Source: Caldilineaceae bacterium (GTDB lineage Bacteria > Chloroflexota > Anaerolineae > Caldilineales > Caldilineaceae). From it: DNA of 64,000 nucleotides. The notes below the pieces were generated by a model that saw nothing but the letters and a program-made list of their open reading frames with translations, ran no database searches and was not told the DNA's origin. Below are positions 1 through 64,000 of the stretch, in pieces (the stretch's first letter is position 1; each line of letters starts with the position of its first letter). The stretch spans positions 62,001 to 126,000 of the forward strand of contig JAJDTL010000021.1 of the NCBI GenBank assembly GCA_022827195.1, given 5' to 3'. The translations under genes and the position numbers were made by a program.

Positions 1-689
1 TCGAGCGATCCGGCGGGCACATGGAAGCCGGTATCGTGCATAGCCAGCGGTTTGAAGATCTCCTGGTGGAAAAAGTCGTCGAGCGATCTTGCGGAGAGCA
101 CCTCGACCAGGCGTCCCAGCACACTTGTCGCCAGACTGTAGTGCCAACGGGCGCCGGGATGGTAGAGCAGAGGCAGCCCGGCCAGCCTCTGCACCACCGT
201 TTCAAGGGGGAGCTGATCGCGGTTGCCGATCTGGCGGCGGTACGCTTTGTCGACCGGGGAGTCGCGGTCCCAGCCGTAGCTGAGGCCAGCGGTGTGCATG
301 AAGAGGTCCTTGACGGTGATGGGCCGCTGCGGCGGCTCCAGGTCATCGAGATCACCGGTGAAGACCTTTACATCCTCGAACTCGGGCAGGTAAGTCGCGA
401 TGGGGTCGTCGAGAAGAAAGTGGCCGTCCTCGAAAAGCATGAGCGCGGCGAGCGCGGTAACCGGCTTGGTCATCGAGTAGAGGCGAAAGATCGTATCCTC
501 GGTCATGGGGAGGCCGGCCTCGATGTCGCGCTGGCCGAAGGCGCGCATGTATCCAACTTCCCCTTTGCGATAGATGAGACCGAGAGCGCCTGAAAGCAGG
601 CCTCCGTGCACGTACCGCTCGAAGAGGTTGTCAACGCGGACAAGGCGTTGAGGAGAAAGTCCGATTCGCTGGGGTTGCGGAGTCAACAT
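1..689 (-). CDS. Serine hydrolase (beta-lactamase/esterase family VIII), 3' end outside window
   Basis: Partial gene read on the minus strand; the first 229 codons are present and the frame runs off position 1. The ATG at 689 follows an AGGGA ribosome site. The translation carries the SxxK nucleophile motif as SMTK (about residues 72-75), then the segments DLFMHTAGLSYGWD and YHPGARWHYS typical of the beta-lactamase-like serine hydrolase fold (PF00144). It is a close paralog of the next gene upstream (900-2165), aligning without gaps over most of the visible length, so the pair is a tandem duplication. Family members hydrolyse esters or short acyl and peptide substrates. No signal peptide is seen, so it is probably cytoplasmic. 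The substrate cannot be told from sequence. Confidence 0.85.
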   Translation of the reverse strand, partial: MLTPQPQRIGLSPQRLVRVDNLFERYVHGGLLSGALGLIYRKGEVGYMRAFGQRDIEAGLPMTEDTIFRLYSMTKPVTALAALMLFEDGHFLLDDPIATYLPEFEDVKVFTGDLDDLEPPQRPITVKDLFMHTAGLSYGWDRDSPVDKAYRRQIGNRDQLPLETVVQRLAGLPLLYHPGARWHYSLATSVLGRLVEVLSARSLDDFFHQEIFKPLAMHDTGFHVPAGSL

Positions 690-899
690 TGAGGGTCCCT
701 TAGTTGATGCATTGGTCACGTGCAATGTGAGGCGATGGGGTTCTTCGGGAAGGCCGGTTTTCTGTGCCAGCAGGCAAAGAGCTCGCGGCGTTCAAGAGAT
801 AGGCCTTTCGCTTCAATGCTGGAATCCTTTGTCCGGGGCGATCGGGCATGCGAAGGAACCAATTCGGGTGAGTATACTCTTTCGGGCGACGATGTACGC

Positions 900-2165
900 T
901 CAGTCGACGAGCGCCTGGTAGGCCGCGAGGCGAAACTCGCGGGCAATGGGATAGTAGTCGAAGGGAAAGAATTGGGCCAACAGCAGACCTATCATCTCTT
1001 CGGCGGGATCGATCCAGAATTGGGTTGTGGCGGCGCCAGACCAGCCGAAGCTCCCGGCACTCCCAGGCTGGCCCGAGGCGGGAGGGTTAGTCAAGACGCT
1101 GACGCCCAGGCCAAAGCCGTAGCCGCTGTCGGGCGTTGGGCCGACCTGAATTGGTATGAGGTCGGCCGGCAGATGGTTGACGCGCATCATTTCAACTGTT
1201 TTGCGACCGAGCAGGCGGTTGCCGTCGAGAACGCCGCCGTTGAGCAGCATCTGGGCAAAGCGTAGGTAGTCGCCCGCGGTGGAAACGAGGCCGCCGCCGC
1301 CGGAAAGGAAGTTCGGAGGCCGTGCGTAGCGACTGCCGGAAGGGGCGTCCTGCAGGTCAAATCTGGGTTCGCCGAGGTTGGCGAGGTCGTAGGGTTCATC
1401 GAAATCGGGACGCGGACTGGGGGGCGCGCCTGGACCCATTATGCCGCCGGGCGGCCAGTAGCAGGCGGCGAAGCGATCGAGCGATTCAGGCGGCAGATGG
1501 AAGGCGGTGTCGTTCATGCCAAGGGGCGCGAAGATCTCCCGTCGGAAGAAGCGATCGAGCGATTGGCCCGAGAGCAGTTCAACCAAGCGGCCGAGGACAT
1601 CGGTGGCGTAACTGTAGATCCAACGGGAGCCTGGGTGGTAGAGTAGCGGGAGTGAGGCAATTCTCTCGACAAATGTCTCCAGATTCAACTGCTCGGTATC
1701 CCCAATTGTCTTTCGGTACAGTTCCTCGACGGGGTGCTCCTGGTCCCAGCCGTATGTCAACCCCGCGGTGTGCATGAAGAGGTCTTTGACATGAATGGGC
1801 CGGTCGGGTGTCTCGAGATTATCCATGTCGCCGGTGTAGACGCGAACGTCCTCAAACTCCGGGATGTATGTCGCGAGGGGGTCGTCGAGGAGGAAGCGTC
1901 CGTCCTCGTAGAGCATGAGCGCGGCGACTGCGGTGATCGGTTTGGTCATGGAGTAGACACGAAAGATCGTATCTTCGGTCATGGGCCGGAGTGACTCCCG
2001 TTCTCGCATTCCGACGGCGCTGGCGTGAACGACTTCGCCTCTGCGGTAGATGATGCCGAGAATGCCGGAGAGGAGGCCGCTTTGAACGTAGCGCTCGAAG
2101 AGCCTGTCGATGCGGCAGAGACGTTGGGAGGAAAATCCTGCTCGATGCGGCTGAGAATGGGTCAT
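900..2165 (-). CDS. Serine hydrolase (beta-lactamase/esterase family VIII)
   Basis: A 421-residue protein of the PF00144 serine hydrolase family. SMTK at about residues 72-75 gives the catalytic Ser and Lys. A YSYAT segment near residue 166 occupies the YxN/YxX second motif, and a W-x-G near the C-terminus (FGWSGAATTQFWID) the third. I start at the ATG at 2165, preceded by AAGGAC, rather than an in-frame TTG at 2183. It lies 36 bases after the MFS gene on the same strand and upstream of its own paralog, so the three are probably co-transcribed. No export signal is visible. The family includes esterases, transesterases and D-aminopeptidases, and I cannot choose between them. Confidence 0.85.
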   Translation of the reverse strand: MTHSQPHRAGFSSQRLCRIDRLFERYVQSGLLSGILGIIYRRGEVVHASAVGMRERESLRPMTEDTIFRVYSMTKPITAVAALMLYEDGRFLLDDPLATYIPEFEDVRVYTGDMDNLETPDRPIHVKDLFMHTAGLTYGWDQEHPVEELYRKTIGDTEQLNLETFVERIASLPLLYHPGSRWIYSYATDVLGRLVELLSGQSLDRFFRREIFAPLGMNDTAFHLPPESLDRFAACYWPPGGIMGPGAPPSPRPDFDEPYDLANLGEPRFDLQDAPSGSRYARPPNFLSGGGGLVSTAGDYLRFAQMLLNGGVLDGNRLLGRKTVEMMRVNHLPADLIPIQVGPTPDSGYGFGLGVSVLTNPPASGQPGSAGSFGWSGAATTQFWIDPAEEMIGLLLAQFFPFDYYPIAREFRLAAYQALVD

Positions 2166-2201
2166 CAGAGGTCCTTGTCGCAAAGAAGGGATTGGCGGCG
2201 G

Positions 2202-3419
2202 CTAGTCTGCGGCCGCGGCGGCGGTAGACAGTTCGGGTCGTTCGGGGATGGGCAGGTGGACGAGAGCGGCAAAGACGCCGAGGGCGATGCCGGCGATCCA
2301 GACCGGCAGGTAGGTCCCCGAAGCGTCGTAGATGCGGCCGCCGAGCCAGACGCCGATAAAGGCTCCGATCTGATGGCTGAAGAAGACGATGCCGTAGAGC
2401 GTTGACAGATAGCGGGGCCCGAAGAAGAGGGCGACGGTCCCGCTGGTGAGGGGGACGGTCGCGAGCCAGAGGAAGCCGATGGCACCGCCGAAAATGAGCG
2501 CCGAGGCGCGGGTGACGGGCGAGAGCAGAAAGAGCAGGATGACGACGGCGCGGCCCAGGTAGATTAGGCTGAGCATGTATTTGCGGGGGAATCGGTCGCC
2601 GAGCCAGCCGAAGGTCATCGAGCCGAGGATGTTGAAGGCGCCGATAAGCGCCAGCGCGCCGGCGGCGACGAATTCCGGCTGTCCGAAATCGCCCAGATAG
2701 GCGGGCAGATGGGCACTGATGAAGGCGACGTGGAAGCCGCAGACAAAGAAGCCGGCGGTCAGGAGCAGGTAGCCACGATTGCGGACAGCTCTTTCGAGCA
2801 CTCTCACGAAGGGTTCGTCGACGTGAGGTTGCTGCATGCCATGCAACTGTGTGCCGGGACGTCGGGGGAGGCCAAAAGCCAACAGCGCGACGATGCTCGA
2901 AACGGCTGCCAGGGCAAAGAGTGCGCCCTGCCAGCCGAGATTGGAGAGCAGCAGTTGGGCCAGGGGCGGCAGCACGAACATGCCTGCCGAGCTGGTGGCA
3001 GTGATGAGACCGAAGACGCGACTGCGCTGTTCTTCGGGGACCAGCTGCGCGACCGCGCCGAGCACAATGACAAAATTGGTGGCGCCCAGAGCGACGCCGA
3101 CGAGTAGGCCGAAGGAGAGTACGAGCCCCAGGGTGGATGTAACCATCGTCAGCAGGACGAGGCCGATAGCATAAAGGAATGAGCCCGCGATCAGAACGCG
3201 GCGGGGCCCGAACCGGTCGGAAAGAAGTCCGATCAGGGGCAATCCAAAGACGAGATTGTTGACTGCGAAGGCGATGCTGAGGTTCTCGCGCCCTGTCCCC
3301 AGGGTCTCGGTGATGGGTGGAAGGAAGAGGCCGAAGCTGGACCGGATGCCGGAACTGAGCATCACAGCCAGCGAGGCGGAAAGTATGGCGACTACAACGA
3401 GTTTGCGATTGCTGCTCAC
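2202..3419 (-). CDS. MFS transporter (monocarboxylate/oxalate-formate antiporter type)
   Basis: A 405-residue protein with about 12 hydrophobic helices in two halves. The loop DRFGPRRVLIAG between helices 2 and 3 is the classic MFS motif A, and FGWLGDRFPRKYM repeats it in the second half. The N-terminal SSGIRSSFGLFLPPI resembles the oxalate/formate antiporter and monocarboxylate subfamily. The start is a GTG at 3419, with GGAG nine bases upstream; the ATG just before it gives only a five-codon frame. The gene follows the SURF1 gene at the end of the oxidase operon and precedes two serine hydrolases, suggesting uptake or export of a small organic acid handled by them. That substrate link is inference. 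Confidence 0.85.
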   Translation of the reverse strand: MSSNRKLVVVAILSASLAVMLSSGIRSSFGLFLPPITETLGTGRENLSIAFAVNNLVFGLPLIGLLSDRFGPRRVLIAGSFLYAIGLVLLTMVTSTLGLVLSFGLLVGVALGATNFVIVLGAVAQLVPEEQRSRVFGLITATSSAGMFVLPPLAQLLLSNLGWQGALFALAAVSSIVALLAFGLPRRPGTQLHGMQQPHVDEPFVRVLERAVRNRGYLLLTAGFFVCGFHVAFISAHLPAYLGDFGQPEFVAAGALALIGAFNILGSMTFGWLGDRFPRKYMLSLIYLGRAVVILLFLLSPVTRASALIFGGAIGFLWLATVPLTSGTVALFFGPRYLSTLYGIVFFSHQIGAFIGVWLGGRIYDASGTYLPVWIAGIALGVFAALVHLPIPERPELSTAAAAAD

Positions 3420-3504
3420 CCGGTATTCTCCATGAAGGACGGGACAAGCGGGCGGTGTCTGGAAAAGCGGAGCGCCGGGGCCCCTACATCAGGCATGATC
3501 GCTG

Positions 3505-4290
3505 TCATGATTGGCGCCGAGCGACCGCAACATATACGACGGCGGCCGTAATTGCGAAGCCGAACCATTGGAGCGCGTAGCTGAAATGATTGCCTTCGCT
3601 GAAGGTGATGTCCGATTGAATGCGCCTTGGCAGCGAGGACGGGTCATAGCTTTCTGCGGGAAGCAGCTGCAGGACGACCGGCATCAGTTCGTAGGGCAGG
3701 GTTTGCCCGATCGCTTCGACGTCAAGACGGTACCAGCCGGTGACGGCGTTCTGCGGAATGGCAGAAACGGCGCCGTCGGGCCGCAGGACAGTCGGTTTGA
3801 GGATGCCTGACTGGGGTCCGTTTGACCGTTCGTCCAGGGTACGCCATGTGCCGGGATTGGCCTGGTCAGCGGGGATCCAGCCGCGATTGACGAGCACAGC
3901 CTTGTTCGACCCGGCGATTACGAGGGGCGTAACCAGATGGTGGCCGGGCCGGCCGTCCAGATTCTGATTGCGGACCGCGACCTGGCGGGCGTAGTCGAAT
4001 TCCCCAGCAGCCACGGCCTGGCGGTCGCGCAGTTCGGCCAGGGGGAGGGGCAGAGGCGCGCCGGTCAGCTCTATGGGCGCGGCGGCGAGCGCGGCGCGGC
4101 GCTGCTGGTTGAAGGCGCGTCGCTGTTCGAGCCTGTCCAGCTGCCAGAATCCGAGAACGACCATAACGCCCATCGCCAGCAGGACGAGGAGGGTCTTCCA
4201 CCACCAGCGGCGGCTGAACAGGAGAGCAAGGGTCGCAGCGGCGACGCCAAAGTTGAGCCCCGTACGCGTCTTGGGCAGCCCGACGGTCAT
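3505..4290 (-). CDS. SURF1 family cytochrome oxidase biogenesis protein
   Basis: A 261-residue protein with a TM helix near each end (about residues 32-50 and 242-258) flanking an extracytoplasmic domain, the SURF1 layout. Signature segments are GFWQLDRLEQR after the first helix and LVNRGWIPADQA in the middle. SURF1 proteins help insert or retain heme a in subunit I of aa3-type oxidases, and the gene sits in the same operon as the oxidase subunits. Its ATG overlaps the stop of the preceding gene (ATGA, 4287-4290), implying translational coupling. Confidence 0.9.
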   Translation of the reverse strand: MTVGLPKTRTGLNFGVAAATLALLFSRRWWWKTLLVLLAMGVMVVLGFWQLDRLEQRRAFNQQRRAALAAAPIELTGAPLPLPLAELRDRQAVAAGEFDYARQVAVRNQNLDGRPGHHLVTPLVIAGSNKAVLVNRGWIPADQANPGTWRTLDERSNGPQSGILKPTVLRPDGAVSAIPQNAVTGWYRLDVEAIGQTLPYELMPVVLQLLPAESYDPSSLPRRIQSDITFSEGNHFSYALQWFGFAITAAVVYVAVARRQS

Positions 4291-4952
4291 GATCGGCCGC
4301 CCTCCAGGGCGGGGTCGCGTTCCTTGTTGTCGCGATTCTCAGCTGGCGCCGCGGGCGGCTGGGTCTTCCAGTAGAGCAGGGCTGCGCCGAGAAAAAGCAG
4401 GATTGAGAGCAGGCCGCCAAAGAGCGCCCGCCAGGGGAATGCTTTGGGCAGAATCTCGTCTGCGTAGCCTACGACTTGGACGTTGTCGCAGTCTGCTGCT
4501 TGCGAGCCGCCGTCGCCGCGTTCGCCTGGGGCGCATGCCCCTGGGGCAATGCGCACCTGGACCGACCAGTCCCCTCGCTTTTCGGGTTCAAAGGAGGCCT
4601 CGTAGAAGAGCTTATTGAGCGCGTCATCGTGCGTGGCCCTGGCGGTGAGCGTCACTCCGGACGCTGCGTGAATGATTTCGACCGTCACGAAGGCATCTAG
4701 GATTGGCGCGCCGGCAAGTCCGGTTGCATCCCCTTCGATGTTCTCGGTCAGGGCGACCGTTACATGGTATTCGCCGACCGTCGGCGGCTCGGGGTCGGAC
4801 CAGACAAACACGCGGTAGGGTCCCGCGAGGACATTGTTCAGGTGTTGGATGCCGACGCCGGCGTGGGCCAGCAAACGGCTGGGTGACACCGCCGTGAACA
4901 GCAGTGCGAGCGTGCTGATGGTCAGTTGAAGGACTCGGCTAGTTTTGAGCAT
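4287..4952 (-). CDS. YtkA-like exported membrane-anchored protein in oxidase operon
   Basis: About 221 residues from the ATG at 4952, which gives a clean signal peptide ending near SRLLA-HA; a GTG at 4988 is an alternative start. The mature part has an Ig-like beta domain with PYRVFVWSDPEPPTVGEYHV, similar to the YtkA/CopC-like domains of copper and oxidase assembly clusters. A single C-terminal TM helix (FGGLLSILLFLGAALLYW) and a charged tail follow. A Cys-containing insert (ACAPGERGDGGSQAADC) could form a disulfide. It lies between ctaG and SURF1, so a role in CuA/CuB delivery or oxidase assembly is plausible, but no metal-binding Met/His cluster is seen. Confidence 0.65.
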   Translation of the reverse strand: MLKTSRVLQLTISTLALLFTAVSPSRLLAHAGVGIQHLNNVLAGPYRVFVWSDPEPPTVGEYHVTVALTENIEGDATGLAGAPILDAFVTVEIIHAASGVTLTARATHDDALNKLFYEASFEPEKRGDWSVQVRIAPGACAPGERGDGGSQAADCDNVQVVGYADEILPKAFPWRALFGGLLSILLFLGAALLYWKTQPPAAPAENRDNKERDPALEGGRS

Positions 4953-5041
4953 CTCTTGTGTCTGCAACTGCAGGCAACGGGCCTGCACTTCCGAGCTTCA
5001 TCGGGTCTAAGGGGGGGTTGCGCTTGTGCACCCCGCGGCTG

Positions 5042-5977
5042 TCAACTGTAGGGCACAGCGGTAGGGCCGCTTGCTTCGGGAGCCTGTGCCATCCCAATCA
5101 CCGGCGGGTGAGGCCGCCGGGTACGTTTCTGCTGTTCGGCGCTGGTCAGGAGGCGTGCCAGCAGGGCGAGCGCGGCGATCACGTACATCATGCTGCCGGG
5201 AATCCACATTATCAGACCGCCCCAGACCTGGTCATCCAAAACGCTGAGGCCGAAGAGGCGCGGGACGGTCTCGTAGTATGGATAGATGGGCGTTTCGGCG
5301 AAGGAAAGCGCCACGCCAAGCAGCATATTTGGAGGAATCATGCCCAGCACGTAGCCAACCCGCATCCATTGGGCCGGTTTGGGATGAATGCGCGGCGCGG
5401 CGCCGGTGACGTGCCACCAGAAAAGTAGTGCGGCGCCAAGAAATGTGAGATGTTCGAGCCTATGCACGGACTCGAGACGGAGCGCGAGGCTGTAGGCGTT
5501 GCCGTCGTGCCAGGCGAAGAAGGTCAGCACGTAGAGGACCCAGGCGGTGCCGGGCGTGGTTATCTTGCGCAGGGCAAGGCTGGCGGGTCTATCGACGGAC
5601 AGCCAGCGCAGAATGCTGCGGCAGGCACCGGCTGTGCCGGGGCGGAGGCGATCGGGAAGTGCCCACAGGAAGGTCGGGAAAGGATTTGCCAGGAGCAGGA
5701 GGGGAACGGCGACCATCATCAGCAGCAGGTGCTGCACCATGTGGACCGAGAAGAGCTGCGCGCTGAGAACATCGATCGGTGACAGGAGGGCCAACGCCAG
5801 GACGAAGATGCCGCCGGTGTAGGACAAAAGGCGCCACCAGTTGGCAAATCGCCCGTCGCTGCGCCGCCGCAATCTGAGCCAGCCGGCTAGATGAAATGTT
5901 GCCAGCAAGAGCAGCGGCAGCAGAATCTCGGGGCGGAGGTCCCAAGACAGCAGAAGCGCTCTTGTTAGCGGGTTCAT
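5042..5977 (-). CDS. ctaG: Cytochrome c oxidase assembly factor CtaG (caa3_CtaG family)
   Basis: A 311-residue polytopic membrane protein. The segment FVLALALLSPIDVLSAQLFS followed by HMVQHLLLMMVAVPLLLLANP is the hallmark of the caa3-type CtaG family, with the two conserved His residues expected to contact copper or heme. Later His motifs (FAWHDGNAYS, HRLEHLTFL, FWWHVTGAAP) also fit. It lies in the oxidase cluster between coxIII and the YtkA-like gene. This family is unrelated to the Cox11-type CtaG of proteobacteria and is typical of Gram-positives, Deinococcota and Chloroflexota. Confidence 0.9.
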   Translation of the reverse strand: MNPLTRALLLSWDLRPEILLPLLLLATFHLAGWLRLRRRSDGRFANWWRLLSYTGGIFVLALALLSPIDVLSAQLFSVHMVQHLLLMMVAVPLLLLANPFPTFLWALPDRLRPGTAGACRSILRWLSVDRPASLALRKITTPGTAWVLYVLTFFAWHDGNAYSLALRLESVHRLEHLTFLGAALLFWWHVTGAAPRIHPKPAQWMRVGYVLGMIPPNMLLGVALSFAETPIYPYYETVPRLFGLSVLDDQVWGGLIMWIPGSMMYVIAALALLARLLTSAEQQKRTRRPHPPVIGMAQAPEASGPTAVPYS

Positions 5978-6066
5978 ACTGCGCTCATGAGGGGAGGCAG
6001 CGCCGTTCGCGGCTCAGCGGCTGCACTATATCGCACTATGCGAAAGTCGCCCAGGCACATCCTCGA

Positions 6067-6744
6067 TCAATGGCCTGAAACGTAGGGTATGCCGATCAGG
6101 TAGATGGCCGGATAGAAGAAAATCCAGACCAGATCGACATAGTGCCAGTAGATGGCGCAGGCCTCTACGCCCCAGTGCCGTTCGCCGGAGAAATGGCCTT
6201 TGCGCCCGAGCCACCAGACGTTGAGGATCAGTACGACGCCGGAGAGGACGTGCAAGGCGTGCATACCGGTCATGCCGAAGACGACCGCGCCGAAAACGCC
6301 GTCGGTCGGCTTGAGGTGACCCTTGACCAGGCTGGGGAACATGCCCCATTCCCAGACGACGACACCGATAAGGAAGGCAGTGCCCAGCACCGCGGTGATG
6401 AGCAGACTGGCGAGGAAGTCCTTGCGTTTGTCGTTGGCGATCGATACTTCGGCGCGGTTCATAAAGTAGCTGCTGAGCAGCAGGACGGCGGTGACGACGA
6501 GGCCGGCAAACTGGTCCAATTCGGGGCGGATGACCTCGCCGTGCGGGCCGCGCCAGAGGTAGAAGCGGGTTACCAGCAGGGCGAGGAACAGGAAGCCTTC
6601 GGAGGCGAAGAAGAGCCACATGCCGAGCCGGTTGCGGCGTGTATTCTCGCGGTAGGTTTCCAGGTCGATCTCGCCGTGCCCGTGACCGTGGTCGTCATCG
6701 GCGTGGACGTGCGCGTGATCGTGTGGAACTGCGGTTGCGCTCAT
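6067..6744 (-). CDS. coxC: Cytochrome c oxidase subunit III
   Basis: A 225-residue membrane protein of the COX3 family: LGMWLFFASEGFLFLALL at the start, HALHVLSGVVLILNVWW in the middle and WHYVDLVWIFFYPAIYL at the end are the standard motifs. The N-terminus has a His/Asp-rich stretch (residues about 8-24, eight His), which could bind metal or simply be disordered. With five hydrophobic helices it is the short bacterial form. Its start overlaps the stop of the subunit IV gene by one base (TGATG). Confidence 0.93.
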   Translation of the reverse strand: MSATAVPHDHAHVHADDDHGHGHGEIDLETYRENTRRNRLGMWLFFASEGFLFLALLVTRFYLWRGPHGEVIRPELDQFAGLVVTAVLLLSSYFMNRAEVSIANDKRKDFLASLLITAVLGTAFLIGVVVWEWGMFPSLVKGHLKPTDGVFGAVVFGMTGMHALHVLSGVVLILNVWWLGRKGHFSGERHWGVEACAIYWHYVDLVWIFFYPAIYLIGIPYVSGH

Positions 6745-6965
6745 CAGTGATCATCCTCCGACCAGACGCTGCGGATATGCATAAAGTAATTTACGACCAG
6801 GACGGCCTTGAGCAGCGCCAGGATCATCAGGACGGCAAAGGAGTCAAACGGTGGCGTGATCGCGGCGTAGTACTCGATGATGGTGAGGACGGCGAGGACG
6901 ACGGCGACGATGATCCCTTCGCGGTATATCGATGACTTTCGTTTGGTCGGGCTGTGTTCGCTCAT
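6744..6965 (-). CDS. Cytochrome c oxidase subunit IV (prokaryotic COX4 family)
   Basis: A 73-residue protein with two TM helices. ALLKAVLVVNYFMHI is the conserved second-helix motif of the small bacterial subunit IV (COX4_pro, CtaF-like). It sits between subunit I and subunit III, overlapping the subunit III start. In the order II-I-IV-III the small subunit precedes III, the reverse of the more common arrangement. Confidence 0.88.
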   Translation of the reverse strand: MSEHSPTKRKSSIYREGIIVAVVLAVLTIIEYYAAITPPFDSFAVLMILALLKAVLVVNYFMHIRSVWSEDDH

Positions 6966-7028
6966 ATTGACTCTTTTGAAACTGCTGAAAAGGTGTGATA
7001 TGCGCTTGTGCTGACCTGCCGTCCGGTG

Positions 7029-8912
7029 CTAATCGTCACCGGTCGTCGCGGTCGTCACGTAGCCTGAATCGGCCAGGCCGTAGTCGTACGGTTCACCGAC
7101 GACCTCGAGCGGCGCCGGGAAGCTGTGTTCGGGAATTGGCGAGGGAATCTGCCACTCTGGTGAACGGGAGCGCCAGGGGTTGTCGCCGGCGGCGACGCCC
7201 ACCTCGGCGTTCTGGAAGAAGTTCCAGAGCATGAGCATGACGCCGAATGCGATGGCAAAGCCGGCTATGGTCACGGCCAATTGCCAGTTTTCGATCTGCC
7301 CGCCTCCCAAGGTCGGGTCATAGTCGGCGATGCGGCGGCGCATGCCCATGACGCCTACGCCCATCTGGCCCAGGGTTTGCACCCAGAAGGCAGGGGTCAT
7401 GATGAAGAAATGGATCTTTCCCAGAGTCTCGTTGTACATGCGGCCGGTGACTTTGGGGAACCAGTAGTAGAGGGCGGCGAAGAAGGGGAAGACGAAGCCG
7501 CCAAACATGGTGGCGTGGAAGTGACCGACGATAAAGTAGGAGTCGTGCAGCGGAAAATCGGTCGGCACGGTCGCCAGTATCGGCCCGCTGAGGCCGCCGA
7601 TCAGGAAGACGCTGATAGCGCCGAGAACGAAGAGCATCGGCGTGTCGAAGTGAATCTTCCCGCCCCACATCGTACCCAGCCAGCTGAAGAACTTAACGCC
7701 GGTCGGGATGGCGACGAGTAGCGTAGCGTACATGAAGGGGACGCGCAGGATGTCGTTGTAGCCGGAAACGAACATGTGGTGTCCCCAGACGATGAAGCCG
7801 ACGATTGCAATGGCCATGCTGGAGAGTGCGATCCACCTGTAGCCGAATAGGGGCTTGCGTGAAAAGACGGGCAGCAGCTCGCTGACGACGCCGAGGCCGG
7901 GCAGCACGAAGATATAGACCGCCGGGTGGCTATAGAACCAGAAAAGGTGCTGGAAGAGAATCGGATCGCCGCCGCCGACCATGGGACTGACTTCGCCCAG
8001 CATGCCGCGTGGGTCGAAGAAGCCCATGCCGATGGCGCGTTGCACCGAAACCATGAGGAAGCTGACGCCGATGAGCTGGGTGGCGGTCAGCTGGATCAGG
8101 CTGGTGGCGAAGATGGCCCAGCAGAAGATGGGCATACGGAATAGGCTCATTCCGGCCGGTCTCATGCGCAGGATCGTAACCAACAGGTTGAGCGAGCCGA
8201 CGATAGAGGATAGGCCGATGGCAAAGACGCCCAGGAAGAAAAGCTGATAGCCGATTGGGCCGCGCGCGCTCAAGGGCGGATAGGCGGTCCAGCCGGCGTC
8301 CCAGCCGCCTACGAAGAGGCTGAATATCAGGAGGAGACTTCCCGGGACATTGAACCAGAAGCCAAGCGCATTGAGACGGGGAAAGGCCATGTCTTCGGCG
8401 CCGATCATGATTGGCGTCAGGTAGTTGGCCAGGCCGCCGACGCCGAGAAGGATGGCGCCGATCATGATGAAGCCGTGCATGCCGATGAAGCTGTTGTAGA
8501 GTTCAAGGCCGAGGAACTGGAGGCCGCTGCGGGCCAGCTCGGTGCGGAAGATCATGGCCACCGTGCCGCCGACCATGAGAAGGAAAACGCCCCAGACTGT
8601 ATACTGAATGCCGATCACTTTGTGGTTGTAGTCGACGCTGAAATAGCGCGTCCAGGCCGGCTTATCGATTGGCGGGCCGTGGTGCATCGGCGTGGCGACG
8701 CCTTTGGTCCACTTCAGCCAGTCGTCGAGCGCACCGACCGCGAGGAGGAAGCCGATGATGCTGCAGACGGCGCCGACGGTCCAGGCCGGTTCCGCCTTCC
8801 AGGCTTCCCAGCCGAGCAGTATGCGCACGCCGCAGGTCAAGAGCATGCCGATGATCATGCCCAGGACCTGACCGACCAACCCTCGTGCGATTCCTAATGT
8901 GAAAAGGGACAT
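7029..8912 (-). CDS. coxA: Cytochrome c oxidase subunit I, A2-type heme-copper oxidase
   Basis: A 627-residue catalytic subunit that reduces O2 at the heme a3-CuB site and pumps protons. Motifs in order: GMHGFIMIG (heme a ligand), ANYLTPIMIGAEDMAFPRLN, FYSHPAVYIFVLPGLG (CuB His329 and the cross-linked Tyr), WGHHMFVSG (two CuB His), PTGVKFFSWLGTMWGG, and HDSYFIVGHFHATMFGG (heme ligands). The D-pathway Glu of HPEVY is absent; the preceding YS pair marks subfamily A2. I start at the ATG at 8912, behind a consensus AGGAG at seven bases, discarding a 15-codon extension. The C-terminal tail of about 60 residues is soluble. Confidence 0.95.
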   Translation of the reverse strand: MSLFTLGIARGLVGQVLGMIIGMLLTCGVRILLGWEAWKAEPAWTVGAVCSIIGFLLAVGALDDWLKWTKGVATPMHHGPPIDKPAWTRYFSVDYNHKVIGIQYTVWGVFLLMVGGTVAMIFRTELARSGLQFLGLELYNSFIGMHGFIMIGAILLGVGGLANYLTPIMIGAEDMAFPRLNALGFWFNVPGSLLLIFSLFVGGWDAGWTAYPPLSARGPIGYQLFFLGVFAIGLSSIVGSLNLLVTILRMRPAGMSLFRMPIFCWAIFATSLIQLTATQLIGVSFLMVSVQRAIGMGFFDPRGMLGEVSPMVGGGDPILFQHLFWFYSHPAVYIFVLPGLGVVSELLPVFSRKPLFGYRWIALSSMAIAIVGFIVWGHHMFVSGYNDILRVPFMYATLLVAIPTGVKFFSWLGTMWGGKIHFDTPMLFVLGAISVFLIGGLSGPILATVPTDFPLHDSYFIVGHFHATMFGGFVFPFFAALYYWFPKVTGRMYNETLGKIHFFIMTPAFWVQTLGQMGVGVMGMRRRIADYDPTLGGGQIENWQLAVTIAGFAIAFGVMLMLWNFFQNAEVGVAAGDNPWRSRSPEWQIPSPIPEHSFPAPLEVVGEPYDYGLADSGYVTTATTGDD

Positions 8913-9001
8913 ACAGGATCTCCTGCCAAGAGATTCGGGATTGTGCTGCGGCAACAATCGGAAAACTGATCGCCTAGAGTTTTGGCGGACAGGCTATACG
9001 G

Positions 9002-9721
9002 TTACTCCTGGAGCTGCGCGAGCTGCTCGGACTGCCAGAGCTTGAATTCGTCGGAAGGAACGACGCGAACAACTGCTTCCATGCCGCTGTGGTTTCTGCC
9101 GCATAGTTCTGCGCAGACGAGCCTATATTCACCGATTACCGTTGGTGTAAATCGCAAATAGGTGATTTTGCCGGGTACGGTGTCCTGTTTGACGCGAAAC
9201 TCCGGCACCCAAAAGTTATGGAGAACATCGTCGGAAGTAAGGTGCATGCGCACCGGTTTGTCCACTTCCAGGACCAGAACCTCCGTGACCGCGCCGGTAT
9301 CCGGGTAGGAGAATAGCCAGCTCCACTGGCGGCCTTCGGCGCTGACCACATATTCGTCGGGCAGCTCTTTGGTAATGTCAAAAAGCATGGTGGTGGCGTA
9401 CCACCCAAAGTAGACGAGTATGAAGCAGGGGACAACGGTCCAAACGATTTCGAGGGTGCCGTTTCCGTGTATATGCTCGCCGTCGCCTTCATCGCCGCGG
9501 GCGCGGAAGACGATGAGGGCATAGCACATGAATACGACGACGAGGGCGAATAGGAAGGCGATCAACCAGATATGCTGGTCGAACATTTCGTCGATGGGAG
9601 CGGCCTCGGCGACCGCGGCAACCGGTTTGACGAGGACGCTGTCCAGCACCTCGTAGACAAGCCAGGTACAGACTATGATCAGGAGCGTCGCGATAATGAA
9701 GTGTCGACGGTTGTTCGCCAT
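9002..9721 (-). CDS. coxB: Cytochrome c oxidase subunit II
   Basis: A 239-residue protein with two N-terminal TM helices (about 8-28 and 48-70) and a periplasmic cupredoxin domain. The CuA site reads CAELCGRNHSGM near residues 203-214, with the upstream ligand His in VLHNFWVPEF. TLEIVWTVVPCFILV is the second-helix signature. Unlike caa3 oxidases of Thermus or Bacillus, no cytochrome c domain is fused, so a separate electron donor is needed. The ATG at 9721 has AAGG upstream; it is the first gene after the promoter at 9836-9864. Confidence 0.93.
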   Translation of the reverse strand: MANNRRHFIIATLLIIVCTWLVYEVLDSVLVKPVAAVAEAAPIDEMFDQHIWLIAFLFALVVVFMCYALIVFRARGDEGDGEHIHGNGTLEIVWTVVPCFILVYFGWYATTMLFDITKELPDEYVVSAEGRQWSWLFSYPDTGAVTEVLVLEVDKPVRMHLTSDDVLHNFWVPEFRVKQDTVPGKITYLRFTPTVIGEYRLVCAELCGRNHSGMEAVVRVVPSDEFKLWQSEQLAQLQE

Positions 9722-9835
9722 GAAAACTATCCTTAAGAGCACCCGGGTTCAGATGGTGGCCGCCTTCGGAAAGGGCGACTGTCAGCGACAGGCGCGTCAC
9801 AGACGGCGGCAGCGGTCGAGAGCCATCCGCGCGGC

Positions 9836-9864
9836 ATTGTACAAAAAGGCACAAAACATGTCAA
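9836..9864 (-). promoter_or_regulatory. Sigma70-type promoter of the oxidase operon
   Basis: On the minus strand TTGACA (9864-9859), a 17-base spacer and TACAAT (9841-9836). The transcript should start near 9829, giving a leader of about 110 bases before coxB. No other good pair is seen upstream of coxB. Confidence 0.7.
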
Positions 9865-9998
9865 AGATGTGGTGGGAGAATGCGCGAGAACTGCGTGGGC
9901 GCGGTGTAAGTAGGTTGAAGGGAGAAAACTTGGCAAATGGACCCGTGCGCCGCCGCGATTGCTTACTCTCTTTGAATTCGGACCGTTAGGAGTGGGTG

Positions 9999-10027
9999 TT
10001 GCCAAATGCGAAAGGCGCGGATATATT
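9999..10027 (+). promoter_or_regulatory. Sigma70-type promoter of recombinase-like gene
   Basis: TTGCCA (9999-10004), a 17-base spacer and TATATT (10022-10027) on the plus strand. The start point would be near 10034, about 67 bases before the ATG at 10101. Confidence 0.6.
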
Positions 10028-10100
10028 GACTAAGGCCTATACGCAATATGGGCCACGGCAAGGCGGCCGGAGTTTAGCGGACAACAGGGAGGTTGGCCGG

Positions 10101-11045
10101 ATGAGCGAGAGTAGGAGCGGGCGTACGACGAGAGCGGAGGTTGACCCCGCCGGAAGCGCGGCGCCGGCATTGCGAGCGAATAGCTCTCTCAGCGAGGCAG
10201 TCGCTGGCTACGAAAAGGAGATGGTTGGCAAAGGATACAGCGTGAACACGATCAAGTCCTTCGCCAATGACTTGAAGATTCTGCGCACTTTTCTGGACGA
10301 TTCGGCGGTGCTGCGGGAGATTCAGACGCAGCATCTGCAGGACTTTCTCACCTGGATGCAGGGTGAGCGCGGGCGCCCCTGCGGCCCCAAGACGCTGTCA
10401 AGACGGATCACGACGCTCAAGAGTTTTTTCGCGTGGCTGCACAGTATCGGCGCAATCGGCACCGACCCGGCTGAACCGATAGTCAACCATGCGGTGCGGA
10501 CTTCGCTGCCCGAGATTCTCAACTACAAGGAAGTCAAGAGTCTTTTGGAGACCTGTAGGAACTGGCTGTTGGACGGCGACAAGCCGGATGCGCGGCCCTA
10601 TGTCTTGGTGGGCCTGTTACTCCAGACTGGAATCAAGAAGAGCGAGGCGGTCGGTCTGTTGCTGGAGGACATTGCGCGTGAAGACGCGCAGGAGCCGTCG
10701 GTGTTTATCCGTTACGCAGAGGAGCGGTACGCGCACAAAAACCGCAGGCTGGACCTCGATCCCGGCTTTCTGAGGCCGCTCGAGCAGTACCTGGAACAGT
10801 ACCGGCCTGAGAACTTTCTGTTTGAATGTACGCCGCGCAACCTGGAGTATGTGCTGGAAGAGGTAGGCGAACGAGCGAAGGTCAAGCGGGTCAAGGTAGG
10901 TTTCGAGACGTTGCGGTGGACAAGTGTCGTGCGCGATTTCAAGCAGGGAATGAAGGACGAAGCGCTGCGCAACAAGATGGGCCTGAGCAAGGTCACTTGG
11001 CGGGAGACGAGCCAGAAAGTTCAGGTGCTGGCCGGGGTCAGATAG
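10101..11045 (+). CDS. Tyrosine-recombinase-fold protein lacking catalytic residues
   Basis: A 314-residue protein starting at the ATG at 10101, eight bases after GGGAGG. Residues about 25-115 form a SAM-like core-binding domain (GYSVNTIKSFANDLKILRTF; KTLSRRITTLKSFFAWL), and the rest aligns with the XerC/D catalytic domain. The active site is degraded: TGIKKSEAVGL replaces the first catalytic Arg of TGLRxSE with Lys; the HxxR box is ETLR (His to Glu, Arg kept); the LLGH box is KMGLS (His to Leu); and the position of the nucleophilic Tyr is Ser. It should bind DNA but not cleave it by the Xer mechanism. No phage or plasmid genes are nearby; it may be a domesticated regulator. Confidence 0.8.
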   Translation: MSESRSGRTTRAEVDPAGSAAPALRANSSLSEAVAGYEKEMVGKGYSVNTIKSFANDLKILRTFLDDSAVLREIQTQHLQDFLTWMQGERGRPCGPKTLSRRITTLKSFFAWLHSIGAIGTDPAEPIVNHAVRTSLPEILNYKEVKSLLETCRNWLLDGDKPDARPYVLVGLLLQTGIKKSEAVGLLLEDIAREDAQEPSVFIRYAEERYAHKNRRLDLDPGFLRPLEQYLEQYRPENFLFECTPRNLEYVLEEVGERAKVKRVKVGFETLRWTSVVRDFKQGMKDEALRNKMGLSKVTWRETSQKVQVLAGVR

Positions 11046-11160
11046 ATGTAGAGATTCGTCTTCGATCCGAGGGCCTTCAACCGTGGGAGTCTCGGCGCCA
11101 GCCGTGTTTTTCCGACTGCCGTAGAGATAGAGGGGGCTGGCAAGGGCAGGTGTCCGGCGC

Positions 11161-12072
11161 CTAGGCGAGGTCTCCGAAGTTCGCATTATCCCAATCACGA
11201 ATTGCATCACGAACCGCATGCGCAAGCCGTCCCCATTCAGGGATGGAAAGTGTTTCGGCGCGGCGGCTGGGATCGATGTCTGCGGCGTGCAGCCATTGGT
11301 CTGCCTGCTGTTTGGTACAGGAAAGGCCCGCGCTCAAGCTGTTGCGGAGCTGTTTGCGGCGCTGGGAGAAGCCGGCGCGCACGACGGAGAAGAAGTGGGC
11401 CGGTTCGACACCGGGGGCGGCCGGCTTGGGCAGAATATCGAGGCGCAGCACGGAGCTGTCGACTTTGGGCCGAGGCAGGAAGGCGCCGGCGGGCACACGT
11501 TGCAGGACGCTGGGTCGGGCGTAGAATTGGACGCTGACTGCGAGGAGCGACATTGCGCCGGGCTGAGCGACGATGCGACGGGCTACTTCGTGTTGGACGA
11601 GGAGGACGGCGAGCATCGGGGGATGGGCGCATTCCAGTATGTGCCGCAGGACGGCGCTCGTGATGTAGTAGGGGAGGTTCGCTACTATTTTGAAGGGCGA
11701 GGAGAGGGGCGCGGCCGGTTGCTGAGCGACTGTCTGGGCGTGAACGGTTTCGGCGGGATCGATCTTCAGGATGTCAGCGTGGACAAAGGCTACATTGGTT
11801 TGACTTGCGAACTCTTGCCGGAGGATGGGAATGAGACGCTGGTCGAGTTCGACGGCGACGACGCGTCCGGCCCGCGCTGCCAGCTGATGGGTCAATGCGC
11901 CGAGGCCGGGGCCGATTTCAAGGACGTTATCGGTCGGCGTGAGATCGGCCGCACCGGCGATGCGGGCGAGGTGGGTCGTGTCGATGAGGAGGTTCTGGCC
12001 GAGGGACTTCTTGAGGTCCAGATTGTGGCGGCGGAGCAGGTCAAGGGGTGAGGAGGGCTTATTTTTACTCAT
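11161..12072 (-). CDS. rsmA: 16S rRNA (adenine1518/1519-N6) dimethyltransferase
   Basis: A 303-residue KsgA/RsmA protein that dimethylates two adjacent adenines in the helix 45 loop of 16S r[13 protein letters not shown] and [11 protein letters not shown] form the SAM site, VELDQR the acidic ligand, and NLPYYIT is the catalytic motif IV. The C-terminal domain has [14 protein letters not shown] and [12 protein letters not shown]. Its start overlaps the last eight bases of lepA, so the two are co-translated. Length is at the long end for the family because of an insert near residue 125 ([10 protein letters not shown]). Confidence 0.95.
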
Positions 12073-13879
12073 CCTCGAGGCTAAGCACGGTCATAAAGGC
12101 TTCCTGCGGGATCTCGACCGCTCCGACCATCTTCATGCGTTTTTTGCCCGCCTTTTGGTTTTCGAGCAGCTTGCGTTTGCGGGTGACGTCGCCGCCGTAG
12201 CACTTTGAGAGCACGTCCTTCCGCAGCGCTTTCACGTTGGCGCGGCTGATCACCTTGTTGCCGATGGCGGCCTGGATGGGGACGGTGAAAAGCTGGCGGG
12301 GGATTATGTCCTTCATCTTGCTGACCATGCGCTGCCCTTTGGGGTAGGCGTCGTCGCGGTGGGTGATGATGCTGAGGGCGTCGACGGGCTGGCCGTTTAC
12401 GAGCACGTCGAGTTTGACCATGTCGGAGGGCTGATAATCGTCGAGCGTGTAATCCATCGAGGCGTAGCCGCGCGTGCGGGCTTTCAGCTCATTGTAGAAG
12501 TCGACGATGATTTCAGCGAGCGGGATCTGGAAGCTGAGTTCGACCCGTTTGGTGTCGAGCCAGAGCTGGTTTTTGACGCGGCCGCGCCGCTTGGTCACCA
12601 TCTCCAGGATCGGGCCGATGTAGGCTGAGGGGGCGTAGATCTGCAGACCGCACCAGGGTTCTTCGATCTGCTCGATGAGGCTTGCGTCAGGCAGATCGGC
12701 GGGGCTTTCGAGCAGAAACTGGCTGCCGTCTGTTGCAATGACGCGGTATGCCACGGAAGGCGCGGTAAAGATAATATCAAGGTCATATTCGCGCTCGAGA
12801 CGTTCCTGCACGATTTCCATGTGAAAGAGGCCGAGAAAGCCAAGGCGGAATCCGAACCCGAGCGCCTGGCTGGTCTCCGGCTCGAAAGTCAGCGCGCCGT
12901 CGTTGAGGTGCAGTTTCTCGAGTGCGTCGCGCAGGTCGTGATAGTCATCGGAATCGGTTGGGTAGAGGCCGGCGAAGACCATCGGCTTCATCGGCTCGTA
13001 GCCGGGAAGAGGCTGCGGCGCAGGGTCGGAGGCGAGAGTAATGGTGTCGCCGACGTCGAGGTCCTGCACGCTTTTCAGGCCGGTGGCGATATAGCCGACC
13101 TCGCCGGCCTCCAGGCGGGAGGCCTTGACGGGCGCGGGCGTAAGAATGCCGATTTCGATGGGGTCGATGTGTTTGTCGCCGGATATGGCGAGGAGGCGGG
13201 CGGGGGCGGTCAAGGCGCCATTGACGACGCGCACGTAGGCCACGACGCCCTTGTAGGGATCGTAATGGCAGTCGAATACGAGCGCCTGCAGCCTGGCGTC
13301 TGTGTTCCCCTGTGGTGGCGGCACCTGCTCGACAATGCTTTCCAGCACGTTTTCGATGTTGAGGTCGTCTTTGGCGCTGATGCGGAGAATATCAGCGGCG
13401 GGCACAGCCAGAAGGTCTTCTATGTCCTGCGCGACCTCATCGGGCATGGCGGCCGCCAGGTCGATCTTGTTGAGGACCGGAATGATGGTCAGGTCAAGTT
13501 CCATTGCGGCCAGCAGATGTGCAACGGTCTGGGCCTGGATGCCCTGGGATGCGTCAACGACGAGGACGGCGCCCTCGCAGGCCTGCAGGGCGCGCTTGAC
13601 CTCGTAGGTGAAGTCGACGTGGCCGGGCGTGTCGATGAGATTCATTTCGTAGTCGGCCGATGGTTCACCGGGGCGCCGGCGGCGGTAGATCATGCGCACT
13701 GCACTGGCTTTGATTGTCACGCCTTTTTCGCGTTCAAGGTCCATCGAGTCCAGCAGCTGTTCCTTCATTTCGCGATCGGTTACAGTGCCGGTGAGCTGGA
13801 TCAGGCGGTCGGCCAGCGTGCTCTTGCCGTGATCGATGTGCGCGATGATGCAGAAGTTGCGAATGTGGTCCAGATCCAT
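12065..13879 (-). CDS. lepA: Elongation factor 4 (LepA)
   Basis: A 604-residue ribosomal GTPase. G1 is [10 protein letters not shown]3 DTPGHVDF and G4 NKIDLA; domains II, III and V follow, and the LepA-specific C-terminal domain (KADVL-type region [18 protein letters not shown], then [16 protein letters not shown]) is complete. LepA acts in translation under stress and in 30S maturation. Its 3' end overlaps rsmA. A possible weak minus-strand promoter lies between it and the divergent Lgt-like gene. Confidence 0.96.
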
Positions 13880-13908
13880 AGGTTACGAGCAGGCAGGTCC
13901 CTGGTTCC

Positions 13909-13938
13909 TTGGTATGGTCACGATGGGAACAGTATACT
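13909..13938 (+). promoter_or_regulatory. Possible promoter of Lgt-like gene
   Basis: TTGGTA (13909-13914), 18 bases, TATACT (13933-13938) on the plus strand. It lies in the 130-base divergent gap after the lepA start, about 65 bases before the TTG start at 14009. Confidence 0.4.
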
Positions 13939-14008
13939 ACACGCTGGCCTGGCGCCGGCGAATGGCCGGTAGAATCCGGGCCCTGTGTCCGCTTGCAGAG
14001 GAATCGCC

Positions 14009-14797
14009 TTGTACCCGTCTATTCAGGTCGGCCCTATTTCACTCCCGACCGCCCAGATTCTGGCCCTGGTGGCGGCCTGGTTCGGTCTGTCGGTCATGGC
14101 CCAGGTCGGACGCCGTCTGCGGTTGGACCCGGACATGGTCTGGAATCTGGGCACGCTGGCGCTGGCGGCGGGACTCATTGTAGCCCGGCTGTCCCATGCA
14201 GTCCAGTATTGGGACATCTATCGCGCCGAGCCTCTACTGCTCGTCAGTATTCGGCCCGGTGGTCTCCTTTTTTGGCCGGGGGCAATTGGCGCGCTGGCGG
14301 CGGGATACTTGTATCTGGTCCGCAAGGGGGTCGATCCGCGGCCGGTCGGGACGGCGGTGGTTTTGGGCGTGCTGGCAGGAGGGGCCGTGCTGGAGGTGTC
14401 CTACTTTCTGACCGGTTCGACTGTGGGCGTCCCCGGCACTCCACCGGCGGCAGTGTCTACCGCGCTGACCGGAATCGGCAAGCTGGCAGAACCGCTCCGG
14501 CTTATTTCGGGCGAAGTTCGCCATCCAGTTGCGCTCTACCGTGCGATCGGCATGATGCTGATCGTCGGTGGATTTCTGTTGTGGGGCAACTGGAAGCGAC
14601 CGGGCCGTTTGGCGGGAAAGGCGCTTCTGGCGCTGGCGCTCCTGCGGCTTCTTGTTGACGGATTCGCGGCTGACGCGAGTCAGTTGGGTCCCCTGCGTAT
14701 TTCGCAGCTGGTGGCTCTGGTCGCGGCGCTCGCACTGGCGCTTTCACTGGCGGGGACCGCTGACAGGGACGGATCTTCACAGAGTGCGACGGGCTGA
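14009..14797 (+). CDS. Prolipoprotein diacylglyceryl transferase-like membrane protein, active site not conserved
   Basis: About 262 residues and seven hydrophobic segments. The start is probably the TTG at 14009 (AGAGGA upstream), so the protein begins MYPSIQVGPISLPTAQ, matching the N-terminus of Lgt. Other Lgt landmarks are recognisable: the GGLLFWPGAIG segment (family GGMSFHGGLIG), RHPVALYR (family HPSQLYE) and RISQLVAL near the end. The essential His of FHGG is Trp here, and the GRLGNFINGE box with the catalytic Arg and Asn is not recognisable in GAVLEVSYFLTG. It is therefore a diverged Lgt paralog, probably not a lipoprotein acyltransferase. The genome must encode a normal Lgt elsewhere, since lipoproteins occur in this window. 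Confidence 0.65.
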   Translation: MYPSIQVGPISLPTAQILALVAAWFGLSVMAQVGRRLRLDPDMVWNLGTLALAAGLIVARLSHAVQYWDIYRAEPLLLVSIRPGGLLFWPGAIGALAAGYLYLVRKGVDPRPVGTAVVLGVLAGGAVLEVSYFLTGSTVGVPGTPPAAVSTALTGIGKLAEPLRLISGEVRHPVALYRAIGMMLIVGGFLLWGNWKRPGRLAGKALLALALLRLLVDGFAADASQLGPLRISQLVALVAALALALSLAGTADRDGSSQSATG

Positions 14798-14893
14798 TCA
14801 CACCTGCACCGGCGCTCACGCGATCAGCTGGAAGCGGACGCGGACTGGAGAGGCAGCGCGGATCGCTTGACGCAGGAAAGGACGGCGGGCAGG

Positions 14894-15532
14894 TTACAGA
14901 ACCTGCTGAATGACGAGAAGAGTTCCAGCCTTAATCGAAATATGGGCGGGCGAGGATGCGAGCGTATTGCTTACGCCTAGCGTGCTGCCGAGGTACAGGG
15001 TCGCGTTTTCAAGCGGATATTCAAGGCCCCGATAGGTCACGCCCGTCACCTCTTCGCTTATGGCAACCGCGCTGACGTAGCCGCCGGTCGGACCCTCCAT
15101 TGTAAGCGACTGGGGCCCGCGCAGGACGCGCGCAAGCTGGTCTCCTTCGGCGATGGCAAGGGGCACGGGCCTGCTCCTTTGGGCCAGGATCATGAGGTTG
15201 GCGACTGTCTGGTCGAGCCGGCCGCCGACAGCCCCCAGGAGGATGAGTTCCGTCGCCCCGTCCCGCAGGGCGCGTTCGATCGCCAGTTCGAGATCGGTGG
15301 CGTTTTTGGCTGCAGGATGCTGCTCCACGCCAACGCCCTGTTTGCGGAGTTGCGCCAGATGCACCGGGTCGATGCTGTCAAGGTCGCCGACGACCACGGC
15401 GGGCTGGAGGCCGAGCGCTTCAAGGTGGCGCGCGCCTCCGTCGACTGCGATACGATAGTCGTCGGGACGCAGCCAGCGCGACAGGGCGCTGTAGTCGGTG
15501 ATTTCTCCGTTAACAAAGAGCAGGGCGCGCAT
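14894..15532 (-). CDS. thiN: Thiamine pyrophosphokinase
   Basis: A 212-residue enzyme that transfers pyrophosphate from ATP to thiamine. Motifs: IAVDGGARHLEALG, VVGDLDSID and ATDLELAIERAL (acidic Mg-binding residues), and LLGAVGGRLDQTVAN, the characteristic G-GR-DH-like motif, here with Gln in place of His. The C-terminal thiamine-binding beta domain runs from about residue 140. It follows the DUF456 gene with a 15-base gap in a minus-strand operon. Confidence 0.9.
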   Translation of the reverse strand: MRALLFVNGEITDYSALSRWLRPDDYRIAVDGGARHLEALGLQPAVVVGDLDSIDPVHLAQLRKQGVGVEQHPAAKNATDLELAIERALRDGATELILLGAVGGRLDQTVANLMILAQRSRPVPLAIAEGDQLARVLRGPQSLTMEGPTGGYVSAVAISEEVTGVTYRGLEYPLENATLYLGSTLGVSNTLASSPAHISIKAGTLLVIQQVL

Positions 15533-15547
15533 GGCCTTCCGAATCGT

Positions 15548-16156
15548 TTAGAGGAACGCCTGCCAGACAAAGATCGCGAGCATCGTCACGCTGATCGCGA
15601 ATTCGACAGCCATGGCAAGCAAAAACCCACTGACATAACCTTTCACCGCCTGCGTGGCGGCTTGCCGGTGCGAGCGCGCGCTGGTCTTGACCCTGCTGCC
15701 GAGGTCAGCGGCCGCTTCGATCCCCCCAGCTCCAGCGGTGCCGCGCACAGCTGAAGCGCGTTGCGCGCGACGGTACTCCATGAGCCAGAGGGCGGAAATT
15801 GAGCCGACCGCGGCGCCGACAAAGGTGCCTACGACGGGTATGCTGGACAGCAGGATAGCGCCGGCGAGCCCACCGAGAATTGAGACGCCGATCGAGCGCC
15901 AACCCGCGCCGGAGCGGCGGCTGCTGACAAAGCTCAGGCCCAGATCGGCGCCCCAGGCGATGATCGTGAGGATAGCGAGGAAGAGCAGCGTCGGCCAGCC
16001 GATGCGGGCAAAACCGTCAGCCCATGCCCAGACCAGCACGCCGATCCAGATGAAGGGCGGCCCGGGCAGGACCGGGACCATCGCGCCTACGATTCCCAGA
16101 GTGATGAGAAGATAACTGAAGCCAAACAGCAGGTCTGAGAGTTCAAAGAATGGCAT
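15548..16156 (-). CDS. DUF456 family membrane protein
   Basis: A 202-residue protein with four to five TM helices. [34 protein letters not shown]-type opening and the glycine-rich helix [29 protein letters not shown] match DUF456 (PF04306). Its function is unknown. A soluble loop of about 40 residues (about 128-170) is longer than usual. It overlaps the end of the epimerase gene by 14 bases, so the two are coupled. Confidence 0.8.
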
Positions 16157-16922
16157 CGAGGCCCTCTACGCGCGCAACAAGGTTCGCGGTTTGAAGGGGC
16201 AAGAGCGTGTCGCCGGCGAAGAGCGGCGGCAGGTCCAGCTCCAAGCGTTCGTAAAGCGCCGGGGGCACACCTATGTCAGCGAGGTAGAGCTGGCCGCACG
16301 CCGCGTTCGCTTCGGGCTGGAGGAGCCCGAGCTTGGGCAGCGCCAAAGTCATGGTAACCGAGGCGGCTATGTGAGGGCTGACCAGTTGACCGCCGGAGGC
16401 GTCGAGGCCGCTGGGCATGTCGAGGCTGAGGATCGGCGCGACGCTGCTGTTCGCCAGCTGGATCAGATCGGCGGCGCGGCCGCGCGGGGGCCCGTTCAGG
16501 CCGTAGCCAATCAAAGCGTCGATGACGAGGTCGGCGGGGGGGAGTTCCCAACCTTCTTCAGCCCATGCGAGGGGTGCGTCCATGCGCTGAAGCGTGGTCA
16601 GCTGGCTGCGCATCTCGCATGGCGGAATGTCGCTGAGGGGGTGCGAGAGCACAATCTGTACCCAAGCGCCCCAATTGAGAAGATGGCGCGCCGCGGCAAG
16701 CCCGCCGCCGCCATTGTTGCCGCGCCCGGCCACCACGACGATGGGGCGGTCCTGTAATGCATCGACGCCTCCATTCTCGTCGTCGGACAGCAGTCGCCTG
16801 GCCAGACGCGCGAGTTCACGGCCGGCGCTCTCCATCATCTGCACGGGCCGGACACCATACTCTTCAACCATAAGTCTGTCGACGGCGCGCATCTGATCGG
16901 CAGTTAGCGCAGGCAGGTTCAC
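16143..16922 (-). CDS. nnrE: NAD(P)H-hydrate epimerase (YjeF N-terminal domain only)
   Basis: A 259-residue protein starting at a GTG at 16922 that overlaps the stop of the upstream membrane gene (GTGA); a longer in-frame extension is ruled out by that gene. [47 protein letters not shown] and [14 protein letters not shown] are the YjeF-N motifs, and [13 protein letters not shown] is the Asp-containing active site. It interconverts R and S forms of hydrated NAD(P)H. The ADP-dependent dehydratase domain usually fused C-terminally is absent, so the dehydratase must be encoded elsewhere. Confidence 0.88.
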
Positions 16923-18034
16923 GCGCCCGGCTCCGGTTGCTGCGGGGACAGAAGGAGAAAACTGAGCAGCCAGCAGGCCAGGGCAGGAATGACGATTGTG
17001 CTTGTCCAAAGATGGACGGACCAGGTTGTGCCGGCGGTTGGCAGGAGTACGGCGTAGTAGCCGGTGTAGAGCAGAAATGGAATGGCTGGGGCGAGCCAGC
17101 GGACCGTTTGCGGGTTGCGGCGCGGATGGGCCCGCCACGACAGGAAGTCAATAACGACGGCGGCGGTTCCCATGCCGAGAGCCAGCCAAGCCATGAGGGG
17201 GCGTTCGTAGTCGACGATGGCAGCCCCCAGAATGGCCAATCCGAGCACCGTTGTGACCGCGCCCGGGGGCAGCTGCCAGCGGCGCAATACAAGGAGGAGT
17301 GGTCCGGTCAACCCAGCCGCGGTGATGATGGCTCCGGCCAGTCCGGCAGCCTTGCCCACATCATTGTGAAAGTAGCCATCGCCTGTCCCCGGCGTTCCGA
17401 GCTGAACGGTCACGGGAAAGTAAAACATCATAAAGAAGATGAGGTTGGCGAGAAAGAGTCCCAGCGACCCAATTGCGGGCGCGAGCGTGCGCCAGCAAGG
17501 GTCTTCGTCATGCCGATTCCAGGCAGCCCGCAGGGGGCCGGCGACAACGAGTCCGATGCCGAGGCCAAGTAGGATATGCGTTGGGCTGTAGAGCGCTTCA
17601 ATGCCGCGCTCGACACCAAAAATCTGATGCCAGGCCATGTCGCCTGCGCCGCCGGCAGCGAAGACGAATAGGCCGATGCCGGTCAGGCGGTAGCCGTCGG
17701 GGATCGCCAGCGTCAGGGGGTAACCGCGCAGCATGTTCAATGTCGTGGCGCCGGCGAAGACAATGGCGACGAGAATATAACCGCTGTAGAAGAAAGCGTG
17801 CCAGGGCGTAAAGAATGACTGGTCGACTCGACCGTGATTGTGCGCCCAGCCGTCCAGATAGAGGCCACCGACAAAAACCGCACTCAGCGCCATCACCAGC
17901 CAGTCGAAGCCAAGACCGGAGATCTTCTGCTGTGCAGCAAGAACTTGCCCATCGCCTCCTGGTGCGTGCGCTGTCACGGAAGGCGACGCCTGGGCTTGCG
18001 CTCCAAGAGCGCGCTCGAAGGTGTCTTTCGTCAT
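16919..18034 (-). CDS. Uncharacterised polytopic membrane protein with conserved His residues
   Basis: About 371 residues from the ATG at 18034 (a second ATG lies two codons upstream) with about ten TM helices after a 40-residue soluble N-terminus. I do not recognise the family with certainty. His residues sit at helix ends in [34 protein letters not shown] and [10 protein letters not shown], suggesting a metal or heme site. The acidic Asp of [11 protein letters not shown] is placed similarly. It is translationally coupled to the NAD(P)HX epimerase and shares a promoter with the downstream thiN group, but no functional link is evident. Confidence 0.7.
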
Positions 18035-18078
18035 GCACATTCCAATCCATCAATACGGACCGGCCGGGTATTGGTTTC

Positions 18079-18106
18079 AGTGTAACCGAATCTAAAGGGC
18101 GAGCAA
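18079..18106 (-). promoter_or_regulatory. Possible promoter of the membrane protein-nnrE-DUF456-thiN operon
   Basis: On the minus strand TTGCTC (18106-18101), 16 bases, TACACT (18084-18079), about 45 bases before the ATG at 18034. Confidence 0.45.
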
Positions 18107-18224
18107 AGCAGTTCCGAAATCGAGGGGAAGGAGGGCGCAAGAATTGCAAGAATGCCTCCGCGGAGTCCGAGCCCAAACGATTCAGGGCCAAGAGAGAACG
18201 GTGGCCGGTATTTTGCATCTTGTT

Positions 18225-18253
18225 TTGGGAGATCGAGCCGCCGATGGTATTCT
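18225..18253 (+). promoter_or_regulatory. Possible promoter of nadC-nadA
   Basis: TTGGGA (18225-18230), 17 bases, TATTCT (18248-18253) on the plus strand, about 100 bases before nadC. A perfect TTGACA also occurs at 18269-18274 but lacks a good -10 partner. The 320-base gap between the divergent starts holds no other gene. Confidence 0.45.
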
Positions 18254-18352
18254 AGTGGCGATATCCACTTGACATCGGAGTAGAGTTCCGACTCACTAGG
18301 GCCGAGCCGATTGTTGTACCATAAAGGCCGCTATTCGACCGCAGGTGCAGGG

Positions 18353-19234
18353 ATGGACGGGTTCGTTGCGCAATGCAGGCCAGCCGTGCTTAACGCACTG
18401 AAGGAGGACATCGGGAACGGTGATGTAACTTCGCTGGCGACGATCCGGCCGGATACGGAGGCGGAGGGTCACTTTTTGGCGAAGGCGCCCGGGGTCATTG
18501 CCGGGCTGGAGGTCGTCGAACTCGTCTACCGGGTACTTGAAGAGGCGTTCGTTCAGGTCGGCTGCCTTGGCTCACACGAGGAATCGGCGGCGGTTCAGTT
18601 TTTCGCACATGTGGAGGAAGGTGAATCGATTGATGCGGGAACGGTCGTCGCCCGGGCCTGCGGAGGGGCGCAACGCCTGCTGACTGCGGAACGGGTTGCG
18701 CTGAACTTCCTGCAGCGGATGTCCGGGATTGCGACGATGACCAAACGCTACGTGGATGCGACAAAAGGGAGCGCCGCTGTCATCCTGGATACGCGCAAGA
18801 CGGCGCCGGGGCTGCGTTATTTTGACAAGAGGGCTGTGGCGCTGGGCGGTGGTGAGAATCACCGTTTTGGCCTGTTCGATATGGCGTTGATAAAGGACAA
18901 TCACATTGCCGCGGCGGGCGGTATCACCCCTGCGGTGCGGCGAGTACGGGCCCGCTATAGTGGAGTTCCGATTGAAGTTGAGGTCGCGGACCTGACCCAG
19001 TTGAAAGAGGCTCTCGACCTCGACCTGGACCGGATTCTGCTCGACAATATGACAGCGGACCAGATCGGCGAGGCGGTACGAATTGCGGGGGGCCGTACGC
19101 CCCTCGAAGCTTCCGGCGGCGTTAACCTGGCCAATGTGACTGCGATTGCCGCCACCGGCGTCGACTCGATTTCAGTTGGCGCGCTTACGCACTCAGTCCC
19201 GGCACTGGACATCAGTTTCGACCTGCTTCAGTGA
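18353..19234 (+). CDS. nadC: Quinolinate phosphoribosyltransferase (decarboxylating)
   Basis: A 293-residue enzyme converting quinolinate and PRPP to nicotinate mononucleotide. It starts at ATG 18353 (AGGTG nearby). Motifs: ALKEDIGNGDVTSLAT, AERVALNFLQRMSGIAT, LDTRKTAPGLRYFDKRAV, GGGENHRFGLFDMALIKDNH, EVEVADLTQ, ILLDNMT and the C-terminal EASGGVNLANVTAIAATGVD. All substrate-binding Arg, Lys and Glu/Asp positions appear intact. nadA follows 55 bases downstream. Confidence 0.95.
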   Translation: MDGFVAQCRPAVLNALKEDIGNGDVTSLATIRPDTEAEGHFLAKAPGVIAGLEVVELVYRVLEEAFVQVGCLGSHEESAAVQFFAHVEEGESIDAGTVVARACGGAQRLLTAERVALNFLQRMSGIATMTKRYVDATKGSAAVILDTRKTAPGLRYFDKRAVALGGGENHRFGLFDMALIKDNHIAAAGGITPAVRRVRARYSGVPIEVEVADLTQLKEALDLDLDRILLDNMTADQIGEAVRIAGGRTPLEASGGVNLANVTAIAATGVDSISVGALTHSVPALDISFDLLQ

Positions 19235-19289
19235 GGGGGCGCCGAATAGTGTCGGCACAGTACTTAGAACTTGGAACGGAGTACGGGCC

Positions 19290-20423
19290 ATGACGACGGC
19301 AACGATAGCAACACCTCTGGCAGAGATCACCGAAGCCGGACCGATGTACGAGGCTCTTGCGCGCAAGCTGCACAATGTGGCGCTGGATGTCGAGTTACGC
19401 ATTAAGGCCGAGTTGGCCGCGCAGATTAACCGCCTGAAGAAGGAGCGGAATGCCGTTATTCTCGGGCACAATTACATGGAAGCCGCACTGTTCCATTCGA
19501 TCCCCGATTTTGTCGGCGACTCCCTCTACCTGAGCCGGATGGCGGCAAAAACCGACAAGGACGTGATCGTTTTCTGTGGGGTCGAGTTTATGGCGGAGAC
19601 GGCCAAGATACTCAGCCCGGACAAGACGGTCCTGCTGCCGGCGGAGAAGGCAGGTTGCTCGCTGGCGGCCAGCATCACAGGGGAGGACGTGCGGCGTCTC
19701 AAGGCGCAGTATCCCGGCGTGCCGGTGGTCACCTACGTGAACACCTATGCCGATGTGAAGGCTGAGACCGATGTCTGTTGCACGAGCGGAAATGCGGTCG
19801 CGGTGGTCAACTCCCTGGATTCGGACCGGGTCATCTTTATCCCCGACGAGTATCTGGCGAGGAATGTGGCGCAGGAGACGGGCAAGCAGATCATCATTCC
19901 CCGTGACATGGACAGGGATTCGCCAGACGGTGACCTGTCCGAGCCGCAGACTGTTGATGCCGAGACTGGCCATCCGATCATCCCGCTGGAGACCGAAGCG
20001 TTTGACCTGATCGGCTGGCATGGGCGCTGCGAGGTCCACGAGAAGTTCAGCGTACAGGACATTGAGAATGTACGCAGGCAGTACCCCGATGTCTCGATTG
20101 TCGCGCACCCGGAGTGCAGCCCGGAGGTGGTGGCTGCGTCGGACTTTACCGGCAGCACGACGTCGATGATCCGCTATGTGGAGGAGACGGAGGCGCCGCG
20201 CTTTCTGCTGCTGACCGAGTGCTCGATGGGTGACAACATCATCGGCGCGAACCCGGACAAGGAGATGCTGCGGCTCTGCGCGGTGCGCTGCCCCCATATG
20301 AGTCAGATCACGATGGAGGATACGCTGGCTGCGCTGGAGAAGATGCAGTATGAGATCAGCGTGCCGGAAGAGATTCTCGCCAGGGCGGCGCGTTCGGTGC
20401 AGCGGATGGTCGAGATCGGGTAG
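19290..20423 (+). CDS. nadA: Quinolinate synthase
   Basis: A 377-residue [4Fe-4S] enzyme condensing iminoaspartate with dihydroxyacetone phosphate to quinolinate. I start at ATG 19290. Motifs: ILGHNYMEAALFHSIPDFVGDS, CGVEFMAETAKIL, EKAGCSLAAS (first cluster Cys), YVNTYADVKAETDVCCTSGN, HGRCEVHEKF, VAHPECSPEVV (second Cys) and LCAVRCPHM (third Cys region). It forms an operon with nadC; no nadB (L-aspartate oxidase) is present, so iminoaspartate comes from an enzyme encoded elsewhere. A terminator follows. Confidence 0.95.
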   Translation: MTTATIATPLAEITEAGPMYEALARKLHNVALDVELRIKAELAAQINRLKKERNAVILGHNYMEAALFHSIPDFVGDSLYLSRMAAKTDKDVIVFCGVEFMAETAKILSPDKTVLLPAEKAGCSLAASITGEDVRRLKAQYPGVPVVTYVNTYADVKAETDVCCTSGNAVAVVNSLDSDRVIFIPDEYLARNVAQETGKQIIIPRDMDRDSPDGDLSEPQTVDAETGHPIIPLETEAFDLIGWHGRCEVHEKFSVQDIENVRRQYPDVSIVAHPECSPEVVAASDFTGSTTSMIRYVEETEAPRFLLLTECSMGDNIIGANPDKEMLRLCAVRCPHMSQITMEDTLAALEKMQYEISVPEEILARAARSVQRMVEIG

Positions 20424-20476
20424 CTGCCTGGCAGTTGCAGGTCAGCTGCGACAGATTAAGCAGAATAGGGCCACAC

Positions 20477-20512
20477 GCCGGACATCTTGCTCGTATGGAT
20501 GTCCGGCCTTTT
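20477..20512 (+). terminator. Rho-independent terminator after nadA
   Basis: A 10-base-pair perfect stem (GCCGGACATC / GATGTCCGGC) with an 11-base loop, followed by CTTTTG. It sits 54 bases after the nadA stop and before the convergent cobA gene. Confidence 0.75.
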
Positions 20513-20572
20513 GTGTCCGACGTGACAGGTCGGCCGCCGGGGCTCCCGCACCGCGCTCTCGCCCAATCGGAA

Positions 20573-21364
20573 CTAGGGGACGGCCCGCTCCATCGGGAGG
20601 AAGCCTGCACCGCCTTCATCGGGTGTAAACCAGTCGAGCCGGTCTCGCAGGGTGACGACATCGCCGAAAACGAGGACGGCGGGCGCGTGGATCTGTGCGC
20701 GCGCCATCGCCTGCGGCAGGCCGGCCAGCGTCGAGCAGACGACGCGCTGTTGACGTGTGGTCGCGCTGCCAATTGCGGCGGCGGGAGAGGCGGGATCGCG
20801 GCCATGTTTGCCCAATGTATCGCAGATAACGCTCACCCGCCGCGCGCCCATCATGACGACGAGGGTGGGCAGTTGCGCCAGCTGCGACCAATCGACCGAC
20901 GTTTCCTCTTTGGCTGGATCTTCGTTGCCGGTGACAACGACGAAGGCGCTCGCCAGATCCCTGTGGGTAACGGGGATGCCGGCAAAAGCGGGCGCGGCGA
21001 TGGCGGCGCTGACACCGGGCACGATTTCAAAGGGGAGGCCGGCGGCGGCAAGCGCCAGGCACTCCTCGCCGCCGCGCCCGAAAACGAAGCCATCTCCGCC
21101 CTTGAGTCGTACGACTTGTGACCCGGCCTGTACGCGGCTGACAAGGAGGGCGTTGATCTCGTCCTGGGGCATCGAATTGGGCCTGTGGCCCTGCTTGCCA
21201 ACGAAGATGCGCTCCGCCTGCGGCCGGAGTTCCTGCAGTAGTTCGCGGGCGATCAGGCGATCGAAGATGACGACGTCGGCGGCGCGCAGGAGCGCCAGGC
21301 CGCGCACGCTGATCAGGTCGGCGCGACCCGGTCCGGCGCCGACAAGGTAAGCTTTACCCGTCAT
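20573..21364 (-). CDS. cobA: Uroporphyrinogen-III C-methyltransferase
   Basis: A 263-residue SAM-dependent tetrapyrrole methylase making precorrin-2. Motifs: AYLVGAGPGRADLISVRGLALL, VVIFDRLIARELL, VRLKGGDGFVFGRGGEE, PFEIVPGVSAAIAAPAFAGIPVTHRD and the C-terminal P-A-x-V-F-GDVV-LR-RL. It is a stand-alone SUMT; the dehydrogenase half of CysG is the neighbouring gene, with a 33-base gap. Together they supply siroheme (or the cobalamin branch). Confidence 0.93.
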   Translation of the reverse strand: MTGKAYLVGAGPGRADLISVRGLALLRAADVVIFDRLIARELLQELRPQAERIFVGKQGHRPNSMPQDEINALLVSRVQAGSQVVRLKGGDGFVFGRGGEECLALAAAGLPFEIVPGVSAAIAAPAFAGIPVTHRDLASAFVVVTGNEDPAKEETSVDWSQLAQLPTLVVMMGARRVSVICDTLGKHGRDPASPAAAIGSATTRQQRVVCSTLAGLPQAMARAQIHAPAVLVFGDVVTLRDRLDWFTPDEGGAGFLPMERAVP

Positions 21365-21397
21365 GGCCGCTCCTCGCTGTTGCAGGACAGTACCGGG

Positions 21398-21853
21398 TCA
21401 TGAATCGGACGCCAGCAGCGCGGCGATCTTGTCGCGGGCTGTAGTGGCCTGCCGCGGGCGGCCTGAAATCGTACTGACTGAAACGATCAGGTCGCCGGAG
21501 CGGTGGACGGCGGGCGAGTGGAAGTTCCCCTCGGCGGGTGCGTCGGCGACGTTTACGAGCAGGCCGCGATCGCAGGCGGCCTGCGCGATCTTGCCATTGA
21601 CGGCGCGTACATTTGTGGCGGCGAAGACCAACGCGGCGCCGTCGAGGTCTCCTTCGCGGAAGGGCCTTCGCTCCCAGACGAACTGATTGTCAGCTGCCCA
21701 GGCCTGCAGCTGATCGGTTGCGGTCGGGCTGATCAGGCGCACGGGCGCGCCGGCCGCGAGCAGGCTGCGTACTTTCCGTTCACCGACAACGCCGCCGCCA
21801 ACTACCACTGCGGTGCCGCCGCGCAGGTCTGTGATGGTCAGAGGGAGTCGCAT
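21398..21853 (-). CDS. Precorrin-2 dehydrogenase / sirohydrochlorin ferrochelatase (CysG-N/Met8 type)
   Basis: A 151-residue protein starting at ATG 21853 (GAGGAAAGG upstream). Residues MRLPLTITDLRGGTAVVVGGGVVGERKV-type opening hold the NAD-binding GGGxVGxRK motif, and FAATNVRAVNGKIAQAA and VNVADAPAEGNFHSPAV match the CysG N-terminal domain, with the Asp of ADAP as the probable catalytic acid. It is shorter than full CysG-N or Met8 (about 200), ending soon after the dimerisation segment, so the chelatase part may be reduced. It lies between folKP and cobA on the same strand. Confidence 0.85.
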   Translation of the reverse strand: MRLPLTITDLRGGTAVVVGGGVVGERKVRSLLAAGAPVRLISPTATDQLQAWAADNQFVWERRPFREGDLDGAALVFAATNVRAVNGKIAQAACDRGLLVNVADAPAEGNFHSPAVHRSGDLIVSVSTISGRPRQATTARDKIAALLASDS

Positions 21854-21896
21854 GGGGTACCTTTCCTCGTAGCTGTCAACCGGAGGGTAGCGCGCG

Positions 21897-23267
21897 TTAC
21901 GATGCGTCAGCCAGAACTGCACAGGCGACGCGCAGTGCCTGCACATTTTCGCGCACGTCGTGGACGCGCACAATGCGCGCGCCGCGTTCGACGGCGAGAA
22001 CGTTGGCGGCGATCGTTGCGGCAAGCCGGTCGTCAACTGGCGCGCCGGCGGCCAGCTTGCCCAGGAAGCCCTTGCGAGAAGCGCCGAACAGGAGCGGGTA
22101 GCCCAATGCAGTCAGCTCGTCGAGGCGGCGAATGAGCGCGGCGTGTTGCGATACCGACTTACCGAAGCCGATGCCGGGGTCGATGACTCGATGCCAGCGG
22201 GCGACGCAGGCACGGCGGGCCAGTTCGAGCGCACGGTCCAGCTGCCTGCGCACCTCTGAAACGATGTCTGCAGCAGGTGTACCGTAATTTGCGTCTCGAT
22301 GCCGGTTGTCGACGTGGAGCGGGGCGCGGTTGTCCATCAGCACGAGGGGAACGCGACGTCTTGCTGCCAGTGCGGCCATGGCGGGCACGGTTTGAAGCGC
22401 GTCTTCCCGGGGGCCGCCGGCTGCTGGAAATCCGGAAACGTCGTTGAGCCAGACAGCGCCGGCATCCAGCGCGGCCTCTGCGACTTCGACGCGAAAGGTG
22501 TCGATGGAAAGGGGCAGATCAAGCTCTTTGCGCAGGGCGCTGATGACCGGCGCCACACGGCCGATCTCCTCTTCGATCGAAATGTCGGCGTGGCCGGGCC
22601 GGGTCGAATAGCCGCCGACGTCAATCGCGTCGGCGCCATCGGCGGCGAACTGTCGCGCCAGTGTGCAGGCGGCGGCGACCGGGTCGGGCGCACCTGCAAG
22701 CCCATCGCCGGAAAAGGAGTCGGGCGTCATGTTGAGAATGGCCATCACGCGCGTGGGTTGACTCCAGTGCCAAATCCTGTCGCCGAGCGGCATCACGCGC
22801 GGCGGCATCGGCATTTCAAGCCGGTCCCACAATTGGCGGACTGTAAGGTCCAACCGGGGATGCCGCAGGTCCGGCTCCAGGTCCAGCAGTGGCGCCAGAA
22901 CAAAGTCCCGTTCGGGAATGCGAATGTGGGGAATCGTCAGGCTGGGCGTATCCACGACGGCATCATCGTAGAAGAGGATGTCCAGGTCAACGTTGCGGGG
23001 GCCGTAGCGGACTGTCTTGGTGCGGCCCAGTTCGTTTTCGGTCCGCTTGACTGCGCGCAGCAGGTCCGGCGGAGTCAGGCGGGTGGTTCCCCGGCAGACG
23101 GCGTTGAGAAAGAGCGGCTGGTCGGTCACGTGCATCGGTTGCGTCTCGTAGAGGTGCGACGTTTCCTCGATCGAGACATAGGCTTTCAACGCGTCCAGGG
23201 CCGCGTGAATGAACGCGGCGCGGTCACCGATGTTTCCGCCCAGGGCGATGTAGACTGTGTTGGTCAC
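21897..23267 (-). CDS. Bifunctional HPPK-DHPS (FolK-FolP fusion)
   Basis: A 456-residue fusion of two consecutive folate enzymes. Residues 1 to about 150 are 6-hydroxymethyl-dihydropterin pyrophosphokinase (YIALGGNIGDR, PLFLNAVCRG, RYGPRNVDLDILFYDD, IPHIRIPERDFVLAPL). From about residue 175 it is dihydropteroate synthase (VMAILNMTPDSFSGDG, DVGGYSTRPG, DTFRVEVAEAALDAGAVWLNDVSG, DPGIGFGKSVSQHAALIRRL, LFGASRKGFLG). All key residues of both domains look intact. Such fusions are the rule in fungi, plants and apicomplexans but uncommon in bacteria, where folK and folP are usually separate genes. No linker is recognisable beyond about 15 residues. Confidence 0.93.
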   Translation of the reverse strand: MTNTVYIALGGNIGDRAAFIHAALDALKAYVSIEETSHLYETQPMHVTDQPLFLNAVCRGTTRLTPPDLLRAVKRTENELGRTKTVRYGPRNVDLDILFYDDAVVDTPSLTIPHIRIPERDFVLAPLLDLEPDLRHPRLDLTVRQLWDRLEMPMPPRVMPLGDRIWHWSQPTRVMAILNMTPDSFSGDGLAGAPDPVAAACTLARQFAADGADAIDVGGYSTRPGHADISIEEEIGRVAPVISALRKELDLPLSIDTFRVEVAEAALDAGAVWLNDVSGFPAAGGPREDALQTVPAMAALAARRRVPLVLMDNRAPLHVDNRHRDANYGTPAADIVSEVRRQLDRALELARRACVARWHRVIDPGIGFGKSVSQHAALIRRLDELTALGYPLLFGASRKGFLGKLAAGAPVDDRLAATIAANVLAVERGARIVRVHDVRENVQALRVACAVLADAS

Positions 23268-23593
23268 CGGACTCCTCTGTGAAACGGATCTCCTGGCCGC
23301 GCGGGGGCAGCGCTAACTCTCCGCAGACACTCGCTTGTGCAGTACTTTCCGGTCGACAACCGGCATCGATACGGCGGCGGACCAGATAGCCGAAAAACGG
23401 CGAGGCAACAGCGCATTTAACCACAGGTTGGTCCTGAAACACAATCGGATATTTGTTTTAGACCGGATGCCAAATGCTGCCGATTCGATTATACTAGGGA
23501 GGGACTAGAGTTTACTCTTGTCGCCAGCAACGCCTCAGTCGCCGGTTGCGAAGCCTCGATCACCAAGATTCGAAGATTATGGAGGGTCGCGTG
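23268..23593. other. Divergent intergenic region between folKP and a dioxygenase gene
   Basis: About 325 bases with no supportable gene. It holds one plus-strand promoter candidate, ATGCCA (23467-23472), 17 bases, TATACT (23490-23495), about 95 bases before the dioxygenase start. No clear minus-strand promoter for the folate gene was recognised. Confidence 0.45.
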
Positions 23594-24415
23594 ATGGATG
23601 AACTCAAAGATGAGTATCCATTGGCGGAAGAGCAGATTGCTTGCTACCGACGCGACGGCTTCGTCAGGCTGCCAAATGTTCTGTCGCCGGCGGTGCTGGA
23701 AGTGTATGGCGCAGAGTTCACGCGCCTGGTCCAGGCGTTGAATCGGCAGACGCTGCCGATTGCAGAGCGCAATACGTACGGCAAGGCATTTCTTCAGATC
23801 ACGAATCTGTGGGAGCACAGCGAGATTGTGAAGGAATTCGTGCTCTGCCGGAGGCTTGGCAAGATTGCGGCAGAACTGATGGGCGTGGACGGGGTACGGA
23901 TCTATCACGACCAGGCACTGTACAAGGAGCCGGGGGGCGGCTTTACACCGTGGCATGCGGACCAGTTCTACTGGCCGCTGGCGAATGACAACACGGTGAC
24001 CGCGTGGATTCCGCTGCAGCCGGTACCGCTAGAGATGGGGCCCCTGTCGTTCTGTGTGGGCAGCCACAAGTTGCTCAAAAACCGGGATATGGCGATCAGC
24101 GACGAGAGCGAGGAAAGAATCGGTCGCACGCTGAATGACTATGCGAAGGATGTCAAACCGTTTGCGCTGGGCGAGGTCAGCTTTCACTCGGGTTGGACAT
24201 TTCACCGGGCGGGGCCGAATGGGACAGGCCGGATGCGGGCGGTGATGACGATAATCTACATGGAGGACGGGATGCGGGTTGCCGCGCCCAAGAACGGGAA
24301 TCAGCAGGTGGACTGGGACCGCTGGCTGCCGGGCGCGCAGTTGGGCGAGGCGATCGATACGCCGCTGAATCCTGTATGCTATAGCAGGAGACATGCCTCA
24401 GAAGTGTCGAAGTAG
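23594..24415 (+). CDS. Phytanoyl-CoA dioxygenase family protein (Fe(II)/2-oxoglutarate)
   Basis: A 273-residue PhyH-family oxygenase. I start at ATG 23594, seven bases after GGAGG; in-frame ATG and GTG codons lie up to 15 bases upstream. The cupin core has the HxD iron ligands in WHADQFYWPL (about residue 118) and the distal His in SFHSGWTFHRAGPN, with the 2-oxoglutarate-binding Arg in RMRAVMTIIYM. MGPLSFCVGSHK is the typical strand before the loop. Bacterial members hydroxylate varied small molecules and natural products. The gene starts a run of plus-strand catabolic genes; its substrate is unknown. Confidence 0.88.
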   Translation: MDELKDEYPLAEEQIACYRRDGFVRLPNVLSPAVLEVYGAEFTRLVQALNRQTLPIAERNTYGKAFLQITNLWEHSEIVKEFVLCRRLGKIAAELMGVDGVRIYHDQALYKEPGGGFTPWHADQFYWPLANDNTVTAWIPLQPVPLEMGPLSFCVGSHKLLKNRDMAISDESEERIGRTLNDYAKDVKPFALGEVSFHSGWTFHRAGPNGTGRMRAVMTIIYMEDGMRVAAPKNGNQQVDWDRWLPGAQLGEAIDTPLNPVCYSRRHASEVSK

Positions 24416-24474
24416 CGCAAGTTGGGAAAGAGTCTGACCCAGGCAAAGATATTTTTCAGAATGGGGCCGGTCAA

Positions 24475-25500
24475 ATGAAAGGTGTAGCGAAGTTGCGGGC
24501 GGGTGTGGGAGAGGTGGGGTTGCTGGAAGCGCCCGAGCCGAACGCGAGCCCCGGGCACCTGGTTATCGAAGTTACGGCTGGTGGCCTATGCGGCACCGAC
24601 GTGCACATCTTCCACGACGAGTATCCGAGCCGGCCGCCGGTTATCCTAGGACATGAGGTGGCCGGGAAGGTCGTGGATGTGGGAGAAGGTGTCACGCGTT
24701 GCAGGAGCGGCGACTCTGTGACGAGTGAGCCGTACTTTCGCCTGTGCGGAGTGTGTGCGTATTGCCGGGCCGGGATGCCGAATCACTGCGGACAACGCGC
24801 GTCGATAGGCAGTGGCGTACACGGGGCTTTCGCGCGCTACGTCCTGGTTCCCGAACGGTCGGTGCATCTTCTGCCGCAGGGGGTTGACGAGTGGGCAGGC
24901 GCACTCACCGAGCCGCTGGCTTGCTGTGTGCATGCGCTGGAAAACACAAAGGTAGAGCCGGAGGATGTTGTGGTCGTTACCGGACCGGGGGCAATCGGTC
25001 TGATGATGATGCAGGTGGTCAAGGCGGCAGGCGGGCAGGTGGTGATGATAGGAACGGAGACCGATGGGGCGAGGTTGGAACTGGCGCTGACGCTGGGCGC
25101 GGATGAGGTGCTCATGGTGGGCAGCGATGATATTCAAGAGGCCATTTCGACGCGCAGCGACGGGCTCGGAGCCGACGTCGCTTTTGAGTGTTCGGGCGCG
25201 GGAGCGGGGGCGCAGACGGCATTGGAGCTGTTGCGGCACCGAGGACGGTATGTACAGGTGGGGCTGTTCGGCAGGCCGGTTACCTGGGACCTGGAGCAAG
25301 TCTGCGTCAAAGAGGTACAGGTGCAGGGAACATTTGCCACGGTCTCCAGCTCGTGGCAAAAGGCGCTGGCCCTTTTGCGTTCCGGCCTTGTCCGGACCGG
25401 GCCGCTCATCAGCCACCGGCTGCCACTGTCGGACTGGCAGCTGGCCTTTGAGCTGTTCGAGCGCCGCGAAGGGGTCAAGCTGGTGTTCACGCCGGCGTAG
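24475..25500 (+). CDS. Zinc-dependent alcohol dehydrogenase (sorbitol/threonine dehydrogenase type)
   Basis: A 341-residue medium-chain dehydrogenase. GGLCGTDVHIFHDEY gives the catalytic Zn Cys, PPVILGHEVAGKVVDVGEGV the catalytic His/Glu, and the structural zinc lobe is CGVCAYCRAGMPNHC (four Cys). The Rossmann motif is VVVVTGPGAIGLMMMQV. EPLACCVHALEN is the family substrate-helix motif. It probably oxidises a secondary alcohol of a polyol or sugar with NAD. It begins 59 bases after the dioxygenase gene and may share its transcript. Confidence 0.9.
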   Translation: MKGVAKLRAGVGEVGLLEAPEPNASPGHLVIEVTAGGLCGTDVHIFHDEYPSRPPVILGHEVAGKVVDVGEGVTRCRSGDSVTSEPYFRLCGVCAYCRAGMPNHCGQRASIGSGVHGAFARYVLVPERSVHLLPQGVDEWAGALTEPLACCVHALENTKVEPEDVVVVTGPGAIGLMMMQVVKAAGGQVVMIGTETDGARLELALTLGADEVLMVGSDDIQEAISTRSDGLGADVAFECSGAGAGAQTALELLRHRGRYVQVGLFGRPVTWDLEQVCVKEVQVQGTFATVSSSWQKALALLRSGLVRTGPLISHRLPLSDWQLAFELFERREGVKLVFTPA

Positions 25501-25638
25501 CGGCGCGTGCGCTGGAGTTGAACGAACCTGGTATCCGAAAAGAGATGGCTGCTCCAAACCCCGCTGTTCGATCGGGCTTTGTCTCTATGCAAACACGCGA
25601 CGAGGCTTCAGAGCAGTAGCACATTCGACGATCTCGGT

Positions 25639-26721
25639 ATGAGTCAGAGTGTACATACGACGATTCCGGCCGGGCCCCGCTGTCCAAACTGTGGATCGCG
25701 GGTGGCCCAAGAGGCTGAATCCTGCTACTTCTGCGGTCAAGAACTGACGGGAATAACCAGGAGAAGGCCGGCGCGTCTCATGTTGCGGGATGCTACGCTG
25801 GTACTCGTCCTGCTGGTTGTTGTGATTGGATGGTGGCAGTTTGGCAGGCAGGGCGAAGAGAACGGTCCACAAGATGAGGCCCTGATATCCCTTGCGCCTG
25901 AAGAGGGCGCCGACCTGGGACAGGGGGCCAACGGCGGGGAACCGAGTGAGGCCGAACCGTTGGTTCAGCAGCACACCGTGCAGAAAGGAGAGACGCTTCT
26001 CGGAATTGCGGCCATGTACGGAGTAACCGTTGAGGACGTGCAGGCGGCAAACAGAATGGAAGGCACCCTGATCCAGGCTGGGGAGGTGCTCCTCATACCG
26101 ATTCCGCTGTCGATTTCGGAAAACGGAATCGAAGACGGCGGGTCAACGATATCTACGATCTTCAACTATTCGGTCAAGCCAGGAGACACCCTGATATCGA
26201 TTGCCGTGCGACTTGGCACGAATGTTGCCGCCATCCAGGAAGCAAACAATATAGGCGCGGACGGCATAATCCGGCCTGAACAGGTGCTCCTGGTCCCCGT
26301 GGCCGGTGTGCCTGCAGCCGTGTTGACGGCGGACGCGCCGCGCGCTGATGGCGCCGGAAGAGACCTGATTTACGAGGCGCCCCGATTGTTGGGCCCGTAT
26401 GACGGCGAAAGCATCGCGCGCGGCGACAGTGTCCTGTTTCGCTGGTTGAGCGGGGGCCTGCTGGAGGAGAATGAATGGTACGTTCTGTACATCTGGCCGC
26501 TTGAGGGTTTGTTCGAGCTGCCTCCGCCGGTGTGGACAAAGTCAACCAGCTTTCGGCTGTCGAACCAGTGGGCGCCACCGCCGGAACGTGAGGTCACATA
26601 CCGGTGGCAAATCTCAGTCGCGCGTGTGGCCTTGGGCGACGGGGGAGAACGCAGCGTGGAGACCGCGGGCGAGCCCAGTGACGTGAGGAGCTTTGTGTGG
26701 TCCGGGCGGGAAGGCCAGTAG
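25639..26721 (+). CDS. Zinc-ribbon, single-TM, tandem LysM protein
   Basis: About 360 residues from the ATG at 25639 (an upstream TTG or GTG start is possible; no strong ribosome site). An N-terminal cytoplasmic zinc ribbon (CPNCGSRV...CYFCGQEL) is followed by one TM helix near residues 50-66 (DATLVLVLLVVVIGWWQFG), an acidic linker, two LysM domains (HTVQKGETLLGIAAMYGVTV and YSVKPGDTLISIAVRLGTNV) and a C-terminal domain with PRLLGPYDGESIARGD...FRW, which resembles Fn3-like domains. The LysM part should sit outside and bind peptidoglycan-like glycans while the ribbon stays inside. Its role among the catabolic genes is unclear. Confidence 0.75.
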   Translation: MSQSVHTTIPAGPRCPNCGSRVAQEAESCYFCGQELTGITRRRPARLMLRDATLVLVLLVVVIGWWQFGRQGEENGPQDEALISLAPEEGADLGQGANGGEPSEAEPLVQQHTVQKGETLLGIAAMYGVTVEDVQAANRMEGTLIQAGEVLLIPIPLSISENGIEDGGSTISTIFNYSVKPGDTLISIAVRLGTNVAAIQEANNIGADGIIRPEQVLLVPVAGVPAAVLTADAPRADGAGRDLIYEAPRLLGPYDGESIARGDSVLFRWLSGGLLEENEWYVLYIWPLEGLFELPPPVWTKSTSFRLSNQWAPPPEREVTYRWQISVARVALGDGGERSVETAGEPSDVRSFVWSGREGQ

Positions 26722-26839
26722 TGGAATCGTCGGACCTGCCTGGCGCGGGCCGGACAGTGCGAACGAATCGAGGGCGACTTTGGCATGTAAGTCAGCCGGC
26801 GGAAATGCGCGCGGCGAAGACAGTTTCACTCGCTGCAGA

Positions 26840-26868
26840 TTGCCATAACGGGGTGGCGGTTGTATAGT
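26840..26868 (+). promoter_or_regulatory. Sigma70-type promoter of the isomerase/oxidoreductase operon
   Basis: TTGCCA (26840-26845), 17 bases, TATAGT (26863-26868) on the plus strand. The implied leader to the ATG at 27015 is about 140 bases, long enough for regulation, but no known riboswitch was recognised. Confidence 0.55.
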
Positions 26869-27014
26869 GATGCAGTTTTCGATGCCCCACAGTCCGCATC
26901 GATGCTTGGTGTCGAGTTGCCTGTATTCTGGTGGGGCGACCAGGTTCGCGGGCGTGCTCACAGCGAACCAGCCGATAAAAGCAAATCATATTGCCACATG
27001 GCAGGGAGGAATTC

Positions 27015-28013
27015 ATGCCGCGACCAGTAACGTTATTCACAGGTCAGTGGGCCGATATGCCCTTCGAGACCATCTGTGAAAAGGCCAAGTCTTTCGGATA
27101 TGACGGTCTGGAGCTTGCCTGCTGGGGCGACCATTTCGAGGTGGACAAAGCCCTGGAAGACGACAGCTATGTGCAGGGACGATGGGACACGCTGAACAAG
27201 CATGGGTTGCAGTGCTTTGCTATCAGCAACCATCTGGTTGGGCAGGCGGTCAGCGACCGCATCGATGAGCGCCATGAGAGCATTCTGGCCCCGCGCATCT
27301 GGGGCGACGGCGGTGAAGACGGTGTGCGGGCGCGTGCGGCAGAGGAGATGAAGGACACGGCGCGGGCCGCGGCGAAGTTCGGTGTCAAGGTAGTGCCGGG
27401 TTTCACAGGTTCACCGATTTGGAACCTGGTCTATTCTTTTCCGCCGAATCCGCCTGATTTCCTGGAAAAGGGGCTGGCGCTTTTCGCTGAGCTCTGGACG
27501 CCGATACTGGATGTGTTCAGCGAGAACGGCGTCAAGTTTGGCCTGGAGGTCCACCCGACGGAGATCGCGTTTGACATCTACAGCGCCCAGAACGCGCTGG
27601 ACGCGCTCAACGGGCACGAGGCGTTCGGTTTCAACTACGACCCGAGCCACTTCGGCTATCAGGGCGTCGATTACGTTGAATTCATTCGCCGGTTTGCGGA
27701 CCGGATTTTCCACGTTCATATGAAGGACGTGGGCTGGTCGGACAGCGGCAAAGAGGCCGGTGTCTTCGGCGGTCATGCCGAATTCGGCGATCACCGGCGG
27801 TACTGGGATTTTCGCTCGGTAGGGCGAGGGCGCATCGACTTCGAGGCGGTCATCCGGGCGCTGAACGATATCGGCTATGCCGGGCCGCTCTCGATTGAGT
27901 GGGAGGACGCGGGCATGGACCGGGAGCACGGCGCGACCGAGTCGTGCGCGTACACGCGTAAGATCGATTTCCCGCCGTCAGAGATTGCGTTTGACGCGGC
28001 CTTTGCTGAGTAG
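27015..28013 (+). CDS. Sugar phosphate isomerase/epimerase family TIM barrel
   Basis: A 332-residue AP-endonuclease-2/xylose-isomerase-like TIM barrel. The ATG at 27015 follows GGGAGGAATTC, a near-perfect ribosome site. [31 protein letters not shown] (metal Glu), [15 protein letters not shown] (Asp/His metal ligands), [10 protein letters not shown] and SIEWEDAG (final Glu) are the family metal-site segments. Such enzymes isomerise or epimerise keto sugars or inositol derivatives and often sit beside Gfo/Idh/MocA dehydrogenases, as here (52-base gap). Confidence 0.88.
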
Positions 28014-28065
28014 AAACCACATACAGGAACATGCAAGAGATAAGAATTTGGAGAGGAACTGACTC

Positions 28066-29265
<1,200 letters not shown>

Positions 29266-29614
29266 AACCAGGTTCAAGTAAGTGATTTACAGGGCGGCGA
29301 GCGGGATATCCCCGGCCCGCAGGCCGCCCGCAAGCGCCCCCACTTCGAATTGCCACAATCCTCGCCGGGCGAACTACATGTACCGGTGAACTTGCCCGGC
29401 GAGAATGCATTGTGGCAAGCCCGCCTCTTCGTACCAGCAGCACGCAGGCTGCGCGTCAAAATCGACTTCACTTGTTCTCGCCCGCTGGGAGATATTTGGA
29501 AGGGAAACAGCGCGAATTGCAGTCCAGCAAGAGCTTTTCCAGCCTTGCCAGAGATGTAATCACTATGCACGCGACCGAGTGCGCAATGGACATACTACGG
29601 ACGGACTCCCGACC
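29266..29614. other. Intergenic region with a large hairpin
   Basis: About 350 bases between the oxidoreductase and the MLE-type gene. The middle holds the imperfect inverted repeat described at 29350-29418. The rest shows no gene; a frame open from 29405 continues into the next CDS, but its upstream part has no protein-like character. Confidence 0.5.
29350..29418. repeat. Long imperfect inverted repeat (hairpin)
   Basis: Outer arms TTGCCACAAT (29350-29359) and ATTGTGGCAA (29409-29418) pair perfectly, as do inner arms CTCGCCGGGC (29361-29370) and GCCCGGCGAG (29394-29403), separated by one unpaired base on the left and five on the right. The loop is 23 bases. There is no T tract on either side, so it is not an ordinary terminator. 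It may be a REP/MITE-like element or an RNA processing site. Confidence 0.7.
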
Positions 29615-30736
29615 ATGAAAATCGAACGAATCGAACTTCGCCGCATCCACATGCCCTATGTGCGCCCGTTTGAGACGAGCGGCTGGCGCCACGAAGGCAG
29701 CGACGCGGTGATCGTCCGAGTAGACGCAGAGGGAGCGACAGGCTGGGGCGAGTCTCCCGTCAGCGACGGTCCCTGGTACAACGAGGAGACGTTCCACACC
29801 GCCTTGATCATGCAACGCGAGTTCCTTGCTCCGATGCTGTTGGCAGCAGATATCGACCGGCCCGGGAACGTGAGCGGCGTCTTCAAGCGTGTGCGGGCCA
29901 ACCGGATGGCGAAAGCGGGGCTGGAGTTTGCGGTCTGGGACCTTTTTGGACGCGCGCAGGGCGTCTCGCTGTCATCGTTGCTGGGCGGGACGCGCGCGGA
30001 GGTTGCGGTAGGGGTTAGCGTACCGATCCACGCCAGCGTCGAAGCCCTGTTGGAGACGGTTGAAGGCTACCTGGCGGATGGCTACGGCCGGGTCAAGTTG
30101 AAGATTAAACCAGGCTGGGACATCGAGCCGACGCGGGCGGTGCGCGAACGCTGGCCGGACCTGTTGCTGCAGGTGGACGGCAACAGTATCTACCGCCTTG
30201 AGGACGCGGAGCATCTGCGGCAGCTGGATGCGTTCGACCTGTTGCTCAACGAACAGCCGCTCGACCACGACGATATATTCGATCACGCCAAGCTGGCGAG
30301 GCTGATCGAAACGCCTGTCTGCCTGGATGAGAGCATTGTTTCGCCGGATCATGCGCGTTGGGCGCTGGAGCTGGATGCGTGCGGCGTCATCAACATCAAA
30401 CCGTCGCGCATCGGCGGTCTGGCAGATGCCGTCTCGATCCACGATATGTGCCGCGATGCAGGGATTCCCGTATGGCACGGAGGGATGCTGGAGACGGGCA
30501 TTGGGCGGGCGATCAGCGTGGCGCTGGCAAGCCTGCCCAACTTCAGCCTGCCGGGAGACATCAGCGCAAACGACCGCTACTTTCAGAGGGATATCGTTAC
30601 GAATCCGTTCAGTTTGAACGAAGACAGCACCCTGACGGTCCCAGCCGGCCCGGGACATGGTGCGCAGGTGGACGAGGCATATCTTGACGAAGTGACGGTG
30701 GAGAAAGTCTGTCTGCGGCGAAACGGCAGTGGATAG
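29615..30736 (+). CDS. Enolase-superfamily OSBS / N-acylamino acid racemase-like enzyme
   Basis: A 373-residue muconate-lactonizing-subgroup enzyme. The barrel has the catalytic KxK in VKLKIKPGW (about residue 164), metal ligands Asp in LQVDGNS, Glu in LLNEQPL and Asp in VCLDESI, and the second Lys in INIKPSRIGG. GGMLETGIGRAIS near the C-terminus is typical of o-succinylbenzoate synthase and N-succinylamino acid racemase. No other menaquinone genes are nearby, so a racemase role in catabolism is as likely as MenC. I start at ATG 29615, where homology begins. Confidence 0.85.
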   Translation: MKIERIELRRIHMPYVRPFETSGWRHEGSDAVIVRVDAEGATGWGESPVSDGPWYNEETFHTALIMQREFLAPMLLAADIDRPGNVSGVFKRVRANRMAKAGLEFAVWDLFGRAQGVSLSSLLGGTRAEVAVGVSVPIHASVEALLETVEGYLADGYGRVKLKIKPGWDIEPTRAVRERWPDLLLQVDGNSIYRLEDAEHLRQLDAFDLLLNEQPLDHDDIFDHAKLARLIETPVCLDESIVSPDHARWALELDACGVINIKPSRIGGLADAVSIHDMCRDAGIPVWHGGMLETGIGRAISVALASLPNFSLPGDISANDRYFQRDIVTNPFSLNEDSTLTVPAGPGHGAQVDEAYLDEVTVEKVCLRRNGSG

Positions 30737-30802
30737 AGGATTGCGGCGCGATTTGCCGGCTTGATTCTGCTTCTGTGAAGCCGGCGGCCAGGGAGTGGCA
30801 CA

Positions 30803-31573
30803 ATGGCGAAGAAACGGGGCAGGCCTTCATTTATCGGCATCGACCTGGCCTGGAGTGAACGCAATCCAACCGGCGCGGCGGTAATCCGGGACGGGCGGCT
30901 GATCGCGCACACGGGTGTTCTTCGCAGGACTACTGAAATCGTCGATTTTGTCGGGGCCCATCTTTCGCGGCGCAACGGGTCGATCGTGGCGGTCGACGCG
31001 CCGCTGCGCGTGCCCAACGAGACGGGCAGCCGCGAGTGCGACCGCGCGCTGACGGCCGAATGGCGGCGATTCCACGCCGGAGCGTATCCGGCCAACCGCA
31101 AGTTGCTGGCCCGCGACGGCGTGGTGCGGGGGGAGGCGTTGACGGCGGCGCTGATGGAGCGCTTCAAGTTCATCGAGACCGATGTCATTCCGAGGCGGAC
31201 GAAGGCGCGGCTGGTGTGCGAGGTCTATCCCCATCCGGCGCTGGTAAGCCTGTTTGGGCTGGACAGCATTCTGCGGTACAAGCGCGGGCGGGGACGCAGT
31301 TACGAGGAACGCTGGCCGGAGTTTGAGCGTTATCGTTCGCTCTTGCGCGGCCTTCGGAAGGCCGATCCGCGGCTGCGGCGGACCCGTCGACTTCTCAAAG
31401 AGACTGAGGTCACCGGCATGCGCGGCTCGGCGCTGCAAGCGTACGAGGATACGCTCGATGCGGTGACGTGCGCCTACGTCGCGTCCTACCTGTGGCGGCA
31501 CGGGCCGGGTGCGGTCAAGCGCTATGGTTCCTTGGACGAAGGGCACATCCTGGTGCCGCTATCGAAGAGTTGA
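30803..31573 (+). CDS. DUF429 family protein (predicted RNase H-like nuclease fold)
   Basis: A 256-residue DUF429 (PF04250) protein. FIGIDLAWSERNPTGAAV and IVAVDAPLRVPNETGSREC carry the conserved Asp residues of the RNase H-like fold, followed by YPHPALVSLFG and the C-terminal YEDTLDAVTCAYVASYLW, where Asp completes the acidic set. Biochemical function is not established for the family. A GCCGGCTT/AAGCCGGC hairpin (30755-30785) lies just upstream, between it and the preceding gene. Confidence 0.85.
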   Translation: MAKKRGRPSFIGIDLAWSERNPTGAAVIRDGRLIAHTGVLRRTTEIVDFVGAHLSRRNGSIVAVDAPLRVPNETGSRECDRALTAEWRRFHAGAYPANRKLLARDGVVRGEALTAALMERFKFIETDVIPRRTKARLVCEVYPHPALVSLFGLDSILRYKRGRGRSYEERWPEFERYRSLLRGLRKADPRLRRTRRLLKETEVTGMRGSALQAYEDTLDAVTCAYVASYLWRHGPGAVKRYGSLDEGHILVPLSKS

Positions 31574-31667
31574 ACGCAACGCAACCGAGATGCCGTTCAC
31601 GTCTCCAAGCCCACACTGAGCCGTCACCCAAAGAGCAACAGACACTCTGTTTCGGCCGGGCCAGGAT

Positions 31668-33377
31668 TCAGCGCTGGCCGCGACCCTTGCGGCGCGTCTG
31701 GGACTGAATTCGCGCCCAGGTGTCGCGCAGCGTGATGGTGCGGTTGAAGACAAGGCGGTCGGCGGCGCTGTCGGGGTCGAGGCAAAAGTAGCCTTTGCGC
31801 TCGAACTGCACCGTCTGGCCGATCGCGAGCTCGCGCACGCTCGGTTCAAGCCGGGCACCGTCCAGTGTCGACAGTGAGTCGGGGGAGAGGCTGGCCATGA
31901 AGTCCTGGCCGTCGGGCACGTCGTAGGGGTCTTCGACGTTGAAGAGGCGGTCGTAGAGACGAACTTCGGCCGGCACGGCATGGTCGGCGCTGACCCAGTG
32001 GATGGTGCCGCGCACTTTGCGCCCATCAGGCGCGTAGCCGCCCTTGGTGTCCGGATCGTAAGTGCAGTGCAGCGCGACTACGTCCCCTTGTTCGTTTCTA
32101 ATGACCTCCTCGCAGCGGATAAAGTAGCCCCATCTGAGACGTACTTCGCGGCCCGGTGCGAGGCGGAAGAACTTGCGCGGCGGGTCCTCCATGAAATCAT
32201 CCCGCTCGATCAACAGATTGCGGCTGAAGGGGACCGTGCGGCTGCCAGCGTCTTCGTCCTCCGGGTTGTTGACCGCCTCGACCCATTCGGTCTCGCCTTC
32301 GGGGTAGTTGGTAATCACGACCGGCAGTGGGTCGAGGACGCCCATCACGCGCATCGCCGTACGGTTCAGCTCCTGGCGAATAAAATGTTCAAGCAGCTCG
32401 ACTTCGACGGTGCTGTTGGTGCGGGCGATGCCGACGTGCTCACACAGGTCGCGCAGCGCTTTGGCCGGTACGCCACGCCTGCGCTGACCTGCCAGCGTGG
32501 GCATGCGCGGGTCGTCCCAGCCGGTGACGCGGCCTTCTTCCACCAGGCGCATGAGGCGTCGTTTGCTCGTGACCGTGTAGGTGAATTCCAGCTTGGCGAA
32601 CTCGATCTGCCGCGGATGGTAGACGCCGAGCGCGTCCAGGTACCAGTCGTAGAGCGGGCGATGGTTCAGGTATTCAAGCGAGCAGAGCGAATGGGTGACG
32701 CCCTCAATAGAATCGGACTGGCCGTGGGCCCAGTCGTACATGGGGTAGATGCACCAATCATCGCCTGTTCGTTGATGGGGCGCGTGGCGAATGCGGTACA
32801 TGACCGGATCGCGCAGGTTGACATTGGGCGAGCTCATGTCGATCTTGGCGCGCAGGACCTTTGCGCCGTCGGGAAACTCACCTGCTCTCATCCGTTTGAA
32901 CAGGTCGAGATTCTCTTCAACGGAGCGGTCGCGGTAGGGGCTGTCCTTGCCGGGTTCGGTGAGTGTGCCGCGGTGGGCGCGAATCTCCTCCTGGCTGAGA
33001 TCGTCCACGTAAGCGTGACCCGACTCAATCAGCTGCAGCGCCCATTCGTAAAGCTGGGGAAAGTAGTCCGAGGCGAAGAGGACGCTGGCCGGTTCGTAGC
33101 CGAGCCAGCGGATGTCGGCAATCTGGGCGTCGACGAACTCCTGCTCCTCTTTAAGCGGGTTGGTGTCGTCGAAGCGCAGGTTGCAGAGGCCGCCGAACTC
33201 TGCTGCCACCTCGAAGTTCAGGCCAATCGCCTTGGGATGACCGATGTGCAGATAGCCGTTCGGCTCCGGGGGAAAGCGGGTCTGGAATCTTCCGTCAAAG
33301 CGGCCGTTGCTCAGATCTTCGGCGATCGCTTCGCGAATGAAATCGCGCGCCGTCGTCGCAGTGTCGGAATTGCTCAT
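31668..33377 (-). CDS. glnS: Glutaminyl-tRNA synthetase
   Basis: A 569-residue class I synthetase. [20 protein letters not shown] is the HIGH region; [30 protein letters not shown] and the KMSKS-like [14 protein letters not shown] follow; the two C-terminal beta-barrel anticodon domains are complete. GlnRS in bacteria is a minority trait thought to descend from a eukaryotic-type GluRS; genomes with it may or may not keep GatCAB. It has its own promoter (33472-33500). Confidence 0.95.
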
Positions 33378-33471
33378 CGGATCTCCCTGGAATCGCGGGG
33401 TTTCGCCGACAACACCTGGTCCTGTGCCACGAGTCCATCCTCGGTCTAACTGCGCAGTTTACAACGTAACC

Positions 33472-33500
33472 AATATACAATTCTTCAGCGCGCCCGGCAA
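33472..33500 (-). promoter_or_regulatory. Sigma70-type promoter of glnS
   Basis: On the minus strand TTGCCG (33500-33495), 17 bases, TATATT (33477-33472), about 95 bases before the glnS ATG at 33377. Confidence 0.6.
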
Positions 33501-33568
33501 GAAAACGCACAGGTCAGGTTAAGCGCCGGAGAGTGGCGCGGGCTGTCAGCAGGTTGCCGCCCGCACGA

Positions 33569-34414
33569 TCAGACGCCGCTGGTTGCGGAGAAACCGCCGT
33601 CGACGGGCACGACGATGCCGGTGACGAAACGTGATGCGTCGCTGGCAAGCCAGAGCGCGACGCCGACCATTTCATCCGGCGCGCCAAAGCGTCCGAGCGG
33701 GGTATGATCGACGATCTGTTGACCGCGCTCGGTCAAGGGATGGACTCCCTCGGCGTCGGGTGCGGCGTCTAGATCAAGCAAGAGGGCGCGGTTCTGCTCG
33801 CCGATGAAGAAGCCGGGCGCGATGGCGTTGACGCGCAGGCCGGGGCCGTGTTTCTCGGACAGATCGACGGCCAGCCAGCGGGTGAGGTTGTCGACGGCCG
33901 CCTTGGCCGCGGAGTAGCCCATGACGCGTGTGAGCACCTTCTGCGCGGCCATCGAGGAGATGTTGATGATCGATCCGCTGCCCTGTCGGGTCATCGGCTC
34001 GCCGAAAACCTGGATGGGCAGTACGGTGCCGGTGAAGTTGAGGCCGACAACGCCCTCAAGCGCATCGCGCGGCACGTTGAAGAAGGTGAGATCACCGAAA
34101 ACGGTGGCATCAGGGCGGTTCCCGCCGGCGCAATTGACCAGTACGTCGACTCGTCCCCAGTTGTCGAGCAACGACCGCCGCGCCGCGTGCAGGCTCTCTT
34201 CGTCGAGGACATCGGCCGGCAGGGGCATTGCGACGTGCCCAGCGGCGTTGATTTCACGCGCGACTTCCTGCGCTTTCAGCTCTCGGCGGCCCAGAACGGC
34301 GACGCGTGCGCCCGCTGCGGCCAGCCCGCGGGCCATGGCCCCGCCGAGTACGCCCGTGCCGCCCGTGACGACTGCGACCTTCCCCTCAAGCGAAAACTGC
34401 TCCCAGACGCTCAT
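33569..34414 (-). CDS. SDR oxidoreductase, probable D-mannonate oxidoreductase
   Basis: A 281-residue classical short-chain dehydrogenase starting at ATG 34414 (AGGAG seven bases upstream). Motifs: VTGGTGVLGGAMARGLA, NCAGGN, NISSMAAQ with Ser, YSAAKAAVDN (Tyr/Lys catalytic pair) and the C-terminal VTGIVVPVDGGFSA. The sequence resembles SDR-type fructuronate/mannonate oxidoreductases, and it is divergent from uxaC, so reduction of D-fructuronate to D-mannonate is the likely reaction. A 2-keto-3-deoxygluconate dehydrogenase is the alternative. Confidence 0.85.
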   Translation of the reverse strand: MSVWEQFSLEGKVAVVTGGTGVLGGAMARGLAAAGARVAVLGRRELKAQEVAREINAAGHVAMPLPADVLDEESLHAARRSLLDNWGRVDVLVNCAGGNRPDATVFGDLTFFNVPRDALEGVVGLNFTGTVLPIQVFGEPMTRQGSGSIINISSMAAQKVLTRVMGYSAAKAAVDNLTRWLAVDLSEKHGPGLRVNAIAPGFFIGEQNRALLLDLDAAPDAEGVHPLTERGQQIVDHTPLGRFGAPDEMVGVALWLASDASRFVTGIVVPVDGGFSATSGV

Positions 34415-34564
34415 TGCCTGCTCCTGCATGCGTGAAAATCGGCTAAGACAGCCTTCCTATTCGATCTCGTCTCGCCGCTTGCGGTTGAATTGGACTATAA
34501 TCGGCAATCACTGTTGCTAGCGTAATTGAATCACAGTTCAGGGCTGGAACGAAAGGATATCTAC

Positions 34565-36007
34565 GTGAAATCTTCTCTTCGACAGCACATGCCGGAGCGG
34601 GCGGAGCGGTATTTCAGCGGCAGCGACGCGCAGCGTTCGGCGGCGCGTACCCTATTCGAGAGTGTTGCGGACCTGCCGTTGATCTGCCCGCACGGACACG
34701 TAGACCCGCTGCTGTTCGCCGATGCATCCTATCATTTCGGCTCGCCTGCGGAGTTGCTCCTGATCCCCGATCATTATGTCTTCAGGATGCTCTACTCGCA
34801 AGGCGTTTCCCTGGAGGCGCAGGGTGTGGCGGTTCAGGAGGGTGAGGATGGGAGCGAGGTCGAAAGCGATCATCGTCGGATCTGGCAGACCTTCGCCGAG
34901 AACTATCACCTGTTCCAGGGTACGCCGACCGGCCTGTGGTTGAACGACGAGTTTCGCGATCTTTTCGGCATCGACGAGAAGCTGACACCCGCGAATGCGC
35001 AGGCTTTCTATGACACGATCGCTGAACAGCTGGCCGCGCCCGATTTCACGCCGCGCCGGCTATACGAACAGTTCAACGTGGAGGCGCTGACGACAACGGA
35101 CGCGGCCACCGATTCGCTCGAACATCATCGAGCGATACGGGATTCAGCCTGGCCCGGGCGCATCTACCCGACGTTTCGCCCGGACAAAGTGGTAAACGGG
35201 ATCGATCAGCCGGAATGGCAGGAGCAGATCGCGCTGCTGCGGGAAGCTGCGGGAATCGACATTGGCGACTACGCATCCTACATCCGTGCGCTGGAGGTGC
35301 GGCGCGTCTTTTTCAAGGAGATGGGTGCGACGGCTACCGACCATGCGGCGGAGTCGCCGTATACGGAACTCCTCTCCGACAGCGAGGCGGAGACAGTTTT
35401 CCGGCGCGGGCTGAACGGCGAGGCCAGCGAAGCCGACGCGCGGCGTTTCACCGGGCACATGCTGGTCGAGATGGCGCGCATGAGCAGCGAAGACGGCCTG
35501 GTAATGCAGTTGCACCCCGGCTCGGTCCGTAACCACAATGCGGTGCTTTACCGGCGATTCGGCGCGGACATGGGCGCGGACATTCCCCACGCGCTCGATT
35601 TCACCCGCAACCTGAAGCCGCTGCTGGACCGGTTCGGCTCCCATCCTTCGCTGCGTCTGATCCTGTTCACGCTGGACGAAGCGACGAGCGCGCGCGAACT
35701 GGCGCCGCTGGCAGGCCATTACCCGATTCTACGCATCGGCCCGCCGTGGTGGTTTTACGACAGCATCAACGGAATGCGGAGCTTCTTTGCCCAGGTGATG
35801 GAGACGGCCGGCATCTACAACACGGTTGGCTTCAATGACGACACGCGGGCGTTCGCCTCGATCCCGACGCGGCATGAGCTGTGGCGGCGCGTCGCCTGCG
35901 ACTGGCTTGCCGGGCTGCTGGTCGAGGGGATCATCGACGATGAAGATGCGCTTCAGATGGCGCACGCGCTCGCGTATGGGCTGGCGAAAGAGGCATATCG
36001 ACTCTAA
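34565..36007 (+). CDS. uxaC: Uronate isomerase (glucuronate/galacturonate isomerase)
   Basis: A 480-residue amidohydrolase-fold enzyme that isomerises D-glucuronate to fructuronate. CPHGHVDPLLFAD carries the HxH metal site, and HPGSVRNHNAVLYRRFGADMGADIPHALDFTRNL, RIGPPWWFYDSINGMR and GFNDDTRAFASIPTRHELWRRV are hallmark UxaC segments. I start at the GTG at 34565 with AAAGGAT upstream; the longer reading from a TTG has no ribosome site. A TATAAT hexamer at 34496-34501 may be its -10 box, though no good -35 is seen. It lies divergent from the SDR and convergent with an acid-sugar dehydratase. Confidence 0.93.
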   Translation: MKSSLRQHMPERAERYFSGSDAQRSAARTLFESVADLPLICPHGHVDPLLFADASYHFGSPAELLLIPDHYVFRMLYSQGVSLEAQGVAVQEGEDGSEVESDHRRIWQTFAENYHLFQGTPTGLWLNDEFRDLFGIDEKLTPANAQAFYDTIAEQLAAPDFTPRRLYEQFNVEALTTTDAATDSLEHHRAIRDSAWPGRIYPTFRPDKVVNGIDQPEWQEQIALLREAAGIDIGDYASYIRALEVRRVFFKEMGATATDHAAESPYTELLSDSEAETVFRRGLNGEASEADARRFTGHMLVEMARMSSEDGLVMQLHPGSVRNHNAVLYRRFGADMGADIPHALDFTRNLKPLLDRFGSHPSLRLILFTLDEATSARELAPLAGHYPILRIGPPWWFYDSINGMRSFFAQVMETAGIYNTVGFNDDTRAFASIPTRHELWRRVACDWLAGLLVEGIIDDEDALQMAHALAYGLAKEAYRL

Positions 36008-36093
36008 GCAGAGGCAGATGGCGCGACCTCGCCGGCTTCTGGCCCGGAACTGGCCCGCGGAAAGCAGAAATACTGCGTAGGCTGCCGTTCGGT

Positions 36094-37257
36094 TCAGTCC
36101 ACTTCAGCAGAGCGGCGATGCCAATCTTCGGCAAAGAGATTGAAGTGGACGCGGCGGCGTGGGTTGGCCGCGACGACATCTTCGTCGAGGGTCACGCCCA
36201 GGCCGGGGCCGGTGGGCAAGGCAAAGTAGCCGTCTTCGATCTCGGGATTGCCGGGGGCGGCCTCCTTGACGTAGGCTTCGGCAAAGTCGTTGAAGTGCTC
36301 CTGGATCTTAAAGTTGGGCGTACAGGCTGCGAGATGGAGCGCGGCAGCGGTTGAGATGGGGCCGCCCACGTTGTGGGGGGCGATGAGAACGTAGTAGGCC
36401 TCGGCCCAGGCGGCCAGTTTCTTGGTGTTGAGAATGCCGCCGAAGTGGGTGATGTCGGGCTGGATGATGTCACAGGCCTGCAGCTCGAAGAGCTCGCGGT
36501 ATTCATACATGGTGTGCAGCCGCTCGCCGGTGGCGACGGGGATACCGAGCGGAGCGATGGCGTCCGCTGCTTTTTTCTGCGCGGCCAGGTTTTCGGGCGG
36601 AACCGACTCTTCAAGCCAGGAGGGCTTGAAACGGTCGAGTTCGCGGGCGAACTCGACCGCAGTGACGGGGTTGAAGCGGCCGTGCATTTCGATCAGGATT
36701 TCGACGTCGGGGCCGACCGCGTCGCGCACCGCCTCCACCAGGCCGATTACATAGTTCTTTTCGGCCCGCTCCATCTCGTAAAAACCTGCGCCGAAAGGAT
36801 CGAATTTCAGAGCCTTGTAGCCCTTGGCCAGCACGCGTTTGGCCGCGGCGTGAAACTCTTCGGCGGTCCGTTCGCCTGTATACCAGCCGTTGGCGTAGCC
36901 CTTGATATTGTCGCGCACTGCGCCGCCAAGCAGCCGGTAGACGGGCTGGTTGAGGGCTTTGCCGATGATGTCCCAGCAGGCGACCTCGACGAGCGCGATG
37001 ACCGTCATGATGATTTCGCCGGCGCGGCCGAAGTCCTCGCGAAACATGCGGGCGACGAGACGCTCGACGTTGAAGGGGTCCTCGCCGATGACATAGCGCG
37101 GCGCGGCTTCGCTCAGATAGCCGAGGACGCCGTCGGTGCGATTGAGCGCGCGGCATTCGCCCACGCCGACAAGCCCGTCATCGGTCTCGACTTTGACGAT
37201 GGTGAGGTTTCGCCACTCGGTTCCGAGCACCATCGGCGTAACTTTGCTGATTCTCAT
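36094..37257 (-). CDS. Enolase-superfamily acid-sugar dehydratase (MR subgroup)
   Basis: A 387-residue mandelate racemase subgroup protein starting at ATG 37257, behind GAGGA. The N-terminal capping domain precedes a barrel with KALKFDPFG (Lys region), EILIEMHGRFNP (metal Glu and His), WLEESVPPEN (Glu) and GERLHTMYEYRELFE; IQPDITHFGGI and IAPHNVGGPIS (His) complete the site. The pattern fits D-galactonate or D-mannonate dehydratases. Next to uxaC and the mannonate oxidoreductase, mannonate dehydration to 2-keto-3-deoxygluconate is the best guess, filling the slot usually taken by UxuA. Confidence 0.85.
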   Translation of the reverse strand: MRISKVTPMVLGTEWRNLTIVKVETDDGLVGVGECRALNRTDGVLGYLSEAAPRYVIGEDPFNVERLVARMFREDFGRAGEIIMTVIALVEVACWDIIGKALNQPVYRLLGGAVRDNIKGYANGWYTGERTAEEFHAAAKRVLAKGYKALKFDPFGAGFYEMERAEKNYVIGLVEAVRDAVGPDVEILIEMHGRFNPVTAVEFARELDRFKPSWLEESVPPENLAAQKKAADAIAPLGIPVATGERLHTMYEYRELFELQACDIIQPDITHFGGILNTKKLAAWAEAYYVLIAPHNVGGPISTAAALHLAACTPNFKIQEHFNDFAEAYVKEAAPGNPEIEDGYFALPTGPGLGVTLDEDVVAANPRRRVHFNLFAEDWHRRSAEVD

Positions 37258-37416
37258 TGAGATCCTCGCGTGTGGGAAGGGGTCGGCTCCTGCTACCGTG
37301 ACACTGTATCGCAATGGAGGGAAACGCGCCACATTTTGGGGTGAAACGGAGACGGTATGGCTTCGATTGGTCGGGGGGCCCAAGGGAGGCAAGCGCGGCC
37401 AAACTCGCTTCCAGAA

Positions 37417-37445
37417 TTGGTAAACTGACGTCCTTCTGCTAGAAT
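37417..37445 (+). promoter_or_regulatory. Sigma70-type promoter of rpsT
   Basis: TTGGTA (37417-37422), 17 bases, TAGAAT (37440-37445), about 70 bases before the rpsT ATG at 37515. The interval from the dehydratase start (37257) contains no gene. Confidence 0.6.
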
Positions 37446-37514
37446 GGCTTCATCAATCCATATTGGCCGGAGTTTCCAGAGAGGGCGGCGGCATGGCGCC
37501 GCATGGAGAAGCAG

Positions 37515-37781
37515 ATGCCGAACATCAGATCAGCCGCCAAGCGTGCGCGCCAGGATGAGCACAGGCGGGAGCGGAACCGGCGATACCGCAGCGCAGCGCG
37601 CACTGCTGTCAAAAGAGCGCGCACCTTGATTGAAGAGTCGGATCCGGGCGCGGGGGAGGCCGTGCGAACGGCCGCTGTCGCGCTTGACCGCGCCGCGCAG
37701 CGCGGCGCCATCCACGCCAACAACGCGGCCAGGCGCAAGAGCAGGCTGATGCTCCAGTACAGCAAGGCAGTCGCGGCATAG
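37515..37781 (+). CDS. rpsT: 30S ribosomal protein S20
   Basis: An 88-residue basic helical protein starting MPNIRSAAKRARQDEHRRER after GGAGAAGCAG. The C-terminal KGAIHANNAARRKSRL-like segment (RGAIHANNAARRKSRLM) is diagnostic of S20. It stands alone with its own promoter and a downstream terminator, the usual monocistronic arrangement. Confidence 0.95.
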   Translation: MPNIRSAAKRARQDEHRRERNRRYRSAARTAVKRARTLIEESDPGAGEAVRTAAVALDRAAQRGAIHANNAARRKSRLMLQYSKAVAA

Positions 37782-37851
37782 CGGACTGCTGGAAACAGAT
37801 TGGAGTGGCTGGCGGGGCCGCGCGGCGTTGACTTCGAGGAGATCGCATACG

Positions 37852-37884
37852 AAAGCCGTCCGAAGGAATTTCGGGCGGCTTTTG
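37852..37884 (+). terminator. Bidirectional terminator between rpsT and nth
   Basis: A 13-base-pair stem (AAAGCCGTCCGAA / TTCGGGCGGCTTT, one G-U) with a 5-base loop, flanked by A on the left and T on the right. It separates the convergent rpsT and nth genes and could stop transcription in either direction. Confidence 0.65.
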
Positions 37885-37902
37885 CACGTCTGCGGGCCTT
37901 GA

Positions 37903-38604
37903 TCAGCCCTTTACCTCCCTCCAGGCGCCACTTCCTGCAACATAGTCGCACTCGTTGCGCAGGACACACTGCCCGCAGCGAGGCACCCGCGCCCGGCACA
38001 CGTCGCGTCCATGGCGGATCAGGTTGACGTGGAGTGTAAAAAAGGTCTCCGGCGGGACGGCTTCTTCCCACAGATCCTTTATCTTCTGCGCTGAGGCACG
38101 CGGCCCGCTGATGCCGAGACGCTGGCTCTGGCGCTGAATGTGCGTGTCGACGGGGAATGCGGCCATCCCATAGCTGAACAGGAGCACAATGCTGGCCGTC
38201 TTGTGGCCCACGCCCGGGAAGCTCTGCAGGTAAGTCTGGGCGGCCCGGGGTTCCATCCCTCTGACGTGGTCGAGGCTGTAGACACCTTCCTCTCGGTGAA
38301 ACAACTCCAGCGTCTCGACGATGTGCGGGGCCTTCTGGTTGTACATGCCGGCAACGCGAATGGCTTCCTTGATTTGGGCAAGGGGTGCTGTGCGGACCGC
38401 GTCCCAATCGTCGTTGAAGCGCCGGCGCAGCGTCTCGAAGGCCCTGCCCGAGTTTCGGTCATTGGTATTCGCGCTGAGAATGGTCTGGATGAGCTGCTCA
38501 AAGCCGCTGCGTCGCGGTCGCCAATCCGCCTCCCCGTACTCGGCCAGCAACAGATCGTAGACCCGCTGCGCCCTATCCTCGCGACAGCTTTCAGAATCAG
38601 TCAT
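37903..38604 (-). CDS. nth: Endonuclease III family DNA glycosylase/AP lyase
   Basis: A 233-residue HhH-GPD enzyme. LIQTILSANTNDRNSGRAF opens the core; LQSFPGVGHKTASIVLLF is the helix-hairpin-helix with the catalytic Lys, and FPVDTHIQRQ holds the catalytic Asp. The iron-sulfur loop is C-x6-C-x2-C-x5-C (CRARVPRCGQCVLRNEC). It removes oxidised pyrimidines. It is the last gene of an operon after alr (38-base gap). Compared with E. coli Nth, the region around residue 130-150 matches Nth-like proteins of thermophiles. Confidence 0.9.
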   Translation of the reverse strand: MTDSESCREDRAQRVYDLLLAEYGEADWRPRRSGFEQLIQTILSANTNDRNSGRAFETLRRRFNDDWDAVRTAPLAQIKEAIRVAGMYNQKAPHIVETLELFHREEGVYSLDHVRGMEPRAAQTYLQSFPGVGHKTASIVLLFSYGMAAFPVDTHIQRQSQRLGISGPRASAQKIKDLWEEAVPPETFFTLHVNLIRHGRDVCRARVPRCGQCVLRNECDYVAGSGAWREVKG

Positions 38605-38642
38605 TGCTGCGCTACCTTACCGGCGCCGTCCCACAGCTCGGC

Positions 38643-39809
38643 CTAAGATTTCTGCAACAGGAGCCCCTGACCCTCCACCACTGCGATACGGGGCAAGCGG
38701 GCCATAAGACGGCTGGTGACCTCGTAGTGGATCGTATCCAGCCGCGTCGCGACCGTGTCCGCCGAAATGGCCTGTCCCTGCTGAAGGCCGATCAGGACGA
38801 CTTCGTCATCCTGTGCGACGTCGACGCCTGATTCCACGATTCCGGTCACGTCGACGATCGTCTGGTCCATGCAGACACGGCCCACGATCGGCGCTTCGCG
38901 CCCTCCAATCATGACGCTTTGCCAGGTGCGCGGGCTGCGCGGAAAACCATCGGCGTATCCGACCGGCACGACGGCCACCGTGCAACTGTGCGGTGCCCGC
39001 CAACTGTTGCCGTAGGAGACCGGTTCTCCGGCACCGAGGCGGCGCACCTGGGCGACGCGCGCCTTCCAGCTGAGGACCGGTCCTATTTGCGGCGGCGCGG
39101 GGCATTCGGAGCCGGGCGAGAGTCCGTAGAGGAGAATGCCGCATCGCACTGCATCGAGATGTGAGTCAGGCAGTGCAAGGGTCGCCGCGGAGTTGGCGGC
39201 GTGAGCGACAGGCGGACGAAAACCGGCGTCCGCCAGCCGGGCCAACAGCGTGGTAAAGCGGCGCAGCTGCTCGCGCGCGTAGCTCTGGTCGGCCTGACTC
39301 GCAGTGCTGAAATGGGTGTAGATGCCCTCGACGTGCAGATTCTCTTCGCGGTCGATCTGCGCGCAAAGATCAGTGGCCGCGAGGTAGTCAACGCCCAGGC
39401 GGTGCATGCCGGTGTCGACCTTGAGATGAACGGTCATCTTCCTGCCCTGGCGGGCGGCAACATCGGCGTAGGCGAGGGCGGTGCCCCGGTCGTAGACGGT
39501 GGCGGTCAGAGAGTGTTCGAGCAAGGTCTCTGCGTCATCCGGCGGCGTGTAGCCGAGCACGAGTATGGGAGCGTCGAGACCGGCCTGCCGCAACGATACT
39601 GCTTCGTTCAGGGCAGCGACGGCGAGCCGGTCGGCCCCGGCTTCCAGCGCTGCCGGCGCGACGATATCTGCCCCGTGGCCGTACGCGTTCGCCTTTACGA
39701 CGGCATACAGAAGCCGGTCCGGCCCGATACGGCGGCGGAGTTCGCGCACATTGTTCTTTAGCGCTGAGATGTCAATCTCCAGCCAGGTTGGGCGCAGGCG
39801 GCTTTTCAT
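38643..39809 (-). CDS. alr: Alanine racemase
   Basis: A 388-residue PLP enzyme making D-alanine for peptidoglycan. VVKANAYGHGAD has the PLP Lys, LKVDTGMHRLG and VGRVCMDQTIVDVT are family motifs, and SYGNSWRAP contains the catalytic Tyr of the partner subunit. The C-terminal beta domain is complete. It starts 30 bases after the PHP gene and precedes nth. Confidence 0.93.
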   Translation of the reverse strand: MKSRLRPTWLEIDISALKNNVRELRRRIGPDRLLYAVVKANAYGHGADIVAPAALEAGADRLAVAALNEAVSLRQAGLDAPILVLGYTPPDDAETLLEHSLTATVYDRGTALAYADVAARQGRKMTVHLKVDTGMHRLGVDYLAATDLCAQIDREENLHVEGIYTHFSTASQADQSYAREQLRRFTTLLARLADAGFRPPVAHAANSAATLALPDSHLDAVRCGILLYGLSPGSECPAPPQIGPVLSWKARVAQVRRLGAGEPVSYGNSWRAPHSCTVAVVPVGYADGFPRSPRTWQSVMIGGREAPIVGRVCMDQTIVDVTGIVESGVDVAQDDEVVLIGLQQGQAISADTVATRLDTIHYEVTSRLMARLPRIAVVEGQGLLLQKS

Positions 39810-39839
39810 AAGCAACTGTTGAGATCGAGGCGCCGAGGG

Positions 39840-40739
39840 TTACCAGCCGGTCTCGTTTTGCAGCCGCTCCCACTGCGGAAGATCGAGGCCGGCCTCTCCC
39901 AGTTGATTGCCCTTGCGTTCGCCATGATAGTCGCTGCCGCCGGTTGTGAAGAGGCCGAAGCGGTCCGCCAGCTCGCCGAAGTGGCCGAGGGGCATGTCGG
40001 TCGCGTACCTGCCCTCGGCCGCGTAGGGATAGTTGAGCTCAAGGCCGTCGAGCCCGATGTCGACAAGACGGCTCAGCGAATCTTCGAGGCTGCGGATGCG
40101 CCTGTAGATGCCGGGGTGCGCCAAAACGGCCTTGCCGCCGGCCGCGTGCGTCAGCTCGATCGCGTCCTCCACCTGGATGATGAAGGAGCGGCGCACATGG
40201 GTCGAGTTTTCGGCGTCGGAGGCGAGGTACTGTTCGAAGACGTCACTGATTGAACTGAACTTTTGCGGATTATATTTGAGGGCAATCTGGGCGATATGGG
40301 GACGGCCGGGGACGCCGCCCGCCAGCGCCAGGACCTCCTCTACCGGGACGTGCAAACCGTACTCCTGCATGCGTTCGGACTGGCGAACCTTCTGCTCGAC
40401 ACGGCTCTCCATCACCCGATCGAGCGTTTCGAGCAGGACCGCGTCGGTCGGATCGATGCCGTAGCCCAGGATGTCGAAGTCCAAGAAGTCTCTGGCGCGA
40501 TCGCTGGCCGTGCTGAATTCGATGGCCGGAACTACATAGACGCCGGCTTCGGCGCCGTGGACTCGAGCTTCGGATACGCCCAGCACGCTGTCGTGATCGG
40601 TCAGGGCGAGGACGCGGATTCCGAGGGCGGCGGCCTTCGCGACCAGCTCGCTGGGCGTATCTGTGCCGTCAGAGCAGTTGCTGTGGACTTGCAGGTCGAC
40701 GGGATAGGGTTGGGGCGATGAGTTTCGGTGTGCGTTCAT
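39840..40739 (-). CDS. PHP domain phosphoesterase (RNase AM / YciV-like)
   Basis: A 299-residue PHP-family protein starting at ATG 40739, where homology begins. DLQVHSNCSDGTDTPSELV has the HxH first metal motif, ALTDHDSVLGV the second, VPAIEFST the acidic ligand; GGVPGRPHIAQ, AVLAHPGIYR and TGGSDYHGERKG (final Asp/His) complete the trinuclear site. Relatives include 3',5'-nucleoside bisphosphate phosphatases and RNase AM, which trims 5' ends of rRNA. First gene of the PHP-alr-nth group, immediately behind the 6S-like RNA terminator. Confidence 0.88.
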   Translation of the reverse strand: MNAHRNSSPQPYPVDLQVHSNCSDGTDTPSELVAKAAALGIRVLALTDHDSVLGVSEARVHGAEAGVYVVPAIEFSTASDRARDFLDFDILGYGIDPTDAVLLETLDRVMESRVEQKVRQSERMQEYGLHVPVEEVLALAGGVPGRPHIAQIALKYNPQKFSSISDVFEQYLASDAENSTHVRRSFIIQVEDAIELTHAAGGKAVLAHPGIYRRIRSLEDSLSRLVDIGLDGLELNYPYAAEGRYATDMPLGHFGELADRFGLFTTGGSDYHGERKGNQLGEAGLDLPQWERLQNETGW

Positions 40740-40803
40740 AGGCCGGTTTGGCGAATACCACGCCTGCGTCGGACGAGATTGCGCGGTCTCAGCAGCTACA
40801 AAG

Positions 40804-40829
40804 AAAAGCGCCCGGGCGACCCCGGACGC
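40804..40829 (-). terminator. Rho-independent terminator of the 6S-like RNA
   Basis: On the minus strand GCGTCCGGG, loop GTCG, CCCGGGCGC, then TTTTCTTT. Nine base pairs (one U-G). It follows the probable 6S RNA and would separate it from the PHP gene downstream. Confidence 0.75.
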
Positions 40830-40835
40830 ATTTCT

Positions 40836-41024
40836 TGCGACCCCGCAATGCCGTGTGATCCAGTGGGTACGAACCGAGGTTCGTAGGTGGGCGCCGGCTG
40901 AACGCTTCCGTCTTGCCCTCTCCCTTTCGGGTAGGCTATCACATCTACGCTCGTTGGCCTTGCACCCTAGATTCTGGTGTTGGTTCGCCCTCAAGCTGTT
41001 CAATCACGGGCACTGCAGGGCTAT
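40836..41024 (-). ncRNA. ssrS: Probable 6S RNA
   Basis: Not an ORF. The minus strand carries a promoter (41031-41059), about 190 bases of structured sequence and a terminator. The 5' end (about 41020-41000, CCCUGCAGUGCCCGUG) pairs with the 3' end (about 40862-40840, CACACGGCAUUGCGGGG), forming a closing stem. Inside, the 3' strand of the bubble has CCCACCUACGAACC with a short hairpin closing as GGUUCGUACCCACUGG, close to the CCACCUUGAACC-GGUUCAAGGGU element of known 6S RNAs; the 5' strand is unpaired A/C/G-rich, followed by a branched terminal arm. 6S RNA binds sigma70-RNA polymerase as an open-promoter mimic. Lies downstream of aspS. Exact ends are estimates. Confidence 0.6.
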
Positions 41025-41030
41025 GGGCCA

Positions 41031-41059
41031 AAGATAGCACAAGCGGCAACAGTGTCCAA
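41031..41059 (-). promoter_or_regulatory. Promoter of the 6S-like RNA
   Basis: On the minus strand TTGGAC (41059-41054), 17 bases, TATCTT (41036-41031), preceded by TGTGC, an extended -10. The start point is expected near 41024. It overlaps nothing coding; aspS ends at 41098. Confidence 0.65.
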
Positions 41060-41097
41060 ACGAGGAAAATCGGTTTCAGGCCGGCGCGCCGCACCGC

Positions 41098-42954
41098 TCA
41101 ATCGCTTCCCTGATCTCTGACCGCGATGTGGAGTTCGGCTAATTGCCGGTCGTCTACCCGGCTGGGCGCCTCCATCAGCAGATCGGTGCCGGTCGCGGTC
41201 TTGGGGAAGGCCATCACCTCGCGAATGCTGGGCGCGTCGGCGTAGAGGGCGACGACGCGTTCGATGCCCATTGCGATTCCTCCGTGGGGCGGCGCGCCGT
41301 ACTGAAAAGCCTCGAGCATGTGGCCGAACTTTTCATCCACCTCTGACTCGTTGAGCCCGAGACGCTGGAACATGCGCATCTGTTGCTCGCTGCGGTGGAT
41401 GCGAATGCTGCCGCCACCGATTTCCCAGCCGTTAAGGACGACGTCGTAAGCCTTGGCCCTGACGTCGCCGGGCCGCTCTTCGAGAATGCTCCAGTCCTCG
41501 TCGCGAGCGCTGGTGAAAGGATGATGGGTCGCCTCCCAGCGCTCTTCATCCTTGTTGTAATCGAGCAAGGGGAAGTCAACGACCCAGCAGAAGGCGAGGA
41601 GATTGGGATCGATCAGGTTGGCACGCGCGCCGATCTCCATGCGCAGGTTCGCGAGCGCGGGGTTGGTTACGTCTGCGTCGTCAGCCACCATCAGGATGAG
41701 GTCGCCCTCTTCCGCTACGGCCGCGCGCAAAATGCCGTCGGTCTCTTCCGCACTGAAGAACTTTACGATGGGACTGCGCAAACTCTCCGGAGGATAACGC
41801 CCGTCCGCGCCGCACTGGCCGTTGATGGCGATCCAGGCCAGCCCTTTGGCGCCGTATGGCCTGACGTATTCGATCAGGTCGTCAATCTCCTTACGACTCA
41901 GAGACGCACCGCCGGGGAACCGAAGGCCTTTGATGATGCCGCCCGCGGCCGCGGCGTTCTTGAATACGCCGAACTTGCTGTTGCGGACAAGCTCAGTAAC
42001 GTCGAACAGCTCGAGGCCGAAGCGGAGGTCGGGACGGTCGATGCCGTAGCGGGCCAGCGCGTCTTCGTAACTCAGCACGGGAAACGGCACCTGCTGGATC
42101 GGTTTGTCGCTGACCAGGGCGGACAGTTCGATCATCATCTTTTCGATCAGAGCCATGATGTCGGAGGCTTCGACGAAGCTCATTTCCAGGTCCAGCTGGG
42201 TGAACTCGGGCTGGCGGTCGGCGCGCAGGTCTTCATCGCGGAAGCAGCGCGCGATCTGGAAGTAGCGCTCGACTCCGGCAATCATCAGAAGCTGCTTCAT
42301 CTGCTGAGGCGACTGCGGCAAAGCGTAGAATCGACCCGGATGAATGCGGCTGGGCACGACGAAATCACGCGCGCCTTCGGGCGTACTCTTCAGCAGGATC
42401 GGCGTCTCGATTTCAAGAAAGGCTCGATCGTACAGAAAGCTGCGAATAAAACGAACAATTTCGTGGCGCAGCCGCAGATTGTCGGCTAGCTTGGGCCGTC
42501 TCAGGTCAAGATAACGATATTTGAGGCGCACAGCCTCGTCGACGTCGTCGGCCTGGCTGCCGCTGATGACAAAGGGAGGTGTACGCGCTTCGTTCAGGAT
42601 TTCCAGCCTGCTGGCGATGACCTCGACCTCCCCTGTTTCCAGTTCCGAGTTTTCAAATCCCTGTGGGCGCTTCTGCACTTCGCCGCTCACCTGCACGACG
42701 AATTCGCTGCGCACCTGGGAGGCGGTTTTGAGAGCGTGCGCGCGGTCTTGTCCGTTATTGCACGGGTTTGCCCCGTTCGGCGCGTCGAGCGCCGAGTCAT
42801 CGGAGACTGTCACTTGGGTGATGCCGAATCGGTCGCGCAAGTCGAGAAAGATCAGGCCGCCGTGATCGCGGCGGCGATTGACCCAACCGGCAAGAGTGAC
42901 CGTTTTGCCGGCGTCGGCGGCGCGTAACTCGCCGCATGTGTGGGTCTTTAGCAT
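41098..42954 (-). CDS. aspS: Aspartyl-tRNA synthetase
   Basis: A 618-residue bacterial-type AspRS. The OB anticodon domain ([25 protein letters not shown]) is followed by class II motif 1, motif 2 ([34 protein letters not shown]), the bacterial GAD insertion (about 300-430) and motif 3 ([13 protein letters not shown]). ATG 42954 is chosen where homology starts. Whether it is discriminating depends on Asn-tRNA synthesis genes not in the window. It has its own promoter and is followed by the 6S-like RNA. Confidence 0.95.
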
Positions 42955-43051
42955 GGCGCTGCTCCGTAACGCTGGAACGGTTGGACCGCTCAACTTGCAG
43001 GCAATCGTATGCAGCGATTGCACTATCCGTGCGCGGTTCTCAGGAAGCCCA

Positions 43052-43080
43052 ATTATAGTTGCGGCAGGTAGCGGATGCAA
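43052..43080 (-). promoter_or_regulatory. Promoter of aspS
   Basis: On the minus strand TTGCAT (43080-43075), 17 bases, TATAAT (43057-43052). The leader to ATG 42954 would be about 90 bases. Confidence 0.65.
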
Positions 43081-43127
43081 TTTTGGAGCGGCCAGTTTCG
43101 CGGCCACTGACGGGATACGGCGCGAAC

Positions 43128-43156
43128 TTGACGCATACGCGGCCGACCATTATCGT
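43128..43156 (+). promoter_or_regulatory. Promoter of the beta-propeller-like gene
   Basis: TTGACG (43128-43133), 17 bases, TATCGT (43151-43156) on the plus strand, about 70 bases before the ATG at 43227. It is divergent from the aspS promoter. Confidence 0.55.
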
Positions 43157-43226
43157 ATTGAAGCTGTATTGTCGGCAACTGTTCAGCCGACGAAAGGATT
43201 TGCCCTAAGTCACGAGGAGAGGGGTC

Positions 43227-43907
43227 ATGCCGGTTAAGATCGCTCAGGTGGAAAAATGCTTCAAAAGCGCGGGACCGCAACCCAACGGCCTGCAGGCCAG
43301 CGCCGATGGGCTGTGGTGCATCGACCAGAGAAACAATCGGCTCTATCGACAGGACTTCGCCACGGGCGAGGTTCTCTTCGACGCGCAGACGGACACGGTC
43401 CATTCGAGCGGGGTCACGGTGGGCGGCGGTTATGTCTGGGTTGCGTCGACCTATGAGAGGAAGATTGCGCAGTTGGAAGTCGACAGCGGCAAGACGGTCG
43501 CAAAGTACAGTTCGCCCGGTTCCGGAGTGGTCGGGTGGAGGGAAGGAGCGGCGGATGCGCAGGAGACGGGTGCGCACGGGCTGGAATGGCGGGACGGCCG
43601 GCTTTATGTTGCATCGCCTCCGTCGCAGATGGTCCACGTAATCGACCCGGAAGGGTGGCGGGAGACGCACTGTTTTCGCGTGCCGGGACTGCGCGTTCAC
43701 GGCATCGCCTGGGCGGGAGACGGCAACCTGTGGGCCGCTGACACGTCGGCAGGGACGGTCAGCTTGCTGGACCCACACAGCGGGCGGATTTTCGATGTGA
43801 TACGCGTGCAAGCTCCGGACGAGGTGCACGGCATGACCATACACGAAGGCGTGCTGTGGTATTGCAGCGCGGCCAACTGCGACATCGGCCGTTTGCTGCT
43901 CGACTGA
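43227..43907 (+). CDS. Small beta-propeller-like protein (SMP-30/quinoprotein type)
   Basis: A 226-residue protein behind a strong GAGGAGAGGGG ribosome site. It is made of repeated strands of the type G-LW-xD...R/I..D..TG, e.g. ADGLWCIDQRNNRLYRQDFATG, GGYVWVASTYERKIAQLEVDSG, GNLWAADTSAGTVSLLDPHSG. These are propeller blades as in SMP-30, YncE and virginiamycin B lyase families; only about four blades are present, so it is short for a closed propeller. There is no signal peptide. Function unknown; a lactonase or lyase is possible but the metal ligands cannot be assigned. Confidence 0.7.
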   Translation: MPVKIAQVEKCFKSAGPQPNGLQASADGLWCIDQRNNRLYRQDFATGEVLFDAQTDTVHSSGVTVGGGYVWVASTYERKIAQLEVDSGKTVAKYSSPGSGVVGWREGAADAQETGAHGLEWRDGRLYVASPPSQMVHVIDPEGWRETHCFRVPGLRVHGIAWAGDGNLWAADTSAGTVSLLDPHSGRIFDVIRVQAPDEVHGMTIHEGVLWYCSAANCDIGRLLLD

Positions 43908-44035
43908 AAGCCGCGACCGCCGGCGTTCCAGACAACGCTGACGATTTTTTGACATGGCGTCAAAAGAGGGGTGGTACCTTCAGGTTGTTGGCGTGTTGCT
44001 GTATAGCGCGTGCGCTTGGGAGGAGACAGGCAACT

Positions 44036-44075
44036 TTCGCCAACCATATTCGCCAAACCATATTCGCCAAACATA
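44036..44075 (+). repeat. Three tandem 13-14 base direct repeats
   Basis: TTCGCCAACCATA, TTCGCCAAACCATA and TTCGCCAAACATA lie head to tail, about 115-150 bases upstream of the ABC operon -35 box. They may be binding sites for a regulator with a period slightly over one helical turn. Confidence 0.8.
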
Positions 44076-44187
44076 GTAGAGCGGCGCATAATTGCACTGG
44101 GGGTGAATCCCAAACTGAGAGTACAGGTTCCTTTGCCTTGCCTTAGAACGGAGCCACCGCGAGTCCCGGCTGCATTCTCAATTCTCG

Positions 44188-44216
44188 TTGACGTATCGGG
44201 CATGTTGAACTATAAT
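44188..44216 (+). promoter_or_regulatory. Consensus promoter of the sugar ABC operon
   Basis: TTGACG (44188-44193), 17 bases, TATAAT (44211-44216). The best sigma70 match in the window, about 70 bases before the first permease. Confidence 0.75.
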
Positions 44217-44287
44217 ATCGGCGAAAAGTTTGCCGTCGACACTGTGTCTTAACTGTCTCTTAAAAGAGTTGGGGAAGCGGCTTCCAG

Positions 44288-46006
44288 GTGGATAGCACAA
44301 TTTCTCAAGCCACGGCGATACGCAGTGATCTCCGGCAGCAGATTGGGGCGGCGCCCGGTTGGTTCCGTGGGCGGCAGGGCAGGCGATTGCGCGAGATGAT
44401 GCTCGCCTACTCCTTTCTGGCGCCGGCCTTTGCCATCATTGGTCTTTTTGGCCTCTTTCCACTTGCATTCGCCGCGTACGAGAGTACGCTGCGCGGCCTG
44501 AATAAGATCGTCGGCTCCTACGACGGTCTGGGCAACTACGTCAAAGCGGTAGACAACTTCATCTATATTCTTGCCTTCTGGATGGCTGCAGGGCTGTTCT
44601 TCTACGCGGGTGCCACGGTTGCGCGCGCCTTCCAGGAAAGGCGGGAGGAGCAGACGAATCCGCTGCCGTGGCTGCTGCCGGGAACCCTGACCGCCGCGGG
44701 CGTGGCGCTCTTTACGCGCTTTGTCTACGTTTTGTTGCCTGAGATGCTGCTCATTCCCTCGAAGTTGCGAGGGCAAGGAAATACGCAGGAGGCCTTTCGC
44801 GGCCTGGTGGTGGAGACATGGTGGTCGTCGAAGGTACAGATCGCGCTGTGGCTGGCGATTCTCGTGCTCGCAGTGGGCGCGGGCTGGGCGCTGCTGGTCT
44901 CCCGCCGCATGCCCACCGAGCGGCGTGAGCGGCTCTATTTCATGCCGTTTTTCAGCTCCGGAATCAGCATTATTGGTGGAGCGGCTTTGGCGTGGCTGAC
45001 GTGGACGGAGATCAATGCGGCCTACGCGGAGGCGCTCGAAAAGGGAGAGGGGCTGAAACTGTGGTCGCAGATTGTGACGATCAGCGCAGGGTTTCTGTTG
45101 CTATTGCTGGCGTGGCGTCTGTGGAATAGTGGGAGAGATCGGCCTTCGAACACCGGCATCGCGCTTCGTCTGGTCGGCGTAGTTGCGCTGATGGTAGGCG
45201 GCTGGGTGCTGATCGGCGAACTGCCGCGCGTCATAGCCGCTGGCGACGAGGACTGGTGGAACGGGCTGATGGCAACGGTCTTTTACGTGCTGGGAACGGT
45301 GCCGATGCAGTTGGGGCTTGCGCTGATCCTGGCGGCGCTCCTGTTTCAGAAGATAAGGGGCCAGACTTTCTTCCGTGTGCTCTATTTTCTGCCGTATGTT
45401 GCGCCTTTCGTGGGCACGGCCGCAGTCTTTCGCATCATATTCTCCAACCGCCCGACCGCGCCGCTCAACAGCATGTTGGACCTGTTTGGGTCGGAGCCGT
45501 TGCTGTGGCTGAGCGAGCCGGCTGGGATATTCCAGATGATGGCGGGGTCGAAGCTGGATCTGGGACCGATCCTGTCGGGCCCGAGCCTGGCGCTTGTGGC
45601 GATCATGCTTTACGGGATCTGGACGTACGTGGGCTTCGACACGGTGATTTTCCTGGCTGGACTGGGTGCGATTCCGAACGAGCTGTACGAGGTCGCGGAC
45701 ATCGACGGCGCGGGCGGCTGGGCACAGTTCCGGCATGTTACCTTGCCGCTGCTTTCGCCGACGATCTACTTTCTTTCGCTGTATGCCGTGATCGGCACGT
45801 TTAAGGCGTTCAATCATATCTTCGTACTGCGCCAGGCGGCCGCGCTCGGCACGACCGATACGGCAAGTATCGTGATCTTCCAGGCGTTCAAACGGGACAC
45901 CCGTTACGGGTACGCCTCGGCGCTGGCGATTCTTCTGTTGATCATCATTCTGGCGATAACGCTGATCAACAACCGGATCGCCAGCAGGAGGGTCTTCTAT
46001 GGCTAA
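44288..46006 (+). CDS. Sugar ABC transporter permease (MalF-like) with large membrane insertion
   Basis: A 572-residue permease starting at a GTG. The C-terminal half (about residue 320 on) is a standard MalF-type permease core, with [20 protein letters not shown] and the EAA loop [22 protein letters not shown] that contacts the ATPase. The N-terminal TM1 with [13 protein letters not shown] also matches. Between these, about residues 95-320, lies an insert of roughly 230 residues with four to five extra TM helices, unusual against the 290-320 residues normal for the family. The stop overlaps the next permease by eight bases. Confidence 0.9.
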
Positions 46007-46892
46007 CAGTGCGCTGGCCGGTCAGAGCGCAGCCATCCAGGAGACCCACCCGGCAGTGCGCCGCGCGGCCCTCAGCAGGGCAGCGATCTACCTGGTCCTG
46101 ATCGTGGGGGCGGCGGCGGCAATCCTGCCGTTTCTGTACACGGTCAGCGTTTCGCTGATGAATCTGACCGAGGCGACGGGAGGAAGGGCGCTGCCGGCGA
46201 CGCCGCAGTGGAGCAACTATGTCGAGGCGTGGCATGACGCGCAGTTCTCGCAATACTTCATGAACAGTGTCAAGATTACGCTGATTTCGGTCGGAGGGGC
46301 GCTGGTCTTTTGTGCGCTGGCCGCGTACGCGTTTGCGCAGATGGAGTTTCCCGGCAAGAATTTCCTGTTCACCCTTCTGTTGTCGACCCTGATGCTGCCC
46401 GAGGCGATCACCTGGGTGCCGAATTTCATCACCGTTTCCTGGCTGGGCCGCATCAGTCCGGTACCGTGGATCAACAACTGGCCGGCGTTGACGATCCCTT
46501 TCATGGCGAGTGCGTTTGGCATATTTCTGCTGCGCCAGTTCTTCATGCAGATCCCGAGAGAGCTTTGGGACTCGGCCCAGATCGACGGGTCTGGTCATCT
46601 GCGATACCTGATAACCGTGGTTTTGCCGCTTTCGAGCGCTGCGGTCATGACGCTGGTACTGTTCGGGTTTGTTGGCGCGTGGAATGCGCTGGCATGGCCG
46701 ATTCTGGTGACAACCACGCCGGACTGGCGGCCCATCTCTTACGGACTGCTCGTGTTTCTGGATGAGGCGGGGGCGCTGTTACACTTGCAGATGGCCGGGG
46801 CCATCATTACAATGCTGCCGATCGTCGTGCTCTACTTTTTCACGCAGCGGCATTTCATCGAAGGGATCGCCACAACCGGACTGAAAGGGTAG
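45999..46892 (+). CDS. Sugar ABC transporter permease (MalG-like)
   Basis: A 297-residue inner-membrane permease with six TM helices of CUT1 type. [17 protein letters not shown] opens the protein; [29 protein letters not shown]-like TM2/3 and the EAA loop [24 protein letters not shown] are diagnostic. The C-terminal [15 protein letters not shown] is the CUT1 MalG ending. It is translationally coupled to the first permease. The partner ATPase (MsiK/UgpC type) is not encoded here and is probably shared. Confidence 0.93.
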
Positions 46893-47005
46893 GAGTGACG
46901 TGTTTGCCAAGACGGTGGGACGGCAGGACGAATCGGCCTTCCCACTTTGAAATCAAAATCGTGTCTATCGTTTCAGTGTTCATCCAACACAGGAGACAAA
47001 CCACA

Positions 47006-48421
47006 ATGAACAAAAATCGATTCTGGATGCTGGCAGTATTTCTCGTTGCGTCGCTGGTGCTGGCAGCTTGTCCTGCGCCTGCGGCGCCCGCTGCAGAGAT
47101 GGAGGCCGAGGAAGAGCCTGCCGCTGAAGCGATGGACGAGGGGCCCTGCGCACCCGCGGCCGACGGGCCTCTGGCAGGAATTGACCCACGCGGCCAGACG
47201 ATCGTCTGGTGGCATCAGCACAGGGGTTCCCGCGAGGAGAAGCTGGCGGTTATTGTTGAGGACTTCAACAATACCAACGAGTGCGGCATCGTGCTCGACG
47301 CGCAGAACCAGGGCGGCTACAACGACATCCGCGACAAGGTAAACGCCAGCACCGCTTCGGGTGAACAGCCCGCCAGTCTGATCGTGGGCTATCAGAACGA
47401 CCAGGCGTTTTACCAGTTGAACGAGGTCTTGGCGGACTTTGACAAGTTCATCGACGATCCGACGTGGGGTCTTTCCGCCGAGGAGAAGACCGACTATTTC
47501 GCCAGTTTCATGGAGCAGGGCGTACACCCGGTCTTCGACAGCCAGCGCCTCGGTTTCCCGCCGAACCGCTCGATGGAGGTGCTCTACTACAACCAGACCT
47601 GGTTGGAAGAGCTCGGTTTCTCCGGACCGCCGGCGACGCCTGAGGAGTTTGAAGAGATGGCTTGCGCCGCGGCCGAAGCCAACGGCGACGGTACCGGCGG
47701 CTATATCCTGCGCGACGACGCCTCGGCGACGGCTTCGTGGACATTCGCTCTCGGCGGCGACGTCCTGAACGAAGACAATACCGGCTACATCTACAACGGC
47801 CAGGCGACGATTGACGCGCTGGCGATGCTGAAGCGAATGCTCGACAACGGCTGCGCCTATTTCTTCACTGAGGGATATCCGAATCCTGAGTTCGCCGCAC
47901 GCCGGGCGGTCTTCACCCAGGGTTCGAGTTCCGGTCTGCCGTTCTATGCGAACGACATGGTGACGATTGCAGAGGAGCAGGGCCGTGACATGGACGTGTG
48001 GGGCGTGACCGCGATTCCGCACACGACGGCCGATCCGGTGCAGAACATCTACGGCGCGGACGTGATGATCACGGCCGGCCCGCCGGAGCAGGAGCTTGCG
48101 GCGTGGTTGTTCATCAAATGGTTCACAGCGCCGGAGAATCAGGCCAAGTGGGTTGAGGCCAGCAACTACTTCCCGACACGCGCCGGGACCGAGGCCCATC
48201 TGTCCGGCTACGTCGAGGAGAATCCCCAGTACGGCGAGGCGCTTGCGCTGCTGGGCTTCGGCGCATACGAGCCGCAGCTGATCTCCTATCAGGCCGTGCG
48301 CGACGCGGCCGAGACCGCGTTCAACGAGATCATGCAAGGCGCGGATATTCAGTCGACGCTCGACGCGCTGACGGAAACGGCGAATGATCTGCAGGAAGAG
48401 CTGATGGGTGAGGTGCAGTAA
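47006..48421 (+). CDS. Sugar ABC transporter substrate-binding lipoprotein
   Basis: A 471-residue extracytoplasmic solute-binding protein of the MalE/UgpB type. The signal peptide ends in the lipobox LVLAAC, followed by an Ala/Glu/Pro linker of about 30 residues. [15 protein letters not shown]-like opening (QTIVWWHQH), [29 protein letters not shown] and [28 protein letters not shown] are standard motifs. ATG 47006 has AGGAG upstream. The last gene of the operon, ending in a strong terminator. Substrate: an oligosaccharide or glycerol-phosphate-like compound, not determinable. Confidence 0.93.
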
Positions 48422-48475
48422 GGGTCGTGTCAGATGCTATAACAGCGTCTGGGTGACCGAACAGAAAGAGTGCCT

Positions 48476-48510
48476 GGAGTGGAGGGGATGCCCCTCCACT
48501 CCTCTTTTTT
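48476..48510 (+). terminator. Rho-independent terminator of the ABC operon
   Basis: A perfect 12-base-pair stem (GGAGTGGAGGGG / CCCCTCCACTCC) with a 3-base loop and TCTTTTTT. The T tract touches the stop codon of the convergent PIG-L gene at 48510. Confidence 0.85.
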
Positions 48511-49301
48511 CAGGATGCTGACTTCTGGGCGTCCTTGTCAGTTGCTTTAGGCCCGCGACGCGGCCGGCTGCGGAAATCCAATTGCTGGAATCGCTCGAAG
48601 TGGCGCTTGCTGCCGTCTTCCTGCTCTTCTCCTCCCCACTCACGCATTCGCTTCTCGGTGGCTTCCAAATCGTCGAACTGGCTTTCGTGGCAAAGAATCG
48701 CCTTGATCTTGAGTTCGAGGTCTTCAGTAATGTCAACTTCAACATCGGCCTCTTCGGCATGGCTGATGTAGAGCTGGCTGATATTGTGGGGAGGATAACC
48801 CTCGTTCGTCAGGTCAGGATAGAACATCGGGTTGTCGGCCGCGGGGAAGATGGCCTCAAGAGCGATGAGTCCGGCGTTGCGGTGATCGGGATGATTAATG
48901 TAGCCGCGCCCGGAAATATAGCGGTCAGGACTGTTGCAGATTATCAGTTGGGGACGAATCCGGCGGATTTCGCGGCAGACGCGTTTGCGGATTTCAGGGG
49001 TTGGGCGTAGGAATCCGTCCTCCTCGTCCATGAACAGGACATCCTTAACCCCGCACATGGCGGCCGCCTTTCGCTGCTCCTCTTTGCGCATCAGGATCAG
49101 CTGGTGGCGGGTAACGAGCGGATTGTGGTTGCCCTTGTCGCCGTTGGTCAGAATCATGTAGGTGACCTCGATACCCTGGCGCGCCATCTGTATAGTCGAT
49201 CCGGCGCACGAGAAATCAGGGTCATCCGGATGCGCCATTATTATCAGTACACGCTCCACCTCAGCCCAGTCCGGGGGCTTCACTTCGCGGGAATCGGTCA
49301 T
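48510..49301 (-). CDS. PIG-L/LmbE family deacetylase
   Basis: A 263-residue zinc N-acetylglucosaminyl deacetylase-like protein, starting at ATG 49301 (AGGAG eight bases upstream). [16 protein letters not shown] gives the HPDD metal motif and [11 protein letters not shown] the HPDH motif. The middle [26 protein letters not shown] is typical. The last 35 residues are charged and not conserved. Such enzymes deacetylate GlcNAc-type moieties in glycolipids, mycothiol/bacillithiol or antibiotics. Convergent with the ABC operon; a role on its sugar is speculative. Confidence 0.88.
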
Positions 49302-49340
49302 TTGTTTTACTCCTGAGACTGCGGAAGGGTCTTCCGACAG

Positions 49341-49364
49341 AAAAGCCCCTGCGGGAGCAGGGGC
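49341..49364 (-). terminator. Rho-independent terminator after the ferredoxin gene
   Basis: On the minus strand GCCCCTGC, loop TCCC, GCAGGGGC, then TTTTCTG. It follows the ferredoxin gene by about 130 bases and precedes the PIG-L start. Confidence 0.7.
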
Positions 49365-49495
49365 GGAATCACAGATCGAACGAACCGGCTCCGCCTTTCG
49401 TCGTCCCTCCATCTACGCTCTCTGGACGAAGACGTCACCCACTTCAGAGCACCCGACTTAGGGAGAGCAGGCACGCGCGAAGAAGCTGATTTTGG

Positions 49496-49771
49496 TCAGA
49501 CCATATCGAGCGCCGCGTATCCGGGTCCTTCCTCGAAGTACATCGCGTTCAACTCGGTCGTGTAAGCATACTCCTCCGGCAAGTCCTCCTCCGGGAGGAT
49601 GGCATCGGTCGGACATTCGGGAACGCAGGCACCGCAGTCGATGCAAGTTTCCGGGTCAATATAGTACCAGGGCCATTCCTCTTCCGGCATCCCTGGGATA
49701 ATGCATTCCACGGGGCAGACTTCTACGCAGGCACCGTCCCGAATGCACAGATCAAAGATTACATGGGTCAT
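49496..49771 (-). CDS. 7Fe/8Fe ferredoxin (FdxA type)
   Basis: A 91-residue acidic ferredoxin. The first cluster region is CIRDGACVEVCPVEC and the second CIDCGACVPECPTDA, a regular [4Fe-4S] motif C-x2-C-x2-C-x3-C-P. The first motif has C-x5-C-x3-C, two residues shorter between the first cysteines than in mycobacterial 7Fe ferredoxins, and may hold a [3Fe-4S] cluster. A 30-residue acidic C-terminal extension follows. It probably carries electrons for P450s or oxidoreductases. Confidence 0.88.
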   Translation of the reverse strand: MTHVIFDLCIRDGACVEVCPVECIIPGMPEEEWPWYYIDPETCIDCGACVPECPTDAILPEEDLPEEYAYTTELNAMYFEEGPGYAALDMV

Positions 49772-49844
49772 TGGTTAGGCTCCTCTGTCAAACTGAGTAA
49801 GACCGCAATGTGAATCGGAAACTCTTTGTACATGTTTGCCTACG

Positions 49845-49872
49845 ATTCTAATGCACCATACAACAGACACAA
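49845..49872 (-). promoter_or_regulatory. Possible promoter of the ferredoxin gene
   Basis: On the minus strand TTGTGT (49872-49867), 16 bases, TAGAAT (49850-49845), about 75 bases before the ATG at 49771, in an AT-rich stretch. Confidence 0.45.
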
Positions 49873-49980
49873 TTACCAATGCAAATCTTTCTAATGATAT
49901 TTTGCTTTAGGCCGATTGTCCCCAGGGCAATTGCATCCAAACTGAGTTGAGAAATGGTAAGGTGACACTGAAGAGGCGAT

Positions 49981-50322
49981 TTGATACGAGTGAGAGTCCT
50001 TTCAATAGACAAGGGGACCGCGACCGCACGGGCGACTCAGGAATTTCAGAACGCGCGGGCACAGGCAAATCAGACCACCATTGCGCAGAACGCCATGAAC
50101 GCGACTGCATTGGCGCCGGACGACCGGACCGCCCGGACGCAGGCGCGGGCAACCCCGACAGCGACCGCGCAGGAAAGCTGGACAGAGAAAATACCGTCGC
50201 GCTTCCTGGTTCGCCGTTTTCTGCGCCCACTCCCGGTTGTGCTGTTTGGGGGGGCGAAGCCGTCGCCGTCGAAACAGCCAGTCACAGACGTCAGCGAGGT
50301 TGATTATCCACCCCAGCCGTAA
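49981..50322 (+). CDS. Weak ORF, Thr/Ala-rich, possible gene fragment
   Basis: A 113-residue frame from a TTG with AGAGG five bases upstream. Its middle is Thr/Ala/Gln-rich (TTIAQNAMNATALAP, ARATPTATAQ), like the linkers after lipoboxes in Chloroflexota exported proteins, but there is no signal peptide or domain. The alternative plus-strand frame from 49947 is basic and non-descript. It may be the remnant of an exported protein. The surrounding 49.8-50.4 kb holds nothing else. Confidence 0.25.
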   Translation: MIRVRVLSIDKGTATARATQEFQNARAQANQTTIAQNAMNATALAPDDRTARTQARATPTATAQESWTEKIPSRFLVRRFLRPLPVVLFGGAKPSPSKQPVTDVSEVDYPPQP

Positions 50323-50381
50323 GACGTCGCTGGAAGCTTGGCCGGTGCGATCCGGTTGCCCGTCCTCTCTTTACCGTTCCG

Positions 50382-50609
50382 GTGATCAGCGATAAGATCG
50401 TATGGCGAGTCCTTGTCGCCTATCTCGGCGTGGACTCTGTTCCCTTGCTAAGCTCCAAGCCAATTGTTCTGGCCGAACTCAGCCGGGCCGCTCTCCGGCA
50501 TATAACACAGGAAAGCGGCCATGAAGCGGAAAGCGCCCGGGCGCAAGTAGAGGATGCGGTTAACGAGTTGCTGTCCCCCCTGCTGGCGAAGGCTATCGAG
50601 AGCGGCTAG
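50382..50609 (+). CDS. Small hypothetical helical protein
   Basis: A 75-residue frame from a GTG. The sequence looks like a soluble helical protein (VLAELSRAALRHITQESG; AQVEDAVNELLSPLLAKAI), amphipathic and acidic towards the end. No family recognised and no clear ribosome site. It may belong with the two small frames downstream. Confidence 0.4.
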   Translation: MISDKIVWRVLVAYLGVDSVPLLSSKPIVLAELSRAALRHITQESGHEAESARAQVEDAVNELLSPLLAKAIESG

Positions 50610-50706
50610 CAGGTGGACTTTCCCGGCGCCTACTGGATGCGGGCCGAGGTGAAAGAGGTCGCGGACGCTGGCAGTTGGGATCGGGCATGCCAACACCGGC
50701 GCGGGC

Positions 50707-51000
50707 GTGCTGGTCGCTCTTGCGGTATCCCCGGGCCCAAGCCACAAGTTGCCGGTCTTGCTTGTCAGCACGGCGGACTTGGCTTCGCGCTTGCGGACGG
50801 CTGGACCTGACCGCGCGCGCGGCAAAGAGAATCCGGACCTGTTTCGGATCGCAAGAGAGATCGATGATCTGGAAAGGTGCATCGCTGGGACGTGGCTGGA
50901 ACTCTGGGAGCGGCATCATCGGAAAATGGGCGAGATTCTGCGCGCGATTCTTGAGGGTGAACGGGCCTACTGGTCTTCTGCTTACAGGAGTGAACTGTGA
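50707..51000 (+). CDS. Small hypothetical protein, coupled to next ORF
   Basis: A 97-residue frame from a GTG. The C-terminal half is strongly protein-like (FRIAREIDDLERCIAGTW, then LELWERHHRKMGEILRAI), helical and charged; the N-terminal part is less convincing, and the frame stays open upstream to 50653 without a usual start, so the true 5' end is uncertain. Its stop overlaps the GTG of the next frame (GTGA at 50997-51000), the best argument that both are translated. Confidence 0.4.
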   Translation: MLVALAVSPGPSHKLPVLLVSTADLASRLRTAGPDRARGKENPDLFRIAREIDDLERCIAGTWLELWERHHRKMGEILRAILEGERAYWSSAYRSEL

Positions 51001-51125
51001 CGGGCTGGAAGTTGACTCGACGCGGGGATTACATCAACGGCGATCTTGCGAACCAGACGCGGGCGGCGCAAGTGATGGACTTCATGCAGGCGAAACGGTG
51101 GGATGAACATGGATCGGGCGGATGA
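50997..51125 (+). CDS. 42-residue micro-ORF
   Basis: Starts at a GTG overlapping the previous stop and reads MTGWKLTRRGDYINGDLANQ before a helical stretch ending WDEHGSGG. Hydrophilic, balanced charge. No family recognised. The GTGA overlap suggests translational coupling. Confidence 0.35.
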   Translation: MTGWKLTRRGDYINGDLANQTRAAQVMDFMQAKRWDEHGSGG

Positions 51126-51327
51126 TCGGTAGTTCGAGTTGACCAGCGCAAGAATGTCCCGTAGATTGAACATACCGGTCATCGCAGCACGACCAACTCT
51201 ATCGTCAATCCCGTCGCCGGGTTGATTGCCTACATTAGGCAAGCCAGGAAGCCATCTCTGCATCTCCCTGACAAAGATATGGCCCTCTTTCCATTGGGAC
51301 AAAGAATCGGCTGAAAGGGAATAGACC

Positions 51328-51942
51328 ATGACCCTGCGCATATTGGGCTGCGCTCTGTTTGCCCTTCTGCTTGCAGCTGCCTGCATTCCGCAAAGCTTGC
51401 CAAGCGATTCGTCTTCGGCCTCCATTCCACCACCGCCAACCCTTACGGCGCAGGCGTCAGCGTCCGCCCAAATTCCAACCCCTCAATCCGTCGAGACTCC
51501 CACCACCGTGCAGCCGGCCGATGCCCCTGCCATCCCGTCGGGCGAATGCGTTGTGTTTGGCGCCCCGCCTCCCACTCTTCCTGATACCGATTGCCGGGCT
51601 TGGGACATGCTCCATTCGCTTGTGGTCATGACGAACATGATGGTGAATGAAAATGAACCTCTTGCCGCATCAGAACTCCTCGCGCTCGAAACGGAGCTGA
51701 CCCCCCGCTATGTCCAGGCGAATCTCAACTGTGGAGAATGGGTTGAACCACTGGACTATGAACCGCTTACAGACTACATTGGCATGCTCTCATACTTTGG
51801 GATCGAGCACTATGGATACGACCCTCCCTCCCTTCTCCGTCATCTTATCAACGAAGCTGCCGCCGAAGAGTTTGTTCAGCGCGTCGAGTCGATCGGATGC
51901 GTCAAGGGCCTGCTCATGCTCTTCGTCGAATATACTGAATGA
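51328..51942 (+). CDS. Hypothetical lipoprotein
   Basis: A 204-residue protein with a signal peptide ending in the lipobox LLAAAC (Cys at residue 19), then a Ser/Pro/Thr linker of about 55 residues and a helical domain (SLVVMTNMMVNENEPLAASELLALETEL...FGIEHYGYDPPSLLRHLINEAAAEEFVQRVESIGC) with three Cys residues. I recognise no family. It is a surface-anchored protein 220 bases upstream of the macroglobulin gene on the same strand. Confidence 0.65.
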   Translation: MTLRILGCALFALLLAAACIPQSLPSDSSSASIPPPPTLTAQASASAQIPTPQSVETPTTVQPADAPAIPSGECVVFGAPPPTLPDTDCRAWDMLHSLVVMTNMMVNENEPLAASELLALETELTPRYVQANLNCGEWVEPLDYEPLTDYIGMLSYFGIEHYGYDPPSLLRHLINEAAAEEFVQRVESIGCVKGLLMLFVEYTE

Positions 51943-52162
51943 ATGGACAAGGTTTAGTCGCGAAAACTGAAATTCGAGAGGGCTCGAAAGAAGGCGTATT
52001 CTGATTCGCCGACTGCATTTGCTCCGTCGGCGCCGGAACGTGACAGGCATACGACCCGGGCTGAAGACCGGCTCGGAATCGCACGCGGCACACTCAGTAA
52101 CCGGCGGAATCGTTCCTGCCATCGCAGGCTCTGCCGGACTGCACCCGAAAGAGAAAACACCC

Positions 52163-55100
52163 ATGATTCGCCGTTCTCACCTGTTGATATTGCTTATACT
52201 ACCGGCGTTGGCGACCCTGAGCTGCGCCCGAAATGGATCAGGCGGCGGCCTGAGCGCGGTTAGCGATGGTCCATCCGAGATAGATGTCGAGATTGAACCG
52301 TCCGAATATGAAGTCGACGACTATTTCGAGGGCGAGTGGCCGCCTCTCGAAGACTCGCTCTCCCCGCCCTTTGTCCTCAGCGAGGGCGGGCCCGATTGGG
52401 ACGCCGGCGAAGCGCGTCCGCCCCTCGCGCAGACGAAACCGCTCACGCCGGAACAGGTCCGGACTCTGCTGAGCCGCCTGCCGCCCGTTCAAGAGCAGGA
52501 GGGCGACGTCGAGCAGGTGCGCCTGCCCCACCAGGTCCTCCCGTCCCCCCGGCCCGGCGTCGAAGTGGAGCTGCCCTTCCCGCCGCCGCAGGCCGCTTCC
52601 CTGCCCGATGCCCATGCCGACGCGCCTCTGGCCGTTTTGCGCTATTCGCCCGAGGGAGACGTGCCGCTGGCCCCCCAGCTGAGTATCACCTTCAACCAGC
52701 CGATGGTCCCTCTAACCAGCCACCGCGAACTGGCCCGTGAGGAGGTACCGGTCAGACTGTCCCCCGAACCGCCGGGCCGCTGGCGCTGGGTGGGCGCGCA
52801 GACGCTCTTTTTCGAGGCCGGCGCCGCAGGCCCCGCTCGCATGCCCATGGCGACCGAGTACACGGTCCAAATCCCAGCGGGCACACAATCTGCCGGCGGC
52901 CGGAAACTGGCCGAGCCCGTCAGCTGGACCTTCCGCACGCCGCCGCCCACGCTGCAGTTGGCGCATCCCACCAGCCGTTCTCTCGGTGTGGCGCCTGTCT
53001 TCTATGCATCTTTCGACCAGAGAATCGACCCTGCGGCCGTCCTCGAGCACGCGCAGGTGACTGCCCGCGGCGTCAGCTACGCGCTGCGCCTGGCGACCGA
53101 AGCTGAGATCGCTGCCGACACGCGGGTTCAACGCCTGGCTGGGGCAGCCCCTCCCGACCGCTGGCTGGCTTTCGTCGCCGTGGAGCCTCTCCCGCGCGAC
53201 GCGACCGTCACAGTCACCTTCGGCACGGGCACGCCCTCCCTCGAGGGCCCGCTCGTCAGCGCGCGCCCTCAAAGCTACAGCTTCCATACCCCCGGCCCGT
53301 TCGCGCTGCGGCAACATCGGTGCGGCTGGTCAGACGGCAACCGCTGTCAGCCCGGCGAACCCTGGCTTCTGCGCTTTAACAATCCCGTCGACTTCGTAAG
53401 ATTCGACCCTGCCCTCATCTCCGTCGAACCGGAACCTGCCGCCGGCTCCTACGAGGTCTACGACCACGAAATCTGGATTCAGGCAATCACGCGCGGCAAC
53501 ACGACCTACACTGTCACCTTGGACGCCGAACTGACCGACCGCTTCGACCAGCCGCTGGCTGAGGAGCTGCAGGTGCGGTTCGAGGTCGGCCCGGCCGAGG
53601 CATTCCTGACCGCCAAGGCCGGCGGCCCGATTACAACCCTGGACCCGTATGCCAGGCCCGTTTTCCCGATCTACACGCTCAACCTCAACGCGGTCAAGGT
53701 GCGCGCCTTTCGCGTTGCCGCGGAGCAGTACGTCGACTATCTCCTGTGGCGCCATTACCACCGCAACGATGACCGGCAGGATCCACCAGGCGAGCTTGTC
53801 ATGCAGCGCACGCTGCAGCTGGACTCCCAGGCCGACGCAGTGCTGGAGACGAACATCGATCTTGCCGGCGCCCTCGACGGCGATACCGGCCACCTCATCC
53901 TCTACGTCGAGCCGCAGAGCGGTTTGCTCGCTTCTCTCTTCAACCAACGGCTACGGGAAACGCGCGTCGTCAGCTGGGTTCAGGTGACCGGAATCGGCCT
54001 GGACGCCTTCGTCGATGATGATGAGATCTTCGTCTGGACAAACCGACTGGCCGACGGCGCACCGCTGCCGGGCGTGCGCGTGACCCTCTGGCCCCAGGAG
54101 CTGCACGGCACGACCGACGAGACCGGTTCTGCCCTGTTGTCGCTCCCGCAAGATAGCGCGCAGCTGCTCATCGCCCGCGCCGGCGATGACACGGCGTTTC
54201 TGCCCGAAAACCGTTACGAATTCTACCTCACCGAGAGCGGCTGGAACGGCTGGCGGCTGCGTCCCGCCGCCGCCGAAGCCCGCTACTACGTCTTCGACGA
54301 CCGCAAGATCTACCGTCCGGGCGAGACCGTCAGCGTCATGGGCTGGATGCGCCTGATCGAACGCAGCCCGGAGGGCGACGTGAGCCTGATCCGCCAAGGC
54401 GGCCCGGACCGGCTCAGCTATGTTGTGCGTGACGAGTCGAACAATCGCATCGACGCCGGCTCCGTACCCCTCAACGCGCTCGGGGGTTTTCATTTCCAGT
54501 TCGACCTGCCCGAAAACGTCAACCTGGGATACGCCTGGATCGAGTTGGAACCGGCCGCCGGCTTCCCCGCCGCGGACGAAGCCCGCCACTACCACGGGTT
54601 CCAGATCCAGGAGTTTCGCCGCCCTGAGTTTGAAGTCAGCGCCCGCGTCAGTGAAGGCCCCCACGTCGCCGGCGGGCGCGCGCTCGCCACCGTCAGCGCC
54701 GGCTACTTTGCCGGCGGCCCGCTGCCGAACGCCGAAGTGGCCTGGGAGGTCGAGGCAACGTCAGGCGCCTACGAGCCGCCCAACTGGTCCGGCTTCATCT
54801 TCGGCAAATGGTTGCCGTGGTGGGGCCATGAAGACGAGTCCGGTTACCTCGGCCGCGCCGCCTTCACCGCGCGCACCGGCGCCGCCGGCGAGCACAGCCT
54901 GCGCATCGACTTTCTGACCGGCGCAAACGCCGGGAACGGCTCCGATCTGCCCGGTCGGGAGAACGTGCGACCCTTTCCGGTCCACGTCAACGCCCGCGCG
55001 ACCGTGTTCGACGTGAACCGGCAGGCGTGGAGCAGCGGCGCCGGCCTGCTCCTGCATCCGGCCGACCTCTACGTCGGCCTGCGCACCGAGCGCTACTTCG

Positions 55101-58100
55101 TCGAGCAGGGCGAGCCGCTCTCGGTTGAAGTCGTCGTCACCGACATCGACGGCAATGCGGTCGCGGGCCATGGCGCGGTCGTGCGCGCCGCGCGGCTGGG
55201 CTGGGTCTACCGTGAAGGCGGATGGCGGGAGATCGAAAAGGAGGCGCAGGAGTGCACGGTAGAAACAACCGCCGCGGCTGCGCCGGACGACAGTGAACAC
55301 AATTTTGCCGCCTGCGGTTTTGAAACGCCGCTTGGCGGCGAGTACCGCATCACCGCCACCGTTACTGACGAAGCCGGTCGTCGCAACCGCACCGAGTTGA
55401 TTCGCTGGGTGAGCGGCGGTCAGCGGCCGCCGAGCGGCAACGTGGAGCGGGAAGAGCTGCAGCTCATCCCCGACGGCGAGGCGTACGCGCCCGGGGAGAC
55501 CGCCCAAATCCTGGTGCAGGCGCCCTTCTTCCCCGCCGAAGGCCTTGTCACCCTGCGCCGCGACGGTCTCGTTTCCAGCCAGCGCTTCACGATGGACGGC
55601 CCGACCCACACCTTGCACGTGCCGATCGAGGAGCAGTACGCGCCCAACATTCACGTGCAGGTCAACCTGGTCGGGTCAGCCGTGCGCGTCGATGGCGCGG
55701 GCAATGAGCTTCCTGCCGCGCCCCGCCGCCCCGCCTACGCGCGCGGCCGGCTCAACCTGTCGATTCCGCCCCTGAGCCGCACACTGCAGGTCGACGCGAC
55801 CCCGCGTGCGCTGAAACTGGAGCCCGGCGCCGAGACAACAATCGACGTATCGGTGCGGGATGCAAGCGGCGCACCGGTGGCCGGCGCCGAATTCGCCGTC
55901 GTGGTCGTGGATGAGGCGATCCTGGCCCTGACCGGCTATCAGCTGCTCGACCCCGTAAGCGTCTTTTACAGTGATCGCGGCCGCGGGGTCGGCGACCACC
56001 ACAGTCGCGCCGACCTGGTGCTGGCGAGTCCGCAGGCGCTGCCGGGGGCAACACCCGCGCCAACCGGTACGCCGCAACCGCAACAACCGCGTCCCGAAAT
56101 GCTAAGGCAGACGTTTGCGCTCGAGGCGTCGGCCCCGGCCATGGCGGAGATGGCAATGGGTGATGACATGGCCGAAGAGTCGATGGACGCCGACGGCGGC
56201 GGCGAGGCGATACGCGTCAGGCTGAACTACGACCCGCTCGCCCTCTTCGCGCCCGAGGTTCGTACCGACGCCGACGGGCAGGCCAGCGTTTCCGTCACTT
56301 TGCCCGACAACCTCACCCGCTATCGCGTCATGGTGGTGGCCGTGGCCGGCGGCAAGTTCTTCGGCAGCGCCGCGTCCAACCTCACCGCGCGGCTGCCGCT
56401 GATGGTACGCCCTTCCGCGCCCCGTTTCCTCAACTTCGGCGACAGCTTCGAACTGCCGGTCGTGCTGCAAAACCAGACCGACGCGGCGATGGTGACACAC
56501 GTGGTCGTCCGCGCGACCAACGCCGATTTGGTGGCGGAAAGCGGCGGGAGTGAAGCGGTCGGCTACGCGCTGGAGGTGCCCGCCAACGACCGTGTCGAGG
56601 TACGCTTTCCAACACAGACCGCCGGCGCAGGCACGGCCCGTTTCCAGTTTGCCGCGGTCGCCGCCAATCAGCCTGCGATCGCCGACGCGGCCGAGATCGA
56701 CCTGCCGGTCTTCACACCCGCAACCACCGAGGCCTTTGCCGTCTACGGTGAGATCGACGCCAACGGCGCGGTCCTGCAGACTTTGCGGCCCCCGACTGAT
56801 GCAGTCCCGAGCTACGGCGGCCTGGAAGTAACGATCTCCTCAACCGCGCTGCAGGCGCTGACCGACGCCTTCATCTACCTAGTGCGCTACCCCTACGAAT
56901 GCTCCGAGCAGATCGCCTCCCGCATCCTCGGCGTGGCCGCGCTGCGCGACGTATTGACGGCGTTCGACGCGGAGGGGCTGCCGACGCCCGCCGAGATCGA
57001 GATAATGATGGACAGCGATCTGCAGACGCTGCAGGCCTTACAGGACTACGGCGGCGGCTTTCCCATCTGGCGGCGCGGCGGCGAAGTCTGGCCCTATCAC
57101 AGCGTCCACGTCGCCCATGCCCTGGCCCGCGCCCGGTTGAAGGGCTACGCGGTTCCCGAAGACATGCTGAGCCGCTCGCTTGACTATCTGCGCACCATCG
57201 AGGACCACTTCCCCTCCTGGTACGGGGCCGGCGTCCGTCGCGGTCTTTCCTCCTACGCCCTCTATGTGCGCAAACTGCTGGACGACGATGATCCATCCAA
57301 GGCAAGAAGGCTGATTAACGAAGCCGGTTTGGAAAACCTCTCGCTCGAAAGCGTCGGCTGGCTTCTCTTCGTGCTCAGCGACGATCCGGCCTCCCACCAG
57401 ACGGTCGCAGAGATGCGGCGCTTCCTCAACAACCGCGTGACGGAGACCGCCGGCGCGGCCACGGTCGCCTCCGGCTACGGCGACGGCGCATACCTTCTGC
57501 TCCATTCCAGCCGCCGCGCCGACGCCGTCCTGTTGGAAGCGCTCGTCGTTGACCAGCCCAACAGCGACCTGATTACAAAGCTGGTGCGCGGGCTGCTGGG
57601 GCACCGCGCCGCAGGCCGCTGGAGCAATACGCAGGAAAACGTCTGGGTGCTCCTAGCGCTGGACCGCTACTTCAACGCCTTCGAGTCACAGACGCCCGAC
57701 TTCGTCGCCCGCATCTGGCTGGGTGAGCGGTACGCGGGCGGCCATGCCTTCGAGGGCCGCTCAACCGAAAACGTCGCTCTCGGCCTCCCGATGCAGTACC
57801 TCCGGACAAGCGCGGATGAAACCGACGGCGACCTTCCCCTGACTCTGCAGAAGGAAGGCCAGGGACGGCTCTACTACCGGTTGGGTCTGCGCTATGCTCC
57901 CCTCGACCTGCGCCTTGACGCCGCCGATCGTGGCTTCACCGTCGAGCGAGTCTACGAGGCTGTCGACGATCCGGCCGACGTGCGCCGCGACGAGGACGGC
58001 AAATGGCACATCCGCGCCGGCGCCCGCGTGCGCGTCAAACTTGTAATGGCGGCCCCCTCGCGCCGTGTTCACGTAGCCCTGGTTGACCCGCTGCCCGCCG

Positions 58101-58399
58101 GATTGGAGATCCTCAATCCCGAACTCGCAGTAACCGGAGACCTGGGGGACGAGCCGAACCGGAACCGAGGACGATGGTGGGGGGGAAGCTGGTATCGGCA
58201 TCAGAACCTGCGCGACGAGCGGGCCGAGGCCTTCACGCCATACCTGTGGGCCGGTGTCTACCAATACAGCTACATGGCCAGGGCCACGACCCCCGGCGTT
58301 TTCGTGGCGCCCCCCGCCAAGGCCGAAGAGATGTACGCGCCGGAGACCTTCGGAAGATCGGGAACGGATTGGGTCGTTGTCGAGGTGAACGAAGAGTAA
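52163..58399 (+). CDS. Bacterial alpha-2-macroglobulin-like lipoprotein
   Basis: A 2078-residue exported protein, the largest in the window, starting at ATG 52163 with a signal peptide ending near Cys21 (ATLSC, an imperfect lipobox). An acidic linker is followed by Ig-like MG domains (LSITFNQPMVP; the A2M_N strand region near VYDDRKIYRPGETVSVMGWM), a Pro/Thr/Met-rich bait-like region at about residues 1290-1360, the A2M domain (YDPLALFAPEVRTDADGQASVSVTLPDNLTRYR) and the thioester domain with YECSEQIASRILG, Cys1580 and Gln1583 being the thioester pair. It should trap attacking proteases in the envelope. The usual partner pbpC (PBP1C) is not adjacent. Confidence 0.9.
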   Translation: MIRRSHLLILLILPALATLSCARNGSGGGLSAVSDGPSEIDVEIEPSEYEVDDYFEGEWPPLEDSLSPPFVLSEGGPDWDAGEARPPLAQTKPLTPEQVRTLLSRLPPVQEQEGDVEQVRLPHQVLPSPRPGVEVELPFPPPQAASLPDAHADAPLAVLRYSPEGDVPLAPQLSITFNQPMVPLTSHRELAREEVPVRLSPEPPGRWRWVGAQTLFFEAGAAGPARMPMATEYTVQIPAGTQSAGGRKLAEPVSWTFRTPPPTLQLAHPTSRSLGVAPVFYASFDQRIDPAAVLEHAQVTARGVSYALRLATEAEIAADTRVQRLAGAAPPDRWLAFVAVEPLPRDATVTVTFGTGTPSLEGPLVSARPQSYSFHTPGPFALRQHRCGWSDGNRCQPGEPWLLRFNNPVDFVRFDPALISVEPEPAAGSYEVYDHEIWIQAITRGNTTYTVTLDAELTDRFDQPLAEELQVRFEVGPAEAFLTAKAGGPITTLDPYARPVFPIYTLNLNAVKVRAFRVAAEQYVDYLLWRHYHRNDDRQDPPGELVMQRTLQLDSQADAVLETNIDLAGALDGDTGHLILYVEPQSGLLASLFNQRLRETRVVSWVQVTGIGLDAFVDDDEIFVWTNRLADGAPLPGVRVTLWPQELHGTTDETGSALLSLPQDSAQLLIARAGDDTAFLPENRYEFYLTESGWNGWRLRPAAAEARYYVFDDRKIYRPGETVSVMGWMRLIERSPEGDVSLIRQGGPDRLSYVVRDESNNRIDAGSVPLNALGGFHFQFDLPENVNLGYAWIELEPAAGFPAADEARHYHGFQIQEFRRPEFEVSARVSEGPHVAGGRALATVSAGYFAGGPLPNAEVAWEVEATSGAYEPPNWSGFIFGKWLPWWGHEDESGYLGRAAFTARTGAAGEHSLRIDFLTGANAGNGSDLPGRENVRPFPVHVNARATVFDVNRQAWSSGAGLLLHPADLYVGLRTERYFVEQGEPLSVEVVVTDIDGNAVAGHGAVVRAARLGWVYREGGWREIEKEAQECTVETTAAAAPDDSEHNFAACGFETPLGGEYRITATVTDEAGRRNRTELIRWVSGGQRPPSGNVEREELQLIPDGEAYAPGETAQILVQAPFFPAEGLVTLRRDGLVSSQRFTMDGPTHTLHVPIEEQYAPNIHVQVNLVGSAVRVDGAGNELPAAPRRPAYARGRLNLSIPPLSRTLQVDATPRALKLEPGAETTIDVSVRDASGAPVAGAEFAVVVVDEAILALTGYQLLDPVSVFYSDRGRGVGDHHSRADLVLASPQALPGATPAPTGTPQPQQPRPEMLRQTFALEASAPAMAEMAMGDDMAEESMDADGGGEAIRVRLNYDPLALFAPEVRTDADGQASVSVTLPDNLTRYRVMVVAVAGGKFFGSAASNLTARLPLMVRPSAPRFLNFGDSFELPVVLQNQTDAAMVTHVVVRATNADLVAESGGSEAVGYALEVPANDRVEVRFPTQTAGAGTARFQFAAVAANQPAIADAAEIDLPVFTPATTEAFAVYGEIDANGAVLQTLRPPTDAVPSYGGLEVTISSTALQALTDAFIYLVRYPYECSEQIASRILGVAALRDVLTAFDAEGLPTPAEIEIMMDSDLQTLQALQDYGGGFPIWRRGGEVWPYHSVHVAHALARARLKGYAVPEDMLSRSLDYLRTIEDHFPSWYGAGVRRGLSSYALYVRKLLDDDDPSKARRLINEAGLENLSLESVGWLLFVLSDDPASHQTVAEMRRFLNNRVTETAGAATVASGYGDGAYLLLHSSRRADAVLLEALVVDQPNSDLITKLVRGLLGHRAAGRWSNTQENVWVLLALDRYFNAFESQTPDFVARIWLGERYAGGHAFEGRSTENVALGLPMQYLRTSADETDGDLPLTLQKEGQGRLYYRLGLRYAPLDLRLDAADRGFTVERVYEAVDDPADVRRDEDGKWHIRAGARVRVKLVMAAPSRRVHVALVDPLPAGLEILNPELAVTGDLGDEPNRNRGRWWGGSWYRHQNLRDERAEAFTPYLWAGVYQYSYMARATTPGVFVAPPAKAEEMYAPETFGRSGTDWVVVEVNEE

Positions 58400-58769
58400 A
58401 GTGTGCGGTCGTGCACAGTGACATAGGACCGGCGCAAGTACGCTATCTCCGGCTTGATCGCGCAATCCGGGTCTGGCCAATCGTCTTGCTGCCTTCACGC
58501 GGTTTCAAGGCAACCCGGACCTTGTGGGTGGCCGTGACTCGCCGCCGTTTGTGAACATCGTACCGCCCCTGAACAGTCTGGGTGGACTACTCCATTGTAC
58601 TCCTTAGCTTGTGGTCCAGTTTTTGGAGCCCACTTCAAAAATCTTCTGGGAGAACTGGGTCGAATGTGTAGCGGTTTGGGTTTATGGGGACAAATATGAG
58701 GCCCACAGTTTAACCTTCAACCAAAGTGAAGACCTTTTGAGCTTCCCAGTAGAACAGAAGAGATAAGAC
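58400..58769. other. Intergenic stretch with an inverted IS-like end
   Basis: About 370 bases. The first part is GC-rich like the macroglobulin gene; the composition drops after about 58580. It holds the inverted IS-like end (58590-58632) and no supportable gene. A GAAGAGATAAG ribosome site precedes the next CDS. Confidence 0.5.
58590..58632 (-). repeat. IS-like end, inverted copy
   Basis: The minus strand reads CCAAAAACTGGACCACAAGC followed by TAAGGAGTACAATGGAG, matching the left parts of the repeats at 60202 and 61361 but in the opposite orientation. The form of the end resembles terminal repeats of IS3-family elements (CCCAAAA-CTGGAC). No transposase gene accompanies it. Confidence 0.6.
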
Positions 58770-60065
58770 ATGGGTTGTCCAATCGCGAAATTAGATTCGT
58801 TGAGAAAACGAACTGTCCTAATCCCATTGCTCACCGCTGCCATCGGTTTTTTTCTAACGGGTTGTGTTCCGGTAACGTCAGAGGCCGGCGAAGACCGGGC
58901 GGTCTTTCCGTGCGATAGGTTGGAAATGTCTCATTGGGAAAAGTTTGATTTTGGGCCTGCTTCTTCGCTCGATGGATTCTTGGGAACAGTTGATCAGCTT
59001 TACGGGGTCGACAGCGATGTTCTCCACTCTGTCAAGAGTCCCGAAGGGCAAGTCACCGAAGTAAACTGGACTGACAGTAATTCTGGATTAGCCGCTCATT
59101 TTTTTGGCGATGGGCGACTGGCGGACATTCAAGTGCTATGGGCCCGAGAGCAGCCTACTTTGGCCCAAGTCATAAGCTGTTTGGGTCCTCCCGTCACCCA
59201 GACAGAAGTCACCATCAGTGATGGAACCGGAGCGGGAATCGTGAGTTTCTGGACTGCCGAAAAGGGACCATGGAGGGATGTTCCGGGTCTTGTCACAATG
59301 CTAATCCTCGAAGGTGTCTCCTGGCTCAATCCAGATATCCCTTCAAGGGCAAGTCAACCTGAATATCGAATGAGAGAGCTCAGGGTCTTCACGATTCCTG
59401 AGCCGCAACGAACAATCGTCAGCTCTGAACGTTCATCGTGCGTTAGGCTATCTGTTTCCCGATGGCAAGAGTTCAAGTTTGGTGTCGATTCTTCGGGCGA
59501 CATCTATGAACATGTAGTCAATCTCTGGGGTGATGATAAGGGGAAGATTGATGTTGCAGGACTAGCAGACAAAGAGTCTCCCCATATGAGATGGAGCGAT
59601 CGAAAAGGGGAGATTCGCTACAGGGCTGATCTCGAGGAAGGAACGCTCAGTAAAATTGATGTCTGGCTTGAGCCGGCGTTTGGACTAGGCCTGGTAATCG
59701 ACTGCCTGGGCTCTCCTGAGCAGTTTTCGGCCTATTACAGCGGGGGACCGGAGTCGGAAGCTGTTGTCCTGGAGCTATGGTATGAGCAAAAGGGATTCGT
59801 TGTGCAGGGCGGTGCTGACGCTTACTATGCCTGGAACAAGCTGCCAGACACAGTAACTCCTGATTTGCGAATGGAGCGACTTCTGGTTCTCCCTCCTGGG
59901 CTTGAAAAGATTGCCTACAGACTTAGTGGTTCGGCTGAAGGGGCGATTCGGACAATATGTACCCTTAAGCCGTGGCCGGGCTCGATTGAGGGGATCGAGA
60001 TCGAGGAGCTGGATGACAGCGAGATCGACGCATGTGAAGAGGCGGCGCCGGATTGGCCGGAGTAG
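58770..60065 (+). CDS. Two-domain lipoprotein, paralog 1 of the island
   Basis: A 431-residue lipoprotein; signal peptide ends FFLTGC. The mature part has two copies of one domain, about residues 48-210 and 222-400. Each copy follows W-x-x-F-x-FG, then a L/V-x-x-LY/LW-G-x-D segment, a W-[TS]-D strand, I-x-V strand, and P-T/L-x-Q-V-I-x-C-L-G-x-P. The protein ends with KPWPGSIEGIEIEEL, shared in closely similar form by the other two paralogs. Codon and base use are AT-richer than upstream genes, suggesting acquisition. I do not recognise the family. Possible immunity lipoprotein of an Rhs toxin (see findings). Confidence 0.75.
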   Translation: MGCPIAKLDSLRKRTVLIPLLTAAIGFFLTGCVPVTSEAGEDRAVFPCDRLEMSHWEKFDFGPASSLDGFLGTVDQLYGVDSDVLHSVKSPEGQVTEVNWTDSNSGLAAHFFGDGRLADIQVLWAREQPTLAQVISCLGPPVTQTEVTISDGTGAGIVSFWTAEKGPWRDVPGLVTMLILEGVSWLNPDIPSRASQPEYRMRELRVFTIPEPQRTIVSSERSSCVRLSVSRWQEFKFGVDSSGDIYEHVVNLWGDDKGKIDVAGLADKESPHMRWSDRKGEIRYRADLEEGTLSKIDVWLEPAFGLGLVIDCLGSPEQFSAYYSGGPESEAVVLELWYEQKGFVVQGGADAYYAWNKLPDTVTPDLRMERLLVLPPGLEKIAYRLSGSAEGAIRTICTLKPWPGSIEGIEIEELDDSEIDACEEAAPDWPE

Positions 60066-60201
60066 GCTGGAAGGCAGGTGCATCCTGGTTGACCCGGCGC
60101 TGGGTCCTCAATGAAGAAAAACTGTCCAGTCGCGCGGACCAGACAGAGCATTAAAGCAATTTCCTGACATTGACCTTTTTTCGAAAGGGACGACTCACGA
60201 G

Positions 60202-60506
60202 CTTGGCCTCAAAAACTGGACTACAAGCTAAGGTGTATGATGGAGCAATTCACCAAGCCTGTGGAGGGGCAGAATGATGGTTTAAGAGTCGGAGGTGATA
60301 AACCGCAGCCTGCAAGCCCCGACTACACAATTGCCATAACCGTTCGTTAGCAGTTGAATCCCCCTTTGCAGCACTCCCGCCTCGCCAGCGCGCGCCCAAC
60401 GGCAGCGTCACAGTCTACCATTAGTACGGCCTGACCTCTTCGGTCAACGGCGGCGGCGAAGGCGACGAAGCGCGGCGCACGCTCAGCTGGCTGCAGCAGG
60501 ACTAAA
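60202..60506 (+). repeat. Direct repeat copy A: IS-like end plus Rhs fragment
   Basis: Matches 61361-61668 over roughly 300 bases, starting CTTGGCCTCAAAAACTGGAC and continuing past ATGGAGCAATTCACC. It has more point changes and stops than copy B. It contains the IS-like end, a degraded leader and the beginning of an Rhs fragment. Confidence 0.7.
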
Positions 60507-60576
60507 GTAGATCCCTTTTGATACCACGACTTATGACATGAGTCGCATCCTGGGGCATCAGTCGTCTCGCCTGTAA
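60385..60576 (+). pseudogene. Rhs/YD-repeat protein remnant 1
   Basis: Reads APNGSVTVYH, stop, YGLTSSVNGGG, then ARRTLSWLQQD and a stop, matching the corresponding part of remnant 2, where the same stretch continues as a long YD-repeat core. A further in-frame-like piece (FDTTTYDMSRILGHQ) ends at 60576, just 50 bases before the paralog-2 start. Only the 5' edge and tail of the Rhs gene survive. Confidence 0.6.
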
Positions 60577-60625
60577 GAACGGAATGTGAAAACTCTAGGT
60601 TTCATTAGGGAAGCACTTTAGCACC

Positions 60626-61360
60626 ATGAGAATCTTCACAAGAAGAGGTGTGCGTGTGGCTATCCCCTTTGCGTTTCTGCTTATCCTTTTCCTTATGTGT
60701 GGTACTTATCTACTGCCTCCTCTTCCCTTCCCTTGCGCCAATTTCACAGAAACCTACTGGTCGGAATTCAACTTCAATGTCGATACTCCGGATGAAGTTG
60801 CCTCTAACGTGTTCCGCTTATGGGGCATAGAAAATAGTAAACTCGATAGATACGAGGATATTTGGGGAAATCTGATAGGACTACGTTGGCTAAGCATTAG
60901 GTTGAACAAACCTTTTGGATTTTATACAGCCTGGTTTCGGGAAGGGGTTCTCCAAAAGATTGATGTTGAGTGGACCCCGTTGCCAATGCCGTCGTTATCG
61001 CAGGCAGTCGAATGCCTCGGCGCTCCTGGATACTACATTGTGTACTATGGAATGGCTCCGGATGGACACAACATCAATCTAGATCTACTTTATACTGAGA
61101 AAGGCCTCGTCGTCCGCTATGTGTCACTTTTCACAACCTTCTTAATGCCCGAGCTACCAGAAGAGTTTCATCCCCGCATGCGAATAGAAGGGTTGGCTGT
61201 AGTTGCCCCAGGTGCGCCCGAACAGATGGTGCCTGCGGTCTATAGCACTGGCAATGTGGGCGGAGGGTATGTTCACAATGCCTGTCTGAGCAAACCTTGG
61301 CCTGGCTCGATAGAGGCAATGGAGATAGTTCCACGTCAGGAATTTATTTCTTGTCATTGA
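60626..61360 (+). CDS. Single-domain exported protein, paralog 2 of the island
   Basis: A 244-residue protein with one N-terminal hydrophobic helix (residues about 9-27, containing LMCG, not a canonical lipobox) and one copy of the island domain: YWSEFNFNVDT, VFRLWGIENSKLD, GVLQKIDVEW, PSLSQAVECLGAPGYY. It ends SKPWPGSIEAMEI, as in paralogs 1 and 3. It corresponds to the second domain of those. AT-rich relative to the rest of the window. Its stop (61358-61360) abuts IS-like copy B, so its last residues may derive from that insertion. Confidence 0.7.
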   Translation: MRIFTRRGVRVAIPFAFLLILFLMCGTYLLPPLPFPCANFTETYWSEFNFNVDTPDEVASNVFRLWGIENSKLDRYEDIWGNLIGLRWLSIRLNKPFGFYTAWFREGVLQKIDVEWTPLPMPSLSQAVECLGAPGYYIVYYGMAPDGHNINLDLLYTEKGLVVRYVSLFTTFLMPELPEEFHPRMRIEGLAVVAPGAPEQMVPAVYSTGNVGGGYVHNACLSKPWPGSIEAMEIVPRQEFISCH

Positions 61361-61668
61361 CCTTGGCCCCAAAAACTGGACCACAAGCTAAAGTGTATAA
61401 TGGAGCAATTCACCGAGCCTGTGGAGGGGCAGAACGATGGTCAAGAAACGGCGGTCACACCGCAGCCGACAAGCCCCGACAACATAATTGTCATAACCGT
61501 TCGTTTGCAGTTGAATCCCCCCTCGCCGCACTCCCGCCCCGTCGCCAGCGCGCCCAACGGCACCACCACCACCAACCACGACAACGGCCTCACCTCCTCG
61601 GTCATCGCCTCCGGCGAGAGCGCCCCCCGCGCCGCATCCTCAGCTGGAAGCAGCAGGACCAGCTGGGA
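61361..61668 (+). repeat. Direct repeat copy B: IS-like end plus Rhs fragment
   Basis: Begins CCTTGGCCCCAAAAACTGGA right after the paralog-2 stop. Downstream, ATGGTCAAGAAACGGCGG (MVKKRR) resembles the basic start of an IS3-type orfA, but the frame is lost within about 12 codons, after which Rhs-like sequence begins. Copy A is at 60202-60506. Confidence 0.65.
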
Positions 61669-62489
61669 CGCACGACCCTCCTGCGCAGCTACGTCCCCGG
61701 CGGCGACCAATGGACGCTCGAGTCGGAGATCTCACTCACTTACGGCGCGGCCGATCATTTGACGCAGACCTACCGCCGCGACGGAGGCCAGGGCCGCTGG
61801 CAGTGTTCCAGCGGCTTCAGCTACGACTCCCTCGGCCGCAGGACCGGCATGTCCGACGCCGATTTGGGCAACTGGAGCTACGCCAACAACACGCTCGGCC
61901 TGCTCATGCGGCAGACCGACGCCCGCGACAAGACCAGCTGCATCTACTACGACAGCCTCGGGCGCATGCGCGGCCGCGTGCAGCGGACGGACGAGAACTG
62001 CGCGTCCGCCGTAACTGACGCCTCCTACGCCTACGATTCGTACGGCCGCGTGAGAGTGTCTCCAGTGACAGCGTATCCCGCAGCTACACCTACGACAGCT
62101 ACAGCCGACTCAGCAACGAGACCGTCACCATCGACAGCCTGACGCTCACGAGCGGCTACAGCTACGACGATCACCACCGGCCGACCGCGGTCACCTATCC
62201 GGGCGGCGAGGTGATAACAACAACCTACGGCAGCCCGGGCGTGGCTGTGGGTCTGAGCAGCTCAATCCATGGTGCCTTGATCGACAAGGTCAGCTACGAC
62301 GAAGCCAGGCGCCTGACCGCTCTGCGCTTCCCAGCGGGCGGCGACCTCTGGCGCACGCAGAGCTACTACCCTTGGGCGGAGCCATGCAACGGCAGCATGT
62401 TGGAGAGCTTAAAGGTAGGCCTTAGTGAGGGCGGCGGCGTGCGACTGAGCCGCGGTTACGCCTACAACCAGTGCGAATTCTCCTTGTAC
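61540..62489 (+). pseudogene. Rhs/YD-repeat protein remnant 2, frameshifted
   Basis: About 950 bases coding for typical YD repeats, split over three frames. Part one reads APNGTTTTNHDNGLTSSV; after a shift near 61620 comes WKQQDQLGRTTLLRSYVPGG, FSYDSLGRRTGM, IYYDSLGRMRGR, YAYDSYGR; after a second shift near 62050 come SRSYTYDSYSRLSNETVTID, SYDDHHRPTAVTYPGGE and VSYDEARRLTALRFPAGG. Several G/Y-D-x-x-G/N-R repeats mark the RHS beta-cocoon. The conserved C-terminal core motif before the toxin (DPxGxxR / YR-YDP) is missing. GC-rich, unlike the flanking lipoproteins. Confidence 0.8.
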
Positions 62490-62740
62490 AATAAGTCAAG
62501 AGTTGGATTGCATCTCTCACAAATGGTTTTCGGACCCCGAAGTCAAAATGACCGACTGGCAGGTCAGGCGAGTTACAGAATACGGGGGGTGGGGTGTTTT
62601 GGGGGAATTGGGCCGAGGCCGTCGCGCTCTGGGCATACCCCGACTACAAGGGCCCGGCGCGATTTGTCCGATCTGGCTACCAACCGTACGGTTATACTGC
62701 CGCCCAACTTGAGGACTTCCGGAAGATTCTGCGGCCATGA
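62490..62740 (+). pseudogene. Rhs-tail / candidate toxin fragment, overlapping paralog 3
   Basis: Two adjoining frames look like one small domain: WFSDPEVKMTDWQVRRVTEY, then, after a one-base shift in a G/T-rich run near 62585-62605, NWAEAVALWAYPDYKGPARF, VRSGYQPYGYTAAQLEDFRK and ILRP. The stop TGA at 62738-62740 overlaps the ATG of paralog 3 (ATGA). This is the position of the variable C-terminal toxin in Rhs genes. I recognise no toxin fold. The shift may be a real mutation or a sequencing error in the homopolymer. Confidence 0.5.
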
Positions 62741-64000
62741 ACCGTGATCTGATCCTAGATGGATTCAAGCGCAGCGCAGGCGGCATCGTCCGTACTGCTG
62801 CGTTGGCTTACTTGGTGGGATTACTTCTCGTCGGCTGCATCCCCATTACGCCTGAGGAGGGGGATACAGCGCCGACCTCTTTCTGCGTCCGCTGGAGCTA
62901 TGAACATTGGCAAAATTTCGACTTTGGGGACGACGCCTCCGTTGACGACCTGCTCGCTACCGTGCGCAAGCTCTATGACGTAGACGACGATAGCATCAGC
63001 ATTGAGAAAGATCCGGAAGGCCAGACCAGGCACGTAAACTGGACGGACAACAACGTTGACTACAGCGCTTCCTTAATAACCGGAGATCGACTCAAGAGCA
63101 TAAACGTTTACTGGCGCAGTCAGCCGCCGACGATGGCCCAGCTAATCGACTGCCTTGGTTCGCCTGAAAGATACTATGAAGCCGCCAATGACGAGGGGGC
63201 TGAAATCAATGAAGAGCAATTCCAGGTAGATCAAGACGTGAGTTACTGGCTGGATGAAGCGCTCATAGATTTGTATCCGGGGTATGTATCACCACTAATT
63301 GTCGAAGGTGTCGCGTCGCCAAAGGTCGAGTCGTCTCTTCAAGCGGGTCAGCCTGACCATCCGATGGAGCGGCTAAAGGTCTTTGTTATGACAGAACAGG
63401 CCTACGAAGCTCCGGGCCCCTCTGCGTGCGCCAGGTTATCGGTTTCCCGCTGGCGCGAGTTCAGATTCGGCGTAGACCTCGTCGGTGATGTTGTCGCCAC
63501 TGTGATCAGACTTTGGGACATAGACCGGGAAAAGATAGAAGGTGGAGAGAGACATACTGAGGTTGAGGGATTCTTCCCTGTATTGTGGTCGAACAATGAC
63601 CAAGAAGAAATCTATCACGCGGCCGATTTTTCGCCCGACGGGAAGCTCGAAGTGGTATCCGGTGTAATGATCCCTGGGCTTGCTTTGGGCCAGATTATCG
63701 ACTGTCTGGGGCCTCCCGATTACTATATCGCGTTCCGCGGCAACCTATTCCTCGCGGCGACTGACCTGCGACTCTATTATATCGAAGAGGGATTCAGAGT
63801 AAGAGGCATCTCTGGTCATAGATGGCCTTGGTTAAAACCGCTGGAAAGGATTTCGCCCGAATACGGGATGAGCGAGTTCGATGTTCACCCACTCAGCTAT
63901 GAGGACATTGTCCGCGGCATCAGTGATGTGGATGGTGACGGCAATCCTGACTCGTGCATCCTTAGGATATGGCCGGGCTCGATTGAAGCGATGGAAATCG
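62737..64000 (+). CDS. Two-domain lipoprotein, paralog 3 of the island (runs off window end)
   Basis: At least 421 residues from ATG 62737. The signal peptide ends LLLVGC (lipobox). Two domain copies: first HWQNFDFGDD, VRKLYDVDDDSI, VNWTDNN, TMAQLIDCLGSP; second ARLSVSRWREFRFGVD, VIRLWDIDREKI, LALGQIIDCLGPPDYY. It closes with RIWPGSIEAMEI at the window edge, so only a short tail is missing. It is closely similar to paralog 1 in layout. Its start overlaps the stop of the Rhs tail frame, implying joint translation. Confidence 0.75.
   Translation, partial: MNRDLILDGFKRSAGGIVRTAALAYLVGLLLVGCIPITPEEGDTAPTSFCVRWSYEHWQNFDFGDDASVDDLLATVRKLYDVDDDSISIEKDPEGQTRHVNWTDNNVDYSASLITGDRLKSINVYWRSQPPTMAQLIDCLGSPERYYEAANDEGAEINEEQFQVDQDVSYWLDEALIDLYPGYVSPLIVEGVASPKVESSLQAGQPDHPMERLKVFVMTEQAYEAPGPSACARLSVSRWREFRFGVDLVGDVVATVIRLWDIDREKIEGGERHTEVEGFFPVLWSNNDQEEIYHAADFSPDGKLEVVSGVMIPGLALGQIIDCLGPPDYYIAFRGNLFLAATDLRLYYIEEGFRVRGISGHRWPWLKPLERISPEYGMSEFDVHPLSYEDIVRGISDVDGDGNPDSCILRIWPGSIEAMEI

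What the first reader, a model, noticed from the sequence alone, without database searches (positions are those of the whole stretch)
58590..64000. Decayed Rhs toxin / lipoprotein immunity array with three paralogous exported proteins
Seen: three paralogs of one unrecognised exported family alternate with two Rhs/YD-repeat remnants; paralogs 2 and 3 each follow an Rhs remnant directly (50 bases and an ATGA overlap). Established: Rhs genes are commonly followed by a cognate immunity gene, and displaced toxin tips with orphan immunity genes accumulate in tandem. Inference: this family is an envelope-anchored immunity lipoprotein for an Rhs toxin delivered at the cell surface, and paralog 1 is an orphan immunity. 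An immunity family anchored as a two-domain lipoprotein would be new to me.
Basis: partly seen in the sequence, partly recalled or inferred. Interest (0 to 1): 0.78.

Follow-up and report, generated by a model that had tools for sequence, protein, structure and literature searches.

The report
Immunity lipoproteins paired with Rhs zinc-peptidase tips
A string of look-alike membrane-anchored proteins in a Chloroflexota (Caldilineaceae) genome are most likely antidotes to a bacterial weapon whose warhead is a zinc peptidase; the weapon genes here are wrecked, but a related genome keeps nearly complete weapon-plus-antidote pairs.

Summary
In detail: three paralogs (a fourth, C37:129929-131185, starts 3.9 kb past the window) sit among Rhs remnants. 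The immunity idea is strengthened and made specific. In a congeneric MAG two Rhs reading frames end in an HExxH...ExxxE zinc-peptidase tip, and a paralog-1 or paralog-4 ortholog starts 3 nt after, or overlapping, the tip's stop codon. A tip profile built from those two pairs finds ten catalytic tip places in the neighbourhoods read; all ten are followed on the same strand by this family, including one before paralog 1 (taken for a stray orphan), one before paralog 3 and two in another Chloroflexota family. Rhs genes with other tips are not followed by it; Ntox44 tips are followed by a second, unrelated lipoprotein family. Tip and immunity identities rise and fall together. The tip profile's five PDB sequence matches are all zinc metalloenzymes, four of them astacins. 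Most full-length copies carry a lipobox; paralog 2 does not. The family has no Pfam, NCBIfam or PDB sequence match. Precedents exist: Tpe-Tpi/VgrG2b-PA0261 and Imm65. So this is a new immunity family of a known kind. Toxicity, neutralisation and membrane anchoring are inferred, not shown.

The parts
58552..58638 (-). IS3-type left-end remnant, inverted relative to the copies at 60199 and 61359; it borders the toxin-tip remnant before paralog 1
   Evidence: inverted repeat I1/I2, 79-80% complementary; 40 genomic copies; the copy near the contig end reads MVKRRRRHTAASKFRIALEALEGSKTNG
58638..58763 (+). remnant of a zinc-peptidase Rhs tip: last 42 codons including WENWVE; stop codon follows, then GAC, then the ATG of paralog 1
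   Evidence: 69% identical to the last 42 aa of the tip in G012:C22, E 5e-13; independent tip profile E 1.2e-12
58770..60065 (+). paralog 1: two-domain putative immunity lipoprotein (lipobox LTGC); domains about 58890-59438 and 59418-60038
   Evidence: 74% identical ortholog directly behind an Rhs tip in G012
60199..60384 (+). IS3-type left-end remnant
   Evidence: repeats D1 and D2; genome copies
60377..60502 (+). Rhs core fragment (42 aa), broken by stops
   Evidence: 67% identity to the Rhs of G012:C22, E 4e-11
60626..61360 (+). paralog 2: one-domain member with an N-terminal hydrophobic stretch but no canonical lipobox; domain about 60713-61357; no tip remnant found upstream
61359..61541 (+). 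IS3-type left-end remnant
61532..62468 (+). Rhs core remnant in three frameshifted pieces (61532-61618, 61636-62055, 62085-62468)
   Evidence: 70-83% identity to the Rhs of G012:C22, E 2e-124; RHS_repeat
62473..62737 (+). frameshifted remnant of a zinc-peptidase tip (WGNWAEAVALWAY), stop overlapping the ATG of paralog 3 (ATGA)
   Evidence: tip profile E 2.4e-7 and 8.5e-6; junction sequence
62737..64000 (+). paralog 3: two-domain putative immunity lipoprotein (lipobox LVGC), continues past the window end to L005:6536

Best explanation
These are immunity proteins of a polymorphic Rhs toxin system. A Rhs protein carries a swappable C-terminal toxin tip; in an intact relative of the same Rhs family (G002, with an Ntox44 tip) the N-terminus reads as a Sec signal peptide followed by SpvB and RHS repeats. 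The tip cognate to the family described here is a zinc peptidase (HExxH plus ExxxE). The gene directly 3' of that tip encodes a protein of one or two copies of a ~200-aa alpha/beta domain, usually with a lipoprotein signal, which would sit on the outer face of the membrane, bind incoming or sibling peptidase tips and block them. In this genome IS3-type insertions and recombination in the Rhs core broke the toxins but left the 3' end of each tip fused to its immunity gene, giving an array of retained immunity genes. Shown: gene order, motif conservation, homology, reading frames, lipobox patterns. Inferred: toxicity, binding, neutralisation, membrane anchoring, IS-driven decay.
For: Two uninterrupted tip-immunity junctions in the congeneric MAG G012. 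A tip profile from those two only finds ten catalytic tip places (own genome 3, G012 5, G338 2), each followed on the same strand within about 300 nt by the family (neighbourhoods were chosen around family members). The genome-wide tip searches (46 genomes of the family, 400 of the phylum) add tip homologs only in long proteins that are not Rhs-array members where read. G012 Rhs ends with other tips are not followed by the family within the 1.5 kb read. Tip and immunity identities covary: 69/74% and 55/73% within types, 34-41/35-39% between. Invariant H, E, H and two E in the tips. Tip profile matches in PDB sequences: four astacins (three at E 5e-4 to 7e-4) and one zinc metallohydrolase lipoprotein. 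Lipobox in most full-length copies. Immunity frames open while tips decay; dN/dS 0.39-0.50 between copies. Intact Rhs with SpvB, RHS and Ntox44 by Pfam; its N-terminal signal peptide read by eye.
Against: No complete, uninterrupted Rhs gene with this tip was found: the best one (G012:C22) has one in-frame TAG. About half of the family copies have no detectable tip upstream, and orthologs in G010, G011 and G015 sit at one syntenic site away from Rhs. The fold of the tip could not be predicted (pLDDT 39.5). No functional data. Paralog 2 and the fusion in L061 lack a canonical lipobox next to the domain.
Confidence: 0.82

Rival explanations
1. Generic Rhs-associated lipoproteins: a surface anchor, chaperone or release factor for the Rhs protein that is independent of the tip.
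For: They are lipoproteins next to genes for exported Rhs proteins.
Against: The family follows only zinc-peptidase tips; Ntox44 tips on the same Rhs scaffold are followed by a different lipoprotein family in the cases read. It diverges together with the tip, not with the conserved Rhs core.
Confidence: 0.08
2. Retained orphan copies have been recruited to another envelope role, so that in this genome the proteins no longer act as immunity.
For: All toxins at this locus are broken while the four immunity frames are open; a single-copy ortholog is kept at one syntenic site in three species without Rhs nearby; one member is fused to LVIVD repeats.
Against: Orphan or poly-immunity genes kept against toxins of non-kin strains are expected without a new role (PMC3482391). 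No evidence of a distinct function was found.
Confidence: 0.2
3. The similarity of order is a by-product of duplication of one ancestral tip-immunity segment by IS elements and says little about function.
For: IS3-type remnants flank the segments; copies in one genome are related.
Against: The order is kept in G338, another family of the class, where immunity identity is only 16-22% and tip identity 26-32% to the others, too old for one recent IS-borne duplication.
Confidence: 0.06

Closest known systems
Tpe-Tpi effector-immunity family (VgrG2b C-terminal domain with PA0261; Tpe1-Tpi1)
   Same: HExxH metallopeptidase toxin domain at the C-terminus of a large delivered protein, small gene directly downstream, envelope-localised immunity; some PA0261 homologs are predicted lipoproteins (PMC6899460).
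   Different: Delivered by the type VI secretion system in proteobacteria, not by an Rhs/SpvB protein in Chloroflexota; neither tip nor immunity showed sequence similarity to any solved structure of that pair.
Tox-MPTase1-5 and Tox-HopH1 metallopeptidase tips of Rhs polymorphic toxins
   Same: HExxH zincin tips on RHS-repeat proteins, some with TcdB/TcaC-type (signal peptide plus SpvB) export (PMC3482391).
   Different: That survey lists no immunity protein for them; the tip here has an additional invariant ExxxE motif and matched no Pfam or NCBIfam model above its cut-off.
Imm65
   Same: Immunity protein of an Rhs-type polymorphic toxin with a signal peptide and lipobox (PMC3482391).
   Different: Paired with Tox-JAB-1 in Bacteroidetes. 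No direct comparison was made; the Pfam scan of our family returned nothing.
Tox-ALF metallopeptidase (Pfam ATLF, PF07737)
   Same: Weak, sub-threshold match of the G338 tip over the HExxH region, E 0.015.
   Different: Below the family cut-off (15.5 versus 27.4 bits); the other tips give no match; its listed immunity is Imm-SuFu, which was not seen here.

Membership tests
Rhs polymorphic toxin-immunity system | RHS-repeat protein with conserved core and variable C-terminal tip | tested here: met
   G012 and G002 Rhs proteins share core and SpvB but end in zinc-peptidase or Ntox44 tips. In the window only remnants.
Rhs polymorphic toxin-immunity system | cognate small gene directly downstream of the tip | tested here: met
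   Ten of ten catalytic tip places; other tips not followed by it.
Rhs polymorphic toxin-immunity system | tip is toxic and the downstream protein neutralises it | not testable with these tools
   Needs expression experiments.
zinc metallopeptidase (zincin) tip | HExxH plus a further acidic zinc ligand | tested here: met
   Invariant H160 E161 H164 and E213, E217 in five divergent tips; the role of the glutamates is inferred; PDB sequence matches are zinc metalloenzymes.
zinc metallopeptidase (zincin) tip | zincin fold | tested here: inconclusive
   Model with pLDDT 39.5 is unusable.
Tpe-Tpi (VgrG2b-PA0261) | sequence homology to VgrG2b C-terminal domain or PA0261 | tested here: inconclusive
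   No match of tip or immunity profile to PDB sequences of that family at E up to 10; distant homology not excluded.
Tpe-Tpi (VgrG2b-PA0261) | delivery by a type VI secretion system | not tested
   Not searched for.
ATLF (PF07737) | match above the Pfam gathering score | tested here: not met
   G338 tip 15.5 bits against 27.4; the two G012 tips give no match.
lipoprotein | signal peptide with lipobox | tested here: met
   Paralogs 1, 3, 4 and most full-length homologs; paralog 2 not met. Pattern only; no prediction program or experiment.
BLIP or YjgB (DUF4309) fold | clear structural match | tested here: inconclusive
   Best Z 8.0 to 4ygt with rmsd 4.4 over 124 aa, BLIP entries about Z 3; no Foldseek match at E <= 0.001.

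The most novel reading that the evidence does not exclude
The family is an unrecognised group of surface-anchored peptidase inhibitors and would supply an immunity partner for Rhs zinc-peptidase tips, which had none listed in the 2012 survey. Together with the unrelated lipoprotein family behind the Ntox44 tips it suggests that this secreted Rhs system attacks from the outside, so that all its antidotes are anchored outside the membrane.
Probability: 0.4. Interest if true: 0.62.

Novelty: new member of a known kind. Interest (0 to 1): 0.48.

Why it matters
It gives a concrete, testable toxin-immunity pair for zinc-peptidase Rhs tips and a first look at interbacterial weapons of uncultivated Caldilineaceae. 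The rule that both immunity families seen with this Rhs scaffold are mostly lipoproteins predicts where the toxins act. The broken array also shows how immunity genes, with the last codons of the tip attached, outlive the toxin genes.

Tried and rejected
Pfam and NCBIfam scans of the paralogs and tips: nothing useful. PDB sequence search with the immunity profile: nothing. Foldseek against PDB and viral models: no match at E <= 0.001. Tip structure: four rows, pLDDT 39.5, unusable, so no fold search was made with it. Plasmid records: no match to paralog 1 or to the tip. Considered and rejected: that the ~115-nt repeat is a functional Rhs leader or cassette-joining site (it is an IS3-type left end, 40 copies genome-wide). 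Considered and rejected: that all HExxH/ExxxE proteins of the genus belong to the system (those read are long proteins, the one scanned having LRR and fn3 domains, without the immunity family).

Full report
Observation. Between them lie Rhs core pieces with frameshifts and stops and three copies of a ~115-nt repeat, one inverted. That repeat has 40 matches in the genome; its copy near the contig end reads into an IS3-type orfA start, so it is IS debris. The IS3 assignment rests on reading the translation, not on a database match.

Which Rhs, which tip. In a MAG of the same genus (G012, CATOTS01, uncultured Caldilineaceae) the ortholog of paralog 1 (74% identity) starts 3 nt after the stop codon of a Rhs frame, and the ortholog of paralog 4 (73%) overlaps the stop of another. 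Both frames end in a ~250-aa tip with HE[LF]AHK and, about 50 residues on, WENWAEGVAVWVY. Pfam finds RHS repeats and, below or near its cut-off, SpvB in the first of these proteins. The G012:C22 Rhs has one in-frame TAG, so no fully intact gene with this tip was found. An intact 2005-aa Rhs of the same scaffold in G002 has SpvB, RHS repeats and an Ntox44 tip; its N-terminus reads as a Sec signal peptide (by eye).

The tip is a zinc peptidase. Across five divergent tips H, E and H of HExxH and two glutamates of ExxxE are invariant. A profile of them searched against all PDB sequences returned five entries up to E 10: four astacins (three at 5e-4 to 7e-4) and a zinc metallohydrolase lipoprotein. 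The G338 tip has a sub-threshold match to the ATLF family. Structure prediction of the tip failed.

Association. A tip profile built only from the two G012 pairs was run over all neighbourhoods read. It found ten places with the catalytic part: three in the own genome (before paralogs 1, 3 and 4), five in G012 and two in G338, a different family of the class. All ten are followed on the same strand within about 300 nt by a member of the immunity family. These neighbourhoods were mostly picked because they hold the family, so the count is biased that way; the genome-wide searches with the tip profile are not, and in those the further matches in the family are in long proteins of another kind (one of those read carries LRR and fn3 domains) with no immunity gene seen behind them. 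In the other direction, Rhs ends in G012 with other tips are not followed by the family; the three Ntox44 tips identified by Pfam (two G012, one G002) have the second lipoprotein family, imB, further downstream. About half of the family copies show no tip upstream, as expected for orphan immunity genes, but that is an interpretation.

Co-divergence. Tip and immunity identities move together: 69% and 74% for paralog 1 versus G012:C22, 55% and 73% for paralog 4 versus C41, 34-41% and 35-39% between the two types, 26-32% and 16-22% to G338. The paralog-1 tip value rests on 42 residues.

The immunity family. One domain of ~200 aa, single or in tandem, motifs W-x2-F-x-FG, DCLGPPEYY and C...PWPGSIEAxE. 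No Pfam, NCBIfam or PDB sequence match. AlphaFold gives an alpha/beta domain with mean pLDDT 84.7; the best structural neighbour is YjgB (Z 8.0), which the tool's own note treats as borderline, and several BLIP entries near Z 3. Canonical lipoboxes precede the domain in most full-length copies, not in paralog 2; the regular expression missed the one in the first G338 copy (TAGC), which was seen by eye. The family is found in 9 of 17 genomes of the genus, 10 of 46 of the family and one further genome of 400 sampled in the phylum. dN/dS between copies is 0.39-0.50, mild purifying selection, while the tips of this locus are broken.

Mechanism. Most likely the Rhs protein is exported, its tip acts outside the cytoplasm of rivals, and the lipoprotein on the outer face of the membrane binds and blocks the peptidase. 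Export, site of action, binding and protection are inferred. Compared with what is known: it works like Tpe-Tpi (PMC6899460) but shows no detectable homology to it; Rhs metallopeptidase tips are known without a listed immunity partner, and lipobox immunity (Imm65) and poly-immunity arrays are known (PMC3482391). Hence a new member of a known kind.

Noticed in passing
L005:7431-7976 and L005:8041-8718 (C37, past the window end): A second lipoprotein-like family (imB, about 180-240 aa, no Pfam match) follows Rhs ends; behind Ntox44 tips in G012 and G002. Likely immunity for Ntox44.
   Followed up: partly
window 52019-58399: A 2126-aa bacterial alpha-2-macroglobulin (A2M, bMG10, MG2) lies directly upstream; an internal ATG start gives a lipoprotein signal (LSC). 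It may protect against peptidases too.
   Followed up: no
L145, L147, L148, L149, L150, L154-L157, L160: Long proteins in the same genus carry the same HExxH...EYWAE peptidase domain, mostly at the C-terminus; the one scanned (L145) has LRR and fn3 domains. No immunity family behind them.
   Followed up: partly
L061 (G012:C35), frame of 602 aa: An immunity-family domain fused behind an LVIVD-repeat region in one lipoprotein-like protein.
   Followed up: partly
L066, L067, L068 (G015, G011, G010): Single-copy orthologs at one conserved site downstream of an oxidoreductase-like gene, no Rhs nearby: orphan immunity kept in three species.
   Followed up: partly
window 58552-58638, 60199-60384, 61359-61541 and 40 places in the genome: IS3-type left-end remnants spread through the genome, clustered on contigs C10, C22, C29, C31 and C37.
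   Followed up: partly
L005:12627-13508: An apparently intact transposase frame (looks like the IS982 family, by eye) ends the contig.
   Followed up: no
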